Part shown: positions 1-64,000 of the stretch, in pieces
Numbering within the stretch: position 1 is the stretch's first letter
Layout: each line of letters starts with the position of its first letter
Assembly: GCF_946478785.1 (NCBI RefSeq)
Contig: NZ_CAMLDD010000003.1
Coordinates: 62,001-126,000 of the forward strand
DNA from: an uncultured Flavobacterium sp.
GTDB lineage: Bacteria > Bacteroidota > Bacteroidia > Flavobacteriales > Flavobacteriaceae
Direction of reading: 5' to 3'
DNA length: 64,000 bases
Program-made: the position numbers and the translations under genes
The notes under the pieces: model-generated
Seen by the model: only the letters and a program-made list of their open reading frames with translations
What the model was told of the DNA's origin: nothing
Databases searched by the model: none

Positions 1-1353
1 GATTATGACCAGGCATTAGTGGCTGCTTATGATGTGCTTCAATCTACTTATGTAAATGTTTTATTGGGAGAAATCGCTTCAGATAACACCCTGGCAGGAG
101 GAGAAAGCCCTACCGATGTAGTTGGTTTTCAGCAAGTAGATGATATGATACACACACCTGTTAATAGTAATTTGTATGATATCTGGAATTGGATGTTTGC
201 AGGAGTGCAAAGAACCAATTATATTCTTGAATTTAAGGATAAAACTGATTTTGAAGGAAAAGCACAACTCCTTGCAGAAACCCGATTTCTTAGGGCATAC
301 TACCAATTTGAATTGGTAAAATGGTTTGGTGGTATCCCGATGAAGGGAGATGCGAGGTTTAAACTTGGAGATGAAACTAAAATTCCTCGTTCATCTGTTG
401 CAGAAGTTTATGCTTCTATAGAATCTGATTTAATTTTCGCTGTTGAAAATTTATCTCCAATAGCATCTCAAAAGGGAAGGATTACTAAAGGGGCTGCACA
501 GGCATTATTAGGAAAAGCTTATTTGTATCAAAATAAATTTTCGCAGGCAGCCACGACATTGGAAGGGTTGATAAGTAGTTCTCCGTATTCTTTAGTAACA
601 GATTACAATATGTTATTCGAAATGGAAGGCGAAAATGGAACTGAATCTATTTTTGAAGTCCAGTATACTGATGTTGAAGGGGCAGGATTTGGATGTTTGC
701 AATGTAGTGAAGGAAACGTAGCCGTAGGTTTCAGCGGTATACGTGGTTATGAGGGACCATTGTTTTCGTCTGGTTTTAGTTTTAATATTCCAACTCAGGA
801 AAGTGCAGATGCTTTTGAGGTAGGTGATAAGAGAAAAGAGGTTGCTATATTGGATATTGAGGCTTGGGCAGCAGCGAATGCAGGAGTTAAATTCGCAAAA
901 GGAAATGAAGATACAGGATTTTTTAATCGAAAATATTTACCAAGAAAGAGAAGTGCAACTTCTGCCGGAGATTTAAACTTGACCAATCCAAACAATTACA
1001 GAGCAATTCGTTACGCAGATGTTCTTTTAATGGCTGCAGAAGCTTACAATCGTGGCGGAATTGATGATGGCAAAGCAAGAGGTTATCTAAATCAGGTTAG
1101 AAGACGTGCTTTTGGAGATACCAATCATGATATATCAGCATCAGGGCCTGCATTGACTGATTTTATTTTAGAAGAAAGAAGGCTGGAACTGTTTGGCGAA
1201 GGACATCGTTTCTTTGATTTGGTAAGAACAGGAAAAGCGGTGGGAAAAATCCCTGGCTTTCAGTCAAATAAAAATGAATTATTTCCAATTCCAATTGAAG
1301 AAATTCAATTTGCAAACGGAAACTGGGAACAAAATCCAGGATACATTAAATAA
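1..1353 (+). CDS. SusD/RagB family glycan-binding protein (5' partial)
   Basis: This is the C-terminal part of a SusD-family outer-membrane lipoprotein that binds oligosaccharides at the surface and feeds them to a SusC TonB-dependent transporter. The frame is open back to base 1, so the GTG at 19 is internal and the signal peptide and lipobox lie outside the window. SusD hallmarks are the TPR-like middle (KGAAQALLGKAYLYQ), the late RYADVLLMAAEAYNR helix, and the C-terminal ERRLELFGEGHRFFDLVRTG segment followed by the usual FPIPIEEI...NPGY ending. SusC is expected immediately upstream. The PKD lipoprotein and two GH16 enzymes downstream suggest a beta-1,3-glucan (laminarin) substrate, which is inferred from context. 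Confidence 0.95.
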   Translation, partial: DYDQALVAAYDVLQSTYVNVLLGEIASDNTLAGGESPTDVVGFQQVDDMIHTPVNSNLYDIWNWMFAGVQRTNYILEFKDKTDFEGKAQLLAETRFLRAYYQFELVKWFGGIPMKGDARFKLGDETKIPRSSVAEVYASIESDLIFAVENLSPIASQKGRITKGAAQALLGKAYLYQNKFSQAATTLEGLISSSPYSLVTDYNMLFEMEGENGTESIFEVQYTDVEGAGFGCLQCSEGNVAVGFSGIRGYEGPLFSSGFSFNIPTQESADAFEVGDKRKEVAILDIEAWAAANAGVKFAKGNEDTGFFNRKYLPRKRSATSAGDLNLTNPNNYRAIRYADVLLMAAEAYNRGGIDDGKARGYLNQVRRRAFGDTNHDISASGPALTDFILEERRLELFGEGHRFFDLVRTGKAVGKIPGFQSNKNELFPIPIEEIQFANGNWEQNPGYIK

Positions 1354-1361
1354 CATCAATT

Positions 1362-2960
1362 ATGAAAAAAATACATTTTATTATAAGTTTTTTCGTTTTA
1401 GCGATTCTGCTGGGTTGCGCAAACGATAACAGCGATATTGATTTGGATGGCATAGCTGCGCCCGAAAACATATCGGCTTTGACCACGGTAACACAAGATA
1501 ATTCAGGAAAAGTTACCTTTTTGCCTAAGGGAGAAGGAGTAACACAATATAAAATTGATTTTGGTGACGGAAGTGCTCAGTCAGATTATTTTTCTGCGGG
1601 GGCAAATGTATCCCATATTTATAAAGAGGGAGTTTACACAGCCAAAATTATAGCAATGGGATTAAATGGAGAAACTACCGAAGTGGATCAGCAAGTAGTA
1701 GTTTCTTTTAAGGCTCCGGAAAATTTAGTAGTTGTGGTAACAAATGACTTATCAGTATCTAAAAAAGTAACAGTAACAGCAAGTGCTGATTATGCTTTGT
1801 TTTATGATGTCTATTTTGGAGAGTCGGGTAATTCTGATCCTATTTCGGCAAATGATGGCGAGTCTGTTTCGTATACGTATAAAGAAGCCGGCGCATATAC
1901 AATACGTGTAGTTTCAAAAAGTGCAGCGGCTCAAACGACAGAATATACAACTGAAGTGACTGCAAAATTGGTTCTTAATCCAACAACGGGTGCTCCAACT
2001 CCTCCAAACAGACAGGCTGGAGATGTGATTTCTATATACAGTGCTAAATACACCGATATTGCAGGAACTGATTTTTATCCAAATTGGGGACAATCTACAA
2101 CTTTGACAGAGTTTGATTTAGCAGGAGATAAAATACTGAATTATAATAACCTGAATTATCAGGGAATTGCATTAGCTAATGGTGTAACAATTGATGTTAC
2201 CGGTATGGAGTATTTACATATGGATGTCTGGACTGCAGATTTATCAAAACTAGAAATCTCTTTAATCAAACCAGGACCGGTTGAAAGAGCTGTCACAAAA
2301 GATCTTACAGCAAATGGATGGACAAGTATCAATATTCCGATTTCGGCATTTACAAGCCAGGGACTAACAGTTGCTGATATTTTCCAATTGAAATTAGTTG
2401 GAACTCCGGCAGGAAAAAATATTTATATCGATAATATTTATTTCTATAAAGCAGCTGCAGAATCTATTAAATTACCACTTGATTTTGAATTGGCTTTGTT
2501 AACCTATACTTGGGGTGGTTTTGGTAATATTGATGCCTCAGTTATTGCAAATCCAAATAAAACCGGAATCAACCTTTCTGATAAAGTGCTCAAATTAGAT
2601 AAAAAATCTGGAGCAGAAACCTGGGGAGGAGCAAGTTTAAATCTTGAAAATACGCTTGATTACACTAAAGGAACGACCGTTAAAATAAATGTTTGGTCTC
2701 CTAAAGCAGGAGCTGATATATTATACAAAATGGAACTATCAACGTCTCCAAAAGACGGAAACGGTAACCCAACGGTAGCGATAGAGGTTCATGCGAATAC
2801 GACAGTGGCAAATGCATGGCAGACACTAACATTTGATCTTACGACTGCACCGGGGTTTAGTACAAACATTAAATATGACAGAGTAATTTTATTCCCTGAC
2901 TTTGGAGTAGCAGGATCAGGAGCAGTGTATTACTTTGACGATATAAAACAATCCAATTAA
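1362..2960 (+). CDS. PKD-domain lipoprotein, probable surface glycan-binding protein
   Basis: A 532-residue lipoprotein. It has a type II signal peptide with lipobox LLGC (Cys19), then a PKD-like Ig fold around residues 60-105 carrying the FGDG signature, a second Ig-like repeat, and C-terminal beta-rich segments (about 225-360 and 370-530) resembling carbohydrate-binding modules. It starts 8 bp after susD and ends 11 bp before the first GH16 gene, so it is in the same operon. The position matches the SusE/F-like surface glycan-binding proteins of laminarin loci in marine and soil flavobacteria. No catalytic motif is visible. Lipoprotein and PKD calls are from sequence; the binding role is from context. 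Confidence 0.85.
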   Translation: MKKIHFIISFFVLAILLGCANDNSDIDLDGIAAPENISALTTVTQDNSGKVTFLPKGEGVTQYKIDFGDGSAQSDYFSAGANVSHIYKEGVYTAKIIAMGLNGETTEVDQQVVVSFKAPENLVVVVTNDLSVSKKVTVTASADYALFYDVYFGESGNSDPISANDGESVSYTYKEAGAYTIRVVSKSAAAQTTEYTTEVTAKLVLNPTTGAPTPPNRQAGDVISIYSAKYTDIAGTDFYPNWGQSTTLTEFDLAGDKILNYNNLNYQGIALANGVTIDVTGMEYLHMDVWTADLSKLEISLIKPGPVERAVTKDLTANGWTSINIPISAFTSQGLTVADIFQLKLVGTPAGKNIYIDNIYFYKAAAESIKLPLDFELALLTYTWGGFGNIDASVIANPNKTGINLSDKVLKLDKKSGAETWGGASLNLENTLDYTKGTTVKINVWSPKAGADILYKMELSTSPKDGNGNPTVAIEVHANTTVANAWQTLTFDLTTAPGFSTNIKYDRVILFPDFGVAGSGAVYYFDDIKQSN

Positions 2961-2971
2961 AAAAAGAAATC

Positions 2972-4639
2972 ATGAGCAAAAAAATAATCATAAAGATCCT
3001 GTTCTTATTTACGATTCTCCTGATGACGGGTTGTCAGAAAGATGATTACGCCTTTGGAGATATCACCGCTCCAACAAATATTCAGATCACAGCCGAAGTT
3101 GTTGGAAAAACAGCCGATAATCCTTACGGAGACGGATCAGGAATTGTTAAGCTTATAGCAACCGGAGATAATGTTATTTCATACAAATATGTATTTAGTG
3201 ATGGAACTTCGCAGAATTCACCGAGTGGTCATTTTGATAAGCGATTTACTAAAACTGGTATAAATAAATATACCGTTATAGCTGTTGCTTACGGAAAAGG
3301 CGGCATAGCTACCAATACAACAATTGAAGTTGAGGTTTTAAGCAACTTTAGTGATGCGGAGGCAGTAGATTTTTTAACTGGCGGAACGTCTAAAAAATGG
3401 TATTGGTCAGCTTCAGAGCCAGGACATTTAGGAGTAGGTCAAAACGATGGCGATGCAACTAAAAATTACTATGCCAACTATTATCAGGCAGGTGTTTTTG
3501 AAAAAGCAGGATCTCCGGCCAGCAGTTGTTTATACGAAAATGAATTAACCTTTTCTCTTGATGGAGATCTGTTAAAATTTGAGCTGAATAATGGAGGTTC
3601 AACTTTTTTTAATGCTTCTTATGCAAGTGTTGCGGGAGGAAATTCACCTGATGATGCCTGTCTTGCCTACAATCCGGGAGGTATTAAAACAGTTTCATTA
3701 AGTCCTTCAGAATCCGTTGTGACCAAAAACCCTAATCATGCTACACAAACCAGAGGTACAATGCTAAATTTCTCTGATGGCGGTTTTATGGGCTATTATG
3801 TTGGTCAGAGTTCATACGAGATTTTATCTATTACGGCTAACAGAATGGAGGTGAGAGTTGTTATGGGTAATAATCCTGCATTGGCCTGGTATCACACATT
3901 TACTACAACAAAACCTTCGCAGGTACCTGATACCGATGTTGACTATACTGATTTAGTATGGTCGGATGAATTTAATACAGATGGAGCTCCTGATCCTGCC
4001 AAGTGGGGATATAATTTAGGAACCGGAGATAATGGATGGGGAAATAATGAAAAACAGAGTTATACTAATTCTGCAACCAATGTAGTTGTTCAGGGAGGTA
4101 ATCTTAAAATTACAGCTATAAAAGAAGCTTCGGGAGGAGCAGCTTATTCATCAGCAAGATTAGTATCTGAAAATAAATTTGAATTTACGTACGGAAAAGT
4201 AGAAGTAAGGGCAAAACTTCCAACTGGAGCAGGAACCTGGCCTGCAATCTGGATGTTAGGTCAGAATTATGCAACAAATCCATGGCCTGCCTGTGGTGAA
4301 ATTGATATAATGGAACACATTGGAAATAATCAAAATGTTATCCATGGTACGCTTCATTATCCGGGACGTTTTGGAGGAAGTGCTGATACAGGCTCAAAAA
4401 CAATTGCAAATGTTTCGACTGAGTTTCATGTCTATAAAGCAATTTGGAGTCCAACATCTATAAAAATTTATGTAGACGAAACGTTAATCCATTCTGTTAT
4501 CAATGCTGCTTCATTACCATTTAATAGTGACTTTTTCTTAATTTTAAATGTTGCAATGGGAGGAAATCTGGGAGGAAATATTGATCCTTCTTTTACACAA
4601 TCTTCTATGGAAGTTGATTATGTAAGGGTTTATCAATAA
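2972..4639 (+). CDS. GH16 family endo-beta-1,3-glucanase, lipoprotein
   Basis: A 555-residue secreted lipoprotein (lipobox MTGC, Cys21). The N-terminal third is an Ig/PKD-like domain (residues 34-122). A roughly 180-residue unassigned domain follows, and the GH16 catalytic domain runs from about 325 to the end. The catalytic motif EIDIMEH gives Glu443 as nucleophile, Asp445 as helper and Glu448 as acid/base; the one-residue insertion (E-x-D-x-x-E) is typical of laminarinases. GH16 enzymes cut internal beta-1,3 or mixed beta-1,3/1,4 linkages with retention. It is probably anchored at the cell surface beside the SusCD complex. A hairpin 22 bp after the stop partly separates it from the second GH16 gene. 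Family is certain; the exact glucan is inferred. Confidence 0.93.
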   Translation: MSKKIIIKILFLFTILLMTGCQKDDYAFGDITAPTNIQITAEVVGKTADNPYGDGSGIVKLIATGDNVISYKYVFSDGTSQNSPSGHFDKRFTKTGINKYTVIAVAYGKGGIATNTTIEVEVLSNFSDAEAVDFLTGGTSKKWYWSASEPGHLGVGQNDGDATKNYYANYYQAGVFEKAGSPASSCLYENELTFSLDGDLLKFELNNGGSTFFNASYASVAGGNSPDDACLAYNPGGIKTVSLSPSESVVTKNPNHATQTRGTMLNFSDGGFMGYYVGQSSYEILSITANRMEVRVVMGNNPALAWYHTFTTTKPSQVPDTDVDYTDLVWSDEFNTDGAPDPAKWGYNLGTGDNGWGNNEKQSYTNSATNVVVQGGNLKITAIKEASGGAAYSSARLVSENKFEFTYGKVEVRAKLPTGAGTWPAIWMLGQNYATNPWPACGEIDIMEHIGNNQNVIHGTLHYPGRFGGSADTGSKTIANVSTEFHVYKAIWSPTSIKIYVDETLIHSVINAASLPFNSDFFLILNVAMGGNLGGNIDPSFTQSSMEVDYVRVYQ

Positions 4640-4660
4640 ATTTATCAGTAAAATAAATCG

Positions 4661-4685
4661 GAAGGTCAGTTTTCGCTGACCTTCT
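4661..4685 (+). terminator. hairpin between the two GH16 genes
   Basis: A perfect 9-bp stem, GAAGGTCAG (4661-4669) and CTGACCTTC (4676-4684), closes a TTTTCG loop and is followed by the weak U-tract TTAATTT. It lies between the lipoprotein GH16 stop and the second GH16 start. It may be an intrinsic terminator, or an attenuator that lowers expression of the distal gene, because the T-run is interrupted. Confidence 0.6.
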
Positions 4686-4714
4686 TAATTTAAAAAAAAA
4701 TAAAAAAATTTGGC

Positions 4715-5473
4715 ATGAGAAAAGTAATATTGCTATTTATAATAAGTAGTTTTTGCATGGCTCAGGATGTAAAAAGGAAACTGATCTGGGAAGAAAATTT
4801 TAATAAAAAGAAACTGAATGAAGCTGTTTGGAATTTCGATCTCGGTGATGGATGCCCAAACCTTTGCGGTTGGGGGAATAATGAAAGACAGATTTATACT
4901 AAAACGAATCATGTAATAAAAGAAGGTAATTTGATTATTGAAGCCCGAAAAGAAGGAGAGAAATATACATCAACAAAAATCACGACAAAAGGTAAAAAAG
5001 AGTTTTTGTATGGCCGAATTGAAACAAGAGCCAAACTGCCTGTTGGCCATGGTTTATGGCCGGCTTTCTGGATGTTAGGCGCCAACATTGATGAAGTAAA
5101 ATGGCCTAAAACAGGTGAAATTGATATTCTAGAATATATTGGACGGGATCCTCACATGGTTTATACAACTTTGCATACACAAGACAGCCACGGAAACACA
5201 ATTAATACCAAAAGAACCGAATTTCCCAATATAGAAGAAGGATATCATGTATATGCCATTGAGTGGAATAAGGATAAAATTGATTTTTTTGTTGATACAA
5301 TTTTGGTTTATACTTTTCAACCTGAAGTTAAAAATGAGGATACATGGCCTTTCAATAAGCCTTTTTATATCATTGTCAATTTAGCTGTAGGAGGAAATTT
5401 TGGAGGACCTAATGTTGATGATACTGTTTTTCCTCAAAAATATTATATTGACTATGTTAGGGTTTACGAATAA
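4715..5473 (+). CDS. GH16 family endo-beta-1,3-glucanase (laminarinase), single domain
   Basis: A 252-residue enzyme with a cleavable signal peptide ending at MAQ (residues 1-17) and little beyond one GH16 domain. The motif EIDILEY gives Glu135, Asp137 and Glu140 as the catalytic set. The flanking GWGNNERQ and LWPAFWMLG strands are typical of laminarinases. Unlike the upstream GH16 it has no lipobox, so it is predicted to be periplasmic or secreted, giving one surface-tethered and one soluble endoglucanase. It is the last gene of the locus; a GU-rich stem (about 5490-5553) ending in a T-tract follows. Confidence 0.93.
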   Translation: MRKVILLFIISSFCMAQDVKRKLIWEENFNKKKLNEAVWNFDLGDGCPNLCGWGNNERQIYTKTNHVIKEGNLIIEARKEGEKYTSTKITTKGKKEFLYGRIETRAKLPVGHGLWPAFWMLGANIDEVKWPKTGEIDILEYIGRDPHMVYTTLHTQDSHGNTINTKRTEFPNIEEGYHVYAIEWNKDKIDFFVDTILVYTFQPEVKNEDTWPFNKPFYIIVNLAVGGNFGGPNVDDTVFPQKYYIDYVRVYE

Positions 5474-5489
5474 TAAAATAATTACTACT

Positions 5490-5553
5490 AAAAAAAAGAG
5501 GTGCAAGTTGTTTATATCGAACAGTTTAGCTAATTGTGCTTCTTTTTTTTTGA
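5490..5553 (+). terminator. probable terminator of the glucan-utilisation operon
   Basis: AAAAAGAGGTGCAA pairs imperfectly, with several G-U pairs, with TTGTGCTTCTTTTT about 30 bases later, and the right arm runs directly into a T-tract. It lies 17 bp past the second GH16 stop. Stem quality is moderate because of the long loop and wobble pairs. Confidence 0.5.
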
Positions 5554-5658
5554 TTGTTAAAAAAATCGAATTAATTGACTTTTAGCATCACTTTGTAAAA
5601 AATATTTAATATTAATTCAAAAAATTTACAATTTCTTATCAATTATTATTGCAATACA

Positions 5659-5691
5659 TTTGCTTTTTAAAATAAAAATTTGTTAAATTTG
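5659..5691 (+). promoter_or_regulatory. Bacteroidota sigma-A type promoter for the ECF sigma gene
   Basis: TTTG at 5659-5662 is separated by 21 bases from TAAATTTG at 5684-5691, matching the Bacteroidota consensus TTTG-N(19-21)-TAnnTTTG. Transcription would start near 5698, leaving a 5' UTR of about 90 nt before the sigma gene at 5791. A second -7-like TACATTTG at 5655-5662 overlaps the -33 box. The rest of the 317-bp gap (5474-5790) holds only the operon terminator and A/T-rich sequence. Confidence 0.6.
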
Positions 5692-5790
5692 GACAAATTA
5701 TTAACATAAACAAAAAAGACAAGCCTATACATTAACATTACTTTTTAGAAAATTATTCCAAAATTTTAAAACAAACTAAAAAGTAGTATT

Positions 5791-6375
5791 ATGGCTGATC
5801 TGCATATTCCTGACGCTCTATTGGTTAAAAATTATGTTGAAGGCAATGAAAATGCTTTAGCAACATTAATAAAGAGGCATGAATCCAAAATATATGGGTT
5901 CATATATTCTAAGATTGCCGATAGAGATATTTCAAACGATATTTTTCAGGACACTTTTATTAAGGTTATTAAAACTTTAAAATCCAATTCATATAACGAA
6001 GAAGGTAAATTCCTGCCTTGGGTAATGCGTATTTCGCACAATTTAATTGTGGATCACTTTCGTAAAACCAAAAAAATGCCAATGTACAGAGAAACAGAAG
6101 AATTTTCGATCTTTTCGATTATGTCTGATGATTCTTTAACTGTTGAAGCTAAAATGATTGTGGATCAGGTTGAAATCGACCTTAAAAAGCTTATTCAGGA
6201 ACTTCCTGAAGATCAAAAAGAAGTTTTGGTAATGAGAATGTATCAGGACATGAGTTTTAAAGAAATCTCTGAACTGACAGGTGTAAGTATCAATACGGCA
6301 TTGGGCAGAATGCGATATGCACTAATGAATCTGAGAAAAATTATAGACAAGCATCAAATTATTTTAACCAACTAA
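5791..6375 (+). CDS. ECF RNA polymerase sigma factor (sigma-70 family)
   Basis: A 194-residue group 4 sigma factor. Region 2 (about 10-95) contains the core-binding NDIFQDTFIKVIKTL helix and the -10-recognition stretch FLPWVMRISHNLIVDHFRK. Region 4 (about 135-190) contains the helix-turn-helix LPEDQKEVLVMRMYQDMSFKEISELTG split over two adjoining helices. There is no anti-sigma factor gene next door and no C-terminal SnoaL-like extension, so control is probably transcriptional or by an unlinked partner. A good housekeeping promoter lies about 100 bp upstream. A conserved-looking 47-residue gene follows at 6426. Its regulon cannot be read from the window. Confidence 0.93.
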   Translation: MADLHIPDALLVKNYVEGNENALATLIKRHESKIYGFIYSKIADRDISNDIFQDTFIKVIKTLKSNSYNEEGKFLPWVMRISHNLIVDHFRKTKKMPMYRETEEFSIFSIMSDDSLTVEAKMIVDQVEIDLKKLIQELPEDQKEVLVMRMYQDMSFKEISELTGVSINTALGRMRYALMNLRKIIDKHQIILTN

Positions 6376-6425
6376 TACTATTTTGAATATTAGCCCGTTA
6401 TACTAGTATAAAACATTTACATAGT

Positions 6426-6569
6426 ATGGCGAAAATTTACTCTAAAAGGACATTAGCTTCTAAAGATTTAAAACCAAAAAAAGAAGTCATTTCTTTTTTG
6501 TTAAGTTATTCACAAGCTTTAAAAGTTGTTAAAAACGATGATAAAAGTTTTGAAATCATAGCTAATTAA
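6426..6569 (+). CDS. small basic protein, 47 residues, unknown function
   Basis: An ATG frame of 47 codons starting MAKIYSKRTLASKDLKPK and ending FEIIAN. It is rich in Lys and has one short hydrophobic-amphipathic stretch (VISFLLSYSQALKVV, residues 21-35). It sits 50 bp after the ECF sigma gene on the same strand. Codon use is ordinary for the window and the frame is uninterrupted. I do not recognise a family. A cytoplasmic helix-forming peptide acting with the sigma factor is possible but is only a guess from position. It could also be a chance frame, although the amino-acid composition argues against that. Confidence 0.6.
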   Translation: MAKIYSKRTLASKDLKPKKEVISFLLSYSQALKVVKNDDKSFEIIAN

Positions 6570-6578
6570 ACAGCCCAC

Positions 6579-6586
6579 TACTTTTG
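6579..6586 (+). promoter_or_regulatory. -7 box upstream of structured RNA copy 1
   Basis: TACTTTTG matches the Bacteroidota -7 consensus TAnnTTTG. It ends about 11 bases before the first hairpin of the structured RNA, about right for transcription starting at its 5' edge. No TTTG is present at the expected -33 distance, so the call is tentative. Confidence 0.35.
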
Positions 6587-6596
6587 TCGGATGTTT

Positions 6597-6674
6597 ATTT
6601 CGAAAGAAAAACCAATGGTCGTTTGGTTGAAAGCTCACTATTCGTATGCAAATACAAATAGTGAGTTTTTTTTG
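6597..6674 (+). ncRNA. three-hairpin structured RNA ending in a terminator, copy 1
   Basis: Three consecutive hairpins are visible. The first is TTTC-GAAA-GAAA (6598-6609, GNRA loop). The second is AACCAA/TTGGTT (6610-6628) with loop TGGTCGT. The third is a long stem, CTCACTATT/AATAGTGAG (6634-6665), extended by GTAT/ATAC, capped with a GCAA tetraloop and followed by a run of eight T. A second copy at 8241-8320 keeps all three stems with compensatory changes. A -7 box lies just upstream. This fits a small RNA of about 80 nt with its own terminator, or a leader. The Rfam Flavo-1 motif (Bacteroidota) is a candidate identity that I cannot confirm. Confidence 0.65.
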
Positions 6675-6878
6675 CTTGTGCTTCTAAAAAATAATAAATT
6701 ATAAGATTTACGTTACGATTTATTTGGTTATTTTGTTAAAATTTAGAGGTTTGTTAGTTTATTTAATATTTTTTTTTAGTTTAGATAAAAAAAGGTCTTT
6801 TATTTCATTTAATTAATAAAAGCAAATAAAAATACTAATTTAAACCATTAAATACATAACTAACTAAACCTGATTATT

Positions 6879-6947
6879 ATGAAAAAAAATTACACTACAC
6901 CACTTTGTTTGTTTATTCCACAGCTTAATGTTTTTGAAAAGGATTGA
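6879..6947 (+). pseudogene. 22-codon leader-like ORF, possible truncated secreted-protein start
   Basis: ATG AAA AAA AAT TAC begins a frame encoding MKKNYTTPLCLFIPQLNVF that stops after 22 codons. MKKNY plus a hydrophobic run is a common signal-peptide start of large secreted flavobacterial proteins. A sister frame starts MKKNY at 8624 in the same relative place of the duplicated unit. Either both are remnants of a deleted secreted-protein gene or both are short leader peptides upstream of the TPR genes. Confidence 0.35.
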
Positions 6948-7097
6948 TGATTCAAATTAGTCTCAATTCTTAATAGTAGACAAAAGAAATTTTTGCTCTA
7001 TATTTTTTCCAATTAGATTAACTAAGTTTTGGTTTATCTAATTGTGTCAGAATTATTATAAAACATTAAATCTATTTAATAATCAAACATAATTCAA

Positions 7098-8165
7098 ATG
7101 AAAAAAAAACTTAAGATATTATCATTTCTTCTATTGGTAAATATCGGAGCATTGGCTCAAAAAGACGAAATTAAAGAAGCTCAGTCCTATTTTGATAAAG
7201 GAAAAGTTCAGGAAGCATTAGCAGTTTTAAAAAAGGTAGAATATTTAATTATCAATGCATCCGATGAAATAAAATCTGATTTCTTTTATCTTAAAGGGAA
7301 TGTTTATAAAGATTTAGCTTCTAAAAATATTGATTCGGCAAATAATTTCACTTTAGCTGCTGGCGCTTATCAGGATGTACTTTTATATGAAAATGAATCT
7401 CAAAAATACAAATATGCTTTCAAGGCAAATTTAGCTTTAAAAGAGATGAAGTCTAAACTCGTAGACGGAGCCTATAAAGATTATAAAGAAGGCAAATACA
7501 AAGAAAGTGCAGATAAAAGTTATGAAGTTTATTTATTTGATAAAAAAGATACCTTAAACTTATATAATGCGGCAGCAGCTTCCTTAACAGGCAAAGATTT
7601 TAATTCTTCAATCAAATATTATGGAGAACTGAAAAAAATAAACTATTCAGGAAAAGGAGTTGTTTTTTATGCTACGAATATAAAAACAAAAACAGAAGAT
7701 GCCTTCGCTTCTATGAGTGCCAGAGATGCCAACATTAAAGAAGGTCTTTATGAAAAACCAAGAAATGTATTTCCGCCTTCTAAAAAAGAAGAAATTTTGA
7801 TCGCTTTAGCTTTTTCACACTTAGAAAGAAATGATTATATCAATTCAGAAAAATATTATCAGGAAGCATTGCAGGTAAATCCTAATTGCGTAAACTGCTA
7901 TATTAATCTTGTTTATATCAAAATGCAATTAAAGAAAGAACTAGTTGATAAAATGGATGTACTAGGGAATAGTCCAAAGGAAATGAAAGAGTATGATAAA
8001 TTGAATGCCCAGAAAGAAGAAATCATAAAAAGTGCGATTCCATTTCTTAAAAAAGCATTAGTTATAGAACCAAAAAATGAAGATGCTATAAAATCACTTT
8101 TAGGAATATACAGAGCATTAGATATGACAAAAGAGTATAATTCTCTAAAGGCAATTAGTAATTAA
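7098..8165 (+). CDS. secreted TPR-repeat protein, paralogue 1
   Basis: A 355-residue protein with a signal peptide ending ALAQ (residues 1-20), followed by TPR-like helix pairs: KEAQSYFDKGKVQEALAVLKK near 26-46, a central pair near 135-185 (YKEGKYKESADKSYEVY) and a canonical TPR near 230-265 (LAFSHLERNDYINSEKYYQEA) followed by NPNCVNCYINL. No enzyme motif is seen, so it is probably a periplasmic protein-interaction scaffold. Its closest relative is the next gene (8724-9788), which is alignable end to end. A long leader (about 420 nt after the structured RNA) contains only the stunted MKKNY frame. Confidence 0.85.
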   Translation: MKKKLKILSFLLLVNIGALAQKDEIKEAQSYFDKGKVQEALAVLKKVEYLIINASDEIKSDFFYLKGNVYKDLASKNIDSANNFTLAAGAYQDVLLYENESQKYKYAFKANLALKEMKSKLVDGAYKDYKEGKYKESADKSYEVYLFDKKDTLNLYNAAAASLTGKDFNSSIKYYGELKKINYSGKGVVFYATNIKTKTEDAFASMSARDANIKEGLYEKPRNVFPPSKKEEILIALAFSHLERNDYINSEKYYQEALQVNPNCVNCYINLVYIKMQLKKELVDKMDVLGNSPKEMKEYDKLNAQKEEIIKSAIPFLKKALVIEPKNEDAIKSLLGIYRALDMTKEYNSLKAISN

Positions 8166-8240
8166 TCACAATAAGTTTTATTAATTGTTCAAAAAGGCGT
8201 AGGAGTTTAAATTTTAAACTTTAGTTTAATCAAGTTTTTT

Positions 8241-8320
8241 ATTTCGAAAGAAAAACCAAATGGACGTTTTGGTTGAAAGCTCACTATTCGTATGAAAATA
8301 TGAATAGTGAGCTTTTTTTA
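8241..8320 (+). ncRNA. three-hairpin structured RNA ending in a terminator, copy 2
   Basis: The same architecture as 6597-6674. Hairpin 1 is TTTC-GAAA-GAAA (8242-8253). Hairpin 2 is AACCAAA/TTTGGTT (8254-8274) with loop TGGACGT. Hairpin 3 is a 16-bp stem (8278-8293 with 8298-8313, one G-U pair) capped by GAAA and followed by TTTTTT. Relative to copy 1, stem 2 gains one pair on both arms, stem 3 turns a C-A mismatch into C-G, and the tetraloop changes from GCAA to GAAA. These changes preserve structure while altering sequence. It lies about 75 bp after the first TPR gene and could also act as its terminator. Confidence 0.65.
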
Positions 8321-8623
8321 TGCAATAATCTTATTTTTTTTGATGAAAATGGATAATCAATCTTAAATTTTCGGTGTAATAAATAACAGGAATTACGGTT
8401 TAAATTTTTAATTAATTAAAGGAATTATACTTTAATTATGATTTTTATTATTACGGTGTTAAAGTTTCGTGCTTTGTTAGTTTGCCTGATTTTTATCTTT
8501 AATTTATTGAAAAAAAGCTTTTATTTTGTGCAAATCAATAAATATAAATTTGTTGAATTGAAAATGATCAAAAGAAAAGAAAATAATAATAAGTAAATAT
8601 TTTAAACCATCAATTAATAATCT

Positions 8624-8671
8624 ATGAAGAAAAACTACAATAACTTATTTTGTTTTGTTTGCCTCTTTTAA
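8624..8671 (+). pseudogene. 15-codon leader-like ORF (second MKKNY copy)
   Basis: The frame MKKNYNNLFCFVCLF stops after 15 codons. It parallels the 22-codon frame at 6879 and precedes the second TPR gene by 52 bp. The hydrophobic FCFVCLF run looks like the beginning of a signal peptide cut short by TAA. It may be a remnant or a translated leader. Confidence 0.35.
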
Positions 8672-8723
8672 ATGTATTTTACATCAATTATCAATTTATT
8701 TAACAATCAAACTAAACAAAAAA

Positions 8724-9788
8724 ATGAAAAATAATATTAAAATACTATCCTTTCTGTTGTTGATTAATGTTGGGGTATTTGCCCAAAAAGATCAAATAAA
8801 AGAAGCTCAGTCTTTTTACGATAAAGGAAAAGTTGAGGAGTCAATAACAGTTTTGAAAAAAATAGAATATCTTATTGTCAATGCACCGGATGTAACCAAA
8901 TCTGATTTTTATTATTTAAAAGGAAATAACTACAAAGATTTAGCTACTAAGAATATAGATCCGAAAAATAATTTTACAATAGCTTCAGGTGCCTATCAGG
9001 ATGTGCTTTTATATGAAAATGATTCACGTAATTACAAATATGCTTTTAAGGCAGATTTAGCTTTAAAAGATATTAAATCCAAACTTGTAAACGGAGCAAT
9101 TAAAGATTTTAAAGAAGGCAGATATAAAGAAAGTGCTGATAAGAGTTACGAAGTGTACTTATTTGATAAAAAAGATACATTAAATTTATACAATGCTGCT
9201 GCAGCTTCGCTTACAGGTAAAGATTATGTTTCATCTATTAAATATTATGAGGAGCTTAAAAAAAAGAACTATACAGGAAAAGGGATTATTTTTTATGCAA
9301 CCCATAAAAAGACAAAATTAGAAGATGCTTTCGTTTCTTTAGGTGCGCGTGATTTGGCGGTTAGTGAAGGTGTGTACGAGAAACCAAGAAATTTCTCTCC
9401 TCCTTCCAAAAAAGAAGAAATTTTGATTAATTTGGCTTTTTCATATTTAGAGAGAAATGATTTTGCTAATGCAGAAAAAAGCTATCTGGATGCTTTGCAG
9501 ATAAATCCTAATTGTATGAACTGTTACATCAACCTTGTTTTTATCAAAATGGAATTAAAGAAAGCATTAATAGATCAGATGAATGCATTGGGAAATACTC
9601 CAAAAGAAGTAAAGCAATATGATCAGCTAAATGCCAAAAAAGATGAAATTGTAAGAAGTGCAATTCCATACCTTAAAAAAGCATTAATTATTGAGCCAAA
9701 AAATGAAGAAGCTACAAAATCGCTTTTAGGTATTTACAGAGCACTGGATATGACAAATGAATATAATGCTCTGAAAAACAGTAAATAA
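8724..9788 (+). CDS. secreted TPR-repeat protein, paralogue 2
   Basis: A 354-residue protein starting at the ATG at 8724. That start gives a proper signal peptide (MKNNIKILSFLLLINVGVFAQ) aligned with paralogue 1; an upstream in-frame ATG at 8655 would add 23 unrelated residues. It matches the preceding gene along its whole length, including the NPNC(M/V)NCYINLVFIKM segment and the C-terminal FLKKAL/YLKKAL...EPKNE...SLLGIYRALDMT stretch. The TPR-like repeats suggest a scaffold role in the periplasm. The pair arose by tandem duplication of a unit that includes the upstream structured RNA. A convergent terminator shared with nth follows. Confidence 0.85.
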   Translation: MKNNIKILSFLLLINVGVFAQKDQIKEAQSFYDKGKVEESITVLKKIEYLIVNAPDVTKSDFYYLKGNNYKDLATKNIDPKNNFTIASGAYQDVLLYENDSRNYKYAFKADLALKDIKSKLVNGAIKDFKEGRYKESADKSYEVYLFDKKDTLNLYNAAAASLTGKDYVSSIKYYEELKKKNYTGKGIIFYATHKKTKLEDAFVSLGARDLAVSEGVYEKPRNFSPPSKKEEILINLAFSYLERNDFANAEKSYLDALQINPNCMNCYINLVFIKMELKKALIDQMNALGNTPKEVKQYDQLNAKKDEIVRSAIPYLKKALIIEPKNEEATKSLLGIYRALDMTNEYNALKNSK

Positions 9789-9794
9789 TAGTAG

Positions 9795-9833
9795 AGAAGA
9801 AGCTGCTAAACTTTCTTTTTGGCAGCTTCTTCT
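9795..9833. terminator. bidirectional terminator overlapping the end of nth
   Basis: A perfect 12-bp stem pairs AGAAGAAGCTGC (9795-9806) with GCAGCTTCTTCT (9822-9833). The loop contains a T-run. The right arm lies inside the last codons of nth (Glu-Glu-Ala-Ala) and the left arm reaches its stop codon, so one hairpin serves both convergent genes. Confidence 0.7.
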
Positions 9834-10462
9834 ATTACTGATTTTTTACCAATAGTTCTGGTAATAATATCTTTCTCCAGACTCCAGCTCCTTGCAGGTG
9901 AATATTCACGGCCGTACCAAATAATCTGCAAATGCAGGTCATTCCATAATTCTCTCGGAAACAATCTTTTCGCGTCTTTCTCTGTCTGAACCACATTTTT
10001 ACCGTTTGAAAGATTCCATCTGTACATGAGTCTGTGAATATGGGTATCAACCGGAAAAGCAGGAACTCCAAATGCCTGCGACATTACAACACTTGCCGTT
10101 TTATGCCCAACAGCCGGCAAAGCTTCAAGAGCTTCAAAGCTCTGCGGAACTTCTCCGTTGTGTTTATCAATCAAAATTTGTGACAGACCATGAATCCCTT
10201 TCGATTTCATTGGTGATAAACCGCAAGGGCGAATAATTTCCTTGATTTCTTCCACTGACATTTTAATCATATCATACGGATTATCAGCCTTTGCAAAAAG
10301 TAAAGGTGTAATTTGATTTACACGCACATCAGTACATTGAGCCGAAAGTAAAACAGCAATCAATAAGGTATAAGGGTCTTTGTGGTCAAGCGGTACAGGT
10401 ATAGTAGGGTAGAGTTCTTTTAACGTATTTATAACAAATTGTACGCGGGCTTCTTTATTCAT
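9806..10462 (-). CDS. nth: endonuclease III-type DNA glycosylase/AP lyase without Fe-S cluster
   Basis: A 218-residue HhH-GPD base-excision repair enzyme that removes oxidised pyrimidines and nicks at AP sites. The helix-hairpin-helix LPAVGHKTASVV carries the catalytic Lys121, followed by the catalytic Asp139 in PVDTHIHR. The classical C-terminal C-x6-C-x2-C-x5-C [4Fe-4S] loop is absent: the C-terminus reads YGREYSPARSWSLEKD and then a basic tail, and the protein's only cysteines are 43 and 80. So this is a cluster-less Nth, probably a clade-wide trait. It is convergent with the TPR gene. The 284-bp gap upstream (10463-10746) holds one copy of the palindromic repeat. Confidence 0.92.
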   Translation of the reverse strand: MNKEARVQFVINTLKELYPTIPVPLDHKDPYTLLIAVLLSAQCTDVRVNQITPLLFAKADNPYDMIKMSVEEIKEIIRPCGLSPMKSKGIHGLSQILIDKHNGEVPQSFEALEALPAVGHKTASVVMSQAFGVPAFPVDTHIHRLMYRWNLSNGKNVVQTEKDAKRLFPRELWNDLHLQIIWYGREYSPARSWSLEKDIITRTIGKKSVIEEAAKKKV

Positions 10463-10508
10463 TTCCGTATTTTTAATCGCGTAAAAATAGTATAATTTTC
10501 ATGATGTG

Positions 10509-10645
10509 CCTAATCCAGCTTTCCGTTACAACTCCTCATTGTCAAAGTAACATTTTAAGCATTAACAAGAGCTTCCTCCGGTCGCTTTCTTAATGCACAA
10601 AATGTAAACTTTCACAATTCCGGGGTTTTTACTCCAATCTGGGGC
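10509..10645. repeat. REP-like palindromic repeat, copy A
   Basis: Begins CCTAATCCAGCTTTCC and ends CCAATCTGGGG. The middle folds into a long imperfect hairpin (ACATTTT...AGCATTAA pairing with TTAATGC...AAAATGT) around the loop TTCCTCCGGTC. Copy D at 53577 has the same ends and loop with a different, compensated stem. It occupies most of the gap between nth and bcp. Confidence 0.7.
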
Positions 10646-10746
10646 AAAAGTTATGAGTTAGAGGTTATTAGTTTTGTATATAAGTATAAATTTGATTTTC
10701 TTAAATGCAAACCTAAAATCTAAAGTCAACAATCTAAAATAAAAAT

Positions 10747-11199
10747 ATGACAACATTGCAAAAGGGCGATAAAGCACCAAATTTCTCAGGAACAGACCAG
10801 GACGGAAAAACACATAAATTGGGCGATTATGCAGGAAAAAGATTAGTGGTTTTCTTTTACCCGAAAGCAAGCACGCCAGGCTGTACAGCAGAAGCTTGTG
10901 ATTTAAGAGATAATTTTGAGCGTTTTAAAGCAAATAATTATGAACTTTTAGGTGTAAGTGCAGACAGCCAAAAAGCACAAGGAAAATTTAAGGATAAATA
11001 CGAATTTCCTTTTCCGTTATTGGCAGATGAAGACAAATCAGTAATCAATGCATTTGGTGTTTGGGGACCAAAGAAATTCATGGGAAAAGAATACGACGGA
11101 ATTCACAGAACCACTTTTGTAATTGATGAAAACGGAATTATTGATGAGGTTATTTCGCAGGTTAAAACAAAAGAACACGCTGCACAAATTTTAAAATAA
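10747..11199 (+). CDS. bcp: thioredoxin-dependent thiol peroxidase, Bcp/PrxQ type
   Basis: A 150-residue peroxiredoxin that reduces hydrogen peroxide and organic hydroperoxides in the cytoplasm using thioredoxin. The active-site loop PKASTPGCTAEACDLRD contains the peroxidatic Cys46 and a second Cys51 five residues later, the arrangement of two-cysteine PrxQ enzymes. KFMGKEYDGIHRTTFVID is the usual C-terminal core strand. Length is normal. It is monocistronic, with an A/T-rich leader upstream and a strong bidirectional terminator after it. Confidence 0.95.
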   Translation: MTTLQKGDKAPNFSGTDQDGKTHKLGDYAGKRLVVFFYPKASTPGCTAEACDLRDNFERFKANNYELLGVSADSQKAQGKFKDKYEFPFPLLADEDKSVINAFGVWGPKKFMGKEYDGIHRTTFVIDENGIIDEVISQVKTKEHAAQILK

Positions 11200-11217
11200 T
11201 AAATCATTGTTCAATAG

Positions 11218-11244
11218 AAATGCCCTTTTCAAAAAAGGGCATTT
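11218..11244. terminator. bidirectional terminator between bcp and parC
   Basis: A 12-bp stem pairs AAATGCCCTTTT (11218-11229) with AAAAGGGCATTT (11233-11244), with a 3-base loop. T-rich sequence follows on the plus strand and A-rich sequence lies on the other side. It is placed between two convergent genes. Confidence 0.8.
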
Positions 11245-11277
11245 TTATATATTCAACTTGTTATTGGTATAATAAGA

Positions 11278-13995
11278 TTATTCCAAAACCAAACCAATCT
11301 GTCCATCATCGTCTAATTCCGTTTCAACAGAATCATCATCTGATAATTCCGGTTTTTCAGGAATTTCTTCAACAGGTTCTTCGTATGGCAATGGATCCAG
11401 TAAATTTACTTGTTTTAATTTTTCAGTTGTTAATTGATTTCCAATAGCTTTAAAACCTTTTACAGCAATAAAATCTTCAACATCAATATGTAAATCCTCT
11501 TTTTGAACACCTTTTACTTTTGCAAAAACTAATTGTGCCACCGGACGATAATCTGTCGATACAATTTCCAATTGTGAATTTGGATGATCGGTAATAAAAC
11601 TTTCTTCCTTGTTTTCATTTTCAACAAGGAAACGTTTTAAGAAATAACGTTCCTTTTCTCCATCATAATAAATAGCAGAAATTGGTTTTTTAGGTTTCCA
11701 TTTTTCTAAAACAATCATATCTTCATCAAAATGAGTTGATAATTCGGGAATAATAACCTTCAATTTACCAGATTGAGTGATGATTAGAATTTTATCACTT
11801 GGCTTAAATTCGCCCAGCAATTCACCTCGGGCATCAACATTCAAACGTTTTACCGTATCGTCAAACCAAACTTTTCGAGGTAATAAGGTTGAAATTCCTT
11901 TTTCTTTCAATTCAATTTTCTTGATAGGATATTTCGTTACCAGATTTCCTTTTGACGCACGTCCTTTTATCGCTAAATTGGCAAAATCAATATCAAATTT
12001 CAGTTTTTTGATCGTTCCAACCTGACGTAATAAAATGGTAATAACTTCAGCTTCACCATTTGGATTATGCGAAAAATAAACCACCTGAGAACCTGCTTTT
12101 TCATTAGTCAGATCATAAGGTTTATCACGGGTTACTCCTGAAACATTAAAACGCTTAATATATGATGGACCCGATTTACCGTCACGGTAAATCATGTTGT
12201 AAATCGTACGTTTATCGCTTTTGTCAAAAATAGCAACGTGAATAATGTCCTTACCCACAAAGGTCTTGGCATCTACTTTTGTTACCAGCATTTTTCCGTC
12301 ACGCAAGAACACGATTACATCATCAATATCAGAGCAGTCTGTAACATATTCGTCTTTTTTCAAGCTGGTTCCTACGAAACCTTCTTCGCGATTTACGTAT
12401 AATTTTGTGTTTCTTAAAACTACTTTTGTAGCCTCAACATTATCAAAAACACGAAGTTCTGTCTGGCGTTCGCGGCCTTTTCCGTATTTCTCTTTTAATT
12501 TTGTAAAATAAGCAATTGCAAAATCAGTCAAATGTTCCAGATTATGCTCGACTTCCTTCATTTCATCTTCTAACTTCGCAATAAAATCATCAGCTTTATC
12601 AGAGTCAAAACGTGTAATACGAATCATCGGAATCTGAGTCAATCGCTGTAAATCATCGTCATTAATTTCTCTGACAAATGATTTTTTGAAAGGCTCAAAT
12701 CGGTCGTACAAATATTTATACAGCGATTCTCTATCAGAATACAATTTGAAATCAATATACATTTCTTCACGAATGAAGATTTTCTCTAAAGTCGAGAAAT
12801 GCCATTTGTTTTTTAATTCCTCTAATTGAATTTCCAGTTCCTGACGAAGTAAATCAACCGTTCTGTGCGTTGAAATTTTCAACATCTCAGATACTCCGAT
12901 AAATAACGGTTTATTATCTTCAATAACACACCCTAGAGGTGCTACAGAAGTTTCGCAAGCAGTAAAAGCAAATAGGGCATCAATTGTTTTGTCCGGAGAA
13001 ACTCCTGGAAACAGGTGAATTAAAATCTCAACATCAGCCGCTGTATTGTCTTCAATTTTTTTGATTTTGATTTTGCCTTTATCATTGGCTTTCAAAATGC
13101 TGTCAATCAAAGTTGTTGTATTGGTTGAAAACGGAATTTGCGTAATCACCAAAGTGTTTTTGTCTAATTGCGCAATCTTCGCACGAACACGAACACGTCC
13201 GCCACGTAAACCGTCATTATAGTTAGACACATCGGCAATACCCTGCGTCATGAAATCCGGGTAAAGTGTAAATGGCTTTCCCTTTAAAATTTTAATAGAA
13301 GCGTCAATTAATTCATTGAAATTATGAGGCAAAACTTTAGTCGAAAGACCAACAGCAATACCTTCAGCCCCCTGTGCCAAAAGCAACGGAAATTTTACCG
13401 GAAGATTGTTAGGTTCAGCACGACGACCATCGTACGAAACGCCCCAATCGGTAATTTTTGGAGAGTACAAAACTTCCAAAGCAAATTTAGATAAACGCGC
13501 CTCAATGTAACGGGAAGCCGCAGCTCCATCACCCGTTAAGATATTTCCCCAGTTCCCCTGACAGTCAATCAATAAATCTTTCTGGCCAATTTGTACCATC
13601 GCATCACCAATACTCGCATCTCCGTGAGGGTGATATTGCATGGTGTGTCCTACAACATTGGCAACTTTATTATAACGACCATCATCCAATTCTTTCAGAG
13701 AGTGCATAATACGACGCTGAACGGGCTTAAAGCCATCTTCAATCGCCGGAACTGCACGTTCCAGAATTACATACGAAGCATAATCCAGAAACCAGTCTTT
13801 GTACATTCCGGTTACTTTTGTAATTACATCTTCGCCCTCTTCTTCCTGATTTTCGTAAAAATGCTGTCCTTCAAAATGTTTGGCATCTACATCAATAATT
13901 TCATCGTCTCTTTCCTGATTTTCCTCAAGTTGGTTTTCGTCTGAATTATTCTCGTCGTCGTTTGGAATTATGTTGTCGTCTTCTTCGTCTTTCAT
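11278..13995 (-). CDS. parC: DNA topoisomerase IV subunit A
   Basis: A 905-residue type IIA topoisomerase subunit that cuts and religates duplex DNA to decatenate chromosomes. An acidic N-terminal extension (1-55) precedes the winged-helix breakage domain (PVQRRIMHSL), with Arg162 and the catalytic Tyr163 in AASRYIEARL. The quinolone-region motif reads YHPHGDASIGDAMV, with Ala at the place of E. coli GyrA Ser83. A beta-propeller-like C-terminal domain and an acidic tail follow. The partner parE lies about 4 kb upstream on the same strand; the two are normally adjacent in this group (from general knowledge) but here are split by three foreign-looking genes. Only 27 bp separates its start from the last cassette gene. 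Confidence 0.93.
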   Translation of the reverse strand: MKDEEDDNIIPNDDENNSDENQLEENQERDDEIIDVDAKHFEGQHFYENQEEEGEDVITKVTGMYKDWFLDYASYVILERAVPAIEDGFKPVQRRIMHSLKELDDGRYNKVANVVGHTMQYHPHGDASIGDAMVQIGQKDLLIDCQGNWGNILTGDGAAASRYIEARLSKFALEVLYSPKITDWGVSYDGRRAEPNNLPVKFPLLLAQGAEGIAVGLSTKVLPHNFNELIDASIKILKGKPFTLYPDFMTQGIADVSNYNDGLRGGRVRVRAKIAQLDKNTLVITQIPFSTNTTTLIDSILKANDKGKIKIKKIEDNTAADVEILIHLFPGVSPDKTIDALFAFTACETSVAPLGCVIEDNKPLFIGVSEMLKISTHRTVDLLRQELEIQLEELKNKWHFSTLEKIFIREEMYIDFKLYSDRESLYKYLYDRFEPFKKSFVREINDDDLQRLTQIPMIRITRFDSDKADDFIAKLEDEMKEVEHNLEHLTDFAIAYFTKLKEKYGKGRERQTELRVFDNVEATKVVLRNTKLYVNREEGFVGTSLKKDEYVTDCSDIDDVIVFLRDGKMLVTKVDAKTFVGKDIIHVAIFDKSDKRTIYNMIYRDGKSGPSYIKRFNVSGVTRDKPYDLTNEKAGSQVVYFSHNPNGEAEVITILLRQVGTIKKLKFDIDFANLAIKGRASKGNLVTKYPIKKIELKEKGISTLLPRKVWFDDTVKRLNVDARGELLGEFKPSDKILIITQSGKLKVIIPELSTHFDEDMIVLEKWKPKKPISAIYYDGEKERYFLKRFLVENENKEESFITDHPNSQLEIVSTDYRPVAQLVFAKVKGVQKEDLHIDVEDFIAVKGFKAIGNQLTTEKLKQVNLLDPLPYEEPVEEIPEKPELSDDDSVETELDDDGQIGLVLE

Positions 13996-14022
13996 TTATC
14001 TTGAAATCAATTTTTTTCTAGT

Positions 14023-15726
14023 TTATTCGTAATATTCAATCTCTAGTTCATTAACAAATATTTTTTCAGATTTTAGAATAAGAGATTTTCGTAATTCTAA
14101 GATTTTATCCACTGAATTTTTATCTTTAGAATATATTTCTTTCATATCTTCAGAAACAAAATACAACAAATTATCTTCTGTATTTTCGCTTTCTAAAATT
14201 CTTCTAACATCAATATATTTATGTCCAATAACCTTAAAAAAAGCTTTATTATCTTGTCTTTTTATTTTTATTTTATTATTAAAAGCCTGTTTATCTATAA
14301 ACAATGGAAAATAGTTCTCTGATAAATTATCTAAACTATTTATTTTAAAAAGTACAGACTCAGAAAAAATTACACCTTCATTATCATTATTTTTTAATTT
14401 TAAATAATTTTTACTTGTAATACCTTTAAAATGATTTACAATAAACAAAGCATATGCTTTTGATCTCACACTGCCCTTATTTATTTTTAAAGGAAATTTT
14501 TCAGTTCTAAATCCATTAATAGAATCATCGTAAAAAATTGGGTCTAAATCTTCATTTTTTATAAATTCTTGAAATTGATTATATGCTAATCTTTGTTTAC
14601 TTAAGTTGTAAATTGTAAAATAATTGGAATATGAAGTAATCCAAAACCATTTTTTTAAAGATTCTAATTGTTTTAAACTTGGATTTTCAATTTTGTTAAA
14701 AAAATCAGTAATAAAAATTAATTGACTATTATAAGGAAGTAAATTACTATTATAAACATAAAGCTCATTATAAAGAAATTGCACAGCTTTTAAAATGGCG
14801 TCTAAAGATTTTCTAGAAATTTCAACAAAATTTTCATCTTTAGCTAATCTTTCAATTTTTCTATTATCTTCCTGACTAGATTTATCAAAATAAACAATTC
14901 CAAAAGAATTAGTTATACATTGAAAAATAAGCTTTCTGGAAATTTTGTGAAAATTATAAATTTTTAAATCATTTATTAAATTGTCAATTTCTGTTCCTAA
15001 CCTAAAATTTTTAAACTTATTAAAAGACAAAGCTGACACTTTCCAATCAGATGTTATTTTTGCTCCTTCCGAATTAAGCCTCGTAAAAATATCAACTGCT
15101 TCTTCTGTTGATCCGCCAATCATATCAATTGATGGTATGTCATAGCTGGAAAGTTTTAACGAAAAATCTTTATATCTTTCCAAATAAATATCTACAGTTC
15201 TTTCATCTAAGTTTAATTTAAATAATTCCGTTTGAAAATTGTAGAATTCAATACCATCTACAAATTTATACAATTCTACTTCATGTACTTCCTTGTTTTT
15301 CTTAGTCGATAATCCTATTTTATCTGTTTCTAAATTAAATACTAAATCAAATTCGATCCTCCATTCGATATTATCTCTTTTTAAATTTGTTTTGTTTGGA
15401 TTTACTAAACATCCAAACAATGTTGATAAACGCTGATATCCATCAAGAATATAGAAGTAATCAATAGATCTTTCTTTTAAATAATAAGAACCTATTTTTT
15501 CAGATTCAAAATTTCTAAAATCATCTAGGTTTGAAAAATCAGGTCTCCAAAATAAAATTGAACCGATAGGATATCCATTTTTTATACTATCAAACAATTT
15601 TACTTTTTTATCTAATTTCCATTCAAAATCTCTTTGAAAAGCAGGGATTCTGATAATACCTCTTTCAAAATCTTCAAGATAATGAAACAATCTTCTTACC
15701 CTAGTATTAATTTGTAAATTACTCAT
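14023..15726 (-). CDS. DUF262 (GmrS/ParB-like) domain protein of a putative defence cassette
   Basis: A 567-residue protein. The N-terminal DUF262 domain has the three family motifs: IPAFQRDFEW (27-36), GSILFW (55-60) and ILDGYQRLSTLFG (93-105). A fourth conserved stretch, EEAVDIFTRLNSEGAK, is at 209-224. DUF262 is the ParB/sulfiredoxin-like fold of GmrSD and many defence proteins, thought to bind or hydrolyse nucleotides. The usual DGQQR is DGYQR here. The C-terminal half is unassigned; the HNH (DUF1524) motif of GmrD-type proteins is not visible. Its start overlaps the preceding gene's stop by 4 bp, so the two are translationally coupled. Base composition is much lower in G+C than parC. Role in defence is inferred from family and context. 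Confidence 0.8.
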   Translation of the reverse strand: MSNLQINTRVRRLFHYLEDFERGIIRIPAFQRDFEWKLDKKVKLFDSIKNGYPIGSILFWRPDFSNLDDFRNFESEKIGSYYLKERSIDYFYILDGYQRLSTLFGCLVNPNKTNLKRDNIEWRIEFDLVFNLETDKIGLSTKKNKEVHEVELYKFVDGIEFYNFQTELFKLNLDERTVDIYLERYKDFSLKLSSYDIPSIDMIGGSTEEAVDIFTRLNSEGAKITSDWKVSALSFNKFKNFRLGTEIDNLINDLKIYNFHKISRKLIFQCITNSFGIVYFDKSSQEDNRKIERLAKDENFVEISRKSLDAILKAVQFLYNELYVYNSNLLPYNSQLIFITDFFNKIENPSLKQLESLKKWFWITSYSNYFTIYNLSKQRLAYNQFQEFIKNEDLDPIFYDDSINGFRTEKFPLKINKGSVRSKAYALFIVNHFKGITSKNYLKLKNNDNEGVIFSESVLFKINSLDNLSENYFPLFIDKQAFNNKIKIKRQDNKAFFKVIGHKYIDVRRILESENTEDNLLYFVSEDMKEIYSKDKNSVDKILELRKSLILKSEKIFVNELEIEYYE

Positions 15727-16784
15727 AATAATCTTTTTATTTCATTTACAATGTGGTCGAACTCATTTCTTTCAATATCATCAATTTCCGATCTAATTTT
15801 TGGCTGATGTTTAATTCTTTGATACATATCTTCTTTTGACATTACATCAAACTTCTTAGAAAAATTAGATTTAAAGCCAGGGAAACTTACTGAAAATCCA
15901 ATACCAACATTCAAATAATCACTATTTGAAATATTATCAAACAATTTTAAAACTTCTTCTTCTAAAGTTTCTTTTTCTTTTACCTTCCTAACACTATTAA
16001 CACTATTAAAATAGGAAAAACCTTTTTCTATATCTAAAAAATCTTTTTGGTCATTATTTAATCTTAAAAAAGAGTTTGCATAATTTTTTTTAACATGGTC
16101 ATAAATAAAAGATTCATAAATATTATTTGATATATAATTCTCTTTTTCTCTTTTATATAATATATGTTTATCTATTCCATAATCGTCGAGAAATTTAGAC
16201 TTTGAAATGGGAAGAACTTCTTCCTTGTATTTTTTGTCACTGTCCTTTATAACAAAATACCTTAAATATTTCTCCTTTGACTTAGTAAATACTATATTAT
16301 TAAAAGAATTTTGCATTTCGCCCCTTAAAACACCTTCGATAGATGAACCACCACCATTAGAGAATTTCAACCATAATTCATCTTTGGCATATTTAATTTC
16401 CCCACTATAATCAAAATTTCTTATAATAGCATTAATAAAAGGCGGCTCATACTCGCTATTTTCAACTAAAATATTTAATGGTTGATTTAGATATAAATAA
16501 GCCTCTTTAGTACCAAAATAATCAGGATTATTTCCGTCGTTTGATACAATTATTTTCAATTTATTTTTGACTTTTCGAGAACTTCTAACAATTGACTCTT
16601 TAACAATTTTAATATCTCTTTTACTTAAACCACTATACCAAGTAGAAGAAATACATGTTTCAATTTGCTCGCTATCATCGATTACAAAAAAATGTCTATC
16701 TTCTTTAAATAAACTTAATAAATTATCTAAATGAGAATGCTCATAGTTATCATTAAATATATCTTTAAAGATTTCAACTTGCAT
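15723..16784 (-). CDS. putative TOPRIM-like (DUF4435/OLD-type) protein of the cassette
   Basis: A 353-residue protein without an obvious named family. I see a TOPRIM-like order of motifs: an acidic strand end LNILVEN (Glu108), a Gly-rich turn GGGSS (144-148), a hydrophobic strand running into DSD (YFVIKDSDKK, Asp181/Asp183), then HILYKREKENYI (207-218), which resembles the K/R-R-E-x-E-N-Y motif that follows TOPRIM cores in DUF4435 and OLD-type nucleases. The C-terminal 100 residues are unassigned. It overlaps the ATPase gene by 11 bp and the DUF262 gene by 4 bp. Because the ATPase lacks a TOPRIM domain, this protein may be its effector nuclease in trans, as AriB is for AriA in PARIS. That assignment is inference. 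Confidence 0.6.
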   Translation of the reverse strand: MQVEIFKDIFNDNYEHSHLDNLLSLFKEDRHFFVIDDSEQIETCISSTWYSGLSKRDIKIVKESIVRSSRKVKNKLKIIVSNDGNNPDYFGTKEAYLYLNQPLNILVENSEYEPPFINAIIRNFDYSGEIKYAKDELWLKFSNGGGSSIEGVLRGEMQNSFNNIVFTKSKEKYLRYFVIKDSDKKYKEEVLPISKSKFLDDYGIDKHILYKREKENYISNNIYESFIYDHVKKNYANSFLRLNNDQKDFLDIEKGFSYFNSVNSVRKVKEKETLEEEVLKLFDNISNSDYLNVGIGFSVSFPGFKSNFSKKFDVMSKEDMYQRIKHQPKIRSEIDDIERNEFDHIVNEIKRLL

Positions 16785-17895
16785 TTTCTCTATTTTTTTG
16801 AGCTTTTCTTAATTTAATCACTTCATCATAACTTTCATTAAAAACATTATCTGGCCAATCTTCTATTTCCCCATCATCTTCAATTAATATTTCTTTTAAA
16901 TTACTACAATATTCATTTTCATCATAATCTACATAATATATTTTAACTTCATTTTTATTCAATGTTTTATCAGCAATCAATCGTTGAATTCTTAAAATGA
17001 AATTTTCAGAATGCGTTTCAATTAAATATTTCCTTTTGTCATTTTCTCTATAAGAATTAACAAATCTCTCCGCCAAATTTCCATGAGCGGAAGGATGCAA
17101 ATGAGTTTCTGGTTCTTCGATTATTATTAAAGTCTCTTCTTCTACAGGCATATACGATCTGACAATTAATGGTAAAGATTGTTTTATTCCCGATCCTGTA
17201 TTAAAAATATTGATTGGCGCTATTTTTTGGTTAGACAAAACAATTTCATAGGAAACTATTGAACCTGAAATATCTTTTACATTTATTTCCCATCCTTCAA
17301 AATTTTCTTTAAACCATTTTTTTATATCTTGAAGAACACTTACATTATTTTTATGATATTGTGCCATCAATTTGAATGCATTCTCTCCAGAAAGTCCAAT
17401 CTTATTATACTCACTAAAAACATCACTAAATTGTGGAGACGGAAATTTTCTAAAAGAATCTATGTAATCAAAATTTAAAGTCAAAGAATTAACTTTAATT
17501 TCATCTGAAAGCAAACCACTAAACTTACCTTTTATATCAATTTCCTTTTCATTATAAATGTATTTTGAAATATTTATATTATAGCTTCTATTACCTGAAA
17601 TTGAAAAGTCTAACTTTTCAGTTTCACTTTCTATTAAAAATTCTAATGGAGAAGTAGTTATTTCTCTATTATAAAATAAATCTTCATACGAAAGACCAAT
17701 AACAACATCATCATTTTTCAATTCGAGTGGTGCTGAGAAATCTCCTCTCAAGCTACCTGAAATCATAGTTGGTAATTTTAAAACAGCACTTTTCCCACTA
17801 TTATTTTTCCCAATTAAAATAGTAATTGGTTTTAATTCTAATGTCTGTAGATCTTTAAAAAGCTTATAATTTTTAAACGATATTTTATTTATCAT
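16774..17895 (-). CDS. AAA ATPase with DUF3696-like C-terminus (SMC/OLD-like)
   Basis: A 373-residue ABC/SMC-type ATPase of the AAA_15/AAA_21 group found in bacterial defence. It opens with the standard ISFKNYKLFKD strand, Walker A GKNNSGKS (29-36), a signature-like TGSGIKQSLPL (233-243), Walker B LIIIEEPETHLHP (256-268) and a THSE sensor (294-297). The C-terminus (EDDGEIEDWPDNVF, then a short helix) matches DUF3696. No coiled-coil insertion and no TOPRIM domain are visible. It is the first gene of the three-gene cassette. Upstream lie a 37-bp perfect palindrome and the parE terminator, so the cassette probably has its own promoter. Family call is strong; partner and trigger are unknown. Confidence 0.87.
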   Translation of the reverse strand: MINKISFKNYKLFKDLQTLELKPITILIGKNNSGKSAVLKLPTMISGSLRGDFSAPLELKNDDVVIGLSYEDLFYNREITTSPLEFLIESETEKLDFSISGNRSYNINISKYIYNEKEIDIKGKFSGLLSDEIKVNSLTLNFDYIDSFRKFPSPQFSDVFSEYNKIGLSGENAFKLMAQYHKNNVSVLQDIKKWFKENFEGWEINVKDISGSIVSYEIVLSNQKIAPINIFNTGSGIKQSLPLIVRSYMPVEEETLIIIEEPETHLHPSAHGNLAERFVNSYRENDKRKYLIETHSENFILRIQRLIADKTLNKNEVKIYYVDYDENEYCSNLKEILIEDDGEIEDWPDNVFNESYDEVIKLRKAQKNRENAS

Positions 17896-17968
17896 TTTTT
17901 TTATTTTTATGATTATAAATTTAAATAGATTATCTCATAATATTTTTGAAGAAATCTATTAAATTAAC

Positions 17969-18005
17969 TTTTGAATTTCGTCAACAGTGTTGACGAAATT
18001 CAAAA
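17969..18005. promoter_or_regulatory. 37-bp near-perfect palindrome upstream of the cassette
   Basis: An 18-base arm (17969-17986) and its exact reverse complement (17988-18005) flank one central base. The core reads GTCAACAGTGTTGAC. It lies 73 bp upstream of the ATPase start and has no T-tract on either side, so it looks more like an operator or recognition site than a terminator. The 9-mer CAACACTGT from its minus-strand centre recurs on the plus strand at 18018-18026. Confidence 0.5.
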
Positions 18006-18012
18006 CTCCAAA

Positions 18013-18037
18013 ATCCGCAACACTGTCGCGGGTTTTT
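18013..18037 (+). other. short hairpin with T-run between cassette and parE
   Basis: ATCCGC (18013-18018) pairs with GCGGGT (18028-18033), one T-G pair included, around a loop containing AACACTGT, and TTTT follows on the plus strand. It resembles a weak plus-strand terminator but no plus-strand gene precedes it. It may be a remnant of the cassette's insertion. Confidence 0.3.
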
Positions 18038-18045
18038 ATATTTCA

Positions 18046-18072
18046 AAAACCGCAGGAACTAACTGCGGTTTT
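18046..18072 (-). terminator. parE terminator
   Basis: AAAACCGCAG (18046-18055) and CTGCGGTTTT (18063-18072) form a perfect 10-bp stem with loop GAACTAA. On the minus strand it is followed by TTTTTG. It lies 15 bp past the parE stop and should block read-through into the cassette. Confidence 0.75.
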
Positions 18073-18086
18073 CATAATTTTATTTT

Positions 18087-19961
18087 TTAAATAGCAACAT
18101 CTTCAATCGTATCCAATTCAACCTTCAAATTCTTGATAATAAACTCTTGTCTGTCCGGAGTATTTTTTCCCATATAAAAAGACAATAATTGCTCAATCGA
18201 AGTGTTTTTATCCATCATAATTGGGTCAAGACGTATAGTTTCTCCAATGAAATTCTTAAACTCATCCGGTGAAATCTCTCCCAAACCTTTAAATCGGGTA
18301 ATTTCCGGTTTTGGTTTTAATTTTTCGATGGCATCTCTTCTTTCTTCTTCAGAATAACAATAAATGGTTTCTTTTTTATTTCGAACCCTGAAAAGCGGTG
18401 TTTGTAAAATATACAAATGTCCTTCTTTGATTAATTCAGGGAAAAATTGCAAAAAGAACGTAATCAATAACAAACGAATGTGCATTCCGTCGACATCGGC
18501 ATCGGTTGCGATTACGATGTTGTTGTAACGCAATTTTTCGAGTCCATCTTCGATATCCAAAGCGGCTTGGAGTAAATTGAATTCTTCATTTTCATAAACG
18601 ATTTTCTTTGTCATTCCATACGAATTCAAAGGCTTTCCACGTAAACTGAAAACAGCTTGCGTATTCACATCACGTGATTTGGTAATCGATCCGGAAGCCG
18701 AATCTCCCTCGGTAATAAAAAGCGTGCTTTCTAAATTTCGAGGATTTTTAGTATCGGGAAGATGCGCACGGCAATCTCTTAATTTTTTATTATGAAGATT
18801 GGCCTTTTTAGCGCGATCTGTTGCCAGTTTTCTAATTCCTGATAATTCTTTACGCTCACGTTCTGCCTGCAAAATTTTACGCAATAATGCTTCTGCCGTT
18901 GGAGGATTTTTATGTAAATAATTGTCAAGTTTGTTCTTAACAAAATCATTTACAAAAGTACGAACAGAAACTGCAGGAGTTCCATCATCAGAACCCATAT
19001 CGGTAGAACCTAATTTGGTTTTGGTCTGAGATTCAAAAACGGGTTCCATTACCTTGATACTAATCGCACTCACAATCGATTTGCGAACATCTGACGCTTC
19101 GAAATTTTTGTTGTAAAACTCTCGGATGGTTTTTACAATCGCTTCTCGATAAGCAGCTAAGTGCGTTCCTCCCTGTGTGGTATTCTGACCATTTACGAAG
19201 GAGTGATATTCTTCGCTGTATTGTGTTTTACTGTGCGTTAAAGCGATTTCTATATCATGATCTTTCAAATGAATAATTGGATATTCTAAATCATCTTCGC
19301 TGATGGTTTCTTCTAATAAGTCACGAAGACCATTCTCAGAAATATATTTTTCTCCGTTGAAAATAATAGTCAGTCCATTGTTCAGGTAACAATAATTTTT
19401 GACCATTTTAATCACATATTCCATACGGAATTTGTAGTTTTTGAAGATCGTTTCATCTGGCGTAAAAGTTACTTTTGTTCCTTTACGTTTTGTGGTTTCG
19501 ATTACATCTTCTTCTAATACCAGATTTCCTCCTGAAAACTCTGCTGCTTTTTGCTTTTCATCACGAACAGATTCTACACGGAAATAATTTGATAAAGCAT
19601 TAACCGCTTTTGTTCCGACACCATTTAAACCAACTGATTTCTGGAAAGCTTTAGAATCGTACTTTCCACCAGTGTTCATTTTCGAAACTACATCGACCAC
19701 TTTTCCTAACGGAATTCCACGTCCGTAATCACGAACCGAAACCGTTTTGTCTTTGATAGTCACTTCAATAGTTTTTCCTGAGCCCATTACGAACTCATCG
19801 ATACAGTTGTCTAAAACCTCTTTTAAAAGAATATAAATACCGTCATCCGGCGAAGATCCGTCTCCCAATTTTCCGATATACATTCCGGGACGCATACGAA
19901 TATGCTCTTTCCAATCGAGTGATCTAATATTATCTTCGTTATATTGATTTTGCTCTAGCAT
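18087..19961 (-). CDS. parE: DNA topoisomerase IV subunit B
   Basis: A 624-residue ATPase subunit of topoisomerase IV. The GHKL ATP-binding fold shows the N-box LDNCIDEF, the G1 box DYGRGIPLG and [14 protein letters not shown]. The TOPRIM domain shows [12 protein letters not shown] and [10 protein letters not shown]. The C-terminal [14 protein letters not shown] motif is diagnostic of GyrB/ParE, and the short length without the extra GyrB insertion fits ParE. It pairs with ParC (11278-13995), from which it is separated by the three-gene cassette. The start [17 protein letters not shown] is a usual flavobacterial ParE N-terminus. Confidence 0.94.
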
Positions 19962-20125
19962 AAATGAATTTGGATTTTTGGCTAATGTACCATTTCTGCA
20001 TAAAAAATGAAAGCGTATTATTTTAAAGTTATCAATAAAGTGACCTTAAAAACGTAATTCGTTTGTTTTAAAAAATAGTAACCGTTAAAAATATAAAAAA
20101 ATGGTTTTGCAAACAAAAATCAAAG

Positions 20126-21298
20126 TCAGATTCCAAGTACTTGTTTTGCCAACGCAATCATTTCAGGAGTTCCCGTGTTTTTATTTTTTTCATCAGAAAG
20201 TTTTACAACGCCTTGCCAATGTCCATGATCTGGTTTTGTTTCCGTTAATTTAATGACCATATTCATTGAGGGCAGCCCGACATCATTGGTAAAATTAGTT
20301 CCGATTCCAAAAGACATTCTGATTTTATCCCTGCAAAAATCGGCTATGATTTTCACTTTATCAAAATTGAGGGAATCTGAGAAAACAATCGCTTTCGATT
20401 TTGGGTCAATCCCCATTTTGGTGTAGTGCGAAATTACTTTCTGGGCAAACTCAACCGGGTCGCCGCTATCATGTCGTACGCCATCAAAAAGTTTGGAGTA
20501 TTTTTTATCAAATTGACTGAAAAATATATTTGTAGTATAAGTGTCTGTGAGTGCAATTCCGAGGTCACCACCGTACACTTGTGTCCAATGTTCCAAACTG
20601 ACTAAATTAGCCATTTTAAAACCGTATTGTGCTGCATGAAACATAAACCATTCGTGTGCGTGAGTTCCCAAAGGGCGTTTATTGTTGAGCATTGCAAAAT
20701 GGACATTGCTAGTCCCCAGGAAACTTTCTGAGCCATAAGCTTTCAAAGTTTCATTTACTAAATAATGCACATCGTAAGAATGACGACGTCTCGTGCCGAA
20801 TTCTAAAACTGATACACCGAGGTTGTTATAATTTTCAATTTTGGATTTTGTATTGCTTTTTATCGCTTCATCATTCAAGTGAATCAAATGATTGGATTTA
20901 TAAAAAAGTTCTGAAATTAAAGCCATTAGAGGAACTTCCCATAAAATAGTGCGATACCAATAGCCTTCAATTGTAATGTTGACTTCTGAACCCTCCTGGG
21001 TAATCTGAACTTCTGACGGATCATAACTGTAGCCCTGAAGAAAATCTAAATAAGTGGGGTCGAGATACGGACAATAGTGTGATAAATAATTTTTTTCGTC
21101 TTTTGTTAATCTCAGATCAGCCATTGCATCTACAGATTTTCGAAGTAAGTCTGCAAAACCTGGAGGAAAAACATGTCTGCCTCGATTGATAAAACCATAA
21201 CGAACCTTTGCTTTTGGAAAAAGCCTGATTACGGCATGCTGCATCGTAAATTTATAGAAATCATTATCTAAAATTGATTTTAAAAAAATTGTTTCCAT
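20126..21298 (-). CDS. pncB: nicotinate phosphoribosyltransferase
   Basis: A 390-residue enzyme joining nicotinate and PRPP to form nicotinate mononucleotide, the entry step of the Preiss-Handler NAD salvage route. PncB signatures are the N-terminal LDNDFYKFTMQ, FGTRRRHSY (167-175), GTSNVHFA (195-202) and GTHAHEW (211-217) containing the conserved His, and a phosphate-binding DSGDP...SDSLNFDKV segment. Length is typical of the short bacterial PncB. It stands alone, with an A/T-rich 164-bp gap to parE. Confidence 0.96.
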   Translation of the reverse strand: METIFLKSILDNDFYKFTMQHAVIRLFPKAKVRYGFINRGRHVFPPGFADLLRKSVDAMADLRLTKDEKNYLSHYCPYLDPTYLDFLQGYSYDPSEVQITQEGSEVNITIEGYWYRTILWEVPLMALISELFYKSNHLIHLNDEAIKSNTKSKIENYNNLGVSVLEFGTRRRHSYDVHYLVNETLKAYGSESFLGTSNVHFAMLNNKRPLGTHAHEWFMFHAAQYGFKMANLVSLEHWTQVYGGDLGIALTDTYTTNIFFSQFDKKYSKLFDGVRHDSGDPVEFAQKVISHYTKMGIDPKSKAIVFSDSLNFDKVKIIADFCRDKIRMSFGIGTNFTNDVGLPSMNMVIKLTETKPDHGHWQGVVKLSDEKNKNTGTPEMIALAKQVLGI

Positions 21299-21390
21299 AA
21301 TTCAGATCGATTTATGTTTTTCAATCACTAACTGCTAAGATACGGCAATTTGGCAAAAAAAGGAAATGATATAAATCGACAAGTAAATAA

Positions 21391-22371
21391 CTATTTTGAA
21401 ACTACTTTAAAAGAAGCAATACTGTTTGTATCGAGAAAAAACGTAATATAATCCCCAATAGTAGTATCAAATGTAACCTGAAATTCTAAAGCACCTCTTT
21501 TTTCTTTGGAATTAAGTATTCGAACGGGCTGGTTCTTTTTATTCACATAGTAAAACTGATCTGATTTTGAAATGTTTTTGATTACAAAAGTTATTTTATC
21601 ACCATTCTTAACTTCAATTATTCCGGATTCCGGTGCTATGATTTTATAATCACCCGCAATTGTTTTGTTATAAATTAAAGGACCATTTAGAAAGTCATCT
21701 TTATTTAATTTACGACCAGAAAAAGATCCGGAATCGGGAAAATGTTTTGCGAAAAAATATTCGGGTTCCGTGTCAAAATAGACCGGATCAAATTCTTTAA
21801 CCATTCTTCCCTTGTTGTTATCATAATAGCCTTGTCCCCACGTGACGTCAATTAAGCGCCATTTTCCGTCAATTAGCACTGTGTTCCAGGCGTGATTTGA
21901 AGTGGTGTTTTTTCGGCCGATATCAATTAATCTGGTTTTTGAATCACCTCTTATGATTTCCGATTTAATTCCAACTAATGAAGATAAGTTCTGAAATAAA
22001 AGGGTAAAACCTTCACAAACTGCTTTTTTAGATTTGAATGTCTTTTGCAGTATATTGTTATTAAACTCCTGTATTTTTCTCTGCTTTTCAGCTTCAGTGC
22101 GATAAGAAAAACTCTGTGTCTTCTGCGGGTTTAAAAAAGCAGCAAAATCATATCTTACATTAAAAGCTATCCAGCTGTAAATTGCCCTCGCTTTGTCATA
22201 ATCTGAATTGAAATCTTTTTTGATTCTTTCTGCTAATTCTTCGGTACTGTCAAAGTTTTTAGGATATTTCAAAACGACGTTGTCAACTGCATTATATTGT
22301 TGTGAGTAGGAGGTATGCAGGAAAATGACATTCAAAAAAATAAATGCAAAAACGAATTGTTTTATTCTCAT
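21391..22371 (-). CDS. secreted transglutaminase-like cysteine protease-fold protein
   Basis: A 326-residue protein with a signal peptide (1-24, ending SYSQ). The transglutaminase-like core has the papain-type triad: Cys119 in KKAVCEGF, His160 in SNHAWN and Asp175 in IDVTW. The C-terminal 120 residues form a beta-rich domain of unknown role. Members of this group act as peptidases or amidases in the periplasm; the substrate is not known. Its start codon shares a base with the stop of the upstream flavin reductase gene (minus-strand TAATG), so the two are translationally coupled. Confidence 0.87.
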   Translation of the reverse strand: MRIKQFVFAFIFLNVIFLHTSYSQQYNAVDNVVLKYPKNFDSTEELAERIKKDFNSDYDKARAIYSWIAFNVRYDFAAFLNPQKTQSFSYRTEAEKQRKIQEFNNNILQKTFKSKKAVCEGFTLLFQNLSSLVGIKSEIIRGDSKTRLIDIGRKNTTSNHAWNTVLIDGKWRLIDVTWGQGYYDNNKGRMVKEFDPVYFDTEPEYFFAKHFPDSGSFSGRKLNKDDFLNGPLIYNKTIAGDYKIIAPESGIIEVKNGDKITFVIKNISKSDQFYYVNKKNQPVRILNSKEKRGALEFQVTFDTTIGDYITFFLDTNSIASFKVVSK

Positions 22372-22898
22372 TAATTAAAGCTGTTTTTTACAATTGTTTT
22401 TAATTCATTATCGAATTCAGGATTTGAAATTTTATTTTTTTCCAAATCAAAATTGGCATTGAAAGAAGGCAATGAAAAAAGCCCTTTTATCTGAGCACCA
22501 TATCGTGGGAAAGCGGTTTTTGCAATTTCTAAAACCGAGGCGCCGCCTCTTGCTCCCGGAGAAGTAGCCATCAAAAGCATTGGTTTTTGAAGAAAAACAT
22601 CCTTAACAATTCTGGAACTCCAATCAAAAACATTTTTAAAAGCAACCGAATAATTTCCATTATTTTCAGCTAAAGAAACCACCAGAATATCGGCACTTTC
22701 AATTTTTTTCAGGAATGCTTTTGCGATTTCATGCTGGCCGATTTCTTTTTCTAAATCAACGCTGAACAAAGGCATTGCAAAATCATTCAAATCTAAAACT
22801 TCTACTTCTGCATTTTCAAATTGATGGGCCGCATAAGCTGATAAACGTTTATTGATAGATTGTTGGCTGTTACTTCCTGCAAAGGCTATAATTTTCAT
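22371..22898 (-). CDS. NADPH-dependent FMN reductase family protein
   Basis: A 175-residue flavodoxin-fold reductase. The N-terminal phosphate-binding loop AGSNSQQSINKRL binds FMN phosphate. SLAENNGNYSVAFKNVFDW and TSPGARGGASV are the other two conserved flavin-contact loops of the NAD(P)H:FMN/quinone reductase (SsuE/AzoR/YieF-like) group. It probably reduces quinones or flavins in the cytoplasm. It is the first gene of a coupled pair with the transglutaminase-like gene. The terminator of the preceding gene lies at 22941-22975, so it probably has its own promoter. Confidence 0.9.
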   Translation of the reverse strand: MKIIAFAGSNSQQSINKRLSAYAAHQFENAEVEVLDLNDFAMPLFSVDLEKEIGQHEIAKAFLKKIESADILVVSLAENNGNYSVAFKNVFDWSSRIVKDVFLQKPMLLMATSPGARGGASVLEIAKTAFPRYGAQIKGLFSLPSFNANFDLEKNKISNPEFDNELKTIVKNSFN

Positions 22899-22940
22899 AA
22901 TTTTATTTTTATTAAAAGTAATAAATTAATTTACTAAAAG

Positions 22941-22975
22941 AAAGTCCAAAAAAGATTAGCTCTTTTTTGGACTTT
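22941..22975 (-). terminator. terminator of the 485-residue conserved protein gene
   Basis: A perfect 15-bp stem pairs AAAGTCCAAAAAAGA (22941-22955) with its complement (22961-22975) around the loop TTAGC. It is 29 bp past the stop at 23004 on the minus strand. Confidence 0.8.
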
Positions 22976-23003
22976 TTATGATTTGGAATCAATGAAACCT
23001 GAT

Positions 23004-24461
23004 CTAATTCTGTTCTAATTGTTTTTGCGGATGATATCCAAACAGATGATGTTCTTTTATAATTTCAGCAACTCCAGACGGAAGCATAGGTTCCCATCCG
23101 GCTGTTCCGTGACTAATCATTTTTAATACTTCGCGAGAGAATACATTTAAAATTCCAGGATTATAATCTACAATGTCGACAACTTTTCCGTTGAATTTAA
23201 AGAATTTGTATAGTTCTTTCATTCTTGGATGTACTTTCAAGTTTTCAGAAGTAATAATTTCGCCATTTTCACCTAACATAGGATATAAAAATACTTTCAT
23301 ATCGCGATAGAATAATTTTCCAAAAGCTTCAAGTATTCCCCCACTTAAATGGCGGTAATATTTCTCATCAAAGATATCGACTAAGTTATTTACACCCATT
23401 GCAAGTCCCATACGGGCTTTGGTGTAATTAGAGAAATATTCAACTACTTTATAATATTCCTGAAAATTTGAAATCATAACGGTCTGGCCTAAAGAGCAAA
23501 GCAATTCTGCCCTGTCCATAAAGTCACGTTCATCAATTTCACCATCAGAGCGTAAATTCGAAAGCGTAATTTCAAAAACAACTAAAGTGTTGTCTTTTTC
23601 AACCTTATTTTCTTCGAGAAACATTTTTAATGACTTCTCATACATATCAAGATTAACATTGGTAACCGGACGGAAACTTCCTCTGAAGGCAAGAAGATTT
23701 TTTTTGTATAAAACAGCGGCCGGCAAAACGTTTTTTCCTTCCGGATTAAACATTACGGCATCAGTCATACCGTTTTTAACCAATTGTAAACTCATCAAGC
23801 GATTGTCTACATCTGCAAAACGGGGTCCTGAGAAATTAATAGTGTCTATTTCTAACTGGTCTTTATCGAGGTGGTCGTATAAATAACGAAGTAATCGTTT
23901 TGGGTCATTGTATTTATAGAAGGCACCGTAAATAAGGTTAACACCTAAAATTCCCAGTGTTTCTTGTTGTAGTCTTGCGTCAGTTTCTTTAAAACGGATG
24001 TGGAGGATAATTTCGTTATAAGCTTCATCAGGTTCAATTTGGTATCTGATTCCAACCCAGCCATGCCCTTTAAACTGTTTTGCAAAATCTATAGTGGCAA
24101 CGGTATTGGCATAACTAAAAAAAAGTTTATTAGGGTGTTTTTCTCTGCTCAAACGTTCCTCAATAAGTTCTCCTTCAAAGGTTAACATTTTTTTGAGTCG
24201 GTTCTCGGTAACATATCTTCCATCGCCTTCAACTCCGTAAACAGCATCACTAAAATCTTTATCGTAGGCAGACATTGCTTTTGCAATTGTTCCTGATGAA
24301 CCTCCAGATCTGAAAAAGTGTCTCACTGTTTCTTGTCCAGCGCCAATTTCAGCAAAAGTTCCGTAAATGTTTTCGTTTAAATTAATGCGTAATGCTTTGT
24401 CTTTTATAGAAGGAATCTGAGCGATGACCTTGTCACCTTTGAGTTTTATTTCTGTACCCAT
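23004..24461 (-). CDS. conserved Bacteroidota protein of unknown function, 485 residues
   Basis: A soluble protein with no signal peptide or membrane segment. Conserved-looking blocks include ENIYGTFAEIGAGQETVRHFF (about 29-49), SYANTVATID, HGWVGIRYQ and LPSGVAEIIKEHHLFGYHP at the C-terminus. I recognise the family as widespread in Bacteroidota. Related entries are, from memory, sometimes called nicotinate-nucleotide adenylyltransferase, but no HxGH nucleotidyltransferase motif is present, so I do not adopt that name. It is monocistronic, divergent from the MBL-fold gene, and has a strong terminator after it. Function unknown. Confidence 0.8.
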   Translation of the reverse strand: MGTEIKLKGDKVIAQIPSIKDKALRINLNENIYGTFAEIGAGQETVRHFFRSGGSSGTIAKAMSAYDKDFSDAVYGVEGDGRYVTENRLKKMLTFEGELIEERLSREKHPNKLFFSYANTVATIDFAKQFKGHGWVGIRYQIEPDEAYNEIILHIRFKETDARLQQETLGILGVNLIYGAFYKYNDPKRLLRYLYDHLDKDQLEIDTINFSGPRFADVDNRLMSLQLVKNGMTDAVMFNPEGKNVLPAAVLYKKNLLAFRGSFRPVTNVNLDMYEKSLKMFLEENKVEKDNTLVVFEITLSNLRSDGEIDERDFMDRAELLCSLGQTVMISNFQEYYKVVEYFSNYTKARMGLAMGVNNLVDIFDEKYYRHLSGGILEAFGKLFYRDMKVFLYPMLGENGEIITSENLKVHPRMKELYKFFKFNGKVVDIVDYNPGILNVFSREVLKMISHGTAGWEPMLPSGVAEIIKEHHLFGYHPQKQLEQN

Positions 24462-24501
24462 TTTATTTTAAATAGATTTGTTACAAAGTTAGCAAATTAG
24501 G

Positions 24502-24534
24502 TTTCTAATGAAAGAGAAATAATCCCTATTTTTG
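24502..24534 (+). promoter_or_regulatory. probable promoter for the MBL-fold hydrolase gene
   Basis: TATTTTTG at 24527-24534 matches the -7 consensus TAnnTTTG. TTTC lies 21 bases before it in place of TTTG. Transcription would begin about 12 bases before the TTG start codon at 24553, giving a very short leader. Confidence 0.45.
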
Positions 24535-24552
24535 TAAAAAAAACAAGTTCAA

Positions 24553-25317
24553 TTGAAGATCTATTTTTTAGGTACCGGTACTTCTCAAGGTATTCCCATT
24601 ATTGGGATTGATCACCCTGTTTGTAAAAGCTTAGACGCTAAGGATAAAAGGCTTCGCGTGTCCATTTGGATCACATGGGACGAGCATTCGTATGTGGTAG
24701 ATTGCGGACCGGATTTCAGGCAGCAAATGCTTTCTTGCGGCTGCCGAAAGCTTGATGCCATTTTATTCACACACGAACATGCGGATCATACGGCTGGTTT
24801 GGATGATATTCGTCCATATAACTTCAGACAAGGCGAAATTCCTGTTTATGCACATCAGCGAGTGATTGATAATTTAAGAAAGCGTTTTGATTATGTTTTT
24901 GAAACGGTAAATAAATATCCCGGGGCACCAAGCGTGAAAACTATTGAAGTAATCAACAACGAGCCTTTTGCAATTGGTGATAAAATGGCCGTTCCAATAA
25001 ATGTCATGCACGGTGATTTACAAGTTTTTGGTTATAGAATTGATGATTTTGCTTATCTGACAGATGTGAAAACCATCGAAAAAGCTGAAATCGAGAAATT
25101 AAAAAACCTTAAAGTTTTGGTTGTAAATGCCTTGCGTGTAGAACCTCATGATACGCATTTTAATTTGCAGGAAGCGCTTGATTTTATAGAGCTGGTCAAG
25201 CCTCAAAAAGCTTATTTAACACACATTAGCCATGTTTTAGGGTTTCATGAAGAGGTACAAAGAGAACTTCCTGAAAATGTTTTCCTGGCTTATGACAACT
25301 TAGAAATTACAATTTAA
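24553..25317 (+). CDS. MBL-fold metallo-hydrolase, PhnP-like
   Basis: A 254-residue metallo-beta-lactamase-fold phosphodiesterase-like enzyme. The metal-binding motif HEHADH (74-79) is intact, as are the later histidines in NVMHGDLQVFGYR and THISHVLGFHEE and the aspartate in YLTDVKT. PhnP and the related RNase Z-like hydrolases act on cyclic phosphates. It starts with TTG: the encoded KIYFLGTGTSQG is the family's N-terminal strand and no ATG lies upstream in frame before the promoter. It is followed 13 bp later by a membrane-anchored protein gene, probably in one operon. Confidence 0.9.
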   Translation: MKIYFLGTGTSQGIPIIGIDHPVCKSLDAKDKRLRVSIWITWDEHSYVVDCGPDFRQQMLSCGCRKLDAILFTHEHADHTAGLDDIRPYNFRQGEIPVYAHQRVIDNLRKRFDYVFETVNKYPGAPSVKTIEVINNEPFAIGDKMAVPINVMHGDLQVFGYRIDDFAYLTDVKTIEKAEIEKLKNLKVLVVNALRVEPHDTHFNLQEALDFIELVKPQKAYLTHISHVLGFHEEVQRELPENVFLAYDNLEITI

Positions 25318-25330
25318 TTATACTACAAAA

Positions 25331-25834
25331 ATGAAGAAATCCTTAATGCTTTACCTTTTTATCTTAGCAATATTAATGAATGTTTTTACTTATATGTTTT
25401 ACAGCAGAGAAGTGAAATTTGGGCAGGAAAGATATGATAAAACCACTCAGAAGTTAAGAGATAGTATAAATACAGTTTCAACAAAATTAGCAGAGTCCAA
25501 TTATTTCTCCTTGGAAAATAATGAGAATGCCCAAAATTATTTTGATAACAGTGCTTCAGGAGGGAAATTTATTCAATACGAAAAATTGATTCCAGTAGTA
25601 ACCGAAAAATTATTAGACTTAAATGCAAATCCAAACGGAAACCCTTACACAGGACAGGATAAAATTGGACCCAACAAATTTATCATTAATAAAGTAAAAA
25701 TTTTAAACCACAGATGGATTATTGCAGATTTTAGCAATGGAGAAATTTGGGGAGAAGTTTTATTGAAATATTTTGTAAATGATGATGAATCGATTGATTT
25801 TGAGGTGAATCAGTCGTTGTTGTATCAAAAATAG
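25331..25834 (+). CDS. membrane-anchored protein of unknown function
   Basis: A 167-residue protein with an N-terminal transmembrane anchor (about 5-23), a charged coiled-coil-like stretch (about 30-55, QERYDKTTQKLRDSINTVS) and a globular C-terminal domain with NKFIINKVKILNHRWIIADFS. It follows the MBL-fold gene on the same strand at 13 bp. Related flavobacterial genes are sometimes named hydrolase, but I see no hydrolase motif. Probably faces the periplasm. Function unknown. Confidence 0.7.
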   Translation: MKKSLMLYLFILAILMNVFTYMFYSREVKFGQERYDKTTQKLRDSINTVSTKLAESNYFSLENNENAQNYFDNSASGGKFIQYEKLIPVVTEKLLDLNANPNGNPYTGQDKIGPNKFIINKVKILNHRWIIADFSNGEIWGEVLLKYFVNDDESIDFEVNQSLLYQK

Positions 25835-25875
25835 CTAATTGTAAATAACAATTTTTCTAAAAATAATGATGGTTT

Positions 25876-26448
25876 TTAAAGAATATGGTGTGTCATAAAT
25901 ATGATTATATAAATCCAGAAATTGTAGAGGATTGTAAAACTGATTCCATACAAAACACTTTTTGAGAAATTATCTTTACAAATTGCTGATTTTTTAAAGA
26001 CAAGTCTCAAAGCTCTGAAGAAAATCCAATAAAGTATTCCGATAAAGTTCAATATTGTAATCCATAATATTGCTTCAAACGCCCAAAGAAGATAACTGGC
26101 TATCATTGATACGATAAACCATAAAAAGATGCTTAGTATAATTCCGATAATTCCTTCTCCAACTTCAGGAGTATCTACATCACCGTCAATAGAGATCTTT
26201 CTTTGAAAAAAAATATTTTCTTGCTCTAATTCCCCAATATTGTCTTTTATTCTTATTCCATTGTATAAACCAATGGATATGAACAAAAAGAAAGAAATGG
26301 ATAAAATTGTTGTTGATAATACTGAGTTTTCAAACATTGATCTATGATGTTCTAGCCCAAAAATCCAAACAGATATAATTGTTAAAGGAATAACTATAAG
26401 AGTAATTATAAAAAGGTTTTTAGAATTAACTATTTTATAATTACTCAT
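25876..26448 (-). CDS. multi-pass membrane protein of unknown function
   Basis: A 190-residue protein with about five hydrophobic segments (near 13-31, 43-60, 100-120, 125-145 and 165-185), rich in Ile and Phe. A hydrophilic loop (about 65-95, RIKDNIGELEQENIFFQRK) lies between segments two and three. I recognise no family. It is convergent with the preceding gene, and 36 bp separates it from the downstream end of the hydrolase operon. Composition is A/T-rich relative to neighbours, so it could be an accessory gene. Confidence 0.6.
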   Translation of the reverse strand: MSNYKIVNSKNLFIITLIVIPLTIISVWIFGLEHHRSMFENSVLSTTILSISFFLFISIGLYNGIRIKDNIGELEQENIFFQRKISIDGDVDTPEVGEGIIGIILSIFLWFIVSMIASYLLWAFEAILWITILNFIGILYWIFFRALRLVFKKSAICKDNFSKSVLYGISFTILYNFWIYIIIFMTHHIL

Positions 26449-26484
26449 ATTAAGTAAAATTTTATTTTAGCGTATACTTTTAAA

Positions 26485-27129
26485 CTATAAAGAAAGCCAA
26501 TTCTTAAAATCAAAGAAATTCTGAGGCGCAACGCCATGCCCAACAGGATACTCTTTATAGGTAACCGGAATGTTTAATTTTTCTAAAACGGCTGGGGTTT
26601 TTCTCGCCCATTCAATAGGAATAACTTGATCTACAGTTCCGTGTGAAGCGAAAATTTTGAGGTTTTTAAAATCGTTTTTATCGAAGCCTTCTTTGATGAT
26701 TTCTTCATTAAAATAGCCGCTCATTGCCACTACTCGCTGAATTTTTTCAGGATAAGAAAGTGCAACCGAATAACTCAAAATAGAACCCTGACTAAAACCA
26801 ATTAAAGTGACATTGTTGGCATCAATTGGATAATTAGCAACCAATTCATCAATAAATTTAGCGATTAAATCACGTGAAATTTTAGCCTGTTCGTTGTCTG
26901 AGAATTTATTCTGGTCAGCATCAAAATTAATGGCGTACCAGGCATAAGCTCCATATTGTAAATCATAAGGTGCTCTTGCTGCAATAATGTAATAATTATC
27001 AGGAAGTTCTGTAGCAAACGAAAATAAATCGGAGTCGTTGCTTCCGTATCCGTGTAATAAAATTAAAACAGGATTTTTATCTAAGATAACTTTTGGTTCT
27101 TGTATTTTATATTCTAAAGATAGATTCAT
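26485..27129 (-). CDS. alpha/beta hydrolase, phospholipase/carboxylesterase family
   Basis: A 214-residue serine hydrolase of the YpfH/carboxylesterase type. It has the oxyanion loop LLHGYGSND, nucleophile elbow GFSQG (Ser113), acid SHGTVDQVIP (Asp167) and His198 in PVGHGVAP. There is no signal peptide, so it acts in the cytoplasm on short acyl esters or acyl groups; the natural substrate is unknown. It is 45 bp downstream of the DUF4870-like gene on the same strand. Confidence 0.92.
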   Translation of the reverse strand: MNLSLEYKIQEPKVILDKNPVLILLHGYGSNDSDLFSFATELPDNYYIIAARAPYDLQYGAYAWYAINFDADQNKFSDNEQAKISRDLIAKFIDELVANYPIDANNVTLIGFSQGSILSYSVALSYPEKIQRVVAMSGYFNEEIIKEGFDKNDFKNLKIFASHGTVDQVIPIEWARKTPAVLEKLNIPVTYKEYPVGHGVAPQNFFDFKNWLSL

Positions 27130-27174
27130 TTTTTAATTGTGAATTGTAAGTTGTGAATTGTTTGAGTTTGGAAT

Positions 27175-27501
27175 TTATCCAATCGATTTAAACCATTTTT
27201 GAAACAAATTCCCAACTAACGGAATTGGTCTTATCTGTCCCTGAATAGCACTAAAAATTCCATAAGTCCATAAAATAGAAATACAGATCCACATTGGGAA
27301 AGTGATAAAAAAGCTGTCGAAATTACTGATTATAGCGCCAAAAGAAATAAAAGCCAAAGACAATCCTAACGCTTGACGAATATGAAAAGAAGCAAAACTA
27401 TTTTTATTTTCTGCGTTCATCGACATCGCAATTAAAACGCCAATGATTAAAATATAACTGGTAATGGCTATTGATTTTCCTTCTTCGATTGAATTGTTCA
27501 T
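27175..27501 (-). CDS. small membrane protein, DUF4870/Tic20-like
   Basis: A 108-residue protein with three or four transmembrane helices (about 10-27, 46-61, 67-86). It has the family's conserved SFASFHIRQALGLSL segment, in which the His-Ile-Arg-Gln motif precedes the second helix, and the C-terminal PIPLVGNLFQKWF. Related proteins are annotated DUF4870 or chloroplast-import-component-like, with no established bacterial role. The gene sits 6 bp after the dihydroorotase-like gene, so it is very likely co-transcribed with it. Confidence 0.75.
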   Translation of the reverse strand: MNNSIEEGKSIAITSYILIIGVLIAMSMNAENKNSFASFHIRQALGLSLAFISFGAIISNFDSFFITFPMWICISILWTYGIFSAIQGQIRPIPLVGNLFQKWFKSIG

Positions 27502-27507
27502 TTTTAA

Positions 27508-28764
27508 TTATTTTGTAATAACAAGTTGATTTTGATTTAAGATTCCGTAAACGGAACCTTTGATTTCAGTTCCTAAAAAAGCAGAATTTTTAGATTTTGA
27601 AAGGATGTTCTCTTTTGTAAAAGTTGATTCTCCTTCAGGAGTAAAAAAAGTGAAATTAGCTTTTGAACCCTCAGCAATTGAATTATTTTCGATTCCGAAA
27701 ATGGCTTTTCCTAAAGTCAGTTTTTCGATTACAGTTTCTAAAGGTAAAACAGTTAATAAAGCTCCAAAAGCACTTTCCAATCCAATTGTTCCATTTTTGG
27801 CGGTATCAAATTCCATTTTTTTGAATTCAATATCAATTGGATTATGGTCTGAAGTTATTATGTCGATTGTTCCGTCTAAAACTGCGTTGATAAGCGCTTT
27901 TCTGTCAGCTTCAGTTCGCAAAGGTGGCGTAACTTTAAAACGTGTATCGAAACCTTCCAGTTTTTGATCCGTCAAAACCAAATGATGTACAGAAACGCTG
28001 CATGTAACTTGTAAACCTTTTGCTTTCGCTTCTTTAATTAATTCAACAGATTTTGCTGTAGAAATCGTCGGAATATGAAGTTTTCCGCCCGTATATTCAA
28101 GTAAAAATAAGTTTCGGGAAATTTGTAATTCTTCGGCTAAATTTGGGATTCCTTTCAATCCTAATCGCGTCGAAACAATCCCTTCATTGGCAACCCCGTT
28201 TCCTTTGATGTTAGCATCCTGCGAATAGGCAATGACCAAACCATCAAAATCCTGCACATATTGCAAAGCGATTTTTAACAGATTGGCGTTGTCAAGACTT
28301 TTATTGTAATCTCCAAAAGCAATGGCTCCGGATTTTTTCATATCAAACAATTCGGCCATATCTTTTCCTTCGCTGCCTTTCGTTAAAGCGCCGATAGGAA
28401 AGAGTTCTGTGGCAAAACCATTTGCTTTGTTTTTAACGAAATTTACCTGCGATTGATTGTCGATTACAGGGTAGGAGTTGGGTTGTAAGGCAATGGCTGT
28501 GAACCCGCTTTTTGCAGCAACATTCAATCCGTTAGCAATGGTTTCTCTGTCTTCGAAACCTGGTTCTCCAAACGAAACGCTGCTGTCAAACCAGCCTTGA
28601 GAAACGTGTAAATTATCGAATTTTACTTCGATCGTATCATCAATGTCAAGAATGGAAGTTCCTATTTTTTCTATTAAACCATCTGCAATTAAAAGATCAA
28701 CAGTCTGATTATGAAACGGACTTTTTGAATCGATAATTTTGGCGCTTCTGATGATTATTTTCAT
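27508..28764 (-). CDS. dihydroorotase-like protein lacking metal ligands (pseudoenzyme)
   Basis: A 418-residue amidohydrolase-fold protein aligning with type I dihydroorotase along its length (FGEPGFEDRETI, KVTPPLRTEADR). The zinc-binding signature D-x-H-x-H-L-R is DSSVSFG: positions 62 and 64 are Ser. The later HCED is AYSQD and HVST is TIST, so the metal-ligand histidines are gone; only SVHHL and SDHNP remain. It should therefore be unable to hydrolyse dihydroorotate. By analogy with the inactive PyrC' of Pseudomonas it may be a structural partner of aspartate transcarbamoylase, which is inference. It heads an operon with the small membrane protein and esterase genes. Confidence 0.85.
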   Translation of the reverse strand: MKIIIRSAKIIDSKSPFHNQTVDLLIADGLIEKIGTSILDIDDTIEVKFDNLHVSQGWFDSSVSFGEPGFEDRETIANGLNVAAKSGFTAIALQPNSYPVIDNQSQVNFVKNKANGFATELFPIGALTKGSEGKDMAELFDMKKSGAIAFGDYNKSLDNANLLKIALQYVQDFDGLVIAYSQDANIKGNGVANEGIVSTRLGLKGIPNLAEELQISRNLFLLEYTGGKLHIPTISTAKSVELIKEAKAKGLQVTCSVSVHHLVLTDQKLEGFDTRFKVTPPLRTEADRKALINAVLDGTIDIITSDHNPIDIEFKKMEFDTAKNGTIGLESAFGALLTVLPLETVIEKLTLGKAIFGIENNSIAEGSKANFTFFTPEGESTFTKENILSKSKNSAFLGTEIKGSVYGILNQNQLVITK

Positions 28765-28822
28765 ATGTAGATAAATTTTATTTTAAATTGGAATCGTAAT
28801 TTTAAACATTTTCAGTCATGCA

Positions 28823-28928
28823 GTTTGTCATTTCGACGGAGGAGAAATCCCCGCAAGTAACTCCGTATCTGAAAGTCAATCTTTGTCGAGCTTCTCGCGG
28901 AGATTCCTCGTTCCTCGGAATGACAAAC
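28823..28928. repeat. palindromic intergenic repeat
   Basis: The left arm GTTTGTCATTTCGACGGAGG and the right arm, read in reverse complement (GTTTGTCATTCCGAGGAACG), match closely and continue into AAATCcCCGC / GAATCTCCGC. This makes an imperfect palindrome of about 106 bp in the gap between the dihydroorotase-like and BatA genes. I recognise it as a common flavobacterial intergenic repeat. No coding potential. Confidence 0.65.
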
Positions 28929-28956
28929 TAAAAACAAAAAAGAAAAACGATAAGCT

Positions 28957-30885
28957 TTACTTTACAAACTTAATAATTGCTATTTCTAATGCTAAAAATA
29001 ACAGTGCAAAGATAACAAACCATTTCCAAATTTGACTGTCTGTTCGTTCTGTTTGTAAGGTGTTAAATATGGTCGAAATTGTATCAGCAGTTTTAAAATC
29101 TGAAACTACGTTTGTATTTACCTGACTTAAATCACTTTCGCTTCTTTTGTAATTGAAACTCAGGTTTTCTACTGATTCTTTTTTATCAAAAACACTATAA
29201 TTTCCAGCTGTTTCAGGGAAATCATTGAAGGTTAGTTTTACTTTGTTATTCAATATTTGCTGAATCGGAATAAAAGAATCTTCTGTTCCCTTAACTTCTA
29301 AAATGGCATCTTTGCTCAGTAGGAGATCCACAAAATAAGGCTTATTATCGCCAATTGTTAAGGCATTTACACCTGTTTTTTGATTGTTTTGTCCAATCTT
29401 ATAAAAAAGAGGAACGATTAAAGGTGATTGTTGAAAGTTTGAATTTGTTGTATTTATTGGTGCCGAAAAAACAGTAATTCCCGCAACCGGATTCTGAATC
29501 GTGGTCACAAAAACACTTTGGTCTTCATAGGATAAAACCGCGGGATATGGACTTGAGATTTCAAAAGAATTGTTTGTTTTTGGATATTGAAAATTCGTTA
29601 TTTTATTTTCAAAAACACCGGAAAATAAAGGATGATCAAAGTTAATTTTGGTAATTAGCTTACTTTTATTTTCAATATTTTTAAACTGAATTTTTCCAAA
29701 ATTTACTAAAAAAGTATTCAGGTTTGAAACAGAAGTTTTCTCAGAAGGAATTACAACCAAATTTCCGCCTTTAGATACAAATGCTTTTAAAGTGGTTTGC
29801 AATGCCTGAGGAACTTCAATTAATTCATTCAGAATAATAGTGTTTTGTTTTTCTAAGCTATTATAGTCTAAACTGCCTAGCAAATAATTGTGGTAATTGA
29901 ATTCGGATGAAGTATAAATTCTCGATAAGAAATTACTTTTTTCAGGTTCTCCAATGCTGATAACATTTGTTTTTTTAGCTTTCGAAATACTGAAAAAAAG
30001 TTTGTTGTCATAAGTGAGACCATTATCTTCAATTGTCACATATCCGTGAAAGGCTTCTTTTGGAATAGTAAAATTAATTTTCTTTTTCTTCGAATCAAAA
30101 TTGACAATCGTTTTGGCAATTAGTTTTTTCTGATTGTATAATGCCATCGAAATGGGTTTGAAATCTTCGCCATAAGCTGATAAATTAATACCGATTTCGT
30201 AGAAACTTTCCAGAGTCTGATTGATGAAAACACTGTCAATAGAAACATTATTTTTTTGTTCCGCTTCCGGAATTATAAAATATGGTTTTTCTTCAGAATC
30301 GATGTTTTTTAGGTCATTTTCGGCTAAGCCAACAGCATCAGTAATAATAACAATATCTTTTTTATGTGCCGATTTATGTGCTTTTATCTTCGCCATTATG
30401 GGCGAAAGCTCAAATGGAGTTGCGCTGTATTTTAGATTTTGTAAAGCACTTTTAGATGATTTGATATCGGTATTCCAAAAATTTTCGGTATTAGTTAGCA
30501 ATGAAAATTGTGCAGCTTCCGGTGTGTTTTCGAGTAATTCCTGAACGGCACGTTTTAGTAATTCGCCTTTTTTTCCTTTGGCCTGCATGCTAAACGAATT
30601 ATCAAGAACAAGATACATTTCGTTTGAGGCATTTTTACTGTCTTTGGCTTCAAAAAATGGCTGTGCAAAAGCTAAAATTGCACAAGTCAATAATAATAAA
30701 CGTGTTGTTAATAATAATCTTTTCTTGATTTTAGAACTTTTACGCGTCTGGACAACAAGTTCTTTTAAAAAACGAACGTTTGTAAAATAAGAAGTTTTAA
30801 AACGTCGTAATTGAAATAAATGAACCAAAACAGGAACAATCAATAAGAACAGAAAGTATAGAATTTCGGGGTTTTTAAAATGCAT
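28957..30885 (-). CDS. BatA-domain / von Willebrand A-like membrane protein
   Basis: A 642-residue inner-membrane protein. The N-terminal BatA signature MHFKNPEILYFLFLLIVPVLV includes the first transmembrane helix, with LRRFKTSYFTNVRFLK behind it and a second helix near 58-75. A VWA-like domain follows with the metal-binding DNSFS (95-99). A glutamine-amidotransferase-like region lies near 340-400 and a C-terminal helix near 622-641. It belongs to the large N-terminal double-transmembrane group of Bacteroidota, related to the aerotolerance (Bat) proteins. A -7-like TATTTTTG on the minus strand (30932-30939) lies 47 bp upstream. The 288-bp gap to the lactonase gene shows nothing else. Confidence 0.85.
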   Translation of the reverse strand: MHFKNPEILYFLFLLIVPVLVHLFQLRRFKTSYFTNVRFLKELVVQTRKSSKIKKRLLLTTRLLLLTCAILAFAQPFFEAKDSKNASNEMYLVLDNSFSMQAKGKKGELLKRAVQELLENTPEAAQFSLLTNTENFWNTDIKSSKSALQNLKYSATPFELSPIMAKIKAHKSAHKKDIVIITDAVGLAENDLKNIDSEEKPYFIIPEAEQKNNVSIDSVFINQTLESFYEIGINLSAYGEDFKPISMALYNQKKLIAKTIVNFDSKKKKINFTIPKEAFHGYVTIEDNGLTYDNKLFFSISKAKKTNVISIGEPEKSNFLSRIYTSSEFNYHNYLLGSLDYNSLEKQNTIILNELIEVPQALQTTLKAFVSKGGNLVVIPSEKTSVSNLNTFLVNFGKIQFKNIENKSKLITKINFDHPLFSGVFENKITNFQYPKTNNSFEISSPYPAVLSYEDQSVFVTTIQNPVAGITVFSAPINTTNSNFQQSPLIVPLFYKIGQNNQKTGVNALTIGDNKPYFVDLLLSKDAILEVKGTEDSFIPIQQILNNKVKLTFNDFPETAGNYSVFDKKESVENLSFNYKRSESDLSQVNTNVVSDFKTADTISTIFNTLQTERTDSQIWKWFVIFALLFLALEIAIIKFVK

Positions 30886-31173
30886 TCAGGCTTTGATTTA
30901 TTTCACTACGTTTTTTCGCAAAGATGCTCGTCAAAAATACAAATTTTTACTGAAATCATTATAGCTATTTTATGAAACCTAAGTAATATAAGAGAGAATA
31001 TTGGCAGATTTTTATTTTAAGTAAATTAAAAAGAATTTATGCGATTTATATGTTTTAAAAGCCTGAGATATAGTTTGAATAATGTAACTTTTCGAAATTC
31101 ATTTGTAAGCGAAAAATCTGTACTAAAAGATTTTATTGCCTATTTTAGCTAATTCAAAAAACCACTTTAAAAT

Positions 31174-32286
31174 ATGAAGAAAATGTATTTAGTATTATTT
31201 TCAGCTTTGGTTGTTACAACTTCAAAAGCTCAGAATAAATTTAATTTATTGGTAGGAACCTACACCAACACCTGTGAGAGCAAGGGAATTTACGTTTATG
31301 AATTCGATGCTGAATCAGGGGATTTTAAATTAAAAAATTCTACAGAAAATGTTATCAGCCCGAGTTATTTATCGGTTTCGGCAGATAATAAATTTATTTA
31401 TGCGGTAAATGAAAACGGACCAGAAAGTACCACAAGTGCCTTTGGATATAATGCAAAATCCGGGAAAGTTAATTTTCTGAATAAAAATGATGCTTTGGGA
31501 GCAGATCCTTGTCATTTAATTAATGATGATAAAAATGTAATTGTTGCCAACTATTCGGGAGGTAACATTGTAGTTTGTAAAAAGAATGCTGACGGAAGTA
31601 TTTCTACAGTACAACAGGTAATTCAGCATGAAGGGAAAGGACCAAATGAAGCGCGTCAGGAAAAAGCACATGTACATATGGTTGTTTTTTCGCCGGATAA
31701 AAAATTTGTTTTATCAAATGATTTAGGTTTAGACAAAGTTTTTATCTACAAATACAACCCAAATTCTAAAAACGAAATACTGACATTGAAAGAAAGCGTT
31801 GATGTAAAAGCAGGAAGCGGACCAAGACACTTAACGTTTAGCAAAGATGGTAAATTTGTATATTTAATTCAGGAATTAGATGCAACGATGACAACTTTTA
31901 GCTATGATAAAAGTGGTAGCTTAAAAAAGATTGCCGAAACAAGTATTCTTGCAAAAGATTTTAAAGGAGGCACAGGTGCAGCTGCAATCAAAATTTCGCC
32001 TGACGGAAAGTTTTTATATGTAACAGATCGTGTTGACGCTAACAATATTTCAGTTTACAAGATTCTTAAAAATGGAAATATTGAATTAGTTGAACAGGTA
32101 AGTACGTTGGGTAAAGGCCCAAGAGATTTTGCAATTGATCCAACCGGCAATTATTTATTAGTTGGACATCAGCATACAAATAATATTATTGTTTTTAAAA
32201 GAGATAAAACTACAGGAAAACTTACTGATTCAGGTAAAAAAATAGAATTATGTTCGCCAGTTGGACTGGTTTTTACGAAAATTTAG
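31174..32286 (+). CDS. secreted lactonase, 6-phosphogluconolactonase-type beta-propeller
   Basis: A 370-residue protein with a signal peptide (1-19, ending SKAQ) and a seven-bladed propeller of the lactonase family (PF10282). Features are LLVGTYTN at the start, repeated SPSYLSVSADNKFIYAVNE, SPDKKFVLSNDLG and SPDGKFLYVTDR blades, and GSGPRHLTF. Cytoplasmic members (Pgl) hydrolyse 6-phosphogluconolactone; the export signal suggests this one acts on a periplasmic lactone instead. It is convergent with the helicase gene, with a terminator hairpin between. Confidence 0.88.
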   Translation: MKKMYLVLFSALVVTTSKAQNKFNLLVGTYTNTCESKGIYVYEFDAESGDFKLKNSTENVISPSYLSVSADNKFIYAVNENGPESTTSAFGYNAKSGKVNFLNKNDALGADPCHLINDDKNVIVANYSGGNIVVCKKNADGSISTVQQVIQHEGKGPNEARQEKAHVHMVVFSPDKKFVLSNDLGLDKVFIYKYNPNSKNEILTLKESVDVKAGSGPRHLTFSKDGKFVYLIQELDATMTTFSYDKSGSLKKIAETSILAKDFKGGTGAAAIKISPDGKFLYVTDRVDANNISVYKILKNGNIELVEQVSTLGKGPRDFAIDPTGNYLLVGHQHTNNIIVFKRDKTTGKLTDSGKKIELCSPVGLVFTKI

Positions 32287-32304
32287 TTGAAGGTGCAAAG
32301 CTAC

Positions 32305-32354
32305 AAAGGCTCAAGTTACAGAGGTTTTAAATTCTGTACTTTGAGCCTTTTTTC
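32305..32354. terminator. terminator between lactonase and helicase genes
   Basis: AAAGGCTCAAGT at 32305 pairs with ACTTTGAGCCTTT ending about 32350, with inner ACAG/CTGT pairing, followed by T-rich sequence. It lies between convergent genes. Confidence 0.65.
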
Positions 32355-32395
32355 TTTGTCGCTTTGTTTCCTTTGAGCCTTTGCCCCAAAGAAAA

Positions 32396-33748
32396 CTACT
32401 TATCCTTATCTTTTCTCTTCTGATCCCTTGTTTTCAACATATTTCGGTTAACAGAGCCATGTGTTTTCTTTTTGGTTTTTGAAGGCCCTCCCAAATTGAC
32501 TTTTTTGTTCTTTTTTGCTTTTTCATGAAAAGCACCGTCACCATCAAGTTTTACTTTTTTCATTAAAAACTTAATTGGCTGTTTGTCTTTTTCAGGTTCG
32601 ATCAATTTCGTTGAGATTTCTACTTCTTCTGGGAATTCAGCAATTTCAAGTTCCTGATTCATTAAAACTTCAACTTCAACTTTAAACTCTTCTTCACGAG
32701 GCGTTATAAAACTTATGGCTGTACCTGTTGCATCTGCACGACCGGTACGGCCAATTCTGTGCATGTATAACTCAGGAAATTCAGGAAGTTCAAAGTTAAT
32801 GACATGAGAGATATTCGAAATGTCCAGACCCCTCGCCATAATATCGGTAGTAATCAATCCGCGAAGATTTCCTTCCTGGAATTCAGCCATAGTACTCAAA
32901 CGATAATTTTGAGATTTATTGGAGTGGATAACACCAAACTGACCTTCAAAATCTTCTTCGATTCGGGTATGAAGCATGTCTGAAATCTTTTTATTGTTGA
33001 CAAAAACCAAAACACGTTCCATGCTTTCGTTTGTTTCTAATAGATGTTTTAACAGGTTTACTTTTGTGTTGAAGTTTGGGACATTATAAGTTATTTGAGT
33101 GATATTTTCTAATGGAGTTCCAGAAGCTGCAAGTGTAACTTCTTCAGGAAAATCAAAAAAGTCATTTAAAACTGCATCCACTTCGTCAGTCATTGTTGCA
33201 GAGAATAAAATATTCTGACGTTTGGTTTTCATCATCGCCAAGAGTGCTGTCAATTGTGTGCGAAAACCAAGATTCAGCATTTCATCAAATTCATCAATTA
33301 CCAGTTTTTGAGTTTCGTCAAAACGAATCACGGCATCAAGAGCCAAATCCATTGTCCTGCCCGGAGTTCCAACTAAAATGTCAACACCTTCATAAACTGC
33401 TTTTTTCTGCGTATTGATATTTACCCCACCAAAAATTCCCAATGTCTTAACCGACATGTATTTGGTTAGTTTTTCAATTTCTTCTACAACCTGAACGACT
33501 AATTCACGTGTTGGAACCAGAATTACAATTTTCGGCGTATTGGTTGGTGTAAATTTATATAATTTTAAAAGTGGTAATAAATAAGCAAATGTTTTACCGG
33601 TTCCGGTTTGCGCAATTCCCATCATATCGCGACCTGACATAATCACAGAAAAGGATTTTTCCTGAATAGGAGTAGGAGTAACAAATCCTAATTCGTCGAT
33701 TGCTTTTTGTACTGATTTTGGAAGATTGAATTTTTCGAACGTGCTCAT
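32396..33748 (-). CDS. DEAD-box ATP-dependent RNA helicase
   Basis: A 450-residue cytoplasmic helicase. I start it at MSTFEKFNLP (33748) because the family begins with F-x-x-F-x-L; the longer frame adds 17 unrelated residues. Motifs are Q-motif TPTPIQ, Walker A AQTGTGKT (46-53), PTREL, GG, TPGR, SAT, and HRIGRTGR near the end of domain 2. Motif II reads DEFD (152-155) instead of DEAD. The C-terminus is a Lys-rich basic tail typical of RhlE/DbpA-like proteins that bind rRNA. It probably acts in ribosome assembly or RNA turnover in the cold. Confidence 0.92.
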   Translation of the reverse strand: MSTFEKFNLPKSVQKAIDELGFVTPTPIQEKSFSVIMSGRDMMGIAQTGTGKTFAYLLPLLKLYKFTPTNTPKIVILVPTRELVVQVVEEIEKLTKYMSVKTLGIFGGVNINTQKKAVYEGVDILVGTPGRTMDLALDAVIRFDETQKLVIDEFDEMLNLGFRTQLTALLAMMKTKRQNILFSATMTDEVDAVLNDFFDFPEEVTLAASGTPLENITQITYNVPNFNTKVNLLKHLLETNESMERVLVFVNNKKISDMLHTRIEEDFEGQFGVIHSNKSQNYRLSTMAEFQEGNLRGLITTDIMARGLDISNISHVINFELPEFPELYMHRIGRTGRADATGTAISFITPREEEFKVEVEVLMNQELEIAEFPEEVEISTKLIEPEKDKQPIKFLMKKVKLDGDGAFHEKAKKNKKVNLGGPSKTKKKTHGSVNRNMLKTRDQKRKDKDK

Positions 33749-33845
33749 TTGCCTTGTTTTTTTTGCAAAGATAGCATTAAATCCCCTTATAACAGACAAA
33801 TACCGGAGACATCGTTAATCGATTGTAAGTTTGAATATCAAAATC

Positions 33846-34211
33846 TTATTTTAAGCATCTTTTCACACGTAATAATAATTCGTTAGGGCTAAAGGGTTTT
33901 GCTATAAAATCATCGACTCCTAGATTAAAAGCATCAAGCACAGTAGTTTCTTCCTCACCTAATGAAGACAAGGCAATTACAGGGGTTTTTGGATAATTGT
34001 CTTTAATGAATTGTATGATTTCCAGACCAGATTTCATTGGCAGCATTATGTCTGTTAAAACTAAATCCGGCATTTCCTGAGGAATTCTTTCAATGGCATC
34101 CAGACCATCTTTTGAAATTGAAAGCTGGTATCCCTCCTTTGAAAAGATGAATTTCAATATTTCAATAGTCATGTTATCATCTTCAATAATAAATATCCTT
34201 TTTTGGTCCAT
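33846..34211 (-). CDS. single-domain response regulator (CheY-like)
   Basis: A 121-residue receiver domain with no output domain. The acidic pocket EDD (10-12), phospho-acceptor Asp54 in VLTDIMLP, the Ser/Thr switch in ALSS and Lys105 in FIAKPF are all present. It is the last gene of the five-gene operon beginning at 40191 and lies 23 bp after the DUF4838 gene. In this context it may relay a phosphorylation signal to polysaccharide synthesis or export by protein contact. The kinase is not encoded nearby. Confidence 0.9.
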   Translation of the reverse strand: MDQKRIFIIEDDNMTIEILKFIFSKEGYQLSISKDGLDAIERIPQEMPDLVLTDIMLPMKSGLEIIQFIKDNYPKTPVIALSSLGEEETTVLDAFNLGVDDFIAKPFSPNELLLRVKRCLK

Positions 34212-34234
34212 AGGGATGTATTTTAGGTATTTTT

Positions 34235-36424
34235 TTATTTTTGCTTTAATACTATTTCGTCAAGCATAAGCATTGGTTTTTTATTTTTTCTTTCTCGCCA
34301 GACAGGTAGTTTCTGCTCTGGTACCAGAATGATTTTTATTCTATCAAAAATACGAAAACTAATGTTGTTAAAATTATAATTTGCTATGCTAAAGTTGTAA
34401 TTCTCTGTTAATTGTGCGCTTTTTTGTTCTTTTATAACTTCCCATTTTTGATTTCGGAATCCTTTTAAAATAATTTTTGTTGGAAGAAATATCCAGTGCC
34501 TTTGATCTTCCAGACATTGAAACTCTAATGAGTTAAAATCGGCATTATTACAATCAATTATAATTTCGGCATTTTGTCCGTACCAGCCGGTCCAGTTTAG
34601 ATTAAAATCTTTGTATCCTTTTATACCATCATTAAGGCCTCTTTCTTTTTTGACATTGAAATCTGATGAAGGCGTGGTTTCAAATTCGTATTTCATGTTT
34701 TCCCCTAAATGATCTGTCACATTATTTTGGGCAATATATTTCCATTGAGTATAATATTCTTCAGGACTTAAGCCATCTTCGCTGAGTTCATAAATTCCAA
34801 AATCGGAACAGTTTTTTACAAAATCCTGAACTCTGTTTTCCAGATTGTCTTTAACCACAAATGAATTGCCTTTTTTTTGATACATTCCATGAGGTTCTTT
34901 TCCATAAAATTTCGCCTGTTCAAAAAATACATATTCGAGATCTAAACGTAGTTTTAAAATTCGTTTTTTAATTATAAGATCATCATTTTGGGCATCAGCT
35001 TTAGAAAGTAAATCGTCATAAAGAGCTATGCTTTCAGGCGATAAAAAAGTATTGCGTTCTAAAACAGGGCTTGAATATATATCCAGATACTTGTTTTCTT
35101 CTTTTTGATTCTTGGTTAAAACGTCTAAATAGTCCTGAATAAATGGAGCTGATTTTCCATAATAGCCTCTTAAAAAGTCAGAAGTCACTTTTTTAACATC
35201 AAGAGTAGAATTCCATAATAATTTTGCCAGAAGATATTGCCTTAATTCGCTGAAACTTCCAGGTACATCAGCATATCCCTGACTAAAAACACCTTTGATT
35301 CCGATTGTGTTTAAAAAAGAATAATTTGGGGAAAATGTATGAAGGTTGGGAAAAGGCGACAAATAATTTGAAAATTCAACCGTATAATCCCAAAACATCA
35401 CATTTTTAGAAAGCTGTGCCCATTTTTGAAAGGTGTTTTTTATGGACAGGTTTTTGCCTTCGTTTAAAGCTTCGCCCCGATTTGCTTCAATTGGACAGAC
35501 TATCGGATATAAATTGGAGGCTAATGTCAGGTTTTGAGGTGGCTGATAGCTAAATAAATAGGCTAGTGTTGCTATTTTAGTTTTAGGAAATTGTTTGGCT
35601 ATCTGATTCAAAAAGTAATAGTGTGCGCCCTGAGGCGAACCATATTTTTGATTTAATTTTTGACAGTCGCTGCATTCACAATAAACGACATCATCATTTT
35701 GGCTAACTGAAAAATAAGCAGCATTTGGTTTTTGTTTAATAGCTTTGGCAATATTATTCTGCATTATTTTGAAAACCGTATCATTTGAATAACAAATGGA
35801 TTCACCGTGGCGTTTATGGTCGTAAAGCGCAAACATTTTCGGGTTTTCTTTAAAATATTCCTTAGCAGGTAAAAGCTGATCAAAAGTATGTCCCCAAAGT
35901 CCAAAATCGTCCAGATACCAATCTATTTTGTGCCATTTTCTAAAGGCCTCATCATAAACTCCCGGATATAGTAATCCTCTAAAAGTAAATGAAGGCTTTT
36001 CTTTTATTTTTTTATTGGAAGGAAATTTTAAAGCATCAAATTTTGGATAATAGGTGTATTCAGGTGTGAATTTTCGAACTTCCCAATATTCCAATAAACT
36101 GTACAAAGCATATTCTAAAAATAAGGCAGAAGTCGCTCTTAAAGTTATTTTTTTGCTGTCTGAATTGATTTCAAAATAATCACTTTCTTTAGACTGAAAA
36201 ATTTCCAAAATTATTCCATTTTCAGTTTTAACCGAAGAGATTTCAAAATTTGCCGGACTGATTTTGTCTAAATTTTCTTTTAGAATTTTGGCTGCTGTTG
36301 CACATTGAACATCACTACAACTAATAATGTTAGCTGTAGATCCAGAAAATATAATTTCGTTTTGTGACATCATTTTAGTGTTTAAAATGAAGAGAAATCC
36401 AAATATGAAAATCCATTTTTGCAT
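34235..36424 (-). CDS. DUF4838 glycoside-hydrolase-like secreted protein
   Basis: A 729-residue protein with a signal peptide (1-20, ending MMSQ). The N-terminal alpha/beta domain (about 25-120) resembles the GH20/GH67 'domain 2' found before catalytic barrels. The DUF4838 barrel (about 140-460) contains the Cys-pair motif SQNDDVVYCECSDCQ and aromatic residues in VMFWDYTVEFSNY. The C-terminal part is beta-rich and jelly-roll-like. The family is glycosidase-related but uncharacterised. It starts 2 bp after the YaiO gene's stop, so it is translationally linked. In the operon it could trim or modify the exported polysaccharide; that role is inferred. Confidence 0.8.
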   Translation of the reverse strand: MQKWIFIFGFLFILNTKMMSQNEIIFSGSTANIISCSDVQCATAAKILKENLDKISPANFEISSVKTENGIILEIFQSKESDYFEINSDSKKITLRATSALFLEYALYSLLEYWEVRKFTPEYTYYPKFDALKFPSNKKIKEKPSFTFRGLLYPGVYDEAFRKWHKIDWYLDDFGLWGHTFDQLLPAKEYFKENPKMFALYDHKRHGESICYSNDTVFKIMQNNIAKAIKQKPNAAYFSVSQNDDVVYCECSDCQKLNQKYGSPQGAHYYFLNQIAKQFPKTKIATLAYLFSYQPPQNLTLASNLYPIVCPIEANRGEALNEGKNLSIKNTFQKWAQLSKNVMFWDYTVEFSNYLSPFPNLHTFSPNYSFLNTIGIKGVFSQGYADVPGSFSELRQYLLAKLLWNSTLDVKKVTSDFLRGYYGKSAPFIQDYLDVLTKNQKEENKYLDIYSSPVLERNTFLSPESIALYDDLLSKADAQNDDLIIKKRILKLRLDLEYVFFEQAKFYGKEPHGMYQKKGNSFVVKDNLENRVQDFVKNCSDFGIYELSEDGLSPEEYYTQWKYIAQNNVTDHLGENMKYEFETTPSSDFNVKKERGLNDGIKGYKDFNLNWTGWYGQNAEIIIDCNNADFNSLEFQCLEDQRHWIFLPTKIILKGFRNQKWEVIKEQKSAQLTENYNFSIANYNFNNISFRIFDRIKIILVPEQKLPVWRERKNKKPMLMLDEIVLKQK

Positions 36425-36426
36425 GT

Positions 36427-37689
36427 TTAAAATTTATATTGGAGTGAAAGCGTTATTTCATATTCATTTTGTCTTTTCTCCGGAGCATATTCCTGATTAT
36501 TGTACAGGAACTGAAGACCTGTAATATAATTATTGAAAATGGTTTTACTTATTCCTGCCCCAATTCTATAAGAAGTCAAGTTTATCCGTTCACTGTATAA
36601 TCCCGAAGTATTATCATCATCAGGAGAAGTTCCGTAGCCTAAAATACCAAATATATAGTCGTATCTGGTGTCTAAATAATAGCGGGATGTAAAGGTAAAA
36701 GCCGGATTTATTTTATCATCATCACTTTGAATAAAAGAACTCAGATTAAACCAAAATGATTTGTAATAGGTGCCAAGTCCTAAAACCAATGCGGGAATAT
36801 CTTCAGCAGCTGTTTTGGTATATCGCATTCCAAAATTGGCCTCCCATTTTTTAAGGAGACTGATGTAATAACTTGCCCCTAAACGGTATTTTGGATAAAC
36901 TTGATCATTGCTGAAAGCAGCATTTAAAAACAAATAATCTTTTTTTGTGGTAAAAATATAGGATGAAAGTTCAAATTGTGCTCCATTTACATCATCTGCC
37001 GAATCAGATTTACGGTTCATAGCATTAATATTTCCAATTATCGTCCCCCAGTTTCGGGTTCGAATGTATTGTGCCATAAATTGATTCCAGGGACCATAAC
37101 CATCTCTGTTAAATGTCGTATTTGCATATTGAACGCCAATCCTGTCTTCTTCAATTTTATGGGAAAGCAAAATATAACGATCCTTAAATGGAAAATTTTT
37201 AGGATTTTGCTTTATTAATTCTGTCATTAATTCCAGTTCAGCATCTTTATTGCCTTGCAATTCGTAGATGTTTACTTTTTTTGTATCGTAATAAAACTGG
37301 TTTTCAGCATAAAGCAGTTTTGCTTTTTCTATATGTTGCATTGCTGTATCATAATCTTTATTATTAATCTCTATATTGATTAAATAATTGTAAGCCTCTG
37401 GATATTTATCACTTTTGGAGATTACTTTTTGATAATAATACTGCGCACTGTCTGACTTTTGCATTCTTTCAAAATTTTGCCCGATAAGCAGATAATAATC
37501 CAGATAATCAGGGGCTATTTTCAAACCAGTTTTTGCTTTTTGAATAATTTCCTTTGGATCTTTATGTTCTTTATAATCAGTGAATAACTGGATGAGCAAA
37601 CTGTCAACGTCTATTTTTTGCGCCATAGCAGCATTATTGCCTACCAGCAAAAACAAAATAAGATACAGAATATTAGAAGAATTCTTCAT
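36427..37689 (-). CDS. YaiO-family TPR plus outer-membrane beta-barrel protein
   Basis: A 420-residue protein with a signal peptide (1-23, ending AMAQ). The N-terminal third has TPR repeats (about 35-165: LIGQNFERMQKSDSAQYYYQKV, then an NNKDYDTAMQHIEKA helix). The C-terminal two thirds form an amphipathic beta-barrel that ends in Phe (SLQYKF), as outer-membrane proteins do. The arrangement recalls PgaA, BcsC or AlgK/AlgE, which guide a growing polysaccharide out of the cell. It is 4 bp from the glycosyltransferase gene. The export-pore role is an inference from architecture and neighbours. Confidence 0.82.
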   Translation of the reverse strand: MKNSSNILYLILFLLVGNNAAMAQKIDVDSLLIQLFTDYKEHKDPKEIIQKAKTGLKIAPDYLDYYLLIGQNFERMQKSDSAQYYYQKVISKSDKYPEAYNYLINIEINNKDYDTAMQHIEKAKLLYAENQFYYDTKKVNIYELQGNKDAELELMTELIKQNPKNFPFKDRYILLSHKIEEDRIGVQYANTTFNRDGYGPWNQFMAQYIRTRNWGTIIGNINAMNRKSDSADDVNGAQFELSSYIFTTKKDYLFLNAAFSNDQVYPKYRLGASYYISLLKKWEANFGMRYTKTAAEDIPALVLGLGTYYKSFWFNLSSFIQSDDDKINPAFTFTSRYYLDTRYDYIFGILGYGTSPDDDNTSGLYSERINLTSYRIGAGISKTIFNNYITGLQFLYNNQEYAPEKRQNEYEITLSLQYKF

Positions 37690-37693
37690 TTGG

Positions 37694-39130
37694 TTATATT
37701 TTTTTAGATGTAGTAAATCCTTTTCTGGTCATAACGCCCCAACTTTGTTCTTTTTGATTAAAAAAATGCCAATACCCTTTTATTGAGGCATAAACACAAA
37801 TAGGATGATAAACTATAGGTTCGATAATTGCCATGAGTACCAAAACCATTAATTCTTTGGGATTATCATAATTTTTATATAATACTTCATCTATAAAGAT
37901 AGAAACCAAGGTAATAAGTAAATAAAACAGATATATGGTCAGGGTAAACCAAAGCAAATATTCTTCATTTATAAATTGAAAGGCAAAAGCAATTATAATG
38001 GTTATTAAACCTATTACTTCAATAATTGGAACCATAAATTCGAACCAAAAAAAATAGGGGAGAATTAAAAAAGCTGTTTTGCCATATTTTAGATTAAAAA
38101 ACATGTTGCGGTGCAAATATAAAGTTTGAATTAATCCTCTTGCCCAACGGACACGCTGCCTTAATAATATTTCTTTTGTTGAAGGAACTTCTGTCCAGCA
38201 TAAAGACTCCGGAATGTATTTAATTAAGAATTTTTGATGATTATCATACATGTATTTTCGCATGCGGGTAATTAATTCCATGTCTTCACCAAGTGATTTA
38301 TGCCAATAGCCGCCGGCTTTTATTGCGATTTCTTTATCAAACATACCTAATCCGCCAGAAACTAATAACAAGCCATTGATTTTACTCCAGGCCATTCTTC
38401 CAAATAAAAAAGCCCTTACATATTCTAATTCCTGAAACCTTGGATACCATTCTTTAGGAAAATGAATTTTAACCAAAAAACCTTCTCTGACTTCACAGGA
38501 GTTCGAAATCCTGATTCCGGCACCGGTTGCAATAACTCTTTTCTCATGTTCCATAAATGGTTTTGCGAGTTTTAAAATGGTTTCCTGTTTTAAAATGCAA
38601 TCTACATCTGTACACAAAAACAAAGGATATTTTGATGAATTGATTCCTGCATTTGAAGCATCAGCCTTACTTTTTCCATTTTCTTTATCCACAACCATTA
38701 GTTTGGAATAAATGGGATTTTTTGATTTATAATGACCTCGGACTGGTTTAGTCGGAATATGTTCTTCGTAATAAAAATTAACTTTTACCAACTCAAATTC
38801 TCTTATTAGCTTTTCTAATGTGTCATCAGTACTGCCGTCGTTTACGATGATAACTTCATATTTAGGATAGGTTAAGGATAGAAGTGATCTGACATTGTAT
38901 ACAATATTCACTCCTTCATTAAAAGCAGGAGCCACAACAGAGACCCCCATTAAATGATTCGATTTTAATAAAGTTTCTTCCTCTAAATATTTTTGAAATC
39001 GTAAGTGTTTTAAAATTGCCAAATAGGATAAAACTGCAAGCATGATATAAAACAGAATATAAATTCCGGAAAATGCAGAAACAAAAACTTCGTAAGCGCT
39101 GATGAGATATTTTAATATTTCTGTTGTCAT
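37694..39130 (-). CDS. processive family 2 glycosyltransferase (membrane)
   Basis: A 478-residue inner-membrane synthase of the PgaC/BcsA/hyaluronan type. An N-terminal transmembrane helix (about 20-40) precedes the GT-A domain, with VNDGSTDD (Asp98), DVDC (175-177), GED (281-283) and the processive Q-x-x-R-W signature RQRVRW (324-329). Three or more transmembrane helices (about 345-440) form the translocation channel. The start overlaps the HEAT-protein stop by 4 bp. The sugar donor cannot be read from sequence; UDP-GlcNAc or UDP-Glc are the likely candidates. It is the core enzyme of the proposed exopolysaccharide operon. Confidence 0.9.
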   Translation of the reverse strand: MTTEILKYLISAYEVFVSAFSGIYILFYIMLAVLSYLAILKHLRFQKYLEEETLLKSNHLMGVSVVAPAFNEGVNIVYNVRSLLSLTYPKYEVIIVNDGSTDDTLEKLIREFELVKVNFYYEEHIPTKPVRGHYKSKNPIYSKLMVVDKENGKSKADASNAGINSSKYPLFLCTDVDCILKQETILKLAKPFMEHEKRVIATGAGIRISNSCEVREGFLVKIHFPKEWYPRFQELEYVRAFLFGRMAWSKINGLLLVSGGLGMFDKEIAIKAGGYWHKSLGEDMELITRMRKYMYDNHQKFLIKYIPESLCWTEVPSTKEILLRQRVRWARGLIQTLYLHRNMFFNLKYGKTAFLILPYFFWFEFMVPIIEVIGLITIIIAFAFQFINEEYLLWFTLTIYLFYLLITLVSIFIDEVLYKNYDNPKELMVLVLMAIIEPIVYHPICVYASIKGYWHFFNQKEQSWGVMTRKGFTTSKKI

Positions 39131-40191
39131 ACGATATAAGCGTCATTTATATGATTCAACATTCTGAGCGCATCATCGTCTTCTAAACTTAATTTCTCAA
39201 TTGTTTTCTTATCAATACTGTTTAATGCATTTACAGCAAGCATCTTTAGTGTTTTGTTAGCTTCATATAAAACTAACTGTTCTAAAAATGCAACTGATTT
39301 ATCTCCTCCGATCTCTTTTAAACTTTTTAAAATTTCTTCTTTATTATTATCGTTGTCCTGTAAATAAATAGTAATCAATTCTGTTTCGGCATTTTTGAAA
39401 TATAATTCTCTGCATGCTAAAATGGCTTCATGTCTTAAAACGGAATCCTCAGAATTTAGTAATTCTATTATTTTTTTTTCCTGATTGGCATAGTTAAAGA
39501 AAACCATCATTTTGATTCCTAATCTTACTACTGAATTATTTTCTGCATATAACCACTCATCAATATTCTTTGGTAATTCTATCTTTTTAATTTGAAGAAG
39601 TTCCATTAATTTAATCATATTCAGCAACGAAATTTTAGTTGGAATATTGGACAGTCTTTCTAATTTCCCCTGAACCAAAGATAAATAACACGCATAGGCA
39701 TTAGAACGAATAATTCTGTCATGATGCATTAAGTAAGGTTTTACTAATCTCTTGGCAGGCTTGAAGTCGATATGCTGAAATTGATAAAAACCTTCACATT
39801 TTTGATAATATCTTAAATCGGCAACCAATCGCGCAGTATAAAAATGTAAATGGAGCTTTTTGTATAATATGATGACTATTGAATTCGATTCACCTTTAAG
39901 GTTTTTTTTAAAACGAATCATTTCATTGATTACAATGTTTTTGCACCAATTTTTATGTAATGGAATTTTACTTTTTAATTCGGCAATTTTTTCCTCTACT
40001 ATCTCCTTATTGTTTTTTTCAAAAATTAAGGAGGTTAGAAATAAATCCGTACTTTGAATTACAAGTCGTTTTCTTTTATTGTAATTGTGTAAAATTAAGC
40101 GTTTGCTCCACATTAAAGCTGTCAAAATAAGGACGAGACTTAGAAGTGAAGGGACAAGGTAAAATTTGACAAATTCAAAAATCGAACTCAT
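39127..40191 (-). CDS. membrane-anchored HEAT-repeat protein
   Basis: A 354-residue protein with one N-terminal transmembrane helix (about 10-28) followed by an all-helical cytoplasmic domain. The C-terminal half contains HEAT-like repeats (EDSVLRHEAILACRELYFKN near 255-280, and NKTLKMLAVNALNSIDKK near 315-335). It is the first gene of the five-gene operon and overlaps the glycosyltransferase by 4 bp (ATGA). A scaffold that binds the synthase or its regulator is plausible; no enzyme motif is visible. Known synthase systems use c-di-GMP-binding co-polymerases at this position, but no PilZ motif is seen here. Confidence 0.8.
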   Translation of the reverse strand: MSSIFEFVKFYLVPSLLSLVLILTALMWSKRLILHNYNKRKRLVIQSTDLFLTSLIFEKNNKEIVEEKIAELKSKIPLHKNWCKNIVINEMIRFKKNLKGESNSIVIILYKKLHLHFYTARLVADLRYYQKCEGFYQFQHIDFKPAKRLVKPYLMHHDRIIRSNAYACYLSLVQGKLERLSNIPTKISLLNMIKLMELLQIKKIELPKNIDEWLYAENNSVVRLGIKMMVFFNYANQEKKIIELLNSEDSVLRHEAILACRELYFKNAETELITIYLQDNDNNKEEILKSLKEIGGDKSVAFLEQLVLYEANKTLKMLAVNALNSIDKKTIEKLSLEDDDALRMLNHINDAYIV

Positions 40192-40238
40192 AAGTAATTC
40201 TTATACTTAATATTACGATTTTTTTTTGTATTTGGATG

Positions 40239-41003
40239 TTAAAATCCTTCAAAAACTCCTAAACCAAATAAGGCAAAGTCATATTTTACAGGATCATTAG
40301 GGTCTAATTCCCGAAGTTTTAAGTCTAATTCGGCAAGTGCTTTTCCATCATTCTGTTTTCTTGTAAGTAAGCCTAATTTTCTTGCCACATTTCCAGAATG
40401 TACATCAAGCGGGCATGATAGGGCAGCAGGAGAAATATTTTTCCAAATCCCTAAATCGACTCCTTTATTGTCCTGGCGGCAAAACCATCTTAACATCATG
40501 TTAATGCGTTTTGCTGCAGAACCATTCATTGGATCTGAAATATGTTTTTGAGTTCTGGGTAGATGATTGATCTCAAAAAATACTTTTTTAAATTCAGAAA
40601 TGCTTTTTTGCATGCCGTCATTTTGCTGGTGTTTTGCAAAAACAGTTTCTAAACCATTATGATTTGTATAAACATGTTGTAACCCCTTAATAAAACCCGT
40701 GAAATCTTTTCCGTTGAAGGTGCGATGGACAAAATTTTCTAATCGTTCTAAATCCGAATCAGAATGCGACATTACAAAATCGTAAGGTGTGTTGCCCATT
40801 AAATTCATCATTTGATGCGAGTTTTTAATAATCATTTTTCGGTTTCCCCAAGCAATGGTTGCACTTAAAAAACCTGCAATTTCAATATCTTCTTTCTGTG
40901 AAAACAAATGCGGAATTTGTACAGGGTCACTTTCTATAAAATCGAAGTTGTTATATTGATTGACTTTTTCGTCAAGGAATTCTTTGAGTTCTGTCTTATT
41001 CAT
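40239..41003 (-). CDS. TIGR02757 (DUF2400) family protein
   Basis: A 254-residue protein of a conserved bacterial family whose helical fold resembles HhH-GPD DNA glycosylases. Recognisable blocks are SDPVQIPHLF near the start, IAGFLSATIAWGNRKMII, RWFCRQDNKGVDLGIW, and LDVHSGNVARKLGLL with the conserved Asp-Val-His near the C-terminus, followed by DPNDPVKYDFALFGLGV. The substrate is unknown; a DNA-repair link rests only on fold resemblance. A palindromic repeat separates it from the ABC ATPase gene. Confidence 0.88.
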   Translation of the reverse strand: MNKTELKEFLDEKVNQYNNFDFIESDPVQIPHLFSQKEDIEIAGFLSATIAWGNRKMIIKNSHQMMNLMGNTPYDFVMSHSDSDLERLENFVHRTFNGKDFTGFIKGLQHVYTNHNGLETVFAKHQQNDGMQKSISEFKKVFFEINHLPRTQKHISDPMNGSAAKRINMMLRWFCRQDNKGVDLGIWKNISPAALSCPLDVHSGNVARKLGLLTRKQNDGKALAELDLKLRELDPNDPVKYDFALFGLGVFEGF

Positions 41004-41033
41004 AATTGTGAAGAAAGTTCTGGATTAATCTAT

Positions 41034-41115
41034 CGCCCTAGCCCAGATGGTAGCGAGCATCCTTTTGTGGAGGGGTTCGCCACAAAAGATATAGCGGACA
41101 GCTGGAAACAGCTAC
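41034..41115. repeat. REP-like palindromic repeat, copy B
   Basis: Begins CGCCCTAGCCCAGATGG. It contains the perfect stem CTTTTGTGG (41062-41070) / CCACAAAAG (41080-41088) around AGGGGTTCG, followed by ATATAGCGGACAGCTGG. The end abuts the stop codon of the ABC ATPase gene. It is the same family as copy C, in opposite orientation. Confidence 0.7.
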
Positions 41116-41780
41116 TAATTACTAATCATACCATCGACCATAACTAATTTTCTGTCGGCCATGTTTGCTAATTCTTCGTTATGGGTTACAATGACAAAAG
41201 TCTGTCCAAATTCATCGCGGAGCTGAAAGAATAATTGATGCAAATTCTCGGCAGAATGAGTGTCCAGATTTCCTGAAGGTTCATCGGCAAAAATTACATC
41301 AGGTTTGTTGATTAAAGCCCTAGCAACGGCAACACGCTGCTGCTCACCACCGGAAAGTTCGCTTGGTTTATGATTAATTCTATGTGACAATCCTAAATAA
41401 TCCAGCAGTTTTCTTGCCTCGGCTTCTGTTTCTGACGGCTTTTTTCCTGCAATATATGCAGGAATACAAACATTTTCAAGAGCTGTAAACTCAGGTAAAA
41501 GCTGATGAAACTGAAAAATAAAACCTAAATTAAGGTTTCTGAATTTTGATAAGGCTTTGTCGTTCAGTCCTAAAATGTTTTCTCCATTTATAGTTAGGGA
41601 AGTTTCTGGTGCTGATTTTTCAGGTTTGTCCAAAGTTCCTAAAATGTGTAGTAAAGTAGTCTTTCCGGCACCGGAAGCGCCAACAATCGAAACAATTTCT
41701 CCTTTTTGAATATGTAAATCAACGCCTTTTAAAACTTCAAGCTGATCGTAGAACTTATGTATGTTTTTTGCATGTATCAT
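41115..41780 (-). CDS. lolD: LolD-like ABC transporter ATP-binding protein
   Basis: A 221-residue ATPase of the LolD/MacB/FtsE branch. Walker A is GASGAGKT (34-41). The Q-loop is in [18 protein letters not shown], the signature is LSGGEQQR, Walker B is [12 protein letters not shown] and the H-loop is VTHNEE. LolD powers release of lipoproteins from the inner membrane with LolCE. The permease partner is not in the window, so the symbol is a best match, not proven. It ends exactly at the edge of a palindromic repeat. Confidence 0.88.
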
Positions 41781-41949
41781 TAGAAACTGTTTTTACAAAG
41801 AAACAAAGATTCTGCCGATATTAAAATGGGTTGTAACAGAATTTTATGACATGAAAGTGAAATGGGAATTAAGAAACAAATTTTTTTAATGGAATAATTT
41901 TTGTTTCTGTTTTTCTTGTAATTTCATTATAATCTAAATACTATATAAA

Positions 41950-42249
41950 ATGCAGGAAGTTAGAGTAACGAACGAGGATATGGTAAGAAAGCTACTTTTG
42001 GGTTTGCTTTTTGACGGAATCGGAATGATTTCGTTTAGTATTCCGCTGTTAGGGGAATTTTCAGATGTTATCTGGGCGCCAATTGCGGCGTTTCTGATGA
42101 CAAGAATGTATAAAGGAAGAGTGGGAAGGGTTGCCAGTATTTTGACTTTTGTAGAGGAGATCATACCATTTACGGATATAATTCCTTCGTTCACTATTAC
42201 ATGGATTTATACTTATTTTTTTCAGAAGGATAAAAGAATTAATCCCTAA
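41950..42249 (+). CDS. small conserved membrane protein
   Basis: A 99-residue protein with two or three hydrophobic segments (about 14-34, 40-50 and 72-90). Motifs are FDGIGMISFSIPLLGEFSDVIWAP, split by a turn, and VEEIIPFTDIIPSFTITW at the C-terminus. I recognise the type from other flavobacteria but know no function. It is convergent with the DUF6787-like gene and their 3' ends overlap by 11 bp. Confidence 0.7.
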   Translation: MQEVRVTNEDMVRKLLLGLLFDGIGMISFSIPLLGEFSDVIWAPIAAFLMTRMYKGRVGRVASILTFVEEIIPFTDIIPSFTITWIYTYFFQKDKRINP

Positions 42250-42541
42250 ATAAAAACCCAAGGCCTAAACTTTTGAGCATCTTTTTTTCGAAGTTCCAAA
42301 AAAAGCGAAATTGACCAAAAAGGGTTCCAATAGCAACCAACAGAACCTGATAGATTGGAAAAATTACGATCAATCGAATAAGGGTAAACCAACCACCAAA
42401 ATCTTCTTTGGTAATGTTTAGCCATTCACAAAAAGGTCTTGATAGCCATGCTGATGCCGATCCTGTGATAGCAAAAACAATAAATATAATGATAAGTTGA
42501 AAATTAGAGGTTACTCCCCAGCGCTGCTTTAATCGATTCAT
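42239..42541 (-). CDS. DUF6787-like small membrane protein
   Basis: A 100-residue protein starting at MNRLKQRWGVTSNFQL (42541). An upstream in-frame ATG at 42574 adds 11 residues but overlaps the preceding gene's stop. Two transmembrane helices are clear (about 15-35 and 53-75), and the SRPFCEWLNI segment lies between them. The RWGV-x-SN-x-QL start is typical of this Bacteroidota family; no function is known. It follows a lipoprotein gene on the same strand. Confidence 0.72.
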   Translation of the reverse strand: MNRLKQRWGVTSNFQLIIIFIVFAITGSASAWLSRPFCEWLNITKEDFGGWFTLIRLIVIFPIYQVLLVAIGTLFGQFRFFWNFEKKMLKSLGLGFLFRD

Positions 42542-42573
42542 TTTTGTTGGCAATGATGACAAATATACTAACA

Positions 42574-43011
42574 TTATCTGGAAGGAACATACCCTCCTAA
42601 TTTTTGTTTGTAAGTATTTTGAAAGTAGATCATGTAATTGTAGATGAGATAATTTACCTCATAACCATAATTTATAAAAGGATCATAATCTATTCTCATT
42701 TCATATAAATTAGGGTTGTAACGTTGAGGCTGTAAAACCCTGTTGTTCCATTCAGTTACATACAATTGGTTTTTGGTTTCGAGATAAGATTGAGTGTAAT
42801 AATTTCTAGGTAAGGCCGTCGAGGCAAGCCAGAAACTAAATCCGTTATCTATAATAATGACTTCATATTCTAAAGAATCATTTGCAATTCGTATAGTATC
42901 GTTTAAAGCTGTTTTTGATTTAGGATCAGTTGTTGAAGCAGTGTTCTTTGAAGCTGTAGAACAGGCAATAATCGTAAATAATATTCCTAATATGTAAAAG
43001 AAATTTTTCAT
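42574..43011 (-). CDS. DUF6146-like lipoprotein
   Basis: A 145-residue lipoprotein starting at MKNFFYILG (43011). The longer frame from 43071 would bury the signal peptide behind 20 residues. The lipobox is IIAC. The C-terminal domain contains FSFWLASTALPRNYYTQSYLE and IDYDPFINYGYEVNYLIYNYM, rich in Tyr and Asn. Members are found only in Bacteroidota, to my knowledge, and have no known function. It is 32 bp upstream of the DUF6787-like gene and probably shares its transcript. Confidence 0.75.
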   Translation of the reverse strand: MKNFFYILGILFTIIACSTASKNTASTTDPKSKTALNDTIRIANDSLEYEVIIIDNGFSFWLASTALPRNYYTQSYLETKNQLYVTEWNNRVLQPQRYNPNLYEMRIDYDPFINYGYEVNYLIYNYMIYFQNTYKQKLGGYVPSR

Positions 43012-43114
43012 GGCATACATTTGAACTTTAAATTTACAAAAAAAGAAAAGATGACTTTTATTATTTAACATTTGCCACAGAGAAGGATTATTTAGTTGAT
43101 CTTCAATTTATAAA

Positions 43115-43148
43115 AAAAAGCTGCTTACATCCTAAGTAAACAGCTTTT
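43115..43148 (-). terminator. terminator after the EF-hand-like protein gene
   Basis: AAAAGCTGCTTAC pairs with GTAAACAGCTTTT (one bulge), loop ATCCTAA. A run of A to its left on the plus strand gives a T-tract on the minus strand. It is 30 bp past the stop at 43178. Confidence 0.7.
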
Positions 43149-43177
43149 CAATATTTTTTTAAGATTCTTAACCCTTA

Positions 43178-43738
43178 TTATTTACTTTTAAAAAATTTAC
43201 CGATAAATCCAGCGATACCGCCACTACTTTTGGTAACAACAAGGACATCTGCTACATCAACCTTGCCATCAGCATTTTGATCTAAGCCAAACTGCATTCC
43301 GTATTTTGAAATCGTGTCCATAATTCCGGAAGCCTGACCACTATTTCCTGAAATCGCATTGATAATATCTGAAATTTGAAAACTACTATCTTTAGGGTCT
43401 TTAGCTTTATTTACCAAAGAATTTAAAATTTGCGGAATCATACTTCCAGCAACATTAGAAGAAGTATCACTGTTTAAACCAAATTTTTCACCCAGACTTC
43501 CTGATAATTGCTGTGTTAACTGCTGTACAACAGGATTCAAATTATCAATAGATTTTCCCTGAAATAATCCGGCTAATTGTTCTCCACCGCCTTCTGAAAC
43601 AATTTTTTGCAGTCCTGAAAAAATAGAATTACCTGTTTCATTGATTACGGCATCGTTCTGCTCATTTGGAATGGCGCTATTTTTCACAACAGCATCGTCT
43701 CCAAATTGTTTTACTAATTGAGTTAATTGTTCAAGCAT
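43178..43738 (-). CDS. DUF937-like protein with an EF-hand-like loop
   Basis: A 186-residue soluble protein. The first 130 residues are helical and rich in Gln, Gly and Ser (GGGEQLAGLFQGKS, VVQQLTQQLSGSLGEKFGL), resembling DUF937. Near the C-terminus, DQNADGKVDVAD (153-164) matches the calcium-binding loop D-x-N/D-x-D-G-x-I/V-x-x-x-D/E of EF-hands or dockerins. No signal peptide is seen. Function unknown. It lies between serA and the lipoprotein gene with terminators on both sides, so it is monocistronic. Confidence 0.75.
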   Translation of the reverse strand: MLEQLTQLVKQFGDDAVVKNSAIPNEQNDAVINETGNSIFSGLQKIVSEGGGEQLAGLFQGKSIDNLNPVVQQLTQQLSGSLGEKFGLNSDTSSNVAGSMIPQILNSLVNKAKDPKDSSFQISDIINAISGNSGQASGIMDTISKYGMQFGLDQNADGKVDVADVLVVTKSSGGIAGFIGKFFKSK

Positions 43739-43788
43739 GATATTAAGAAATTAGGTTAGATTTATATCTCAAATTTAATCAAAAAAAG

Positions 43789-43823
43789 AAAGGGATTTAT
43801 TAAACAATGTTAATAAACCCCTT
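43789..43823 (-). terminator. terminator of the serA transcript
   Basis: On the minus strand GGGGTTTATTAA pairs with TTAATAAATCCC around a short loop, followed by TTTCTTTTTTT. It lies 24-58 bp past the serA stop codon. Confidence 0.7.
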
Positions 43824-43846
43824 CTAAAAATTTAAATTATAATTTA

Positions 43847-44797
43847 TTAGCTCAACAAAGAAATAATTTGTGAAGCTAATTCAGTACCAATTCTGTCCTG
43901 AGCTTCCCCAGTAGCTGCTCCAATGTGCGGAGTCAGTGAAATTTTAGAGTGCATCAAGATTGCCATTTCTGGTTTTGGCTCGCTTTCGAAAACGTCTAAT
44001 CCCGCAAAAGAAACTTTTCCAGAATCCAATGCTTTTATCAAAGCAACTTCATCAATAACACCTCCACGAGCGCAGTTTACGATTCCAACACCGTCTTTCA
44101 TGATTTCAAATTCTTTCTCACCAATGATGTAACCATCCTGAGCAGGAACGTGTAATGTAATGAAATCAGCTTCTTTTAATAAAGATTCAAAAGATTGAGG
44201 AACGATTGTAGTTGTAATAGACTGACCATCAAAAAACTCTACTTTTACATCTACCGAAGGAATAAAGCCATCTGCTGCGATTACTTTCATACCTAAACCA
44301 AGAGCCATTTTTGCAGTAGCCTGACCAATACGGCCAATACCAACAATACCTAATGTTTTCCCTCTTAATTCAGTACCATTTGCGTACGCTTTTTTCAAAC
44401 CTTCAAAGTTTGAATCTCCTTCTAATGGCATATTTCTGTTAGAATCATGTAAAAAACGAACACCAGAAAGTAAGTGCCCAAACACTAATTCAGCTACTGA
44501 TTCAGATGAAGAAGCAGGCGTATTAATTACATGGATTCCTTTGCTTTTAGCATAATCAACATCAATATTATCCATACCAACACCACCACGGCCAATAATT
44601 TTAAGACCTGGGCAAGCATCGATAATATCTTTACGAACTTTGGTAGCACTACGCACCAAAACTACATCTACATTGTTTTCGTTAACAAAATTAGCAACTT
44701 GTTCCTGCGCTACTTTTGTTGTAATAACTTCAAATCCACCTTTTTCTAGAGCCAGAATTCCACTTTTAGAAATTCCGTCATTCGCTAATACTTTCAT
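43847..44797 (-). CDS. serA: D-3-phosphoglycerate dehydrogenase
   Basis: A 316-residue D-2-hydroxyacid dehydrogenase that oxidises 3-phosphoglycerate with NAD, the first step of serine synthesis. The Rossmann loop is GIVGIGRIGQAT. The catalytic set is Arg in NCARGGVIDE, Glu in FESEPKP and His in TPHIGAAT. It is the short form with no ACT regulatory domain. It lies downstream of serC with a 197-bp gap occupied by a palindromic repeat, so the two may be on one transcript or separately expressed. The phosphatase SerB is not in the window. Confidence 0.93.
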   Translation of the reverse strand: MKVLANDGISKSGILALEKGGFEVITTKVAQEQVANFVNENNVDVVLVRSATKVRKDIIDACPGLKIIGRGGVGMDNIDVDYAKSKGIHVINTPASSSESVAELVFGHLLSGVRFLHDSNRNMPLEGDSNFEGLKKAYANGTELRGKTLGIVGIGRIGQATAKMALGLGMKVIAADGFIPSVDVKVEFFDGQSITTTIVPQSFESLLKEADFITLHVPAQDGYIIGEKEFEIMKDGVGIVNCARGGVIDEVALIKALDSGKVSFAGLDVFESEPKPEMAILMHSKISLTPHIGAATGEAQDRIGTELASQIISLLS

Positions 44798-44882
44798 TTT
44801 AGTTTATGTGTTTATTGGGCTAATCGTGTAATCTTAAGATTGACGAATTAACAGATATGATAATTTTTTCTTTTTTTGTTTA

Positions 44883-44966
44883 GAGCTAATTCCTGCTATC
44901 CATTACAATCTTTTATGTTTTAAAGAAAACATAAAAGGATTTCCATTTCTATCAGGGCTAGGGCTC
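44883..44966. repeat. REP-like palindromic repeat, copy C
   Basis: Begins GAGCTAATTCCTGCTATCC. The centre is a perfect 12-bp stem, CTTTTATGTTTT (44910-44921) / AAAACATAAAAG (44926-44937), with loop AAAG. It ends TCAGGGCTAGGGC. It is the reverse orientation of copy B. It fills the gap between serA and serC. Confidence 0.7.
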
Positions 44967-44994
44967 CGGTATTCAATTGATGTTTTTCTGAAAA

Positions 44995-46065
44995 CTAAAC
45001 TTTAGTTTCCAAAGCTTTCATTACATCTACTAAAACCTGAACGCTTTCGATAGGCATAGCATTATAAATAGAAGCTCTGTAACCACCAACAGAACGGTGA
45101 CCTGGCAAACCAGAAATATTAGCTTCTTTCCACAATTTGTCAAATGTTTCAGTGTGATCAGGGTTTGTCAGTAAGAAAGTGACATTCATGTTTGAACGGT
45201 CTTCAACAGCTGCAGCACCTTTAAATAATGGGTTTCTGTCGATTTCATTGTATAATAAAGCAGCTTTTGCGTCATTTAATTTTTCAACAGCAGCAACTCC
45301 GCCTTTTGCTTTAATCCATTGCATAGTTAATAACGAAACATACACAGAAAAAACAGGTGGCGTATTGTACATACTTTCTGCTTTGATATGTTTAGCATAA
45401 TCTAACATACTAGGGATTGCTCTTCCGTTTTTTCCTAAAATTTCTTCTTTAATCACTACCAAAGTAGTTCCTGCAGGTCCCATATTTTTTTGAGCTCCGG
45501 CATAGATTAAATCAAATTTAGAAAAATCTAAATCGCGTGAAAAAATATCAGAACTCATGTCGCAAACTACTGGAATGTTGGTTGCTGGAAAATCTTTTAG
45601 TTGAGTTCCAAAAATGGTATTGTTGCTTGTACAGTGAAAATAATCTGCATCAGCTGGTATTTCGTAACCTTTTGGTATATGGTTGTAGTTTTCTTCTTTT
45701 GAAGAGGCAACGATAACAGTTTCTCCAAAAAACTTAGCTTCTTTGATGGCAGCAGTTGCCCATGTTCCTGAATCTAAATAAGCGGCTTTTCCGTTTTCTT
45801 TCATCAGGTTGTAAGGAGCCATTAAAAATGCTGTACTTGCTCCGCCTTGTAAAAATAAAGCCTGGTATCCTTTACCTGTAAGGCCTAGTAATTCTAATGC
45901 CAATGCTCGGGCTTCGTCCATAACGGCAACGAAATCCTTGCTTCGGTGTGAAATTTCTAAAATTGATAATCCGGAATTGTTAAAATCTAAAATCGCTTTT
46001 GATGCTGTTTCAAAAACTTCCTGAGGTAAAATACTTGGTCCTGCGCTGTAGTTGTGTTTTTTCAT
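44995..46065 (-). CDS. serC: phosphoserine aminotransferase
   Basis: A 356-residue PLP enzyme converting 3-phosphohydroxypyruvate and glutamate to phosphoserine. The N-terminus HNYSAGPSILPQEV is diagnostic; the Schiff-base lysine is in YAGAQKNMGPAG. QGGASTAF and the C-terminal GHRSVGGYRASIYNAM complete the phosphate-binding signature. It belongs to the acyl-CoA reductase - serC - serA set on the minus strand, a common flavobacterial gene order. Confidence 0.96.
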   Translation of the reverse strand: MKKHNYSAGPSILPQEVFETASKAILDFNNSGLSILEISHRSKDFVAVMDEARALALELLGLTGKGYQALFLQGGASTAFLMAPYNLMKENGKAAYLDSGTWATAAIKEAKFFGETVIVASSKEENYNHIPKGYEIPADADYFHCTSNNTIFGTQLKDFPATNIPVVCDMSSDIFSRDLDFSKFDLIYAGAQKNMGPAGTTLVVIKEEILGKNGRAIPSMLDYAKHIKAESMYNTPPVFSVYVSLLTMQWIKAKGGVAAVEKLNDAKAALLYNEIDRNPLFKGAAAVEDRSNMNVTFLLTNPDHTETFDKLWKEANISGLPGHRSVGGYRASIYNAMPIESVQVLVDVMKALETKV

Positions 46066-46160
46066 GGTATAGTTAAAAGTCCAAATTTTTAAAAACGCAA
46101 ATTTCGGGAATACAAGCCGAAAAACCGTTAAATTATTCGCAATAATTGTAAATTTTTAAC

Positions 46161-47231
46161 CTATGTTATTAACAAAAACGATATAGTATCAACATTGTCT
46201 GCATAATCCCATAATTCCGGAGTCTGTGTTTTACCGAAAGAAATACTGTTTTTAATTAAATTATTGCTCACGACGCATTGAATTTGCTCGGCTTCAGCAT
46301 CAAGACGATTTTGCAAATCTTCTATGTTTTCATAAAATTCGTAAAAAACACTCGAAATAGGAGAAGCATAACTAGAATCTTCTTTTATTGTCAAAAAACC
46401 ATTGTCCAGTAATTTGAAATTGCTCATTAAAAAAACAGCCTTATTGTAATCGTAATTATTAGCATATTTTTCATAATGAATAACATCCTGGTATTTGAAA
46501 ATGGCTTCAAAAAAGGCGTCAAATTTATAACCTTTCGGAACAAAAATTTTGGAAACATTACGACATCCTAAACCGAAATAACGAAAAATATCCTCACCTA
46601 AAGCTTCTAAATCTTCTTTGGTTTCCTGACCATTCAAAACTGCAACAGAATTTCTGTTTTTACGGATGATCGATGGTTTGTCTTTAAAATAATATTCAAA
46701 ATAACGTGACGTATTATTGCTTCCTGTCGCGATTACGGTGTCAAAATTTTCTAATTTTCCTTCCACGAAAGTGATTTTATCTTTTAAACTTTCATCAATA
46801 AAAATTAAATATCTGGCTAAAAACGGCAATAAATGCTGATCGTTTGAAGACGTTTTAATCAAAGCTTTATTTCCTGTAATCAAAACCGATAAAAAATCGT
46901 GAAAACCAACCATGGGGATATTTCCGGCCAGAATTAAGGCTACGGTTTTTTCTTTTTTATTGGTTTGGGATAATTCAGATTCATATTTTGATAACCATTT
47001 ATCAAGGTTTTCTTCTGTTAGGGCATCTGCCCACGATTTTATTGCAAAATACACTTGTTCAGGAGTGTACCATCCGTTATGCGATTGCGAAAGATGAATT
47101 AGATCTATAAAAGCATCAAAAAACAAATCATTACCTAAAACCGATTCATTTTGAGTATTCTTTTCTTCAGAAAACTGACTCAAAAAACGGCCAAGTGCTA
47201 TAAAAGATTGTTTTTTTTCGTTTTGTAACAT
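46161..47231 (-). CDS. acyl-CoA reductase, LuxC-like
   Basis: A 356-residue aldehyde-dehydrogenase-fold protein of the LuxC acyl-CoA reductase group. ALILAGNIPMVGFHDF and VIATGSNNTSRYFEYYF form the nucleotide-binding region. The putative catalytic Cys is in FGLGCRNVSKI. It likely reduces a long-chain acyl-CoA or an acyl-enzyme to aldehyde with NADPH; the lipid product is unknown. It is the first gene of the serine operon and is divergent from a ferredoxin gene. A well-matched minus-strand promoter lies at 47272-47303. Confidence 0.87.
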   Translation of the reverse strand: MLQNEKKQSFIALGRFLSQFSEEKNTQNESVLGNDLFFDAFIDLIHLSQSHNGWYTPEQVYFAIKSWADALTEENLDKWLSKYESELSQTNKKEKTVALILAGNIPMVGFHDFLSVLITGNKALIKTSSNDQHLLPFLARYLIFIDESLKDKITFVEGKLENFDTVIATGSNNTSRYFEYYFKDKPSIIRKNRNSVAVLNGQETKEDLEALGEDIFRYFGLGCRNVSKIFVPKGYKFDAFFEAIFKYQDVIHYEKYANNYDYNKAVFLMSNFKLLDNGFLTIKEDSSYASPISSVFYEFYENIEDLQNRLDAEAEQIQCVVSNNLIKNSISFGKTQTPELWDYADNVDTISFLLIT

Positions 47232-47237
47232 AACTAA

Positions 47238-47269
47238 TTTGTTTATGAAAGGTTTTGATTGTAATTTTG
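47238..47269 (+). promoter_or_regulatory. promoter for the ferredoxin gene
   Basis: TTTG at 47238-47241 and TAATTTTG at 47262-47269 are separated by 20 bases, an exact fit to the Bacteroidota promoter form. Transcription would start near 47276, giving a leader of about 90 nt. It overlaps the transcript start region of the divergent promoter. Confidence 0.6.
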
Positions 47270-47271
47270 CA

Positions 47272-47303
47272 CAAAAATAAGCTATATTAAGTTATAAGGC
47301 AAA
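47272..47303 (-). promoter_or_regulatory. promoter for the acyl-CoA reductase / serC operon
   Basis: On the minus strand TTTG (47303-47300) is followed after 20 bases by TATTTTTG (47279-47272). Transcription would start near 47265, 34 bases before the start codon at 47231. Confidence 0.6.
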
Positions 47304-47368
47304 GCAGAATATTATGTTTGGCATTTTTTCTGAAATCTTATAATTTTTAACTCGTAACCAAGAATAAA

Positions 47369-47719
47369 ATGGCAATAATTATAACTGACGAATGCATTAA
47401 TTGTGGGGCTTGTGAACCAGAGTGCCCAAATACAGCAATTTATGAAGGAGCTGATGACTGGAGATATAAAGATGGAACCAGTCTTTCAGGAAAAGTAATT
47501 TTACCAGACGGAACAGAAGTTGATGCAGATGATGCCCAGACACCAATTTCGGATGAAGTATATTATATTGTACCTGGAAAATGTACAGAGTGTAAAGGTT
47601 TCCATGATGAACCTCAATGTGCTGCCGTATGTCCTGTTGATTGTTGTGTACCAGATGATAATCACGTAGAAGATGAAGAAACGTTGTTGAACAGACAAGC
47701 GTTTTTACATGGCGAATAA
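47369..47719 (+). CDS. 2[4Fe-4S] ferredoxin, Alvin type
   Basis: A 116-residue ferredoxin with two cluster motifs: [12 protein letters not shown] near the start and [22 protein letters not shown] after a long insertion (residues about 30-70). The spaced second motif (C-x2-C-x8-C-x3-C) is the Allochromatium-type arrangement that gives one low-potential cluster. It is a soluble electron carrier; its partner could be the divergent acyl-CoA reductase or an unlinked oxidoreductase. A clear terminator follows at 47741-47769. Confidence 0.94.
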
Positions 47720-47740
47720 CATTTAAAATGTTGATATATA

Positions 47741-47770
47741 AAATCCTGAGCTTGAGCTTAGGATTTTTTT
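47741..47770 (+). terminator. ferredoxin terminator
   Basis: AAATCCTGAGCT pairs with AGCTTAGGATTT (one mismatch), then a run of T. The same AATCCTGAGCT arm recurs in the terminator interrupted by the MITE at 49071. Confidence 0.8.
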
Positions 47771-47865
47771 TTGTAAATAAAATATTTAATTTATTTGGTA
47801 TTGTGCTGGTTTTTAATATTTTATTTTATTTAAATTTGGTAATTATTTTCTATTTATAATAGCCT

Positions 47866-49029
47866 ATGAAAAGACTAATATTTTTATTCGTTCTGCTTTT
47901 TACTGCTGCTGTTTTTGCGCAAAACGCTGAATATTCTATCATTATAAAAGATATAGAAACGCAACTGCCTATTGAGAATGCGACGGTGCTTATTATGAAA
48001 ACCAACCAAACTTTAATAAGTAATAAAGACGGTAAAGTAACTTTTGAATTAAATGGCGCTTCAAATGTTCAGGTTTCAGAGACTAATTATGAAAATTTAA
48101 CGCTTCGTTGGGCAGCTTTAAAAGAAGATCAATTTGTGGTTTATCTTAAAAACAGCCATAATAAACTGGATGAAATTGTAGTTTCAAAAGAAAATGCTCA
48201 AAAAAACCTTCAAAAGATTGTTTCTAATTCAAGACAAAAATTAGCTGCTTCTTACCGCTTAAAAGTGTATGTGAGAGAGTTCTTTATGTTAGATAACAAA
48301 TACTCTTATTATAATGACGGACTTGTAAATTTTCAGTTTTCAGTCAGTCAAAAAAAGGCAACTACTACATTATTAGTTGAACAAAATCGTTCTTACGGTT
48401 TATTAGAAACTGATGTCAGTGCTGATTTAATGGGATACAATCTGAATAATATCATGGAAAATTATTCGAATTTAAAATATTTCGATCCACTTTTAGATTC
48501 AAAGACAAAAAAAGAGTACAACTTTACAACCAAAGGACATCCTAATAATAAAAACTATTACATCATGTCTGTAGTACCGTTGGATAATGCAAAAACAGCC
48601 TTAGATACTTATGAAATAGTTTATGACCCGGAAAAAAAGTTAATCATAGAATTTAGTGTTATTATTGAACCGGCTCATCTTATTGAAATTGAAGAAAATA
48701 AAAAACCGGGCTCAAAAAATGTTACAAGATCAATTGTAAAGGTTAATTACAGGGTCGATGGCTTAGATTATTATGTTTTGAGTGCAAATGAAGAAATAGG
48801 ATATGATCTTGTTTTAAAAGATACAATCAAAAATATTCAGGTCCGCAATAGTTTTGTAACAACCAATTTTAATAAGCAAAACTTCACTTATAAAGAGAGT
48901 GATGTTTTTAAAGAGAAAACTCTTTTTAATAAAAAGAATAAAGTCCTGACCAAATATTGGGATATTTCCGGATTTACTGCAACAGATGAAGAGAAAGGAA
49001 TTATTGATTCATTAGAGTTTAAAATGTAA
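47866..49029 (+). CDS. secreted protein with carboxypeptidase-regulatory-like domain
   Basis: A 387-residue protein with a signal peptide (1-19, ending VFAQ) and a CarboxypepD_reg-like beta-sandwich (about 22-100: IIIKDIETQLPIENATVLI then SNKDGKVTF). The remaining 280 residues, with KLDEIVVSKENA and YEIVYDPEKKLIIEFSV, have no motif I can assign. Such proteins are common in Bacteroidota and sit in the periplasm or outer membrane. Its terminator was interrupted by the MITE. Confidence 0.78.
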   Translation: MKRLIFLFVLLFTAAVFAQNAEYSIIIKDIETQLPIENATVLIMKTNQTLISNKDGKVTFELNGASNVQVSETNYENLTLRWAALKEDQFVVYLKNSHNKLDEIVVSKENAQKNLQKIVSNSRQKLAASYRLKVYVREFFMLDNKYSYYNDGLVNFQFSVSQKKATTTLLVEQNRSYGLLETDVSADLMGYNLNNIMENYSNLKYFDPLLDSKTKKEYNFTTKGHPNNKNYYIMSVVPLDNAKTALDTYEIVYDPEKKLIIEFSVIIEPAHLIEIEENKKPGSKNVTRSIVKVNYRVDGLDYYVLSANEEIGYDLVLKDTIKNIQVRNSFVTTNFNKQNFTYKESDVFKEKTLFNKKNKVLTKYWDISGFTATDEEKGIIDSLEFKM

Positions 49030-49052
49030 TTTTTAGAAAATAACAGATATAA

Positions 49053-49303
49053 AAAATCCTGAGCTTAAACGAGGGCACTGAAAAAGTCCCCATTTCCAAA
49101 AAGTAGCTAAAAAAGCGATGAAATAAAGCTTTAATTTTATTTGTTTCCCTTTTTTTAGCTGGGTTTGATTTTGTTAGTCTATAAGTATTTATAATAATCA
49201 AAAAAGAGCGAAACTGTAATGGTTTCGCTCTTTTTTATGAAATTTCATTTTTCGTACTATAAGGACTTTTTCAGTGCCCTCGCTTAAACTCAGGATTTTT
49301 TTA
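49053..49303 (+). terminator. terminator split by a MITE
   Basis: The left arm AAAATCCTGAG (about 49053-49063) and the right arm CTCAGGATTTTTTT (about 49289-49303) would form a normal hairpin with loop CTTAAA if the 211-bp element and its duplicated GCTTAAAC were removed. In the present arrangement the arms lie 225 bp apart. Confidence 0.6.
49071..49281. mobile_element. non-autonomous MITE with 19-bp perfect inverted ends and 8-bp target duplication
   Basis: The left end GAGGGCACTGAAAAAGTCC (49071-49089) and right end (49263-49281) are exact reverse complements. GCTTAAAC directly flanks both sides (49063-49070 and 49282-49289), an 8-bp target-site duplication. The 211-bp body carries no transposase frame; it contains a strong hairpin (AAAAAAGAGCGAAAC pairing with its complement, about 49200-49236) that may restore termination. 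It would need a transposase in trans from an IS with the same ends. The 8-bp duplication is compatible with several IS families and I do not assign one. Confidence 0.85.
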
Positions 49304-49326
49304 TTGTGATTAAAGCTATTTCAGTA

Positions 49327-52035
49327 TTAGAAATTAAATCCAAGTCTGGCATAGTAATAAGCTCCGCTGAAACCCATTTGCACGGCATCCCAGTAACCTC
49401 CTGCCTCAACCCAGTCATCTTGCTGGTCAGGATAGATATTTAAAAGATTATTAGCTCCAATACTAATTTTGGTTGATTTTGAAACTTTAAATCCTAAAGT
49501 CAAGTCGGTTACTATTTTTGCTCCATAAGTATCTGTGGCAGCTTTCTTTCGATTAGCAAACAAATCTGCATCAGTTTCTGAAGGATCAGTTCTAAAATCT
49601 TCATTGGTTAAACTAGAATCAGTCATTTGATAGTCTAACAGCTTTACTTCGCTAAATCTTGTAAAAGCTAATCCGGCATCAAACCATTTTCTGCCATAAT
49701 TTAAATTTAAACCAAATTTATTTGCTGGGGCCGAAGCTAATAAGAAGGCTTTATCGCGTTCTCCAAAAAATGTTTGTTCGTCCAAATCACCATTTTTTAC
49801 TTTGTCGATTTTCATGTCATTGATGTTTCCAACTAATGTGGCACCAAATTTATTTTCGTTAATTGATTTTTTCCAGGCTAAAACAACATCAACACCTTTA
49901 GTTTTGGTATCTACACCATTTACAAAAAACTGAGCTTCATCAACGCCAAGGTTAAATTCAGTTGCATCAAAATAACCTGTCAATACAATTCTGTCTTTTA
50001 CATTAATCAAATAACCATCAACCGTTGCGGTAAAATCGCCAAAATTAGCAGTAAAACCTAAAGATGCATTTATAGCTTTTTCTTCATTTAAATTATCAAT
50101 GCCAAAAGCTTTTGTAACAGGGCTGTCATTTGATGAAAGCAATACTTCTGTTGCGCCTCCTGAACTAAAGTTTGTAAAACGTAAATTATAATAAATTTGT
50201 GCTAATGATGGTGCACGGAAACCGGTACTAACAGATCCTCTTAAATTAATATGATCACTAAGTTTAAGTCTGGAGGCTAATTTTCCGTTTACAGTACTTC
50301 CAAAATCGCTATAATTTTCAAAACGAACTGCACCACTTACCATGAGTGCATTGGTGATGTCTAATTCTGCATCAGTATATAAAGAAAAATTATTACGGCT
50401 TTCATTTACTTCATTTAAAGGACTGTATCCCGGAAAACCTTGCGAGCCTCCTGGTCTTGGCTCACCAGAAATAGGGTCGACAGGAGCACTTTGAGTTGTG
50501 GGATCTGTAATAGGAACTCTATTTGTATCATAAGTAGCATAGGAACCTATTTCTCCGGCAAAAATTTCAAATTGCTCTACTCTAAACTCCGTTCCAAAAG
50601 CTATGTTTAGTCCTCTAAGAATGTTACCATAATTTTTTGAAACATCTAAATTGGTTGTGTTTTGAAGCAAACTATGTCCACCCGCATCAAACTCAGTTGG
50701 AGAGTTTTCTTCAAGAGAAGCGTTAATTGTTCCTTCTACATTATAATGAAATTTATTTTTTCCGAAAGTATTACTAAAATCCCATTTCCATCCTCCGGAA
50801 GTTTCTGTTCTAATTCCTGCAGCAATCGAATTATCATTTATTTTTGATGTAATTCTTGGTGTATAACCGCCCGGATAAATAGCTTCCACAACTCTTTCAC
50901 CATCATTTCTGGTAAAAGCATAGGCATCAGTATCTCTGAAATTACTTCCGCCAAAAGCATAAAATTGTGTTTTTTCAGAAATTGGAACAGCAAGATTTAC
51001 AAATAAATTCACGCCCTGAATTTCAGCTTCTCCAAAACCTTTTCTAAAATCAAAACCAGGTCGTAATGTTTTGTTTTTATTCAAAAATTCACCGGTAACA
51101 TTCAAGTAACCTCCTTTAGTTCCAATTGCTGTACCATAATTAGCAGATACTTTTACAGATCCACCGTCGAAATTCTGATTCTTCCCAAATGAATTTCCAT
51201 TACCATTTTTGTCTAATCTGTAGCCTTCTGTGTTCGCTGTTCCAATAGGGAAATCTCCTTTTGCATCAGTATTAAATGCGCCATAAGTTATAGCTCCTGT
51301 AAATTCATTTACATTGTCATTAGTCACAATATTAATAACTCCGGAGATGGCATCAGAACCATATTGTGCCGCAGCACCGTCTCTTAAAATTTCAATTCTT
51401 TTGATAGAAGCAGCCGGAATCGCGTTTAAATCTGTTCCTGTATTTCCACGTCCGCGAGTTCCAAAGAGATTGATGAGTGATGATTGGTGTCTTCTTTTTC
51501 CGTTAATCAAAACCAAAGTCTGATCTGGTCCCATACCTCTCAAAGAAGCTGGATCAACGTGGTCAGCCCCGTCAGAACCAGATTGTTTGTTGGCATTGAA
51601 CGAAGGAGCAACATATTGTAAAAGTTCGTTGATTTCTAATTTTCCACTTTGAGTTGTAACTTCTTTTACGTTAATAACATCAATAGGGACGGCTGAATTT
51701 ACAACAGTTCTTTTAGCATTTCTGGACCCCACTACCACAACATCGTTTAAAATCTGACCTCCGCTCTCATCCAGAGTAATATTCATGCTTCCGGTAGCCG
51801 ATTTTTCGACAGTTTCAAAACCTACATAACTAAATACTAATGTGGCACCTTCTTTTACTTTTATTTTAAAACCTCCTTCAAAATCTGTTGAAACACCATT
51901 TTGAGTTCCTTTTTCAACAATATTTACTCCCGGAAGTGGCGATCCGGATTTATCCTTAACTACACCCGAAACCTCTTTTTGGGCGAAAATAAACGCTGAA
52001 TTCAGCAGGAATAATAATAATGCAATCTTTCTCAT
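49327..52035 (-). CDS. TonB-dependent outer-membrane receptor
   Basis: A 902-residue receptor with a signal peptide (1-18, ending IFAQ). A CarboxypepD_reg_2 domain (about 20-100: SGVVKDKSGSPLPGVNIVEKG) is followed by a plug domain (about 108-230, with SLRGMGPDQTLVLINGKRR and AAQYGSDAISGVINIVT). A 22-strand barrel runs to the terminal ARLGFNF. No SusD gene is adjacent, so it is not of the SusCD type; siderophore, haem, vitamin or peptide uptake are all possible. No Fur-like or ECF-controlled promoter is obvious in the 270-bp gap shared with ychF. Confidence 0.93.
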   Translation of the reverse strand: MRKIALLLFLLNSAFIFAQKEVSGVVKDKSGSPLPGVNIVEKGTQNGVSTDFEGGFKIKVKEGATLVFSYVGFETVEKSATGSMNITLDESGGQILNDVVVVGSRNAKRTVVNSAVPIDVINVKEVTTQSGKLEINELLQYVAPSFNANKQSGSDGADHVDPASLRGMGPDQTLVLINGKRRHQSSLINLFGTRGRGNTGTDLNAIPAASIKRIEILRDGAAAQYGSDAISGVINIVTNDNVNEFTGAITYGAFNTDAKGDFPIGTANTEGYRLDKNGNGNSFGKNQNFDGGSVKVSANYGTAIGTKGGYLNVTGEFLNKNKTLRPGFDFRKGFGEAEIQGVNLFVNLAVPISEKTQFYAFGGSNFRDTDAYAFTRNDGERVVEAIYPGGYTPRITSKINDNSIAAGIRTETSGGWKWDFSNTFGKNKFHYNVEGTINASLEENSPTEFDAGGHSLLQNTTNLDVSKNYGNILRGLNIAFGTEFRVEQFEIFAGEIGSYATYDTNRVPITDPTTQSAPVDPISGEPRPGGSQGFPGYSPLNEVNESRNNFSLYTDAELDITNALMVSGAVRFENYSDFGSTVNGKLASRLKLSDHINLRGSVSTGFRAPSLAQIYYNLRFTNFSSGGATEVLLSSNDSPVTKAFGIDNLNEEKAINASLGFTANFGDFTATVDGYLINVKDRIVLTGYFDATEFNLGVDEAQFFVNGVDTKTKGVDVVLAWKKSINENKFGATLVGNINDMKIDKVKNGDLDEQTFFGERDKAFLLASAPANKFGLNLNYGRKWFDAGLAFTRFSEVKLLDYQMTDSSLTNEDFRTDPSETDADLFANRKKAATDTYGAKIVTDLTLGFKVSKSTKISIGANNLLNIYPDQQDDWVEAGGYWDAVQMGFSGAYYYARLGFNF

Positions 52036-52187
52036 GATTAATGGTTTTTTAGTTTATTTTTTGTTTTGAGTTTTTATAAAATTACCATTTTTTAACAAAA
52101 ACTTAATAAAAAGTTTTAAATTTTTTAAGAAAAACCCTAAAATTATATTAATGCACATTTTTACTTCACTTACGAGCTATTAAATAT

Positions 52188-52195
52188 TATATTTG
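52188..52195 (+). promoter_or_regulatory. -7 box for ychF
   Basis: TATATTTG fits TAnnTTTG. Transcription would start about 105 bases before the ATG at 52306. No good TTTG at the -33 position. Confidence 0.35.
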
Positions 52196-52305
52196 CAAAA
52201 TTTTAAAGCCAAAAAATATCATTTTGGCATAATTGAAAATCCATGTAGATCATAAATTCCATTATCGTACAAGAATTAATGGTTAAAAAATAAATAGAAC
52301 AACAG

Positions 52306-53400
52306 ATGAAAGCAGGAATTGTAGGATTACCAAATGTTGGAAAATCAACATTATTTAATTGTTTATCTAATGCTAAAGCGCAAAGTGCCAACTTTCCGTT
52401 TTGTACAATCGAACCCAATATTGGAGTTGTAAACGTTCCGGATCCAAGAATCAATAAATTGGAGGAATTGGTAAAACCAGAGCGTGTACAAATGGCAACA
52501 GTTGATATCGTTGATATTGCAGGTTTGGTAAAAGGAGCAAGTAAAGGGGAAGGTCTTGGAAACCAATTTTTAGGAAACATCAGAGAGTGTAATGCTATTA
52601 TTCACGTTTTACGTTGTTTTGATAATGATAATATTGTTCATGTTGACGGAAATGTAAATCCAATTCGTGATAAAGAAACAATTGATATTGAATTACAGTT
52701 AAAAGATTTAGAAACTGTTGAAAAACGTTTAGAAAAGGTAAATCGTGCTGCTAAAACCGGAAATAAAGAAGCGCAAACTGAAAAAGCACTTTTAGACAGA
52801 ATCAGAGAGGCATTACTACAGGCTAAATCAGCTCGTACTATTACTCCTCAGGGAAATGACGAAGAAGTTTTAATGGAATCTTTCCAGTTGATTACAGCAA
52901 AACCGGTATTGTACGTTTGTAATGTTGACGAAAATTCAGCTGTAAACGGAAACAAATATGTAGATCAGGTTCGTGAATTAGTAAAAGATGAAGATGCTGA
53001 AGTAATTATTCTTTCAGTAGGAGCAGAGGCTGATATTACCGAATTAGAAAGTTACGAAGAGCGTCAGGTTTTCCTTGAAGATATGGGATTAACTGAGCCT
53101 GGAGCGTCAGTTTTAATTCGTGCTGCTTACAAATTATTAAAACAGCAAACTTACTTTACCGCTGGTGTCAAAGAAGTTCGCGCCTGGACCATCAACATTG
53201 GAGCAACGGCACCTCAGGCAGCAGGAGTTATTCATACTGATTTCGAAAAAGGATTCATCCGTGCTGAAGTTATCTCATACGAAGATTACGTTCAATACGG
53301 TTCTGAAGCAAAAGCAAAAGAAGCAGGGAAATTCAAAGTAGAAGGAAAAGAATATGTTGTGAAGGATGGTGATGTAATGCATTTCCGTTTTAACGTTTAA
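52306..53400 (+). CDS. ychF: redox-regulated ATPase/GTPase YchF (OLA1 family)
   Basis: A 364-residue TRAFAC-class P-loop protein. G1 is GLPNVGKST (7-15); the NFPFCTIEPNIGVV segment, which includes the switch I region, is followed by DIAGLVKGASKGEGLGN (G3). The G4 position reads NVDE instead of NKxD, the change that makes YchF prefer ATP. The C-terminal TGS-like domain includes TINIGATAPQAAGVIHTDFEKGF. YchF binds ribosomes and catalase in other bacteria. It has its own terminator (53441-53468) and an upstream gap of 270 bp. Confidence 0.96.
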   Translation: MKAGIVGLPNVGKSTLFNCLSNAKAQSANFPFCTIEPNIGVVNVPDPRINKLEELVKPERVQMATVDIVDIAGLVKGASKGEGLGNQFLGNIRECNAIIHVLRCFDNDNIVHVDGNVNPIRDKETIDIELQLKDLETVEKRLEKVNRAAKTGNKEAQTEKALLDRIREALLQAKSARTITPQGNDEEVLMESFQLITAKPVLYVCNVDENSAVNGNKYVDQVRELVKDEDAEVIILSVGAEADITELESYEERQVFLEDMGLTEPGASVLIRAAYKLLKQQTYFTAGVKEVRAWTINIGATAPQAAGVIHTDFEKGFIRAEVISYEDYVQYGSEAKAKEAGKFKVEGKEYVVKDGDVMHFRFNV

Positions 53401-53440
53401 TTCAGAACATAGAAGAAAGAATAAAGAGAATAGACTTGAA

Positions 53441-53468
53441 CTGCTGGAGAAATTCAGCAGTTTTTTTG
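53441..53468 (+). terminator. ychF terminator
   Basis: CTGCTG pairs with CAGCAG, loop of eight bases, then TTTTTTT. It lies 41 bp after the ychF stop. Confidence 0.75.
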
Positions 53469-53576
53469 TTCAAATAAATCTGCCAGATCTGCTAAATCTG
53501 CGGCAGAAAAAAAACAAAGCAAAAATCCGCTCAACCCCGTTCCAATCCGTGGCATTCGCGTGCCTTTTTTTAAGAA

Positions 53577-53713
53577 CCTAATCCAGCTTTACTCTCCAAG
53601 ATTTTTCCTGAATTTATTTTTTTGTATGGCATAAAAAGAGCTTCCTCCGGTCGCTTTTTTATCGCCACAAAAAATATAAATTCAAAAAAAATGCTTTCCA
53701 TTTCAGTCTGGGG
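53577..53713. repeat. REP-like palindromic repeat, copy D
   Basis: Begins CCTAATCCAGCTTTACTC, like copy A, and ends TCAGTCTGGGG. The centre is the GGCATAAAAAGAGC / GCTTTTTTATCGCC stem around TTCCTCCGGTC. The same 441-bp gap (53401-53842) also holds the ychF terminator and a short CTGCC...GGCAG hairpin (about 53479-53505) with two ATCTGC words. Confidence 0.7.
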
Positions 53714-53842
53714 TAGTTTGTAAAATCAAGACCTTTTAATTTTTAAAATAATTCTTAACACAAAAATTAAAGTTTGAAAAATTTTGGCTTAAAAATTGGT
53801 TACAAAAAAGCAACCAATAACTAAATCTAAAACCAATCAAAA

Positions 53843-54520
53843 ATGCTAAAAAAATCTTTTAAATTTCTGGGATGGACACTTTTCGGAATCTTCAGTTTTA
53901 TCGCTTTGTATATTACATCAGTTCTTTTAATTTCAAAAATTACGGTTAATTCAGATGTTGCTCAGACAGAAGAGCGAGATGCTATTCCGATTTACATTCT
54001 CTCAAACGGTGTTCATACCGATATTGTAGTGCCCATTAAAAACGAAATTAAAGACTGGAGAAATCAAATCCAGTTTAGCCAGACACAATCAAAAGATTCC
54101 CTTATGAATTTTATAGCATTCGGCTGGGGCGATAAAGGTTTTTATCTCGATACGCCTGAATGGTCAGACTTAAAAGCCAGCACGGCATTAAAAGCTACAT
54201 TGGGCATAAGCTCATCCGCCATGCACACCACATTTTTTAAACAATTGAAGGAAGGTGATGACTGCAAACGCATTTTAATTTCAAAAGAAAACTATCAAAA
54301 ATTAGTCACTTATATTTCTGAAAGTTTCAATAATCCAACAAATCCAGAATGGATTAAGGGACATAGTTACGGAAAAAAAGATGCTTTTTACGAGGCAAAA
54401 GGAAGTTACAGTCTTTTTTATACCTGTAACACCTGGGCAAACAATGCTTTAAAAGCAGCAAACCAAAAAGCAAGTTTATGGACAGTTTATGATAAGGGGA
54501 TTTTTTGTCATTATAAATAG
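53843..54520 (+). CDS. TIGR02117 (DUF2459) family membrane-anchored protein
   Basis: A 225-residue protein with an N-terminal transmembrane anchor (about 7-28). The DUF2459 signatures are SNGVHTDIVVP (about 53-63), FGWGDKGFYLDTPEW and the C-terminal YTCNTWANNALKAAN containing the conserved Cys-Asn-x-Trp. The fold and the Cys suggest a papain-like (NlpC/P60-related) hydrolase, which is inference. Exposed to the periplasm. It is separated from the YihY gene by about 100 bp. Confidence 0.88.
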   Translation: MLKKSFKFLGWTLFGIFSFIALYITSVLLISKITVNSDVAQTEERDAIPIYILSNGVHTDIVVPIKNEIKDWRNQIQFSQTQSKDSLMNFIAFGWGDKGFYLDTPEWSDLKASTALKATLGISSSAMHTTFFKQLKEGDDCKRILISKENYQKLVTYISESFNNPTNPEWIKGHSYGKKDAFYEAKGSYSLFYTCNTWANNALKAANQKASLWTVYDKGIFCHYK

Positions 54521-54618
54521 AAAATTTAACATGGAAAAATTATAAAATTTAGTTTTAATAAAGAAATAGCAATTATGCCTTTTCTGTTTAAATTTGAGTA
54601 AATTCAAAATTTAAACCT

Positions 54619-55533
54619 GTGCAAAATCGAAATTTTTTATCAAAATCCTGGTACTTGCTGAAAACAACTTTTTTAGAGTTCATAGAAGATGATGCTATAA
54701 AATTAAGTGCTGCATTATCCTATTATACCATTTTTGCCTTACCTCCATTATTGATTATTATCATTACAATTTGCGGTTTTTTCTTTGGAAAAGATGCTGT
54801 AACAGGTCAGTTGTACGGACAAATAAATGAATTGGTAGGAAATGATGCCGCCAAACAAATTCAGGAAGCAATCAAAAATGTACAGCTCTCAGGCAGTAAT
54901 GTTTTTGTTACCATTTTTGGTGTCATTATGTTATTGATAGGGGCATCCGGAGTTTTTGCCGAAATTCAAAGTTCAATTAATTATATTTGGGGATTGCGTG
55001 CGAAACCAAATAAGGGCTTTAAAAAATTTGTACAAAATAGATTGATGTCATTTTCAATGATAGTCTCAGTAGGTTTTTTAATGCTGGTCAGTTTAATGTT
55101 GAATGCAACTTTGGATATTTTAAATGCAAGGCTGAAAATTTATTTTCCTGAAAGTACAGTTTACCTTTTTTATATCATCAATATATTGATTGTATTAGGC
55201 AGTATAACACTTCTTTTTGCTATTATTTTCAGGACGTTACCTGATGGGAACATAAAATGGAAAGATGCTTTTATTGGCGCTGGGTGTACGGCACTTCTTT
55301 TTATGATTGGTAAGTTTGCCATAGGTTTTTATTTAGGAAACTCTACCATTGGGTCTGTTTATGGTGCTGCCGGATCTGTCATAATAATTTTGGTGTGGGT
55401 ATATTATTCGGCCATCATTCTGTATTTTGGAGCGGAGTTTACTAAAGTCTATGCCAAATCATATGGAGGAAATATTTCACCAAATGATTATTCCGTAGAA
55501 ATAAAAAAAGAGATTTTTGAAATCAGTGAATAA
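54619..55533 (+). CDS. YihY/BrkB-family inner-membrane protein
   Basis: A 304-residue polytopic membrane protein with six transmembrane segments. The family motifs are LSAALSYYTIFALPPLLIII near the N-terminus, LIGASGVFAEIQSSINYIWGL, FRTLPDGNIKWKDAFIGA and the C-terminal GSVYGAAGSVIIILVWVYYS. BrkB/YihY was once thought to be RNase BN, which is wrong; a transport or envelope role is likely but unproven. It starts with GTG; no upstream in-frame ATG precedes it in the gap. Confidence 0.9.
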   Translation: MQNRNFLSKSWYLLKTTFLEFIEDDAIKLSAALSYYTIFALPPLLIIIITICGFFFGKDAVTGQLYGQINELVGNDAAKQIQEAIKNVQLSGSNVFVTIFGVIMLLIGASGVFAEIQSSINYIWGLRAKPNKGFKKFVQNRLMSFSMIVSVGFLMLVSLMLNATLDILNARLKIYFPESTVYLFYIINILIVLGSITLLFAIIFRTLPDGNIKWKDAFIGAGCTALLFMIGKFAIGFYLGNSTIGSVYGAAGSVIIILVWVYYSAIILYFGAEFTKVYAKSYGGNISPNDYSVEIKKEIFEISE

Positions 55534-55577
55534 CTTTTGGACCTGACAAGGCAGACCCAAAAGCTATTTTTTTAGTT

Positions 55578-57389
55578 TTACTGGTATTTTTTATCAGTCA
55601 AAGTTTTCATAAAAGCCACTAAAGCTGATTCTTCTTTTTTGTTCAGCTTTAACTCATCAAAAGGAAGCGTCTGATTGTTTACTTCATATCCTAAACCTTT
55701 TCCACCGCCTTTATTATAAAAGCCCACCACTTCTTCTAATGTTGAAAATACGCCATTATGCATATAAGGGGCAGTTTTGGCAGCGTTTCGAACAGAAGGA
55801 GTTTTAAATGCATTTTTTAACTGATCCATTTTATACTGATTGTATCTTCCTAAATCCGGGCTTATTCTTTTTCCCGTTTTATCTTTTGGCGTTCCTATGA
55901 CTTCCTGTTCGGTTTTAGTATAATTTGGAGGCACAGTTCCGTTAAATAAAGGAATAAAATGGCACGTAGCACATTTTGCTTTTCCGGCAAAAAGATTAAG
56001 CCCGAGTTTTTCTTCTTCACTAAAATCATCTGATTCGCCTCTCATGTATAAGTCAAATTTGGAATCAAAATCATTCAATGAGCGAATGTAAGACGCAATA
56101 GCATTTTGTAATTGACATTCTTCTACTTTATGAGTCTCAGGAAAAGCTTTTTTAAATAATGCTTTGTACTTTTTATCCTTATTGATTAAAGGAATAACCT
56201 GGCTGAATGAACCATGCATTTCCTGCTCATTTTGCACGACATCCACACTTTGTTTTTCTAAATCAATTTGCCTTAAGTCCCAAAAAAGTGCATTTTGCAA
56301 ACTAGCATAAGTAAGTGTTGGAGTATTTCTTGGCAAATCAAAACCATCAAGGGAAAGGTTGACTTTTAATCCGTCAGTAAATGCTTTTTCAGGAATATGA
56401 CAAGTTGCACAGCTTCTTTTCTGATCTTTCGAAATTGAAGTATCATAAAATAATTGATTTCCTAAAGCAACCTTATCCTCTGAATAACCGTATTCGCCAG
56501 ATGGAATAAAAGCATTAACATTAAACGATTTTTTTTCAAAAAGAGTAGCAACATTTGGATTGATGGCACTGTTTTTATTGACGTTAGCAATATTATTTTG
56601 TTTTTGTAAATCAAAAATAATTTTTGAAATTATATTCAAATACTCTTTAATGAATGTTACTCTGTCGAAAGTATTGAAAACATTGTTTTCTGAGCAATAG
56701 GAAATACTACTTGAAATAGTCTTTTCTAATTTAGACTTTAACTCAACAGATTTCTTAGAATTATCTTTGCATGTTTTAAAAACAATTGTTTGAATCGCAA
56801 TTAAAGACGGAGCTACTTCGTTTATTGATTCCTGCGCAATTGGTGAATCAAATCCTGTAATTCCTAATGCCAGAATTCTATGAACCTGAAATCGGGCAGC
56901 ATCGATAATGTGTTTTTCTCCAATACTAATCGCTTCTAAATGTTGTTTTACCTGTACAATATTAGCACGCATAATTGCTATTTCCCGAATCAAATCTGCT
57001 TTATTGTTGGTGTCATATTCGGGAAAAATAAGTTCTTCAATAACCTGAAAACCATTTGGGGGCAAAAACTTATTTTCTTCTACTTCAAGTTCATCCAAAG
57101 CGGGGCCATTAATGAATCTTGCCGTTTCAGGCACAAAATATTCAACTGCCCATTCTGTTTTTTTATACAAAATTCTTGTTTCTTTAAAAGAAGCCTGAAT
57201 TTTTTTTGAATCTTTTTCACTTCCAGCTATCTTTTTGAAAATACTTATTTTGTTTTCAAGTTTTTCCAAATCGATTAAAAGTTCCTGTTTTACGGAAGTT
57301 TCGGTTTTTTCTTTTTTACATCCTGAAAACAAAATCAGAAAAGAAAGCAGAATAGAAAAAGTTATTGTTTTGATTAAATCAATTTTCAT
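55578..57389 (-). CDS. dihaem cytochrome c peroxidase-like lipoprotein with a helical N-terminal extension
   Basis: A 603-residue lipoprotein. I start at MKIDLIKTITFS (57389), which gives a lipoprotein signal peptide with lipobox FSGC (Cys24); the upstream in-frame ATG at 57452 adds 21 unrelated residues. Residues about 35-270 form an all-helical region of unassigned type. The C-terminal half is a CcpA/MauG domain with two haem motifs, CATCH at 327-331 and 473-477. Such proteins reduce peroxide or oxidise small molecules in the periplasm using cytochrome c. It is 73 bp downstream of the PhoX-like gene. Confidence 0.88.
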   Translation of the reverse strand: MKIDLIKTITFSILLSFLILFSGCKKEKTETSVKQELLIDLEKLENKISIFKKIAGSEKDSKKIQASFKETRILYKKTEWAVEYFVPETARFINGPALDELEVEENKFLPPNGFQVIEELIFPEYDTNNKADLIREIAIMRANIVQVKQHLEAISIGEKHIIDAARFQVHRILALGITGFDSPIAQESINEVAPSLIAIQTIVFKTCKDNSKKSVELKSKLEKTISSSISYCSENNVFNTFDRVTFIKEYLNIISKIIFDLQKQNNIANVNKNSAINPNVATLFEKKSFNVNAFIPSGEYGYSEDKVALGNQLFYDTSISKDQKRSCATCHIPEKAFTDGLKVNLSLDGFDLPRNTPTLTYASLQNALFWDLRQIDLEKQSVDVVQNEQEMHGSFSQVIPLINKDKKYKALFKKAFPETHKVEECQLQNAIASYIRSLNDFDSKFDLYMRGESDDFSEEEKLGLNLFAGKAKCATCHFIPLFNGTVPPNYTKTEQEVIGTPKDKTGKRISPDLGRYNQYKMDQLKNAFKTPSVRNAAKTAPYMHNGVFSTLEEVVGFYNKGGGKGLGYEVNNQTLPFDELKLNKKEESALVAFMKTLTDKKYQ

Positions 57390-57462
57390 TTGGGAATTAC
57401 TTTTATAAATAGCAAAAACAACCCAATAAAAATTGGATTGTTTTTGTTGCATTGTTGTAAAA

Positions 57463-58944
57463 TTATCTTTGTACGTTACGAATAATTACCGTTTGTCCAC
57501 CTTCTATATTACTCGTTAAACCACTTCCGTCAGCATTTTTAAAATTTTCATTTACCCAAGTATGAGGATGAATGTTTACAATAAAAGTGTTTGGAACCCC
57601 AATTACATCTGATATGTCTTCCATTGCACCATATTCCCAGCTTCCAAGACGATTATTATTTGCCGTGTTGTAAAGTGAATTCCAGGCAACATCTGTGCGT
57701 TTATGATTCATATTTAACCACGGTTTGTTGGTTTTTGAAGCAATGTTATATTGCCAGATATAAGAATCATGTTTAGCATCAGGATAATAACTGTCTCCAT
57801 CTTCCTGAATGTAAACATAATTTTCTGTAACACAAAGGTTATCAGGATTGATGATGCCTGTACCCGGTGTAGAATCACCTTCAACCGCCAATTCAAGTTT
57901 TCCTTTTAATGGATCTTTTGCATCCAATACTAATTTATATACTCTTCCCCACATGGTATAACCTTCAACAGGATTTATTTTATCTGAGGATTGTCCGGTA
58001 GCCGTAAAATAAACTTCTCTATTATTGCTTGCAGATCCTTTTCTGTAATCAATATCCTCTACTCTTGAAAAACGAATGGCTTTTAAGTCGTTTACAGCTG
58101 TATTAATTTCTGCTCCAGTACTATTTTTGGCATTCGGAATCTCAACAAATGATACATCAAAAGAGTTTCCAACAGTCATTGTGGTTTCTACCTGAATGTT
58201 GTCATTTCTTTTTAAAGCATATAATTTTCCGTTATTCAAATCCCCAACCGTAGAAACATACATAATCACCTGACCAGCACTTGCATGAGAAGCCTCATAA
58301 GACTGGTCTTCACCCATAATGATTACACTTTTCCCCGGATAAGCATCTTTTGTTAACGGCACAGCGTTTTCCATACTTGCTTTTCCTAAGGCAGGTAAAA
58401 CCCTGTCTTTTCTGCTTTTGTCATTTGCAGCTCCAAAAGGATTAATACCGTGAACCATACTTTCCTGACCGCTTTCTCCTGCAGTTAAGAATATGGGTCC
58501 AAAACCATGAATTTCCGGAGTAGCCAATGTTGCTGAACAAAGCCTTGTTTGTCCCCCAGCGGCATCAACAATATAATCTCCTTTTACTGGTTTTAAAGTT
58601 TTATCCAAGTAAACTCTTGAAACAGATTGTATGATTTCGTGGTTGGTAATCATTACATATCCATCTCCATTTGGATTTTTCATAAAACCGGCTCCGTCTG
58701 GCTGACCTGCATATATAAAAGAAGGGCTTTCAGGCAACACATCTGTCGTCGAGATTAATGTTGAAATTTGAAGATTTTCGAAGCCTGGCTGTGCAAATAC
58801 AAAAGCCGGGATTTTGGATTTTGATGTAAAATCAATGTCCGCATTTACTTTATCAGAATCATTGTTATCATCATTTTGGCAACTAATTACAGAAAGTCCT
58901 GTAATTCCAAGTAGTGCAATAGATTTTAAAAAATTAAATTTCAT
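57463..58944 (-). CDS. PhoX-like (DUF839) secreted lipoprotein
   Basis: A 493-residue lipoprotein (lipobox VISC, about Cys22). A beta-propeller of the PhoX/DUF839 type is indicated by YVMITNHEII, GEDQSYEASHASAGQVIMYVS, FSRVEDIDYR, and PDNLCVTENYVYIQEDGDSYYP. PhoX enzymes are calcium- and iron-dependent alkaline phosphatases. The metal-binding Cys and acidic residues cannot be checked by eye, so phosphatase activity is probable, not shown. It is followed by the dihaem peroxidase gene, likely on one transcript. Confidence 0.82.
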   Translation of the reverse strand: MKFNFLKSIALLGITGLSVISCQNDDNNDSDKVNADIDFTSKSKIPAFVFAQPGFENLQISTLISTTDVLPESPSFIYAGQPDGAGFMKNPNGDGYVMITNHEIIQSVSRVYLDKTLKPVKGDYIVDAAGGQTRLCSATLATPEIHGFGPIFLTAGESGQESMVHGINPFGAANDKSRKDRVLPALGKASMENAVPLTKDAYPGKSVIIMGEDQSYEASHASAGQVIMYVSTVGDLNNGKLYALKRNDNIQVETTMTVGNSFDVSFVEIPNAKNSTGAEINTAVNDLKAIRFSRVEDIDYRKGSASNNREVYFTATGQSSDKINPVEGYTMWGRVYKLVLDAKDPLKGKLELAVEGDSTPGTGIINPDNLCVTENYVYIQEDGDSYYPDAKHDSYIWQYNIASKTNKPWLNMNHKRTDVAWNSLYNTANNNRLGSWEYGAMEDISDVIGVPNTFIVNIHPHTWVNENFKNADGSGLTSNIEGGQTVIIRNVQR

Positions 58945-59095
58945 AACTGTTTTTTTGTTTTTTTGATTGAAGCAAAGCTATCGCTGAAAAACAAAATGTA
59001 TGTTATGGTAATTTTTTCTTATTGCTAATAAATAATAACGAATGTATTACGAAATGGTAAAATTACTGCTAAATGTAAATTTTTCATCTGCAAAA

Positions 59096-59722
59096 TTATT
59101 TAAACAACTGATTCAGATTAATTTCTTTCTTTTCTCTCAGTTTTTTTACAATTTTCAAAAAGGCGATAGCTGTAATATAAGCATCTCCCAATGCCGTATG
59201 ACGGTCTTTTTTTGAAATATCAAATTTATCTGCTAAATCATCTAATGTGTAATGATCTTTCCGTTCAAAAAGATGCGATTTAATCAAAGTCTTTTTATAT
59301 AAAACTCCGGTATCGAGCGCTTTATTTTTTAGTTCTGGCAAACCATTTCTTTCCAAAGCGCGATTAATCATGGTGATGTCAAAATTGGCGTGATGTGCAA
59401 TAATAATTGCTTCTCCCAAATAGGCTAAAAACTGTTCTAAAGCCTCTGATTCTGATGGGCGTTTTGCAACAAAATCTTTCAGAATGCCATGAATTTGAGC
59501 AGTCGACTCATCGTAATGGTCTTGTTCAATATAAACTTCAAAACTGTCCTGGATTGAAATGGTGTTATTTTGTAAAACCAATGCTCCAATACACAAAATA
59601 CGGTCATTTGTATAATCAAAACCTGTAGTTTCAGTATCTAAAACTACAAAACGTGTCTCTTCGATTGTTATGTTTTCATCAAACAGATCTTCCTCTTTTT
59701 TCCAAAAGTTCAATAAACTCAT
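59096..59722 (-). CDS. DnaQ-like DEDDh 3'-5' exonuclease
   Basis: A 208-residue exonuclease of the PolC/epsilon type. Exo I is VLDTETTGF, Exo II is HHANFDITM and Exo III is HTALGDAY (DEDDh class). It degrades single-stranded or 3' ends. The gene lies 2 bp after the cNMP/CBS/DUF294 gene on the same strand, so it is certainly in the same transcript. This pairing also occurs elsewhere in bacteria (from memory). The exonuclease is not fused to a polymerase and has no UvrC-like domain. Confidence 0.92.
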   Translation of the reverse strand: MSLLNFWKKEEDLFDENITIEETRFVVLDTETTGFDYTNDRILCIGALVLQNNTISIQDSFEVYIEQDHYDESTAQIHGILKDFVAKRPSESEALEQFLAYLGEAIIIAHHANFDITMINRALERNGLPELKNKALDTGVLYKKTLIKSHLFERKDHYTLDDLADKFDISKKDRHTALGDAYITAIAFLKIVKKLREKKEINLNQLFK

Positions 59723-59724
59723 CT

Positions 59725-61644
59725 TTATACAATATTAGAAACATTAAAACGTACCGAAATTAATTCCTGAAGTTCCTTGATGGTTTTGAAAGTTCTTTTC
59801 AGCTTTATTTTTTCCATCTTCGAAAGGGATTCCAAAGCAATAAATTGTCCCGAATCATGATGCAACAGACCTTGCTTGGTTCTAAATTTCAATAAAGCTT
59901 TAAATGAATAAGAGCATGATAAATAAAGTTCACTGTTTTGAGGTTCCAGTTCGGCTAATTTTTCAAAACGTTCAGCCGTATTGCTGATTGATTTTACAGA
60001 GTGAGACAAAATTAAAACCCTTGCGGCATCTGTAAGTGGCATCAGGGCTCTTCGTTTAATATCAAACTGATCTTTGTTGGCACCATCCTGTTCTACCAGA
60101 AATTGTCTGAAAAAACCAGTAGGAGAAGGGCTTTGCAAAGCACCACTAACCAAATGGACATAGAAAATTGGATTAGCTTTAACATTCTCAAAAATCGAGT
60201 CCGACAATTGACTAACAATTTCTGCATCACCATATTTCAAACTATAATCAAAAAATATAAAAGATAGCAGAACTTCGTTTTTCCCGGGATTGTTAATCCA
60301 ATAATGTACCTGATTTTTCCATTCATCAAGGCTCATGCACCATTTTGGATTAGAAGCCATCATTTCAGCAGGACAATATTCGTAACCAATAGCAAAAAGT
60401 CCTTTGTTGATATAAGTGGCTAATTTTATAAAATAGGCTTTGGTTTCATCCTTAAAAACTTCAGAAACATTTTCATACACAATTGCATTATCCTGATCTG
60501 TATGCAGCATTTGTTCGTCACGGCCCTGACTCCCCAAGGCTAGCCAGGCGAATTTTACAGGAGGGGCAGTGTTCATTTTATCCAACGAAATATCAATAAC
60601 ACGGTTTACACATGCATCATTCAATTCGGTTATGATTTTTGTAATTAGCGTCATCGGGATATTTTGATCCAAATAGTCTTGCAATAATTGCATGATTCGT
60701 GCCCTTATAGGCTTAATTTCCTTAATTTTTGTTGTTCTTTTTAAGGCCTTTATCAAAACTGCCGGATTATTTCCGAGTGATACCATCAGGTCATGTTTAG
60801 ATAAAATACCAACTGCTTTTGTATTCACAGTCCCGTCTTTGGTAAGACACAAATAGCTGATACTACTTTTTATCATGGCCATTTGAGCCTCGGTAACCGT
60901 CATTTTTTTAGGATAGGTAATAACCGGCGATGTCATAATAGTTTCTGCTGCCGTGGTAATAGGATAATCTCCTGAAACAATTTTATTGCGTAAATCCTTG
61001 TCGGTAATAATTCCGATGGGAAGCATTTCATCCACAATTAAAATAGCCCCGACTTTTTTTCTGGTCATGATCTTGGCAATTTCCTTTGCTGTTGTAGACC
61101 TGTCGCAGGTAACTATTTTTTTCGAATATTTTACTGGCTGTAAATCAAATAACTCTTTGTCTGAATTGAGATTTTCCTGAGAAACAATTTCACCGTATAA
61201 ATTATTTTTATGAACTTCAGAATAAGGGTTTTTAGTGTTTGAAGCATAACTTTCGATCAGGAAATTACCAATATCCTTATTTTCTAAAGCATAAGGTTTA
61301 AAAACGGCGATGGGAATGGCATATAAAATACTTTCTTCATAAGTGCTGGCTTCCATAACATAATTTTCCTGTGCAAGCAAAGGCCTCAGTCCAAAAATAT
61401 CGCCTTCATCACACATATCCAAAATCACATTTTTTTGATTTTTTTTAAGTGCAACAGCCCCCTTATGAACCACATAAAACGAATCATGTGTTTTCTCATT
61501 TTCCGTAAAAATCACAGAGTCTTTTTCTTTATAGATAATCGAAATTTGTTCAGATAATTTTTCAAGGTCTTTTTGATGCAAAAGATTAAAAGGCGGAAAG
61601 TTTTTTAGGAAGTCGGCAACCCGATGTGAAATGGTATTTTTCAT
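59725..61644 (-). CDS. cNMP-binding, CBS-pair and DUF294 nucleotidyltransferase-like regulator
   Basis: A 639-residue cytoplasmic protein with, in order, a cyclic-nucleotide-binding-like domain (about 15-125: DSFYVVHKGAVAL, CDEGDIFGLRPLL), two CBS domains (about 170-290: VGAILIVDEMLPIGIITD and AVGILSKHDLMV), a DUF294 nucleotidyltransferase-like domain with GSQGRDEQ (371-378) and DQD (383-385), and a C-terminal helical domain (about 490-630). The layout resembles GlnD-like or PII-type signalling proteins. It may respond to adenine nucleotides via CBS and be controlled by the exonuclease partner. Substrate unknown. Confidence 0.88.
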   Translation of the reverse strand: MKNTISHRVADFLKNFPPFNLLHQKDLEKLSEQISIIYKEKDSVIFTENEKTHDSFYVVHKGAVALKKNQKNVILDMCDEGDIFGLRPLLAQENYVMEASTYEESILYAIPIAVFKPYALENKDIGNFLIESYASNTKNPYSEVHKNNLYGEIVSQENLNSDKELFDLQPVKYSKKIVTCDRSTTAKEIAKIMTRKKVGAILIVDEMLPIGIITDKDLRNKIVSGDYPITTAAETIMTSPVITYPKKMTVTEAQMAMIKSSISYLCLTKDGTVNTKAVGILSKHDLMVSLGNNPAVLIKALKRTTKIKEIKPIRARIMQLLQDYLDQNIPMTLITKIITELNDACVNRVIDISLDKMNTAPPVKFAWLALGSQGRDEQMLHTDQDNAIVYENVSEVFKDETKAYFIKLATYINKGLFAIGYEYCPAEMMASNPKWCMSLDEWKNQVHYWINNPGKNEVLLSFIFFDYSLKYGDAEIVSQLSDSIFENVKANPIFYVHLVSGALQSPSPTGFFRQFLVEQDGANKDQFDIKRRALMPLTDAARVLILSHSVKSISNTAERFEKLAELEPQNSELYLSCSYSFKALLKFRTKQGLLHHDSGQFIALESLSKMEKIKLKRTFKTIKELQELISVRFNVSNIV

Positions 61645-61704
61645 ACGTTTAATTTGTAGTCTAATTTAAAGAAACTATGCTGATTTTTTTAGCTAAATAT
61701 AAAA

Positions 61705-61725
61705 AAAAGCTCCTAAGGAGCTTTT
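61705..61725 (-). terminator. TerC gene terminator
   Basis: AAAAGCTCC and GGAGCTTTT form a perfect 9-bp palindromic stem with loop TAA. It lies 15 bp past the TerC stop. Confidence 0.75.
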
Positions 61726-61739
61726 AAAATTTAAATTGT

Positions 61740-62510
61740 TTATTGTTTTTTACGCATACGCATATTAATAAATTCAACAGCCAATGAAAATGAAATCGCA
61801 AAATAAAGATATCCTTTTGGAACCGCTCCAATATGCTCACCAAAAAGAGCAGCATCAGACAAGTGCATACTTTCAGTAATCAGCATAAAACCAATCAGGA
61901 TCAAAAATGCAAGTCCCAATATTTGTATAGAAGGATTTTTGTTTACAAAACTACCCACCGGAACCGCAAACAACATCATCACCGCTACAGAAATTACAAC
62001 AGCCGTAATCATAATAGTTAAAGCTCCCTCAACACCATTTGTCATACCCACAGCCGTTAAAATAGAATCGACAGAGAATATCAAATCAATCAGCAAAATT
62101 TGAAAGATGACATTCGCAAAACTTTTTTTTGCTGCTGTTTTCAATGTTTTTTCCTCTTCGCCATGGTGATCCACTTTTTCACTGATTTCTTTTGTGCTTT
62201 TATAGATTAAAAACAATCCTCCTAAAAATAAAATAACTGCCTGCCCGGTAAAATCGGCTTCCAGCCATCCCCAATGAATACTCAAAATTGTCGCCTTCAT
62301 GGCAATCAAATAAGAGATTCCCATCAATAAAGCAATACGCATGAACATCGCTAAAAACAAACCGATTCTAGTTGCTTTTTTGCGCTCTTCCTCTGGCAGT
62401 TTTCCGGTTACAATCGAAATAAAAATAATATTGTCAATTCCTAAAATAATTTCAAGAAAAGTTAGTGTCAATAAGGCAATCCATGCATCAGGATTCAAAA
62501 ATACTTCCAT
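61740..62510 (-). CDS. TerC-family integral membrane protein
   Basis: A 256-residue polytopic protein with about seven transmembrane segments. The motifs LEIILGIDNIIFISIVTG (about 19-36) and LLIDLIFSVDSILTAVGM (about 138-155) hold the conserved acidic residues of the family. TerC/Alx proteins are linked to manganese export and tellurite resistance; the metal is inferred. No other ter gene is adjacent. A pH- or manganese-responsive leader (Alx-type) is not obvious in the short gap upstream. Confidence 0.92.
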   Translation of the reverse strand: MEVFLNPDAWIALLTLTFLEIILGIDNIIFISIVTGKLPEEERKKATRIGLFLAMFMRIALLMGISYLIAMKATILSIHWGWLEADFTGQAVILFLGGLFLIYKSTKEISEKVDHHGEEEKTLKTAAKKSFANVIFQILLIDLIFSVDSILTAVGMTNGVEGALTIMITAVVISVAVMMLFAVPVGSFVNKNPSIQILGLAFLILIGFMLITESMHLSDAALFGEHIGAVPKGYLYFAISFSLAVEFINMRMRKKQ

Positions 62511-62536
62511 TTTAAAAGTTTTATATTACTATAAAA

Positions 62537-62908
62537 TTAATCAATTTTAATAACAGTTCCGCGCTGTTTTTCTTCTGAGCCCATCATCCCAAATTCAAAC
62601 GTATACGAATCCTTCGAAGTCGTTAAAATTTTCATACTGATTGCTTTCTCCTCGGCCATATTTTTCGGGTGTTTTTTTTGCAAAACATATTCGCAGTCAC
62701 TTACCCAGCGCACGGTTGAGGTATCAGTTTTTCCTTCAAAAGTTTCAATCTCAATATTGTCTTTGCGTTCGAAAAAGGTCGTTTTCTTTACGCCGTCAAC
62801 TTCATATTCAAATTTGAATTTTCCGTTTTTAAAATCCTTGCAATTGCGCTCCGCATCATAACACGACATTAGTGACAATAGTGGAAGGAGAAATAGTATT
62901 TTTTTCAT
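62537..62908 (-). CDS. small lipoprotein of unknown function
   Basis: A 123-residue lipoprotein starting at MKKILFLLPLLSLMSCYD (62908), lipobox LMSC. The longer frame from 62935 adds nine residues before the signal. The mature domain has CKDFKNGKFKFEYE and RWVSDCEYVLQKKHP. The annotation 'DNA topoisomerase IV' for relatives is a known type of misannotation (from memory), as no topoisomerase motif exists. It is a conserved flavobacterial envelope protein of unknown role. Confidence 0.75.
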   Translation of the reverse strand: MKKILFLLPLLSLMSCYDAERNCKDFKNGKFKFEYEVDGVKKTTFFERKDNIEIETFEGKTDTSTVRWVSDCEYVLQKKHPKNMAEEKAISMKILTTSKDSYTFEFGMMGSEEKQRGTVIKID

Positions 62909-62927
62909 TTTAAATTGTTGGTTTTTT

Positions 62928-63056
62928 AGGAGCATGATCCTGCTTTCCGTTGCAAACGAAGTTCACTGAACTCCGCTCTAAAATATAAATAAAGTGAAGT
63001 AATCTTTTTATTTTTAAAGAAAAAATAAAAAGGATTTCCACTTAATCAGGGCTAGG
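62928..63056. repeat. REP-like palindromic repeat, copy E
   Basis: Begins AGGAGCATGATCCTGCTTTCCGTTGC. The centre is CTTTTTATTTTT paired with AAAATAAAAAG. It ends TCAGGGCTAGGC, matching copy C's end. It fills the gap between the small lipoprotein and DinB-like genes. Confidence 0.7.
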
Positions 63057-63073
63057 CTTCAGAATAATAAGAA

Positions 63074-63649
63074 CTACTTTAATCTTTCTAATTCATCATC
63101 TGTAAAGTTCTTGATTTCTTTTTCTTTTGCAAACTTTTCAGCGTTGTAATTTCCGGATTTGTTTCTCGGAATTGATAAACTGTTCCAATCTCCACTTTTC
63201 AGTTGTTTCGCATAAAAAACAATTTGGCCAATATGATAAGGATAATGTGCCAATTGACGATTAATAGCTTCAATAACCGTGTGGCCTTCATTTCTGATAT
63301 AAATAATATCCGAAAGCTGTTCCGGTTTTAAACTGCTCAAAGCATTGTGGAAACAATCCCAGCCTTTATTCCAAGTTGCTAAAACTTCTTCTTTGGATTG
63401 TAAATCATTTTCGAATTCAGCATCACGATTACGCCATTCTTTTTCACCATCAGAAGTTAAAAAATCGGTCCAGCGTGAAAGCATGTTGCCGGAAATATGT
63501 TTAATGATGGTGGCAATGCTGTTTGTATCTTCGTTTACAACAACAAAAAGCTGTTCCGGTTCTAATTGATCGATTGCTTTTTCTCCTAGCATTTTATAAT
63601 ACAAAAACTGTTTTTTAACGCTTTCTAAATAAGATTCATTAGTTTCCAT
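63074..63649 (-). CDS. DinB-like (DUF1572) protein
   Basis: A 191-residue four-helix-bundle protein. Two metal-ligand histidine clusters are visible: IATIIKHISGN (about 46-56) and QLAHYPYHIGQIVFYAKQ (about 132-149), as in the DinB/bacillithiol-S-transferase superfamily. It could be a thiol transferase; the substrate is unknown. The gene is 2 bp past the stop of the pentapeptide-repeat gene, so they share a transcript. Confidence 0.87.
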   Translation of the reverse strand: METNESYLESVKKQFLYYKMLGEKAIDQLEPEQLFVVVNEDTNSIATIIKHISGNMLSRWTDFLTSDGEKEWRNRDAEFENDLQSKEEVLATWNKGWDCFHNALSSLKPEQLSDIIYIRNEGHTVIEAINRQLAHYPYHIGQIVFYAKQLKSGDWNSLSIPRNKSGNYNAEKFAKEKEIKNFTDDELERLK

Positions 63650-63651
63650 AA

Positions 63652-64000
63652 TTAAACAATTTTAATGTCATACTTATCTAGAAGCCCCACAATTCCCTGA
63701 TTAGAAAATTGTGCTTTTCGCATCGGATTAAATTCGGGATCAATTTTGTAATTGTAAGCCGTTCTAAAATTAACCAATGCCAATTGTGTGTCATTAAAAA
63801 TAGCACCATCCAAATCACAGTTGTCAAAAACTGAACTGGTTAGATTGGTTCCTATAAAAGAAACTTCTCTCACAGAACAGTTGATGAATTTGGTTTTGGG
63901 CATTTTTTTGTTGGAGAAAATACCATAATCCAAAGCAGTTTCTTCAAAATAAACCTGGAATAAAAAATCGTCACATTCGTTAAAAGCGATTCCTAGAAGT
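63652..64000 (-). CDS. pentapeptide-repeat protein (5' partial)
   Basis: The frame is open to the window edge (the TTG at 63933 is internal). The visible 116 residues include pentapeptide-repeat rungs such as FINCSVREVSF, IGTNLTSSVFDNCDLDGAIF and DTQLALVNF (A[D/N]LxX pattern), giving a right-handed quadrilateral beta-helix. Qnr-like proteins of this fold protect DNA gyrase from quinolones, but many paralogues have other roles. It precedes the DinB-like gene by 2 bp. Confidence 0.88.
   Translation of the reverse strand, partial: LLGIAFNECDDFLFQVYFEETALDYGIFSNKKMPKTKFINCSVREVSFIGTNLTSSVFDNCDLDGAIFNDTQLALVNFRTAYNYKIDPEFNPMRKAQFSNQGIVGLLDKYDIKIV

Follow-up and report, generated by a model that had tools for sequence, protein, structure and literature searches.

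In the PARIS system an ATPase (AriA) and a TOPRIM nuclease (AriB) are specified by separate genes, and AriB is released and then dimerises. It is described as a two-metal tRNA nuclease in PMC12409363 and as activated by its ATPase in PMC12839542. OLD nucleases and Gabija GajA have ATPase and TOPRIM fused in one polypeptide, GajA being accompanied by the helicase GajB; for Bp OLD the side chains given for two-metal catalysis are E400, D455, D457, E404, T506, E508 and K562 (PMC6755086). The DUF262 proteins BrxU and GmrSD possess an HNH histidine, the nuclease motif of BrxU being DHIYP according to PMC8565348. Menshen comprises a DUF262 protein (NsnA), a DUF3696 ATPase (NsnB) and a nuclease component (NsnC) for which a PIN-like N-domain and a BECR effector domain are in print. 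From its components ptuXYZ appears to be of the same type; according to PMC11980606 its third protein combines a BECR RNase with a PIN-like domain that lacks catalytic residues. One Menshen component is credited with a TOPRIM domain in a review (PMC10952713); at odds with this, Pfam found none in the proteins which we scanned, three NsnC and two NsnB. Lastly, PADLOC-DB includes PDC-M55, a putative defence candidate of which no mention or validation was found in the literature searched; the titles and abstract openings listed there gave no description of the three-gene set discussed below.

Layout and composition of the cassette

ORF calls in the 64-kb stretch of Flavobacterium DNA which was analysed as a whole (the window) place three overlapping genes between parE and parC, all on the minus strand, with overlaps of 11 bp (genes A and B) and 4 bp (genes B and C). 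The features are:

11278–13995, minus strand: parC, the downstream flank (Pfam DNA_topoisoIV), 27 bp after gene C
14023–15726, minus strand: gene C, DUF262/GmrSD_N protein, PDC-M55C, 567 aa
15723–16784, minus strand: gene B, middle protein, PDC-M55B, 353 aa
16774–17895, minus strand: gene A, ATPase, PDC-M55A, 373 aa, first in transcription order
17896–18086, no strand: AT-rich spacer of 191 bp separating gene A from parE; it contains two inverted repeats resembling terminators (consensus scan only), at 18046–18072 and, with 17 pairs, at 17969–18005
18087–19961, minus strand: parE, the upstream flank (Pfam DNA_gyraseB, Toprim, HATPase_c)

These coordinates and overlaps are exactly those of a preliminary description of this DNA, which also reported a lower G+C content in the interior on the strength of 14 of 60 G/C at 14281–14340 as against 27 of 60 at 13381–13440 in parC. 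Both counts were reproduced, and the difference extends to the three-gene stretch as a whole (0.245, versus 0.364 for parC and 0.362 for parE) and to GC3, which is 0.14–0.17 in the cassette genes and 0.29–0.31 in parC and parE. When the 64 kb were scanned in 50-bp steps with segments of cassette length, two of 1203 had equally low G+C, those overlapping the insert being counted too.

Each product matched its component model of PDC-M55 in PADLOC-DB (gene A, PDC-M55A [1.2e-75]; gene B, PDC-M55B [3.6e-25]; gene C, PDC-M55C [2.1e-73]), and the genes are adjacent, co-directional and in the conserved order A-B-C. No difference from PDC-M55 was found, and by its sequence the cassette would be a concrete member of this type; the combination for which the preliminary description had no name was thus already catalogued. 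PHROGs returned matches to unnamed families only. A search of genome contigs recovered 14 loci (Bacteroidota, Vibrio and Colwellia types, plus one other bacterium), all 14 with the order ATPase-middle-DUF262 and all 14 with the 4-bp overlap of genes B and C. The order is also kept in 12 of 12 Flavobacterium loci, the F. cupreum locus being common to both sets. One exception, locus L072, has no gene C nearby. As a marker for effector variants the PDC-M55C model turned out to be unspecific, M55 partners being present within three ORFs in none of the 12 loci fetched.

The three proteins

Gene A carries Pfam AAA_15, AAA_21 and DUF3696 motifs, in agreement with its initial labelling as an AAA/DUF3696 ATPase. 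Its sequence points to an ABC-type ATPase of the OLD family with DUF3696 as its tail, homologous to NsnB: PADLOC scores it at 8e-56 against NsnB (residues 1–362) and at 6e-20 against AriA, and hhalign aligns it with four ATPases from NsnC-model loci at a probability of 99.9 over 339 columns. The Walker motif G29-K30-N31-x-x-G34-K35-S36 and the residues E260-x-P262-E263 are each kept by at least 90% of the sequences in an alignment of 15. PARIS had been put forward as the closest described logic. The resemblance stands, in that ATPase and nuclease are again separate genes and the modelled TOPRIM folds are similar; as a relative of the ATPase, AriA is more distant than NsnB, and PARIS has neither a PIN-like domain nor a DUF262 gene, both of which the window cassette adds.

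Gene B gave no Pfam match at E ≤ 1, DUF4435 of AriB included, and sequence searches of solved structures with its product yielded nothing useful. The TOPRIM assignment made from the sequence is instead supported by a predicted structure (pLDDT 94.7), whose closest folds are those of defence-type TOPRIM proteins (OLD, AriB) and not of an unrelated housekeeping family, the outcome named earlier as a possible refutation. Foldseek and VIA were used for this comparison, rows beneath the TOPRIM and PIN rows being taken as noise; the VIA test chiefly covers residues 43–353, and the N-domain was assessed within the full-length model. In that model residues ~99–353 look like a TOPRIM nuclease of the OLD/AriB type with conserved catalytic residues. 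By motif order rather than superposed coordinates, six of the seven Bp OLD residues have near-invariant candidates (E108, D181, D183, E/D113, E215 and K305), which include the glutamate, the DxD, the second-metal acids and the lysine, and E213 (74 of 76 sequences) may stand for T506. These would be counterparts of the two-metal residues of OLD and GajA, from which the cassette differs in its unfused ATPase and in the lack of a helicase partner. Residues 1–~100, the part missed by the preliminary description, look like a PIN-like domain in the model. No conserved PIN set of acidic active-site residues was found in residues 1–98 among 76 sequences, only D8 (54 D, 10 E) and E94 (75) being conserved as acids.

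Gene C possesses Pfam GmrSD_N, that is, the DUF262 which had been read from its sequence, and a DGYQR NTP motif (D95-G96-x-Q98-R99) invariant in 43 sequences. Its predicted structure is BrxU-like overall, and the N-domain appears to be of the ParB/sulfiredoxin-like type with DGxQR which BrxU/GmrSD share with SspE and DndI; at the level of sequence profiles the match to BrxU is confined to profile positions 17–273. Unlike BrxU/GmrSD it shows no Pfam DUF1524 at E ≤ 1 and no histidine conserved in at least 90% of the 43 sequences, and since it has no conserved HNH histidine it probably has no nuclease activity of its own.

By sequence comparison gene A is homologous to NsnB, gene C appears to be homologous to NsnA, and gene B is not NsnC. 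The relationship of gene C, which the preliminary description did not see, is remote: its match to the NsnA profile has a probability of 97.6 over 200 columns, but the window protein gave no NsnA hit to E 10, and one of four M55 relatives scanned matched the model [1.5e-11]. Neither gene B nor five relatives matched the NsnC model to E 10, hhalign of gene B with NsnC gave a probability of 0.3, and profile comparison of the two N-domains found nothing. NsnC was found in none of the nine M55-bearing genomes scanned, the control genomes in the same scans being blank as well, though the model matches elsewhere. In four comparison loci (L068–L071), where PADLOC identified NsnA [6.7e-140 in L068, 6.2e-111 in L069] and NsnB [2.1e-104 in L069], the order is NsnA-NsnB-NsnC, of which the window's ATPase-TOPRIM-DUF262 is a permutation. 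Their DUF262 ORFs are 429 (L068), 366 (L069), 369 (L070) and 514 aa (L071) long, as against 567 aa for gene C. The two systems share the DUF3696 ATPase, a seemingly homologous DUF262 protein and, as modelled in gene B, a PIN-like N-domain on the nuclease component, the window cassette having a TOPRIM in place of the BECR domain.

The parE-parC interval in Flavobacterium

The preliminary description had proposed comparing parC-parE spacing in related genomes. In the window the distance is 4091 bp, whereas 43 of 113 linked Flavobacterium pairs are less than 100 bp apart; compared with many of its relatives the cassette is an insertion. Another 40 of the 113 pairs are separated by at least 700 bp. 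Nor are the genes core neighbours, the middle gene being found in 12 of 398 Flavobacterium genomes (E ≤ 1e-8). The flank itself is conserved, parE identity being 82–99% in the 117 of 121 Flavobacterium genomes that gave a match at 1e-200. Cargo in the gap includes YhcG nucleases, PARIS (locus L020), NTase pairs and M55; this interval houses nine of the 12 Flavobacterium M55 loci, with a tenth adjoining parC. The gap is a cargo site for varied defence genes.

Among loci chosen by eye for scanning, M55 has defence neighbours: Mokosh MkoC [2.5e-299] in L013, type I R-M genes in L007 and L002, and Mrr in L004. In L010 an integrase-family gene lies downstream of gene C. Searches with the middle protein were negative in plasmids (72,556 records, E ≤ 1e-5) and in phages (50,697 records, E ≤ 1e-3), and none of 26 pattern matches in viral contigs was confirmed as a relative; therefore no carrier was found.

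Function and alternatives

We consider it probable that the cassette is a three-gene anti-phage system of the PDC-M55 type, in which a Menshen-like chassis of ATPase and DUF262 protein is armed with a TOPRIM nuclease. Three other readings were examined and rated low. A PARIS variant is unlikely; on that view gene B would be an AriB-like TOPRIM tRNA nuclease held in check by an AriA-like ATPase, which would recognise an anti-restriction protein of the phage, and the DUF262 gene would be a passenger. The PARIS at the same site has a DUF4435/AriB match [2e-42], gene B has none (Pfam to E 1, PADLOC to E 10), gene A is nearer to NsnB and has the DUF3696 that is absent from the AriA of L020 at E ≤ 0.01, and in all 14 loci the DUF262 gene comes next after the TOPRIM gene. 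Type IV restriction, with the DUF262 protein cutting modified phage DNA like BrxU/GmrSD and the other two genes helping, is improbable, for the DHIYP motif given for BrxU has no counterpart in gene C, whose resemblance to BrxU by profile is partial, and the conserved active site sits on the TOPRIM protein.

It is very improbable that the genes form a supercoiling or DNA-damage checkpoint tied to topoisomerase IV. Their frequency beside parE and parC in Flavobacterium, and the fact that TOPRIM is also a ParE domain, would suit such a role, but most relatives sampled have unrelated cargo or nothing in the gap, the ORFs displayed at the 13 other genome loci (up to three each side of gene B, genes A and C included) contain no relative of parE or parC, and the TOPRIM domain resembles those of OLD and AriB. 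We also doubt that the cassette is a form of Menshen whose effector has diverged and which has already been published as a domain variant. The homology of genes A and C and the similarly built third protein of ptuXYZ favour this; the permuted gene order and the failure of genes C and B to match the NsnA and NsnC models speak against it.

Under the PDC-M55 reading the DUF262 protein, with its ParB/sulfiredoxin fold, DGxQR pocket and no HNH site, would bind NTP and sense infection, the cue being perhaps a change in nucleotide pools or modified DNA of the phage. An oligomeric scaffold made by the OLD-type ATPase would keep the TOPRIM protein inactive and relay the signal. Once released, the TOPRIM protein would dimerise and, with two-metal catalysis, cleave nucleic acid; RNA, above all tRNA, would be a somewhat likelier substrate than DNA, and growth of the infected cell would be halted. 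The PIN-like N-domain, having no conserved active site, would be a docking module. More tentatively, and with somewhat more doubt than belief, we suggest that M55 and Menshen may be branches of a single modular immune chassis. Its parts would be a sensor of the DUF262 family, an ATPase of the OLD-DUF3696 kind and a nuclease attached through an adaptor, with either a BECR RNase or a TOPRIM nuclease as its exchangeable C-terminal end. On this view M55 and other defences in Flavobacterium would be exchanged at the parE-parC gap by recombination between the conserved flanks, there being no recombinase in the cassette.

The PDC-M55 candidate thereby gains an anatomy, with a nuclease protein, residues to mutate and a probable sensor, and a link to Menshen through two components which appear homologous. 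For Flavobacterium, the gap between parE and parC emerges as a cargo site, small and co-directional, a search of which could yield further defence genes.

The cassette between parE and parC

The three genes matching the PADLOC-DB defence candidate PDC-M55 lie with their flanks as follows:

18087-19961, minus strand: parE, flank of the cassette
16774-17895, minus strand: gene A (373 aa), first in transcription order
15723-16784, minus strand: gene B (353 aa), second in transcription order
14023-15726, minus strand: gene C (567 aa), third in transcription order
11278-13995, minus strand: parC, flank of the cassette

Genes A and B overlap by 11 bp and genes B and C by 4 bp. The G+C content of the three-gene stretch is 0.245 as against 0.36 in the flanking par genes, and its GC3 is 0.14-0.17 as against 0.29-0.31 in parE and parC; equally low G+C is found in 2 of 1203 same-length windows taken at 50-bp steps, those overlapping the insert being counted in. 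The two 60-base G/C counts of the preliminary description were both exact on recount. ARAGORN found no tRNA genes in the window. Two terminator-like inverted repeats, one of 17 pairs, lie between parE and gene A (17969-18005 and 18046-18072); a script check located no copy of the two core words of the 17-pair repeat in the Flavobacterium gap loci L015-L054 or in loci L086-L099.

The gene A protein possesses the Pfam families AAA_15, AAA_21 and DUF3696, and that of gene C contains GmrSD_N, the DUF262 family, DUF1524 not being found in it by Pfam and NCBIfam scans. The gene B protein could be assigned to no family, whether in Pfam at E <= 1 or in NCBIfam at E <= 10. All three match PADLOC-DB models: PDC-M55A [1.2e-75], PDC-M55B [3.6e-25] and PDC-M55C [2.1e-73], respectively, and the gene A protein also matches Menshen NsnB [8e-56] and PARIS AriA [6e-20]. 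PDCs are described as putative, mostly unvalidated candidates from a guilt-by-embedding approach (PMC12988326).

Conservation and distribution of M55

Gene B has 65 relatives at E <= 0.001, the window's own protein counted in, 59 of which form alignment A1, and gene C has at least 745 at E <= 1e-10. Scanning genome contigs with A1 yielded 14 loci, in every one of which the relatives of A, B and C are co-directional and ordered as here, B and C overlapping by 4 bp; among the proteins of these 14 loci, five of B match PDC-M55B and four of C match PDC-M55C. The ATPase gene is broken into two ORFs, with B and C open, in Cognaticolwellia (L010:8789-9915) and Colwellia (L014:8769-9917), and is cut by the contig end in L011. 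In F. cupreum (L003:9990-10280) the middle gene has no listed in-frame start codon at its expected beginning, which may point to damage or to an assembly error. The scan of neighbouring genes covered six of the 14 loci, picked by eye, and revealed HsdR and HsdS (L007), HsdM (L002), an Mrr-type protein (L004), a restriction-type helicase (L014), Mokosh MkoC (L013) [2.5e-299] and, downstream of gene C in Cognaticolwellia, an integrase-family gene (L010:12929-14170).

Outside the genus Flavobacterium M55 is sparse. At 1e-5 PDC-M55B matches 4 of 295 Bacteroidia genomes, one being the centre genome and two having the match within open frames of 621-634 aa and different architecture. The 621-aa ORFs L066:1351-3216 and L067:142-2007 match PDC-M55B positions 162-283; the L067 ORF has a further match to the ATPase of the window [2.9e-11], and the L066 ORF has, by eye, a P-loop-like start. 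Both are possible ATPase-TOPRIM fusions. Another locus (L072:6720-9016) carries an M55-type ATPase-TOPRIM pair, A plus B, with no C within three ORFs, and is possibly a two-gene form of M55. PDC-M55C was matched at 1e-30 in 9 of 295 and 6 of 299 genomes, and neither A nor B lay near the match in any of 12 fetched loci; this model is unspecific.

The parE-parC gap as a cargo site

In a sample of 121 Flavobacterium genomes parE and parC were each matched in 117, giving 113 one-contig, same-strand pairs from 112 genomes. The gap measures <100 bp in 43 of these, 100-300 bp in 19, 300-700 bp in 11, 700-1500 bp in 27, 1500-2500 bp in 7, 2500-3500 bp in 1 and 3500-5000 bp in 5. We surveyed the content of all 40 gaps >=700 bp, naming clusters from representatives:

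YhcG/DUF1016-type nuclease: 18 (split in L023 and L028)
NTase and substrate-binding pair: 5
M55: 4
Fic: 2 (L021 named via similarity to L026)
PARIS: 1 (L020)
SNF2 helicase: 1 (L017)
Lipoprotein-like (by eye), DUF3298 or unassigned genes: 9

In 40 of 40 gaps every ORF >=120 aa, after dropping those overlapping a longer one, is co-directional with parE. Across Flavobacterium the gap, which in the window spans 13996-18086, thus repeatedly serves to house cargo, often nuclease, PARIS, NTase-pair or M55 genes.

Gene B is present in 12 of 398 Flavobacterium genomes; nine of the 12 M55 loci lie between parE and parC, one adjoins parC, no parE appearing among its displayed neighbours (L093), and two are elsewhere (L086, L092). 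One genome of the comparison (G101) has a parE 99% identical to that of the window, yet its M55 proteins are just 49, 29 and 49% identical. By-eye comparison with ungapped relatives indicates that cargo takes the place of a short leader that otherwise separates the parE stop from the parC start; no target duplication is obvious at the cargo ends. We infer that cargo may be exchanged via recombination in the conserved flanks. In L087 a DUF1016 N-terminal fragment (10154-10810) still separates parE from M55, a picture suggestive of one cargo having supplanted another. In another Bacteroidia genome (L079:2406-7327) a solitary DUF262 gene and one encoding a HipA-like kinase directly follow a parE-like gene, so judged by eye, which suggests that the downstream side of parE takes cargo beyond Flavobacterium too.

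Relation to Menshen and proposed working

The PADLOC models of Menshen comprise NsnA, which matches DUF262 proteins, NsnB, which matches ATPases, and NsnC (305 positions), the third protein, which has matches at 1e-5 in 6 of the 369 genomes from the class of the Vibrio locus. Four loci (L068, L069, L070 and L071) display the order DUF262-ATPase-NsnC; scoring covered the first two, with NsnA at 6.7e-140 in L068 and 6.2e-111 in L069, and NsnB at 2.1e-104 for the L069 ATPase. In profile comparisons with these four loci A matched the ATPases (probability 99.9, 339 columns) and C the DUF262 proteins (97.6, 200 columns); B against NsnC reached just 0.3. The ptuXYZ operon appears by composition to be the same system as Menshen, a word absent from the text of the ptuXYZ paper, and its third protein is described as a PIN-like domain lacking catalytic residues joined to a BECR RNase domain (PMC11980606). 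Since A and C match their Menshen counterparts, B does not match NsnC, and the ptuXYZ effector is a BECR RNase, M55 probably has a Menshen-like chassis, bearing a different warhead in a permuted order. This reading may already be stated in a paper of 2025 on domain polymorphism in Menshen.

We are confident that the cassette is a defence system, and equally so that B is its TOPRIM nuclease effector. Most likely C would sense infection through its NTP pocket, A would transmit the signal and restrain B, and B, once released, would cleave nucleic acid. AriB, activated by AriA (PMC12839542), is a two-metal enzyme which cleaves tRNA-Lys (PMC12409363) and is by analogy the closest mechanistic precedent for B. 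As substrate of B, RNA is by a little the favoured candidate over DNA, because the effector domain of the sister system adopts an RNase fold and AriB is a tRNA-cutting enzyme; OLD and GajA, on the other hand, cut DNA.

The cassette is genuine, accessory and well-formed, and it has already been catalogued as a candidate; what deserves note is the likely effector swap and the cargo site.
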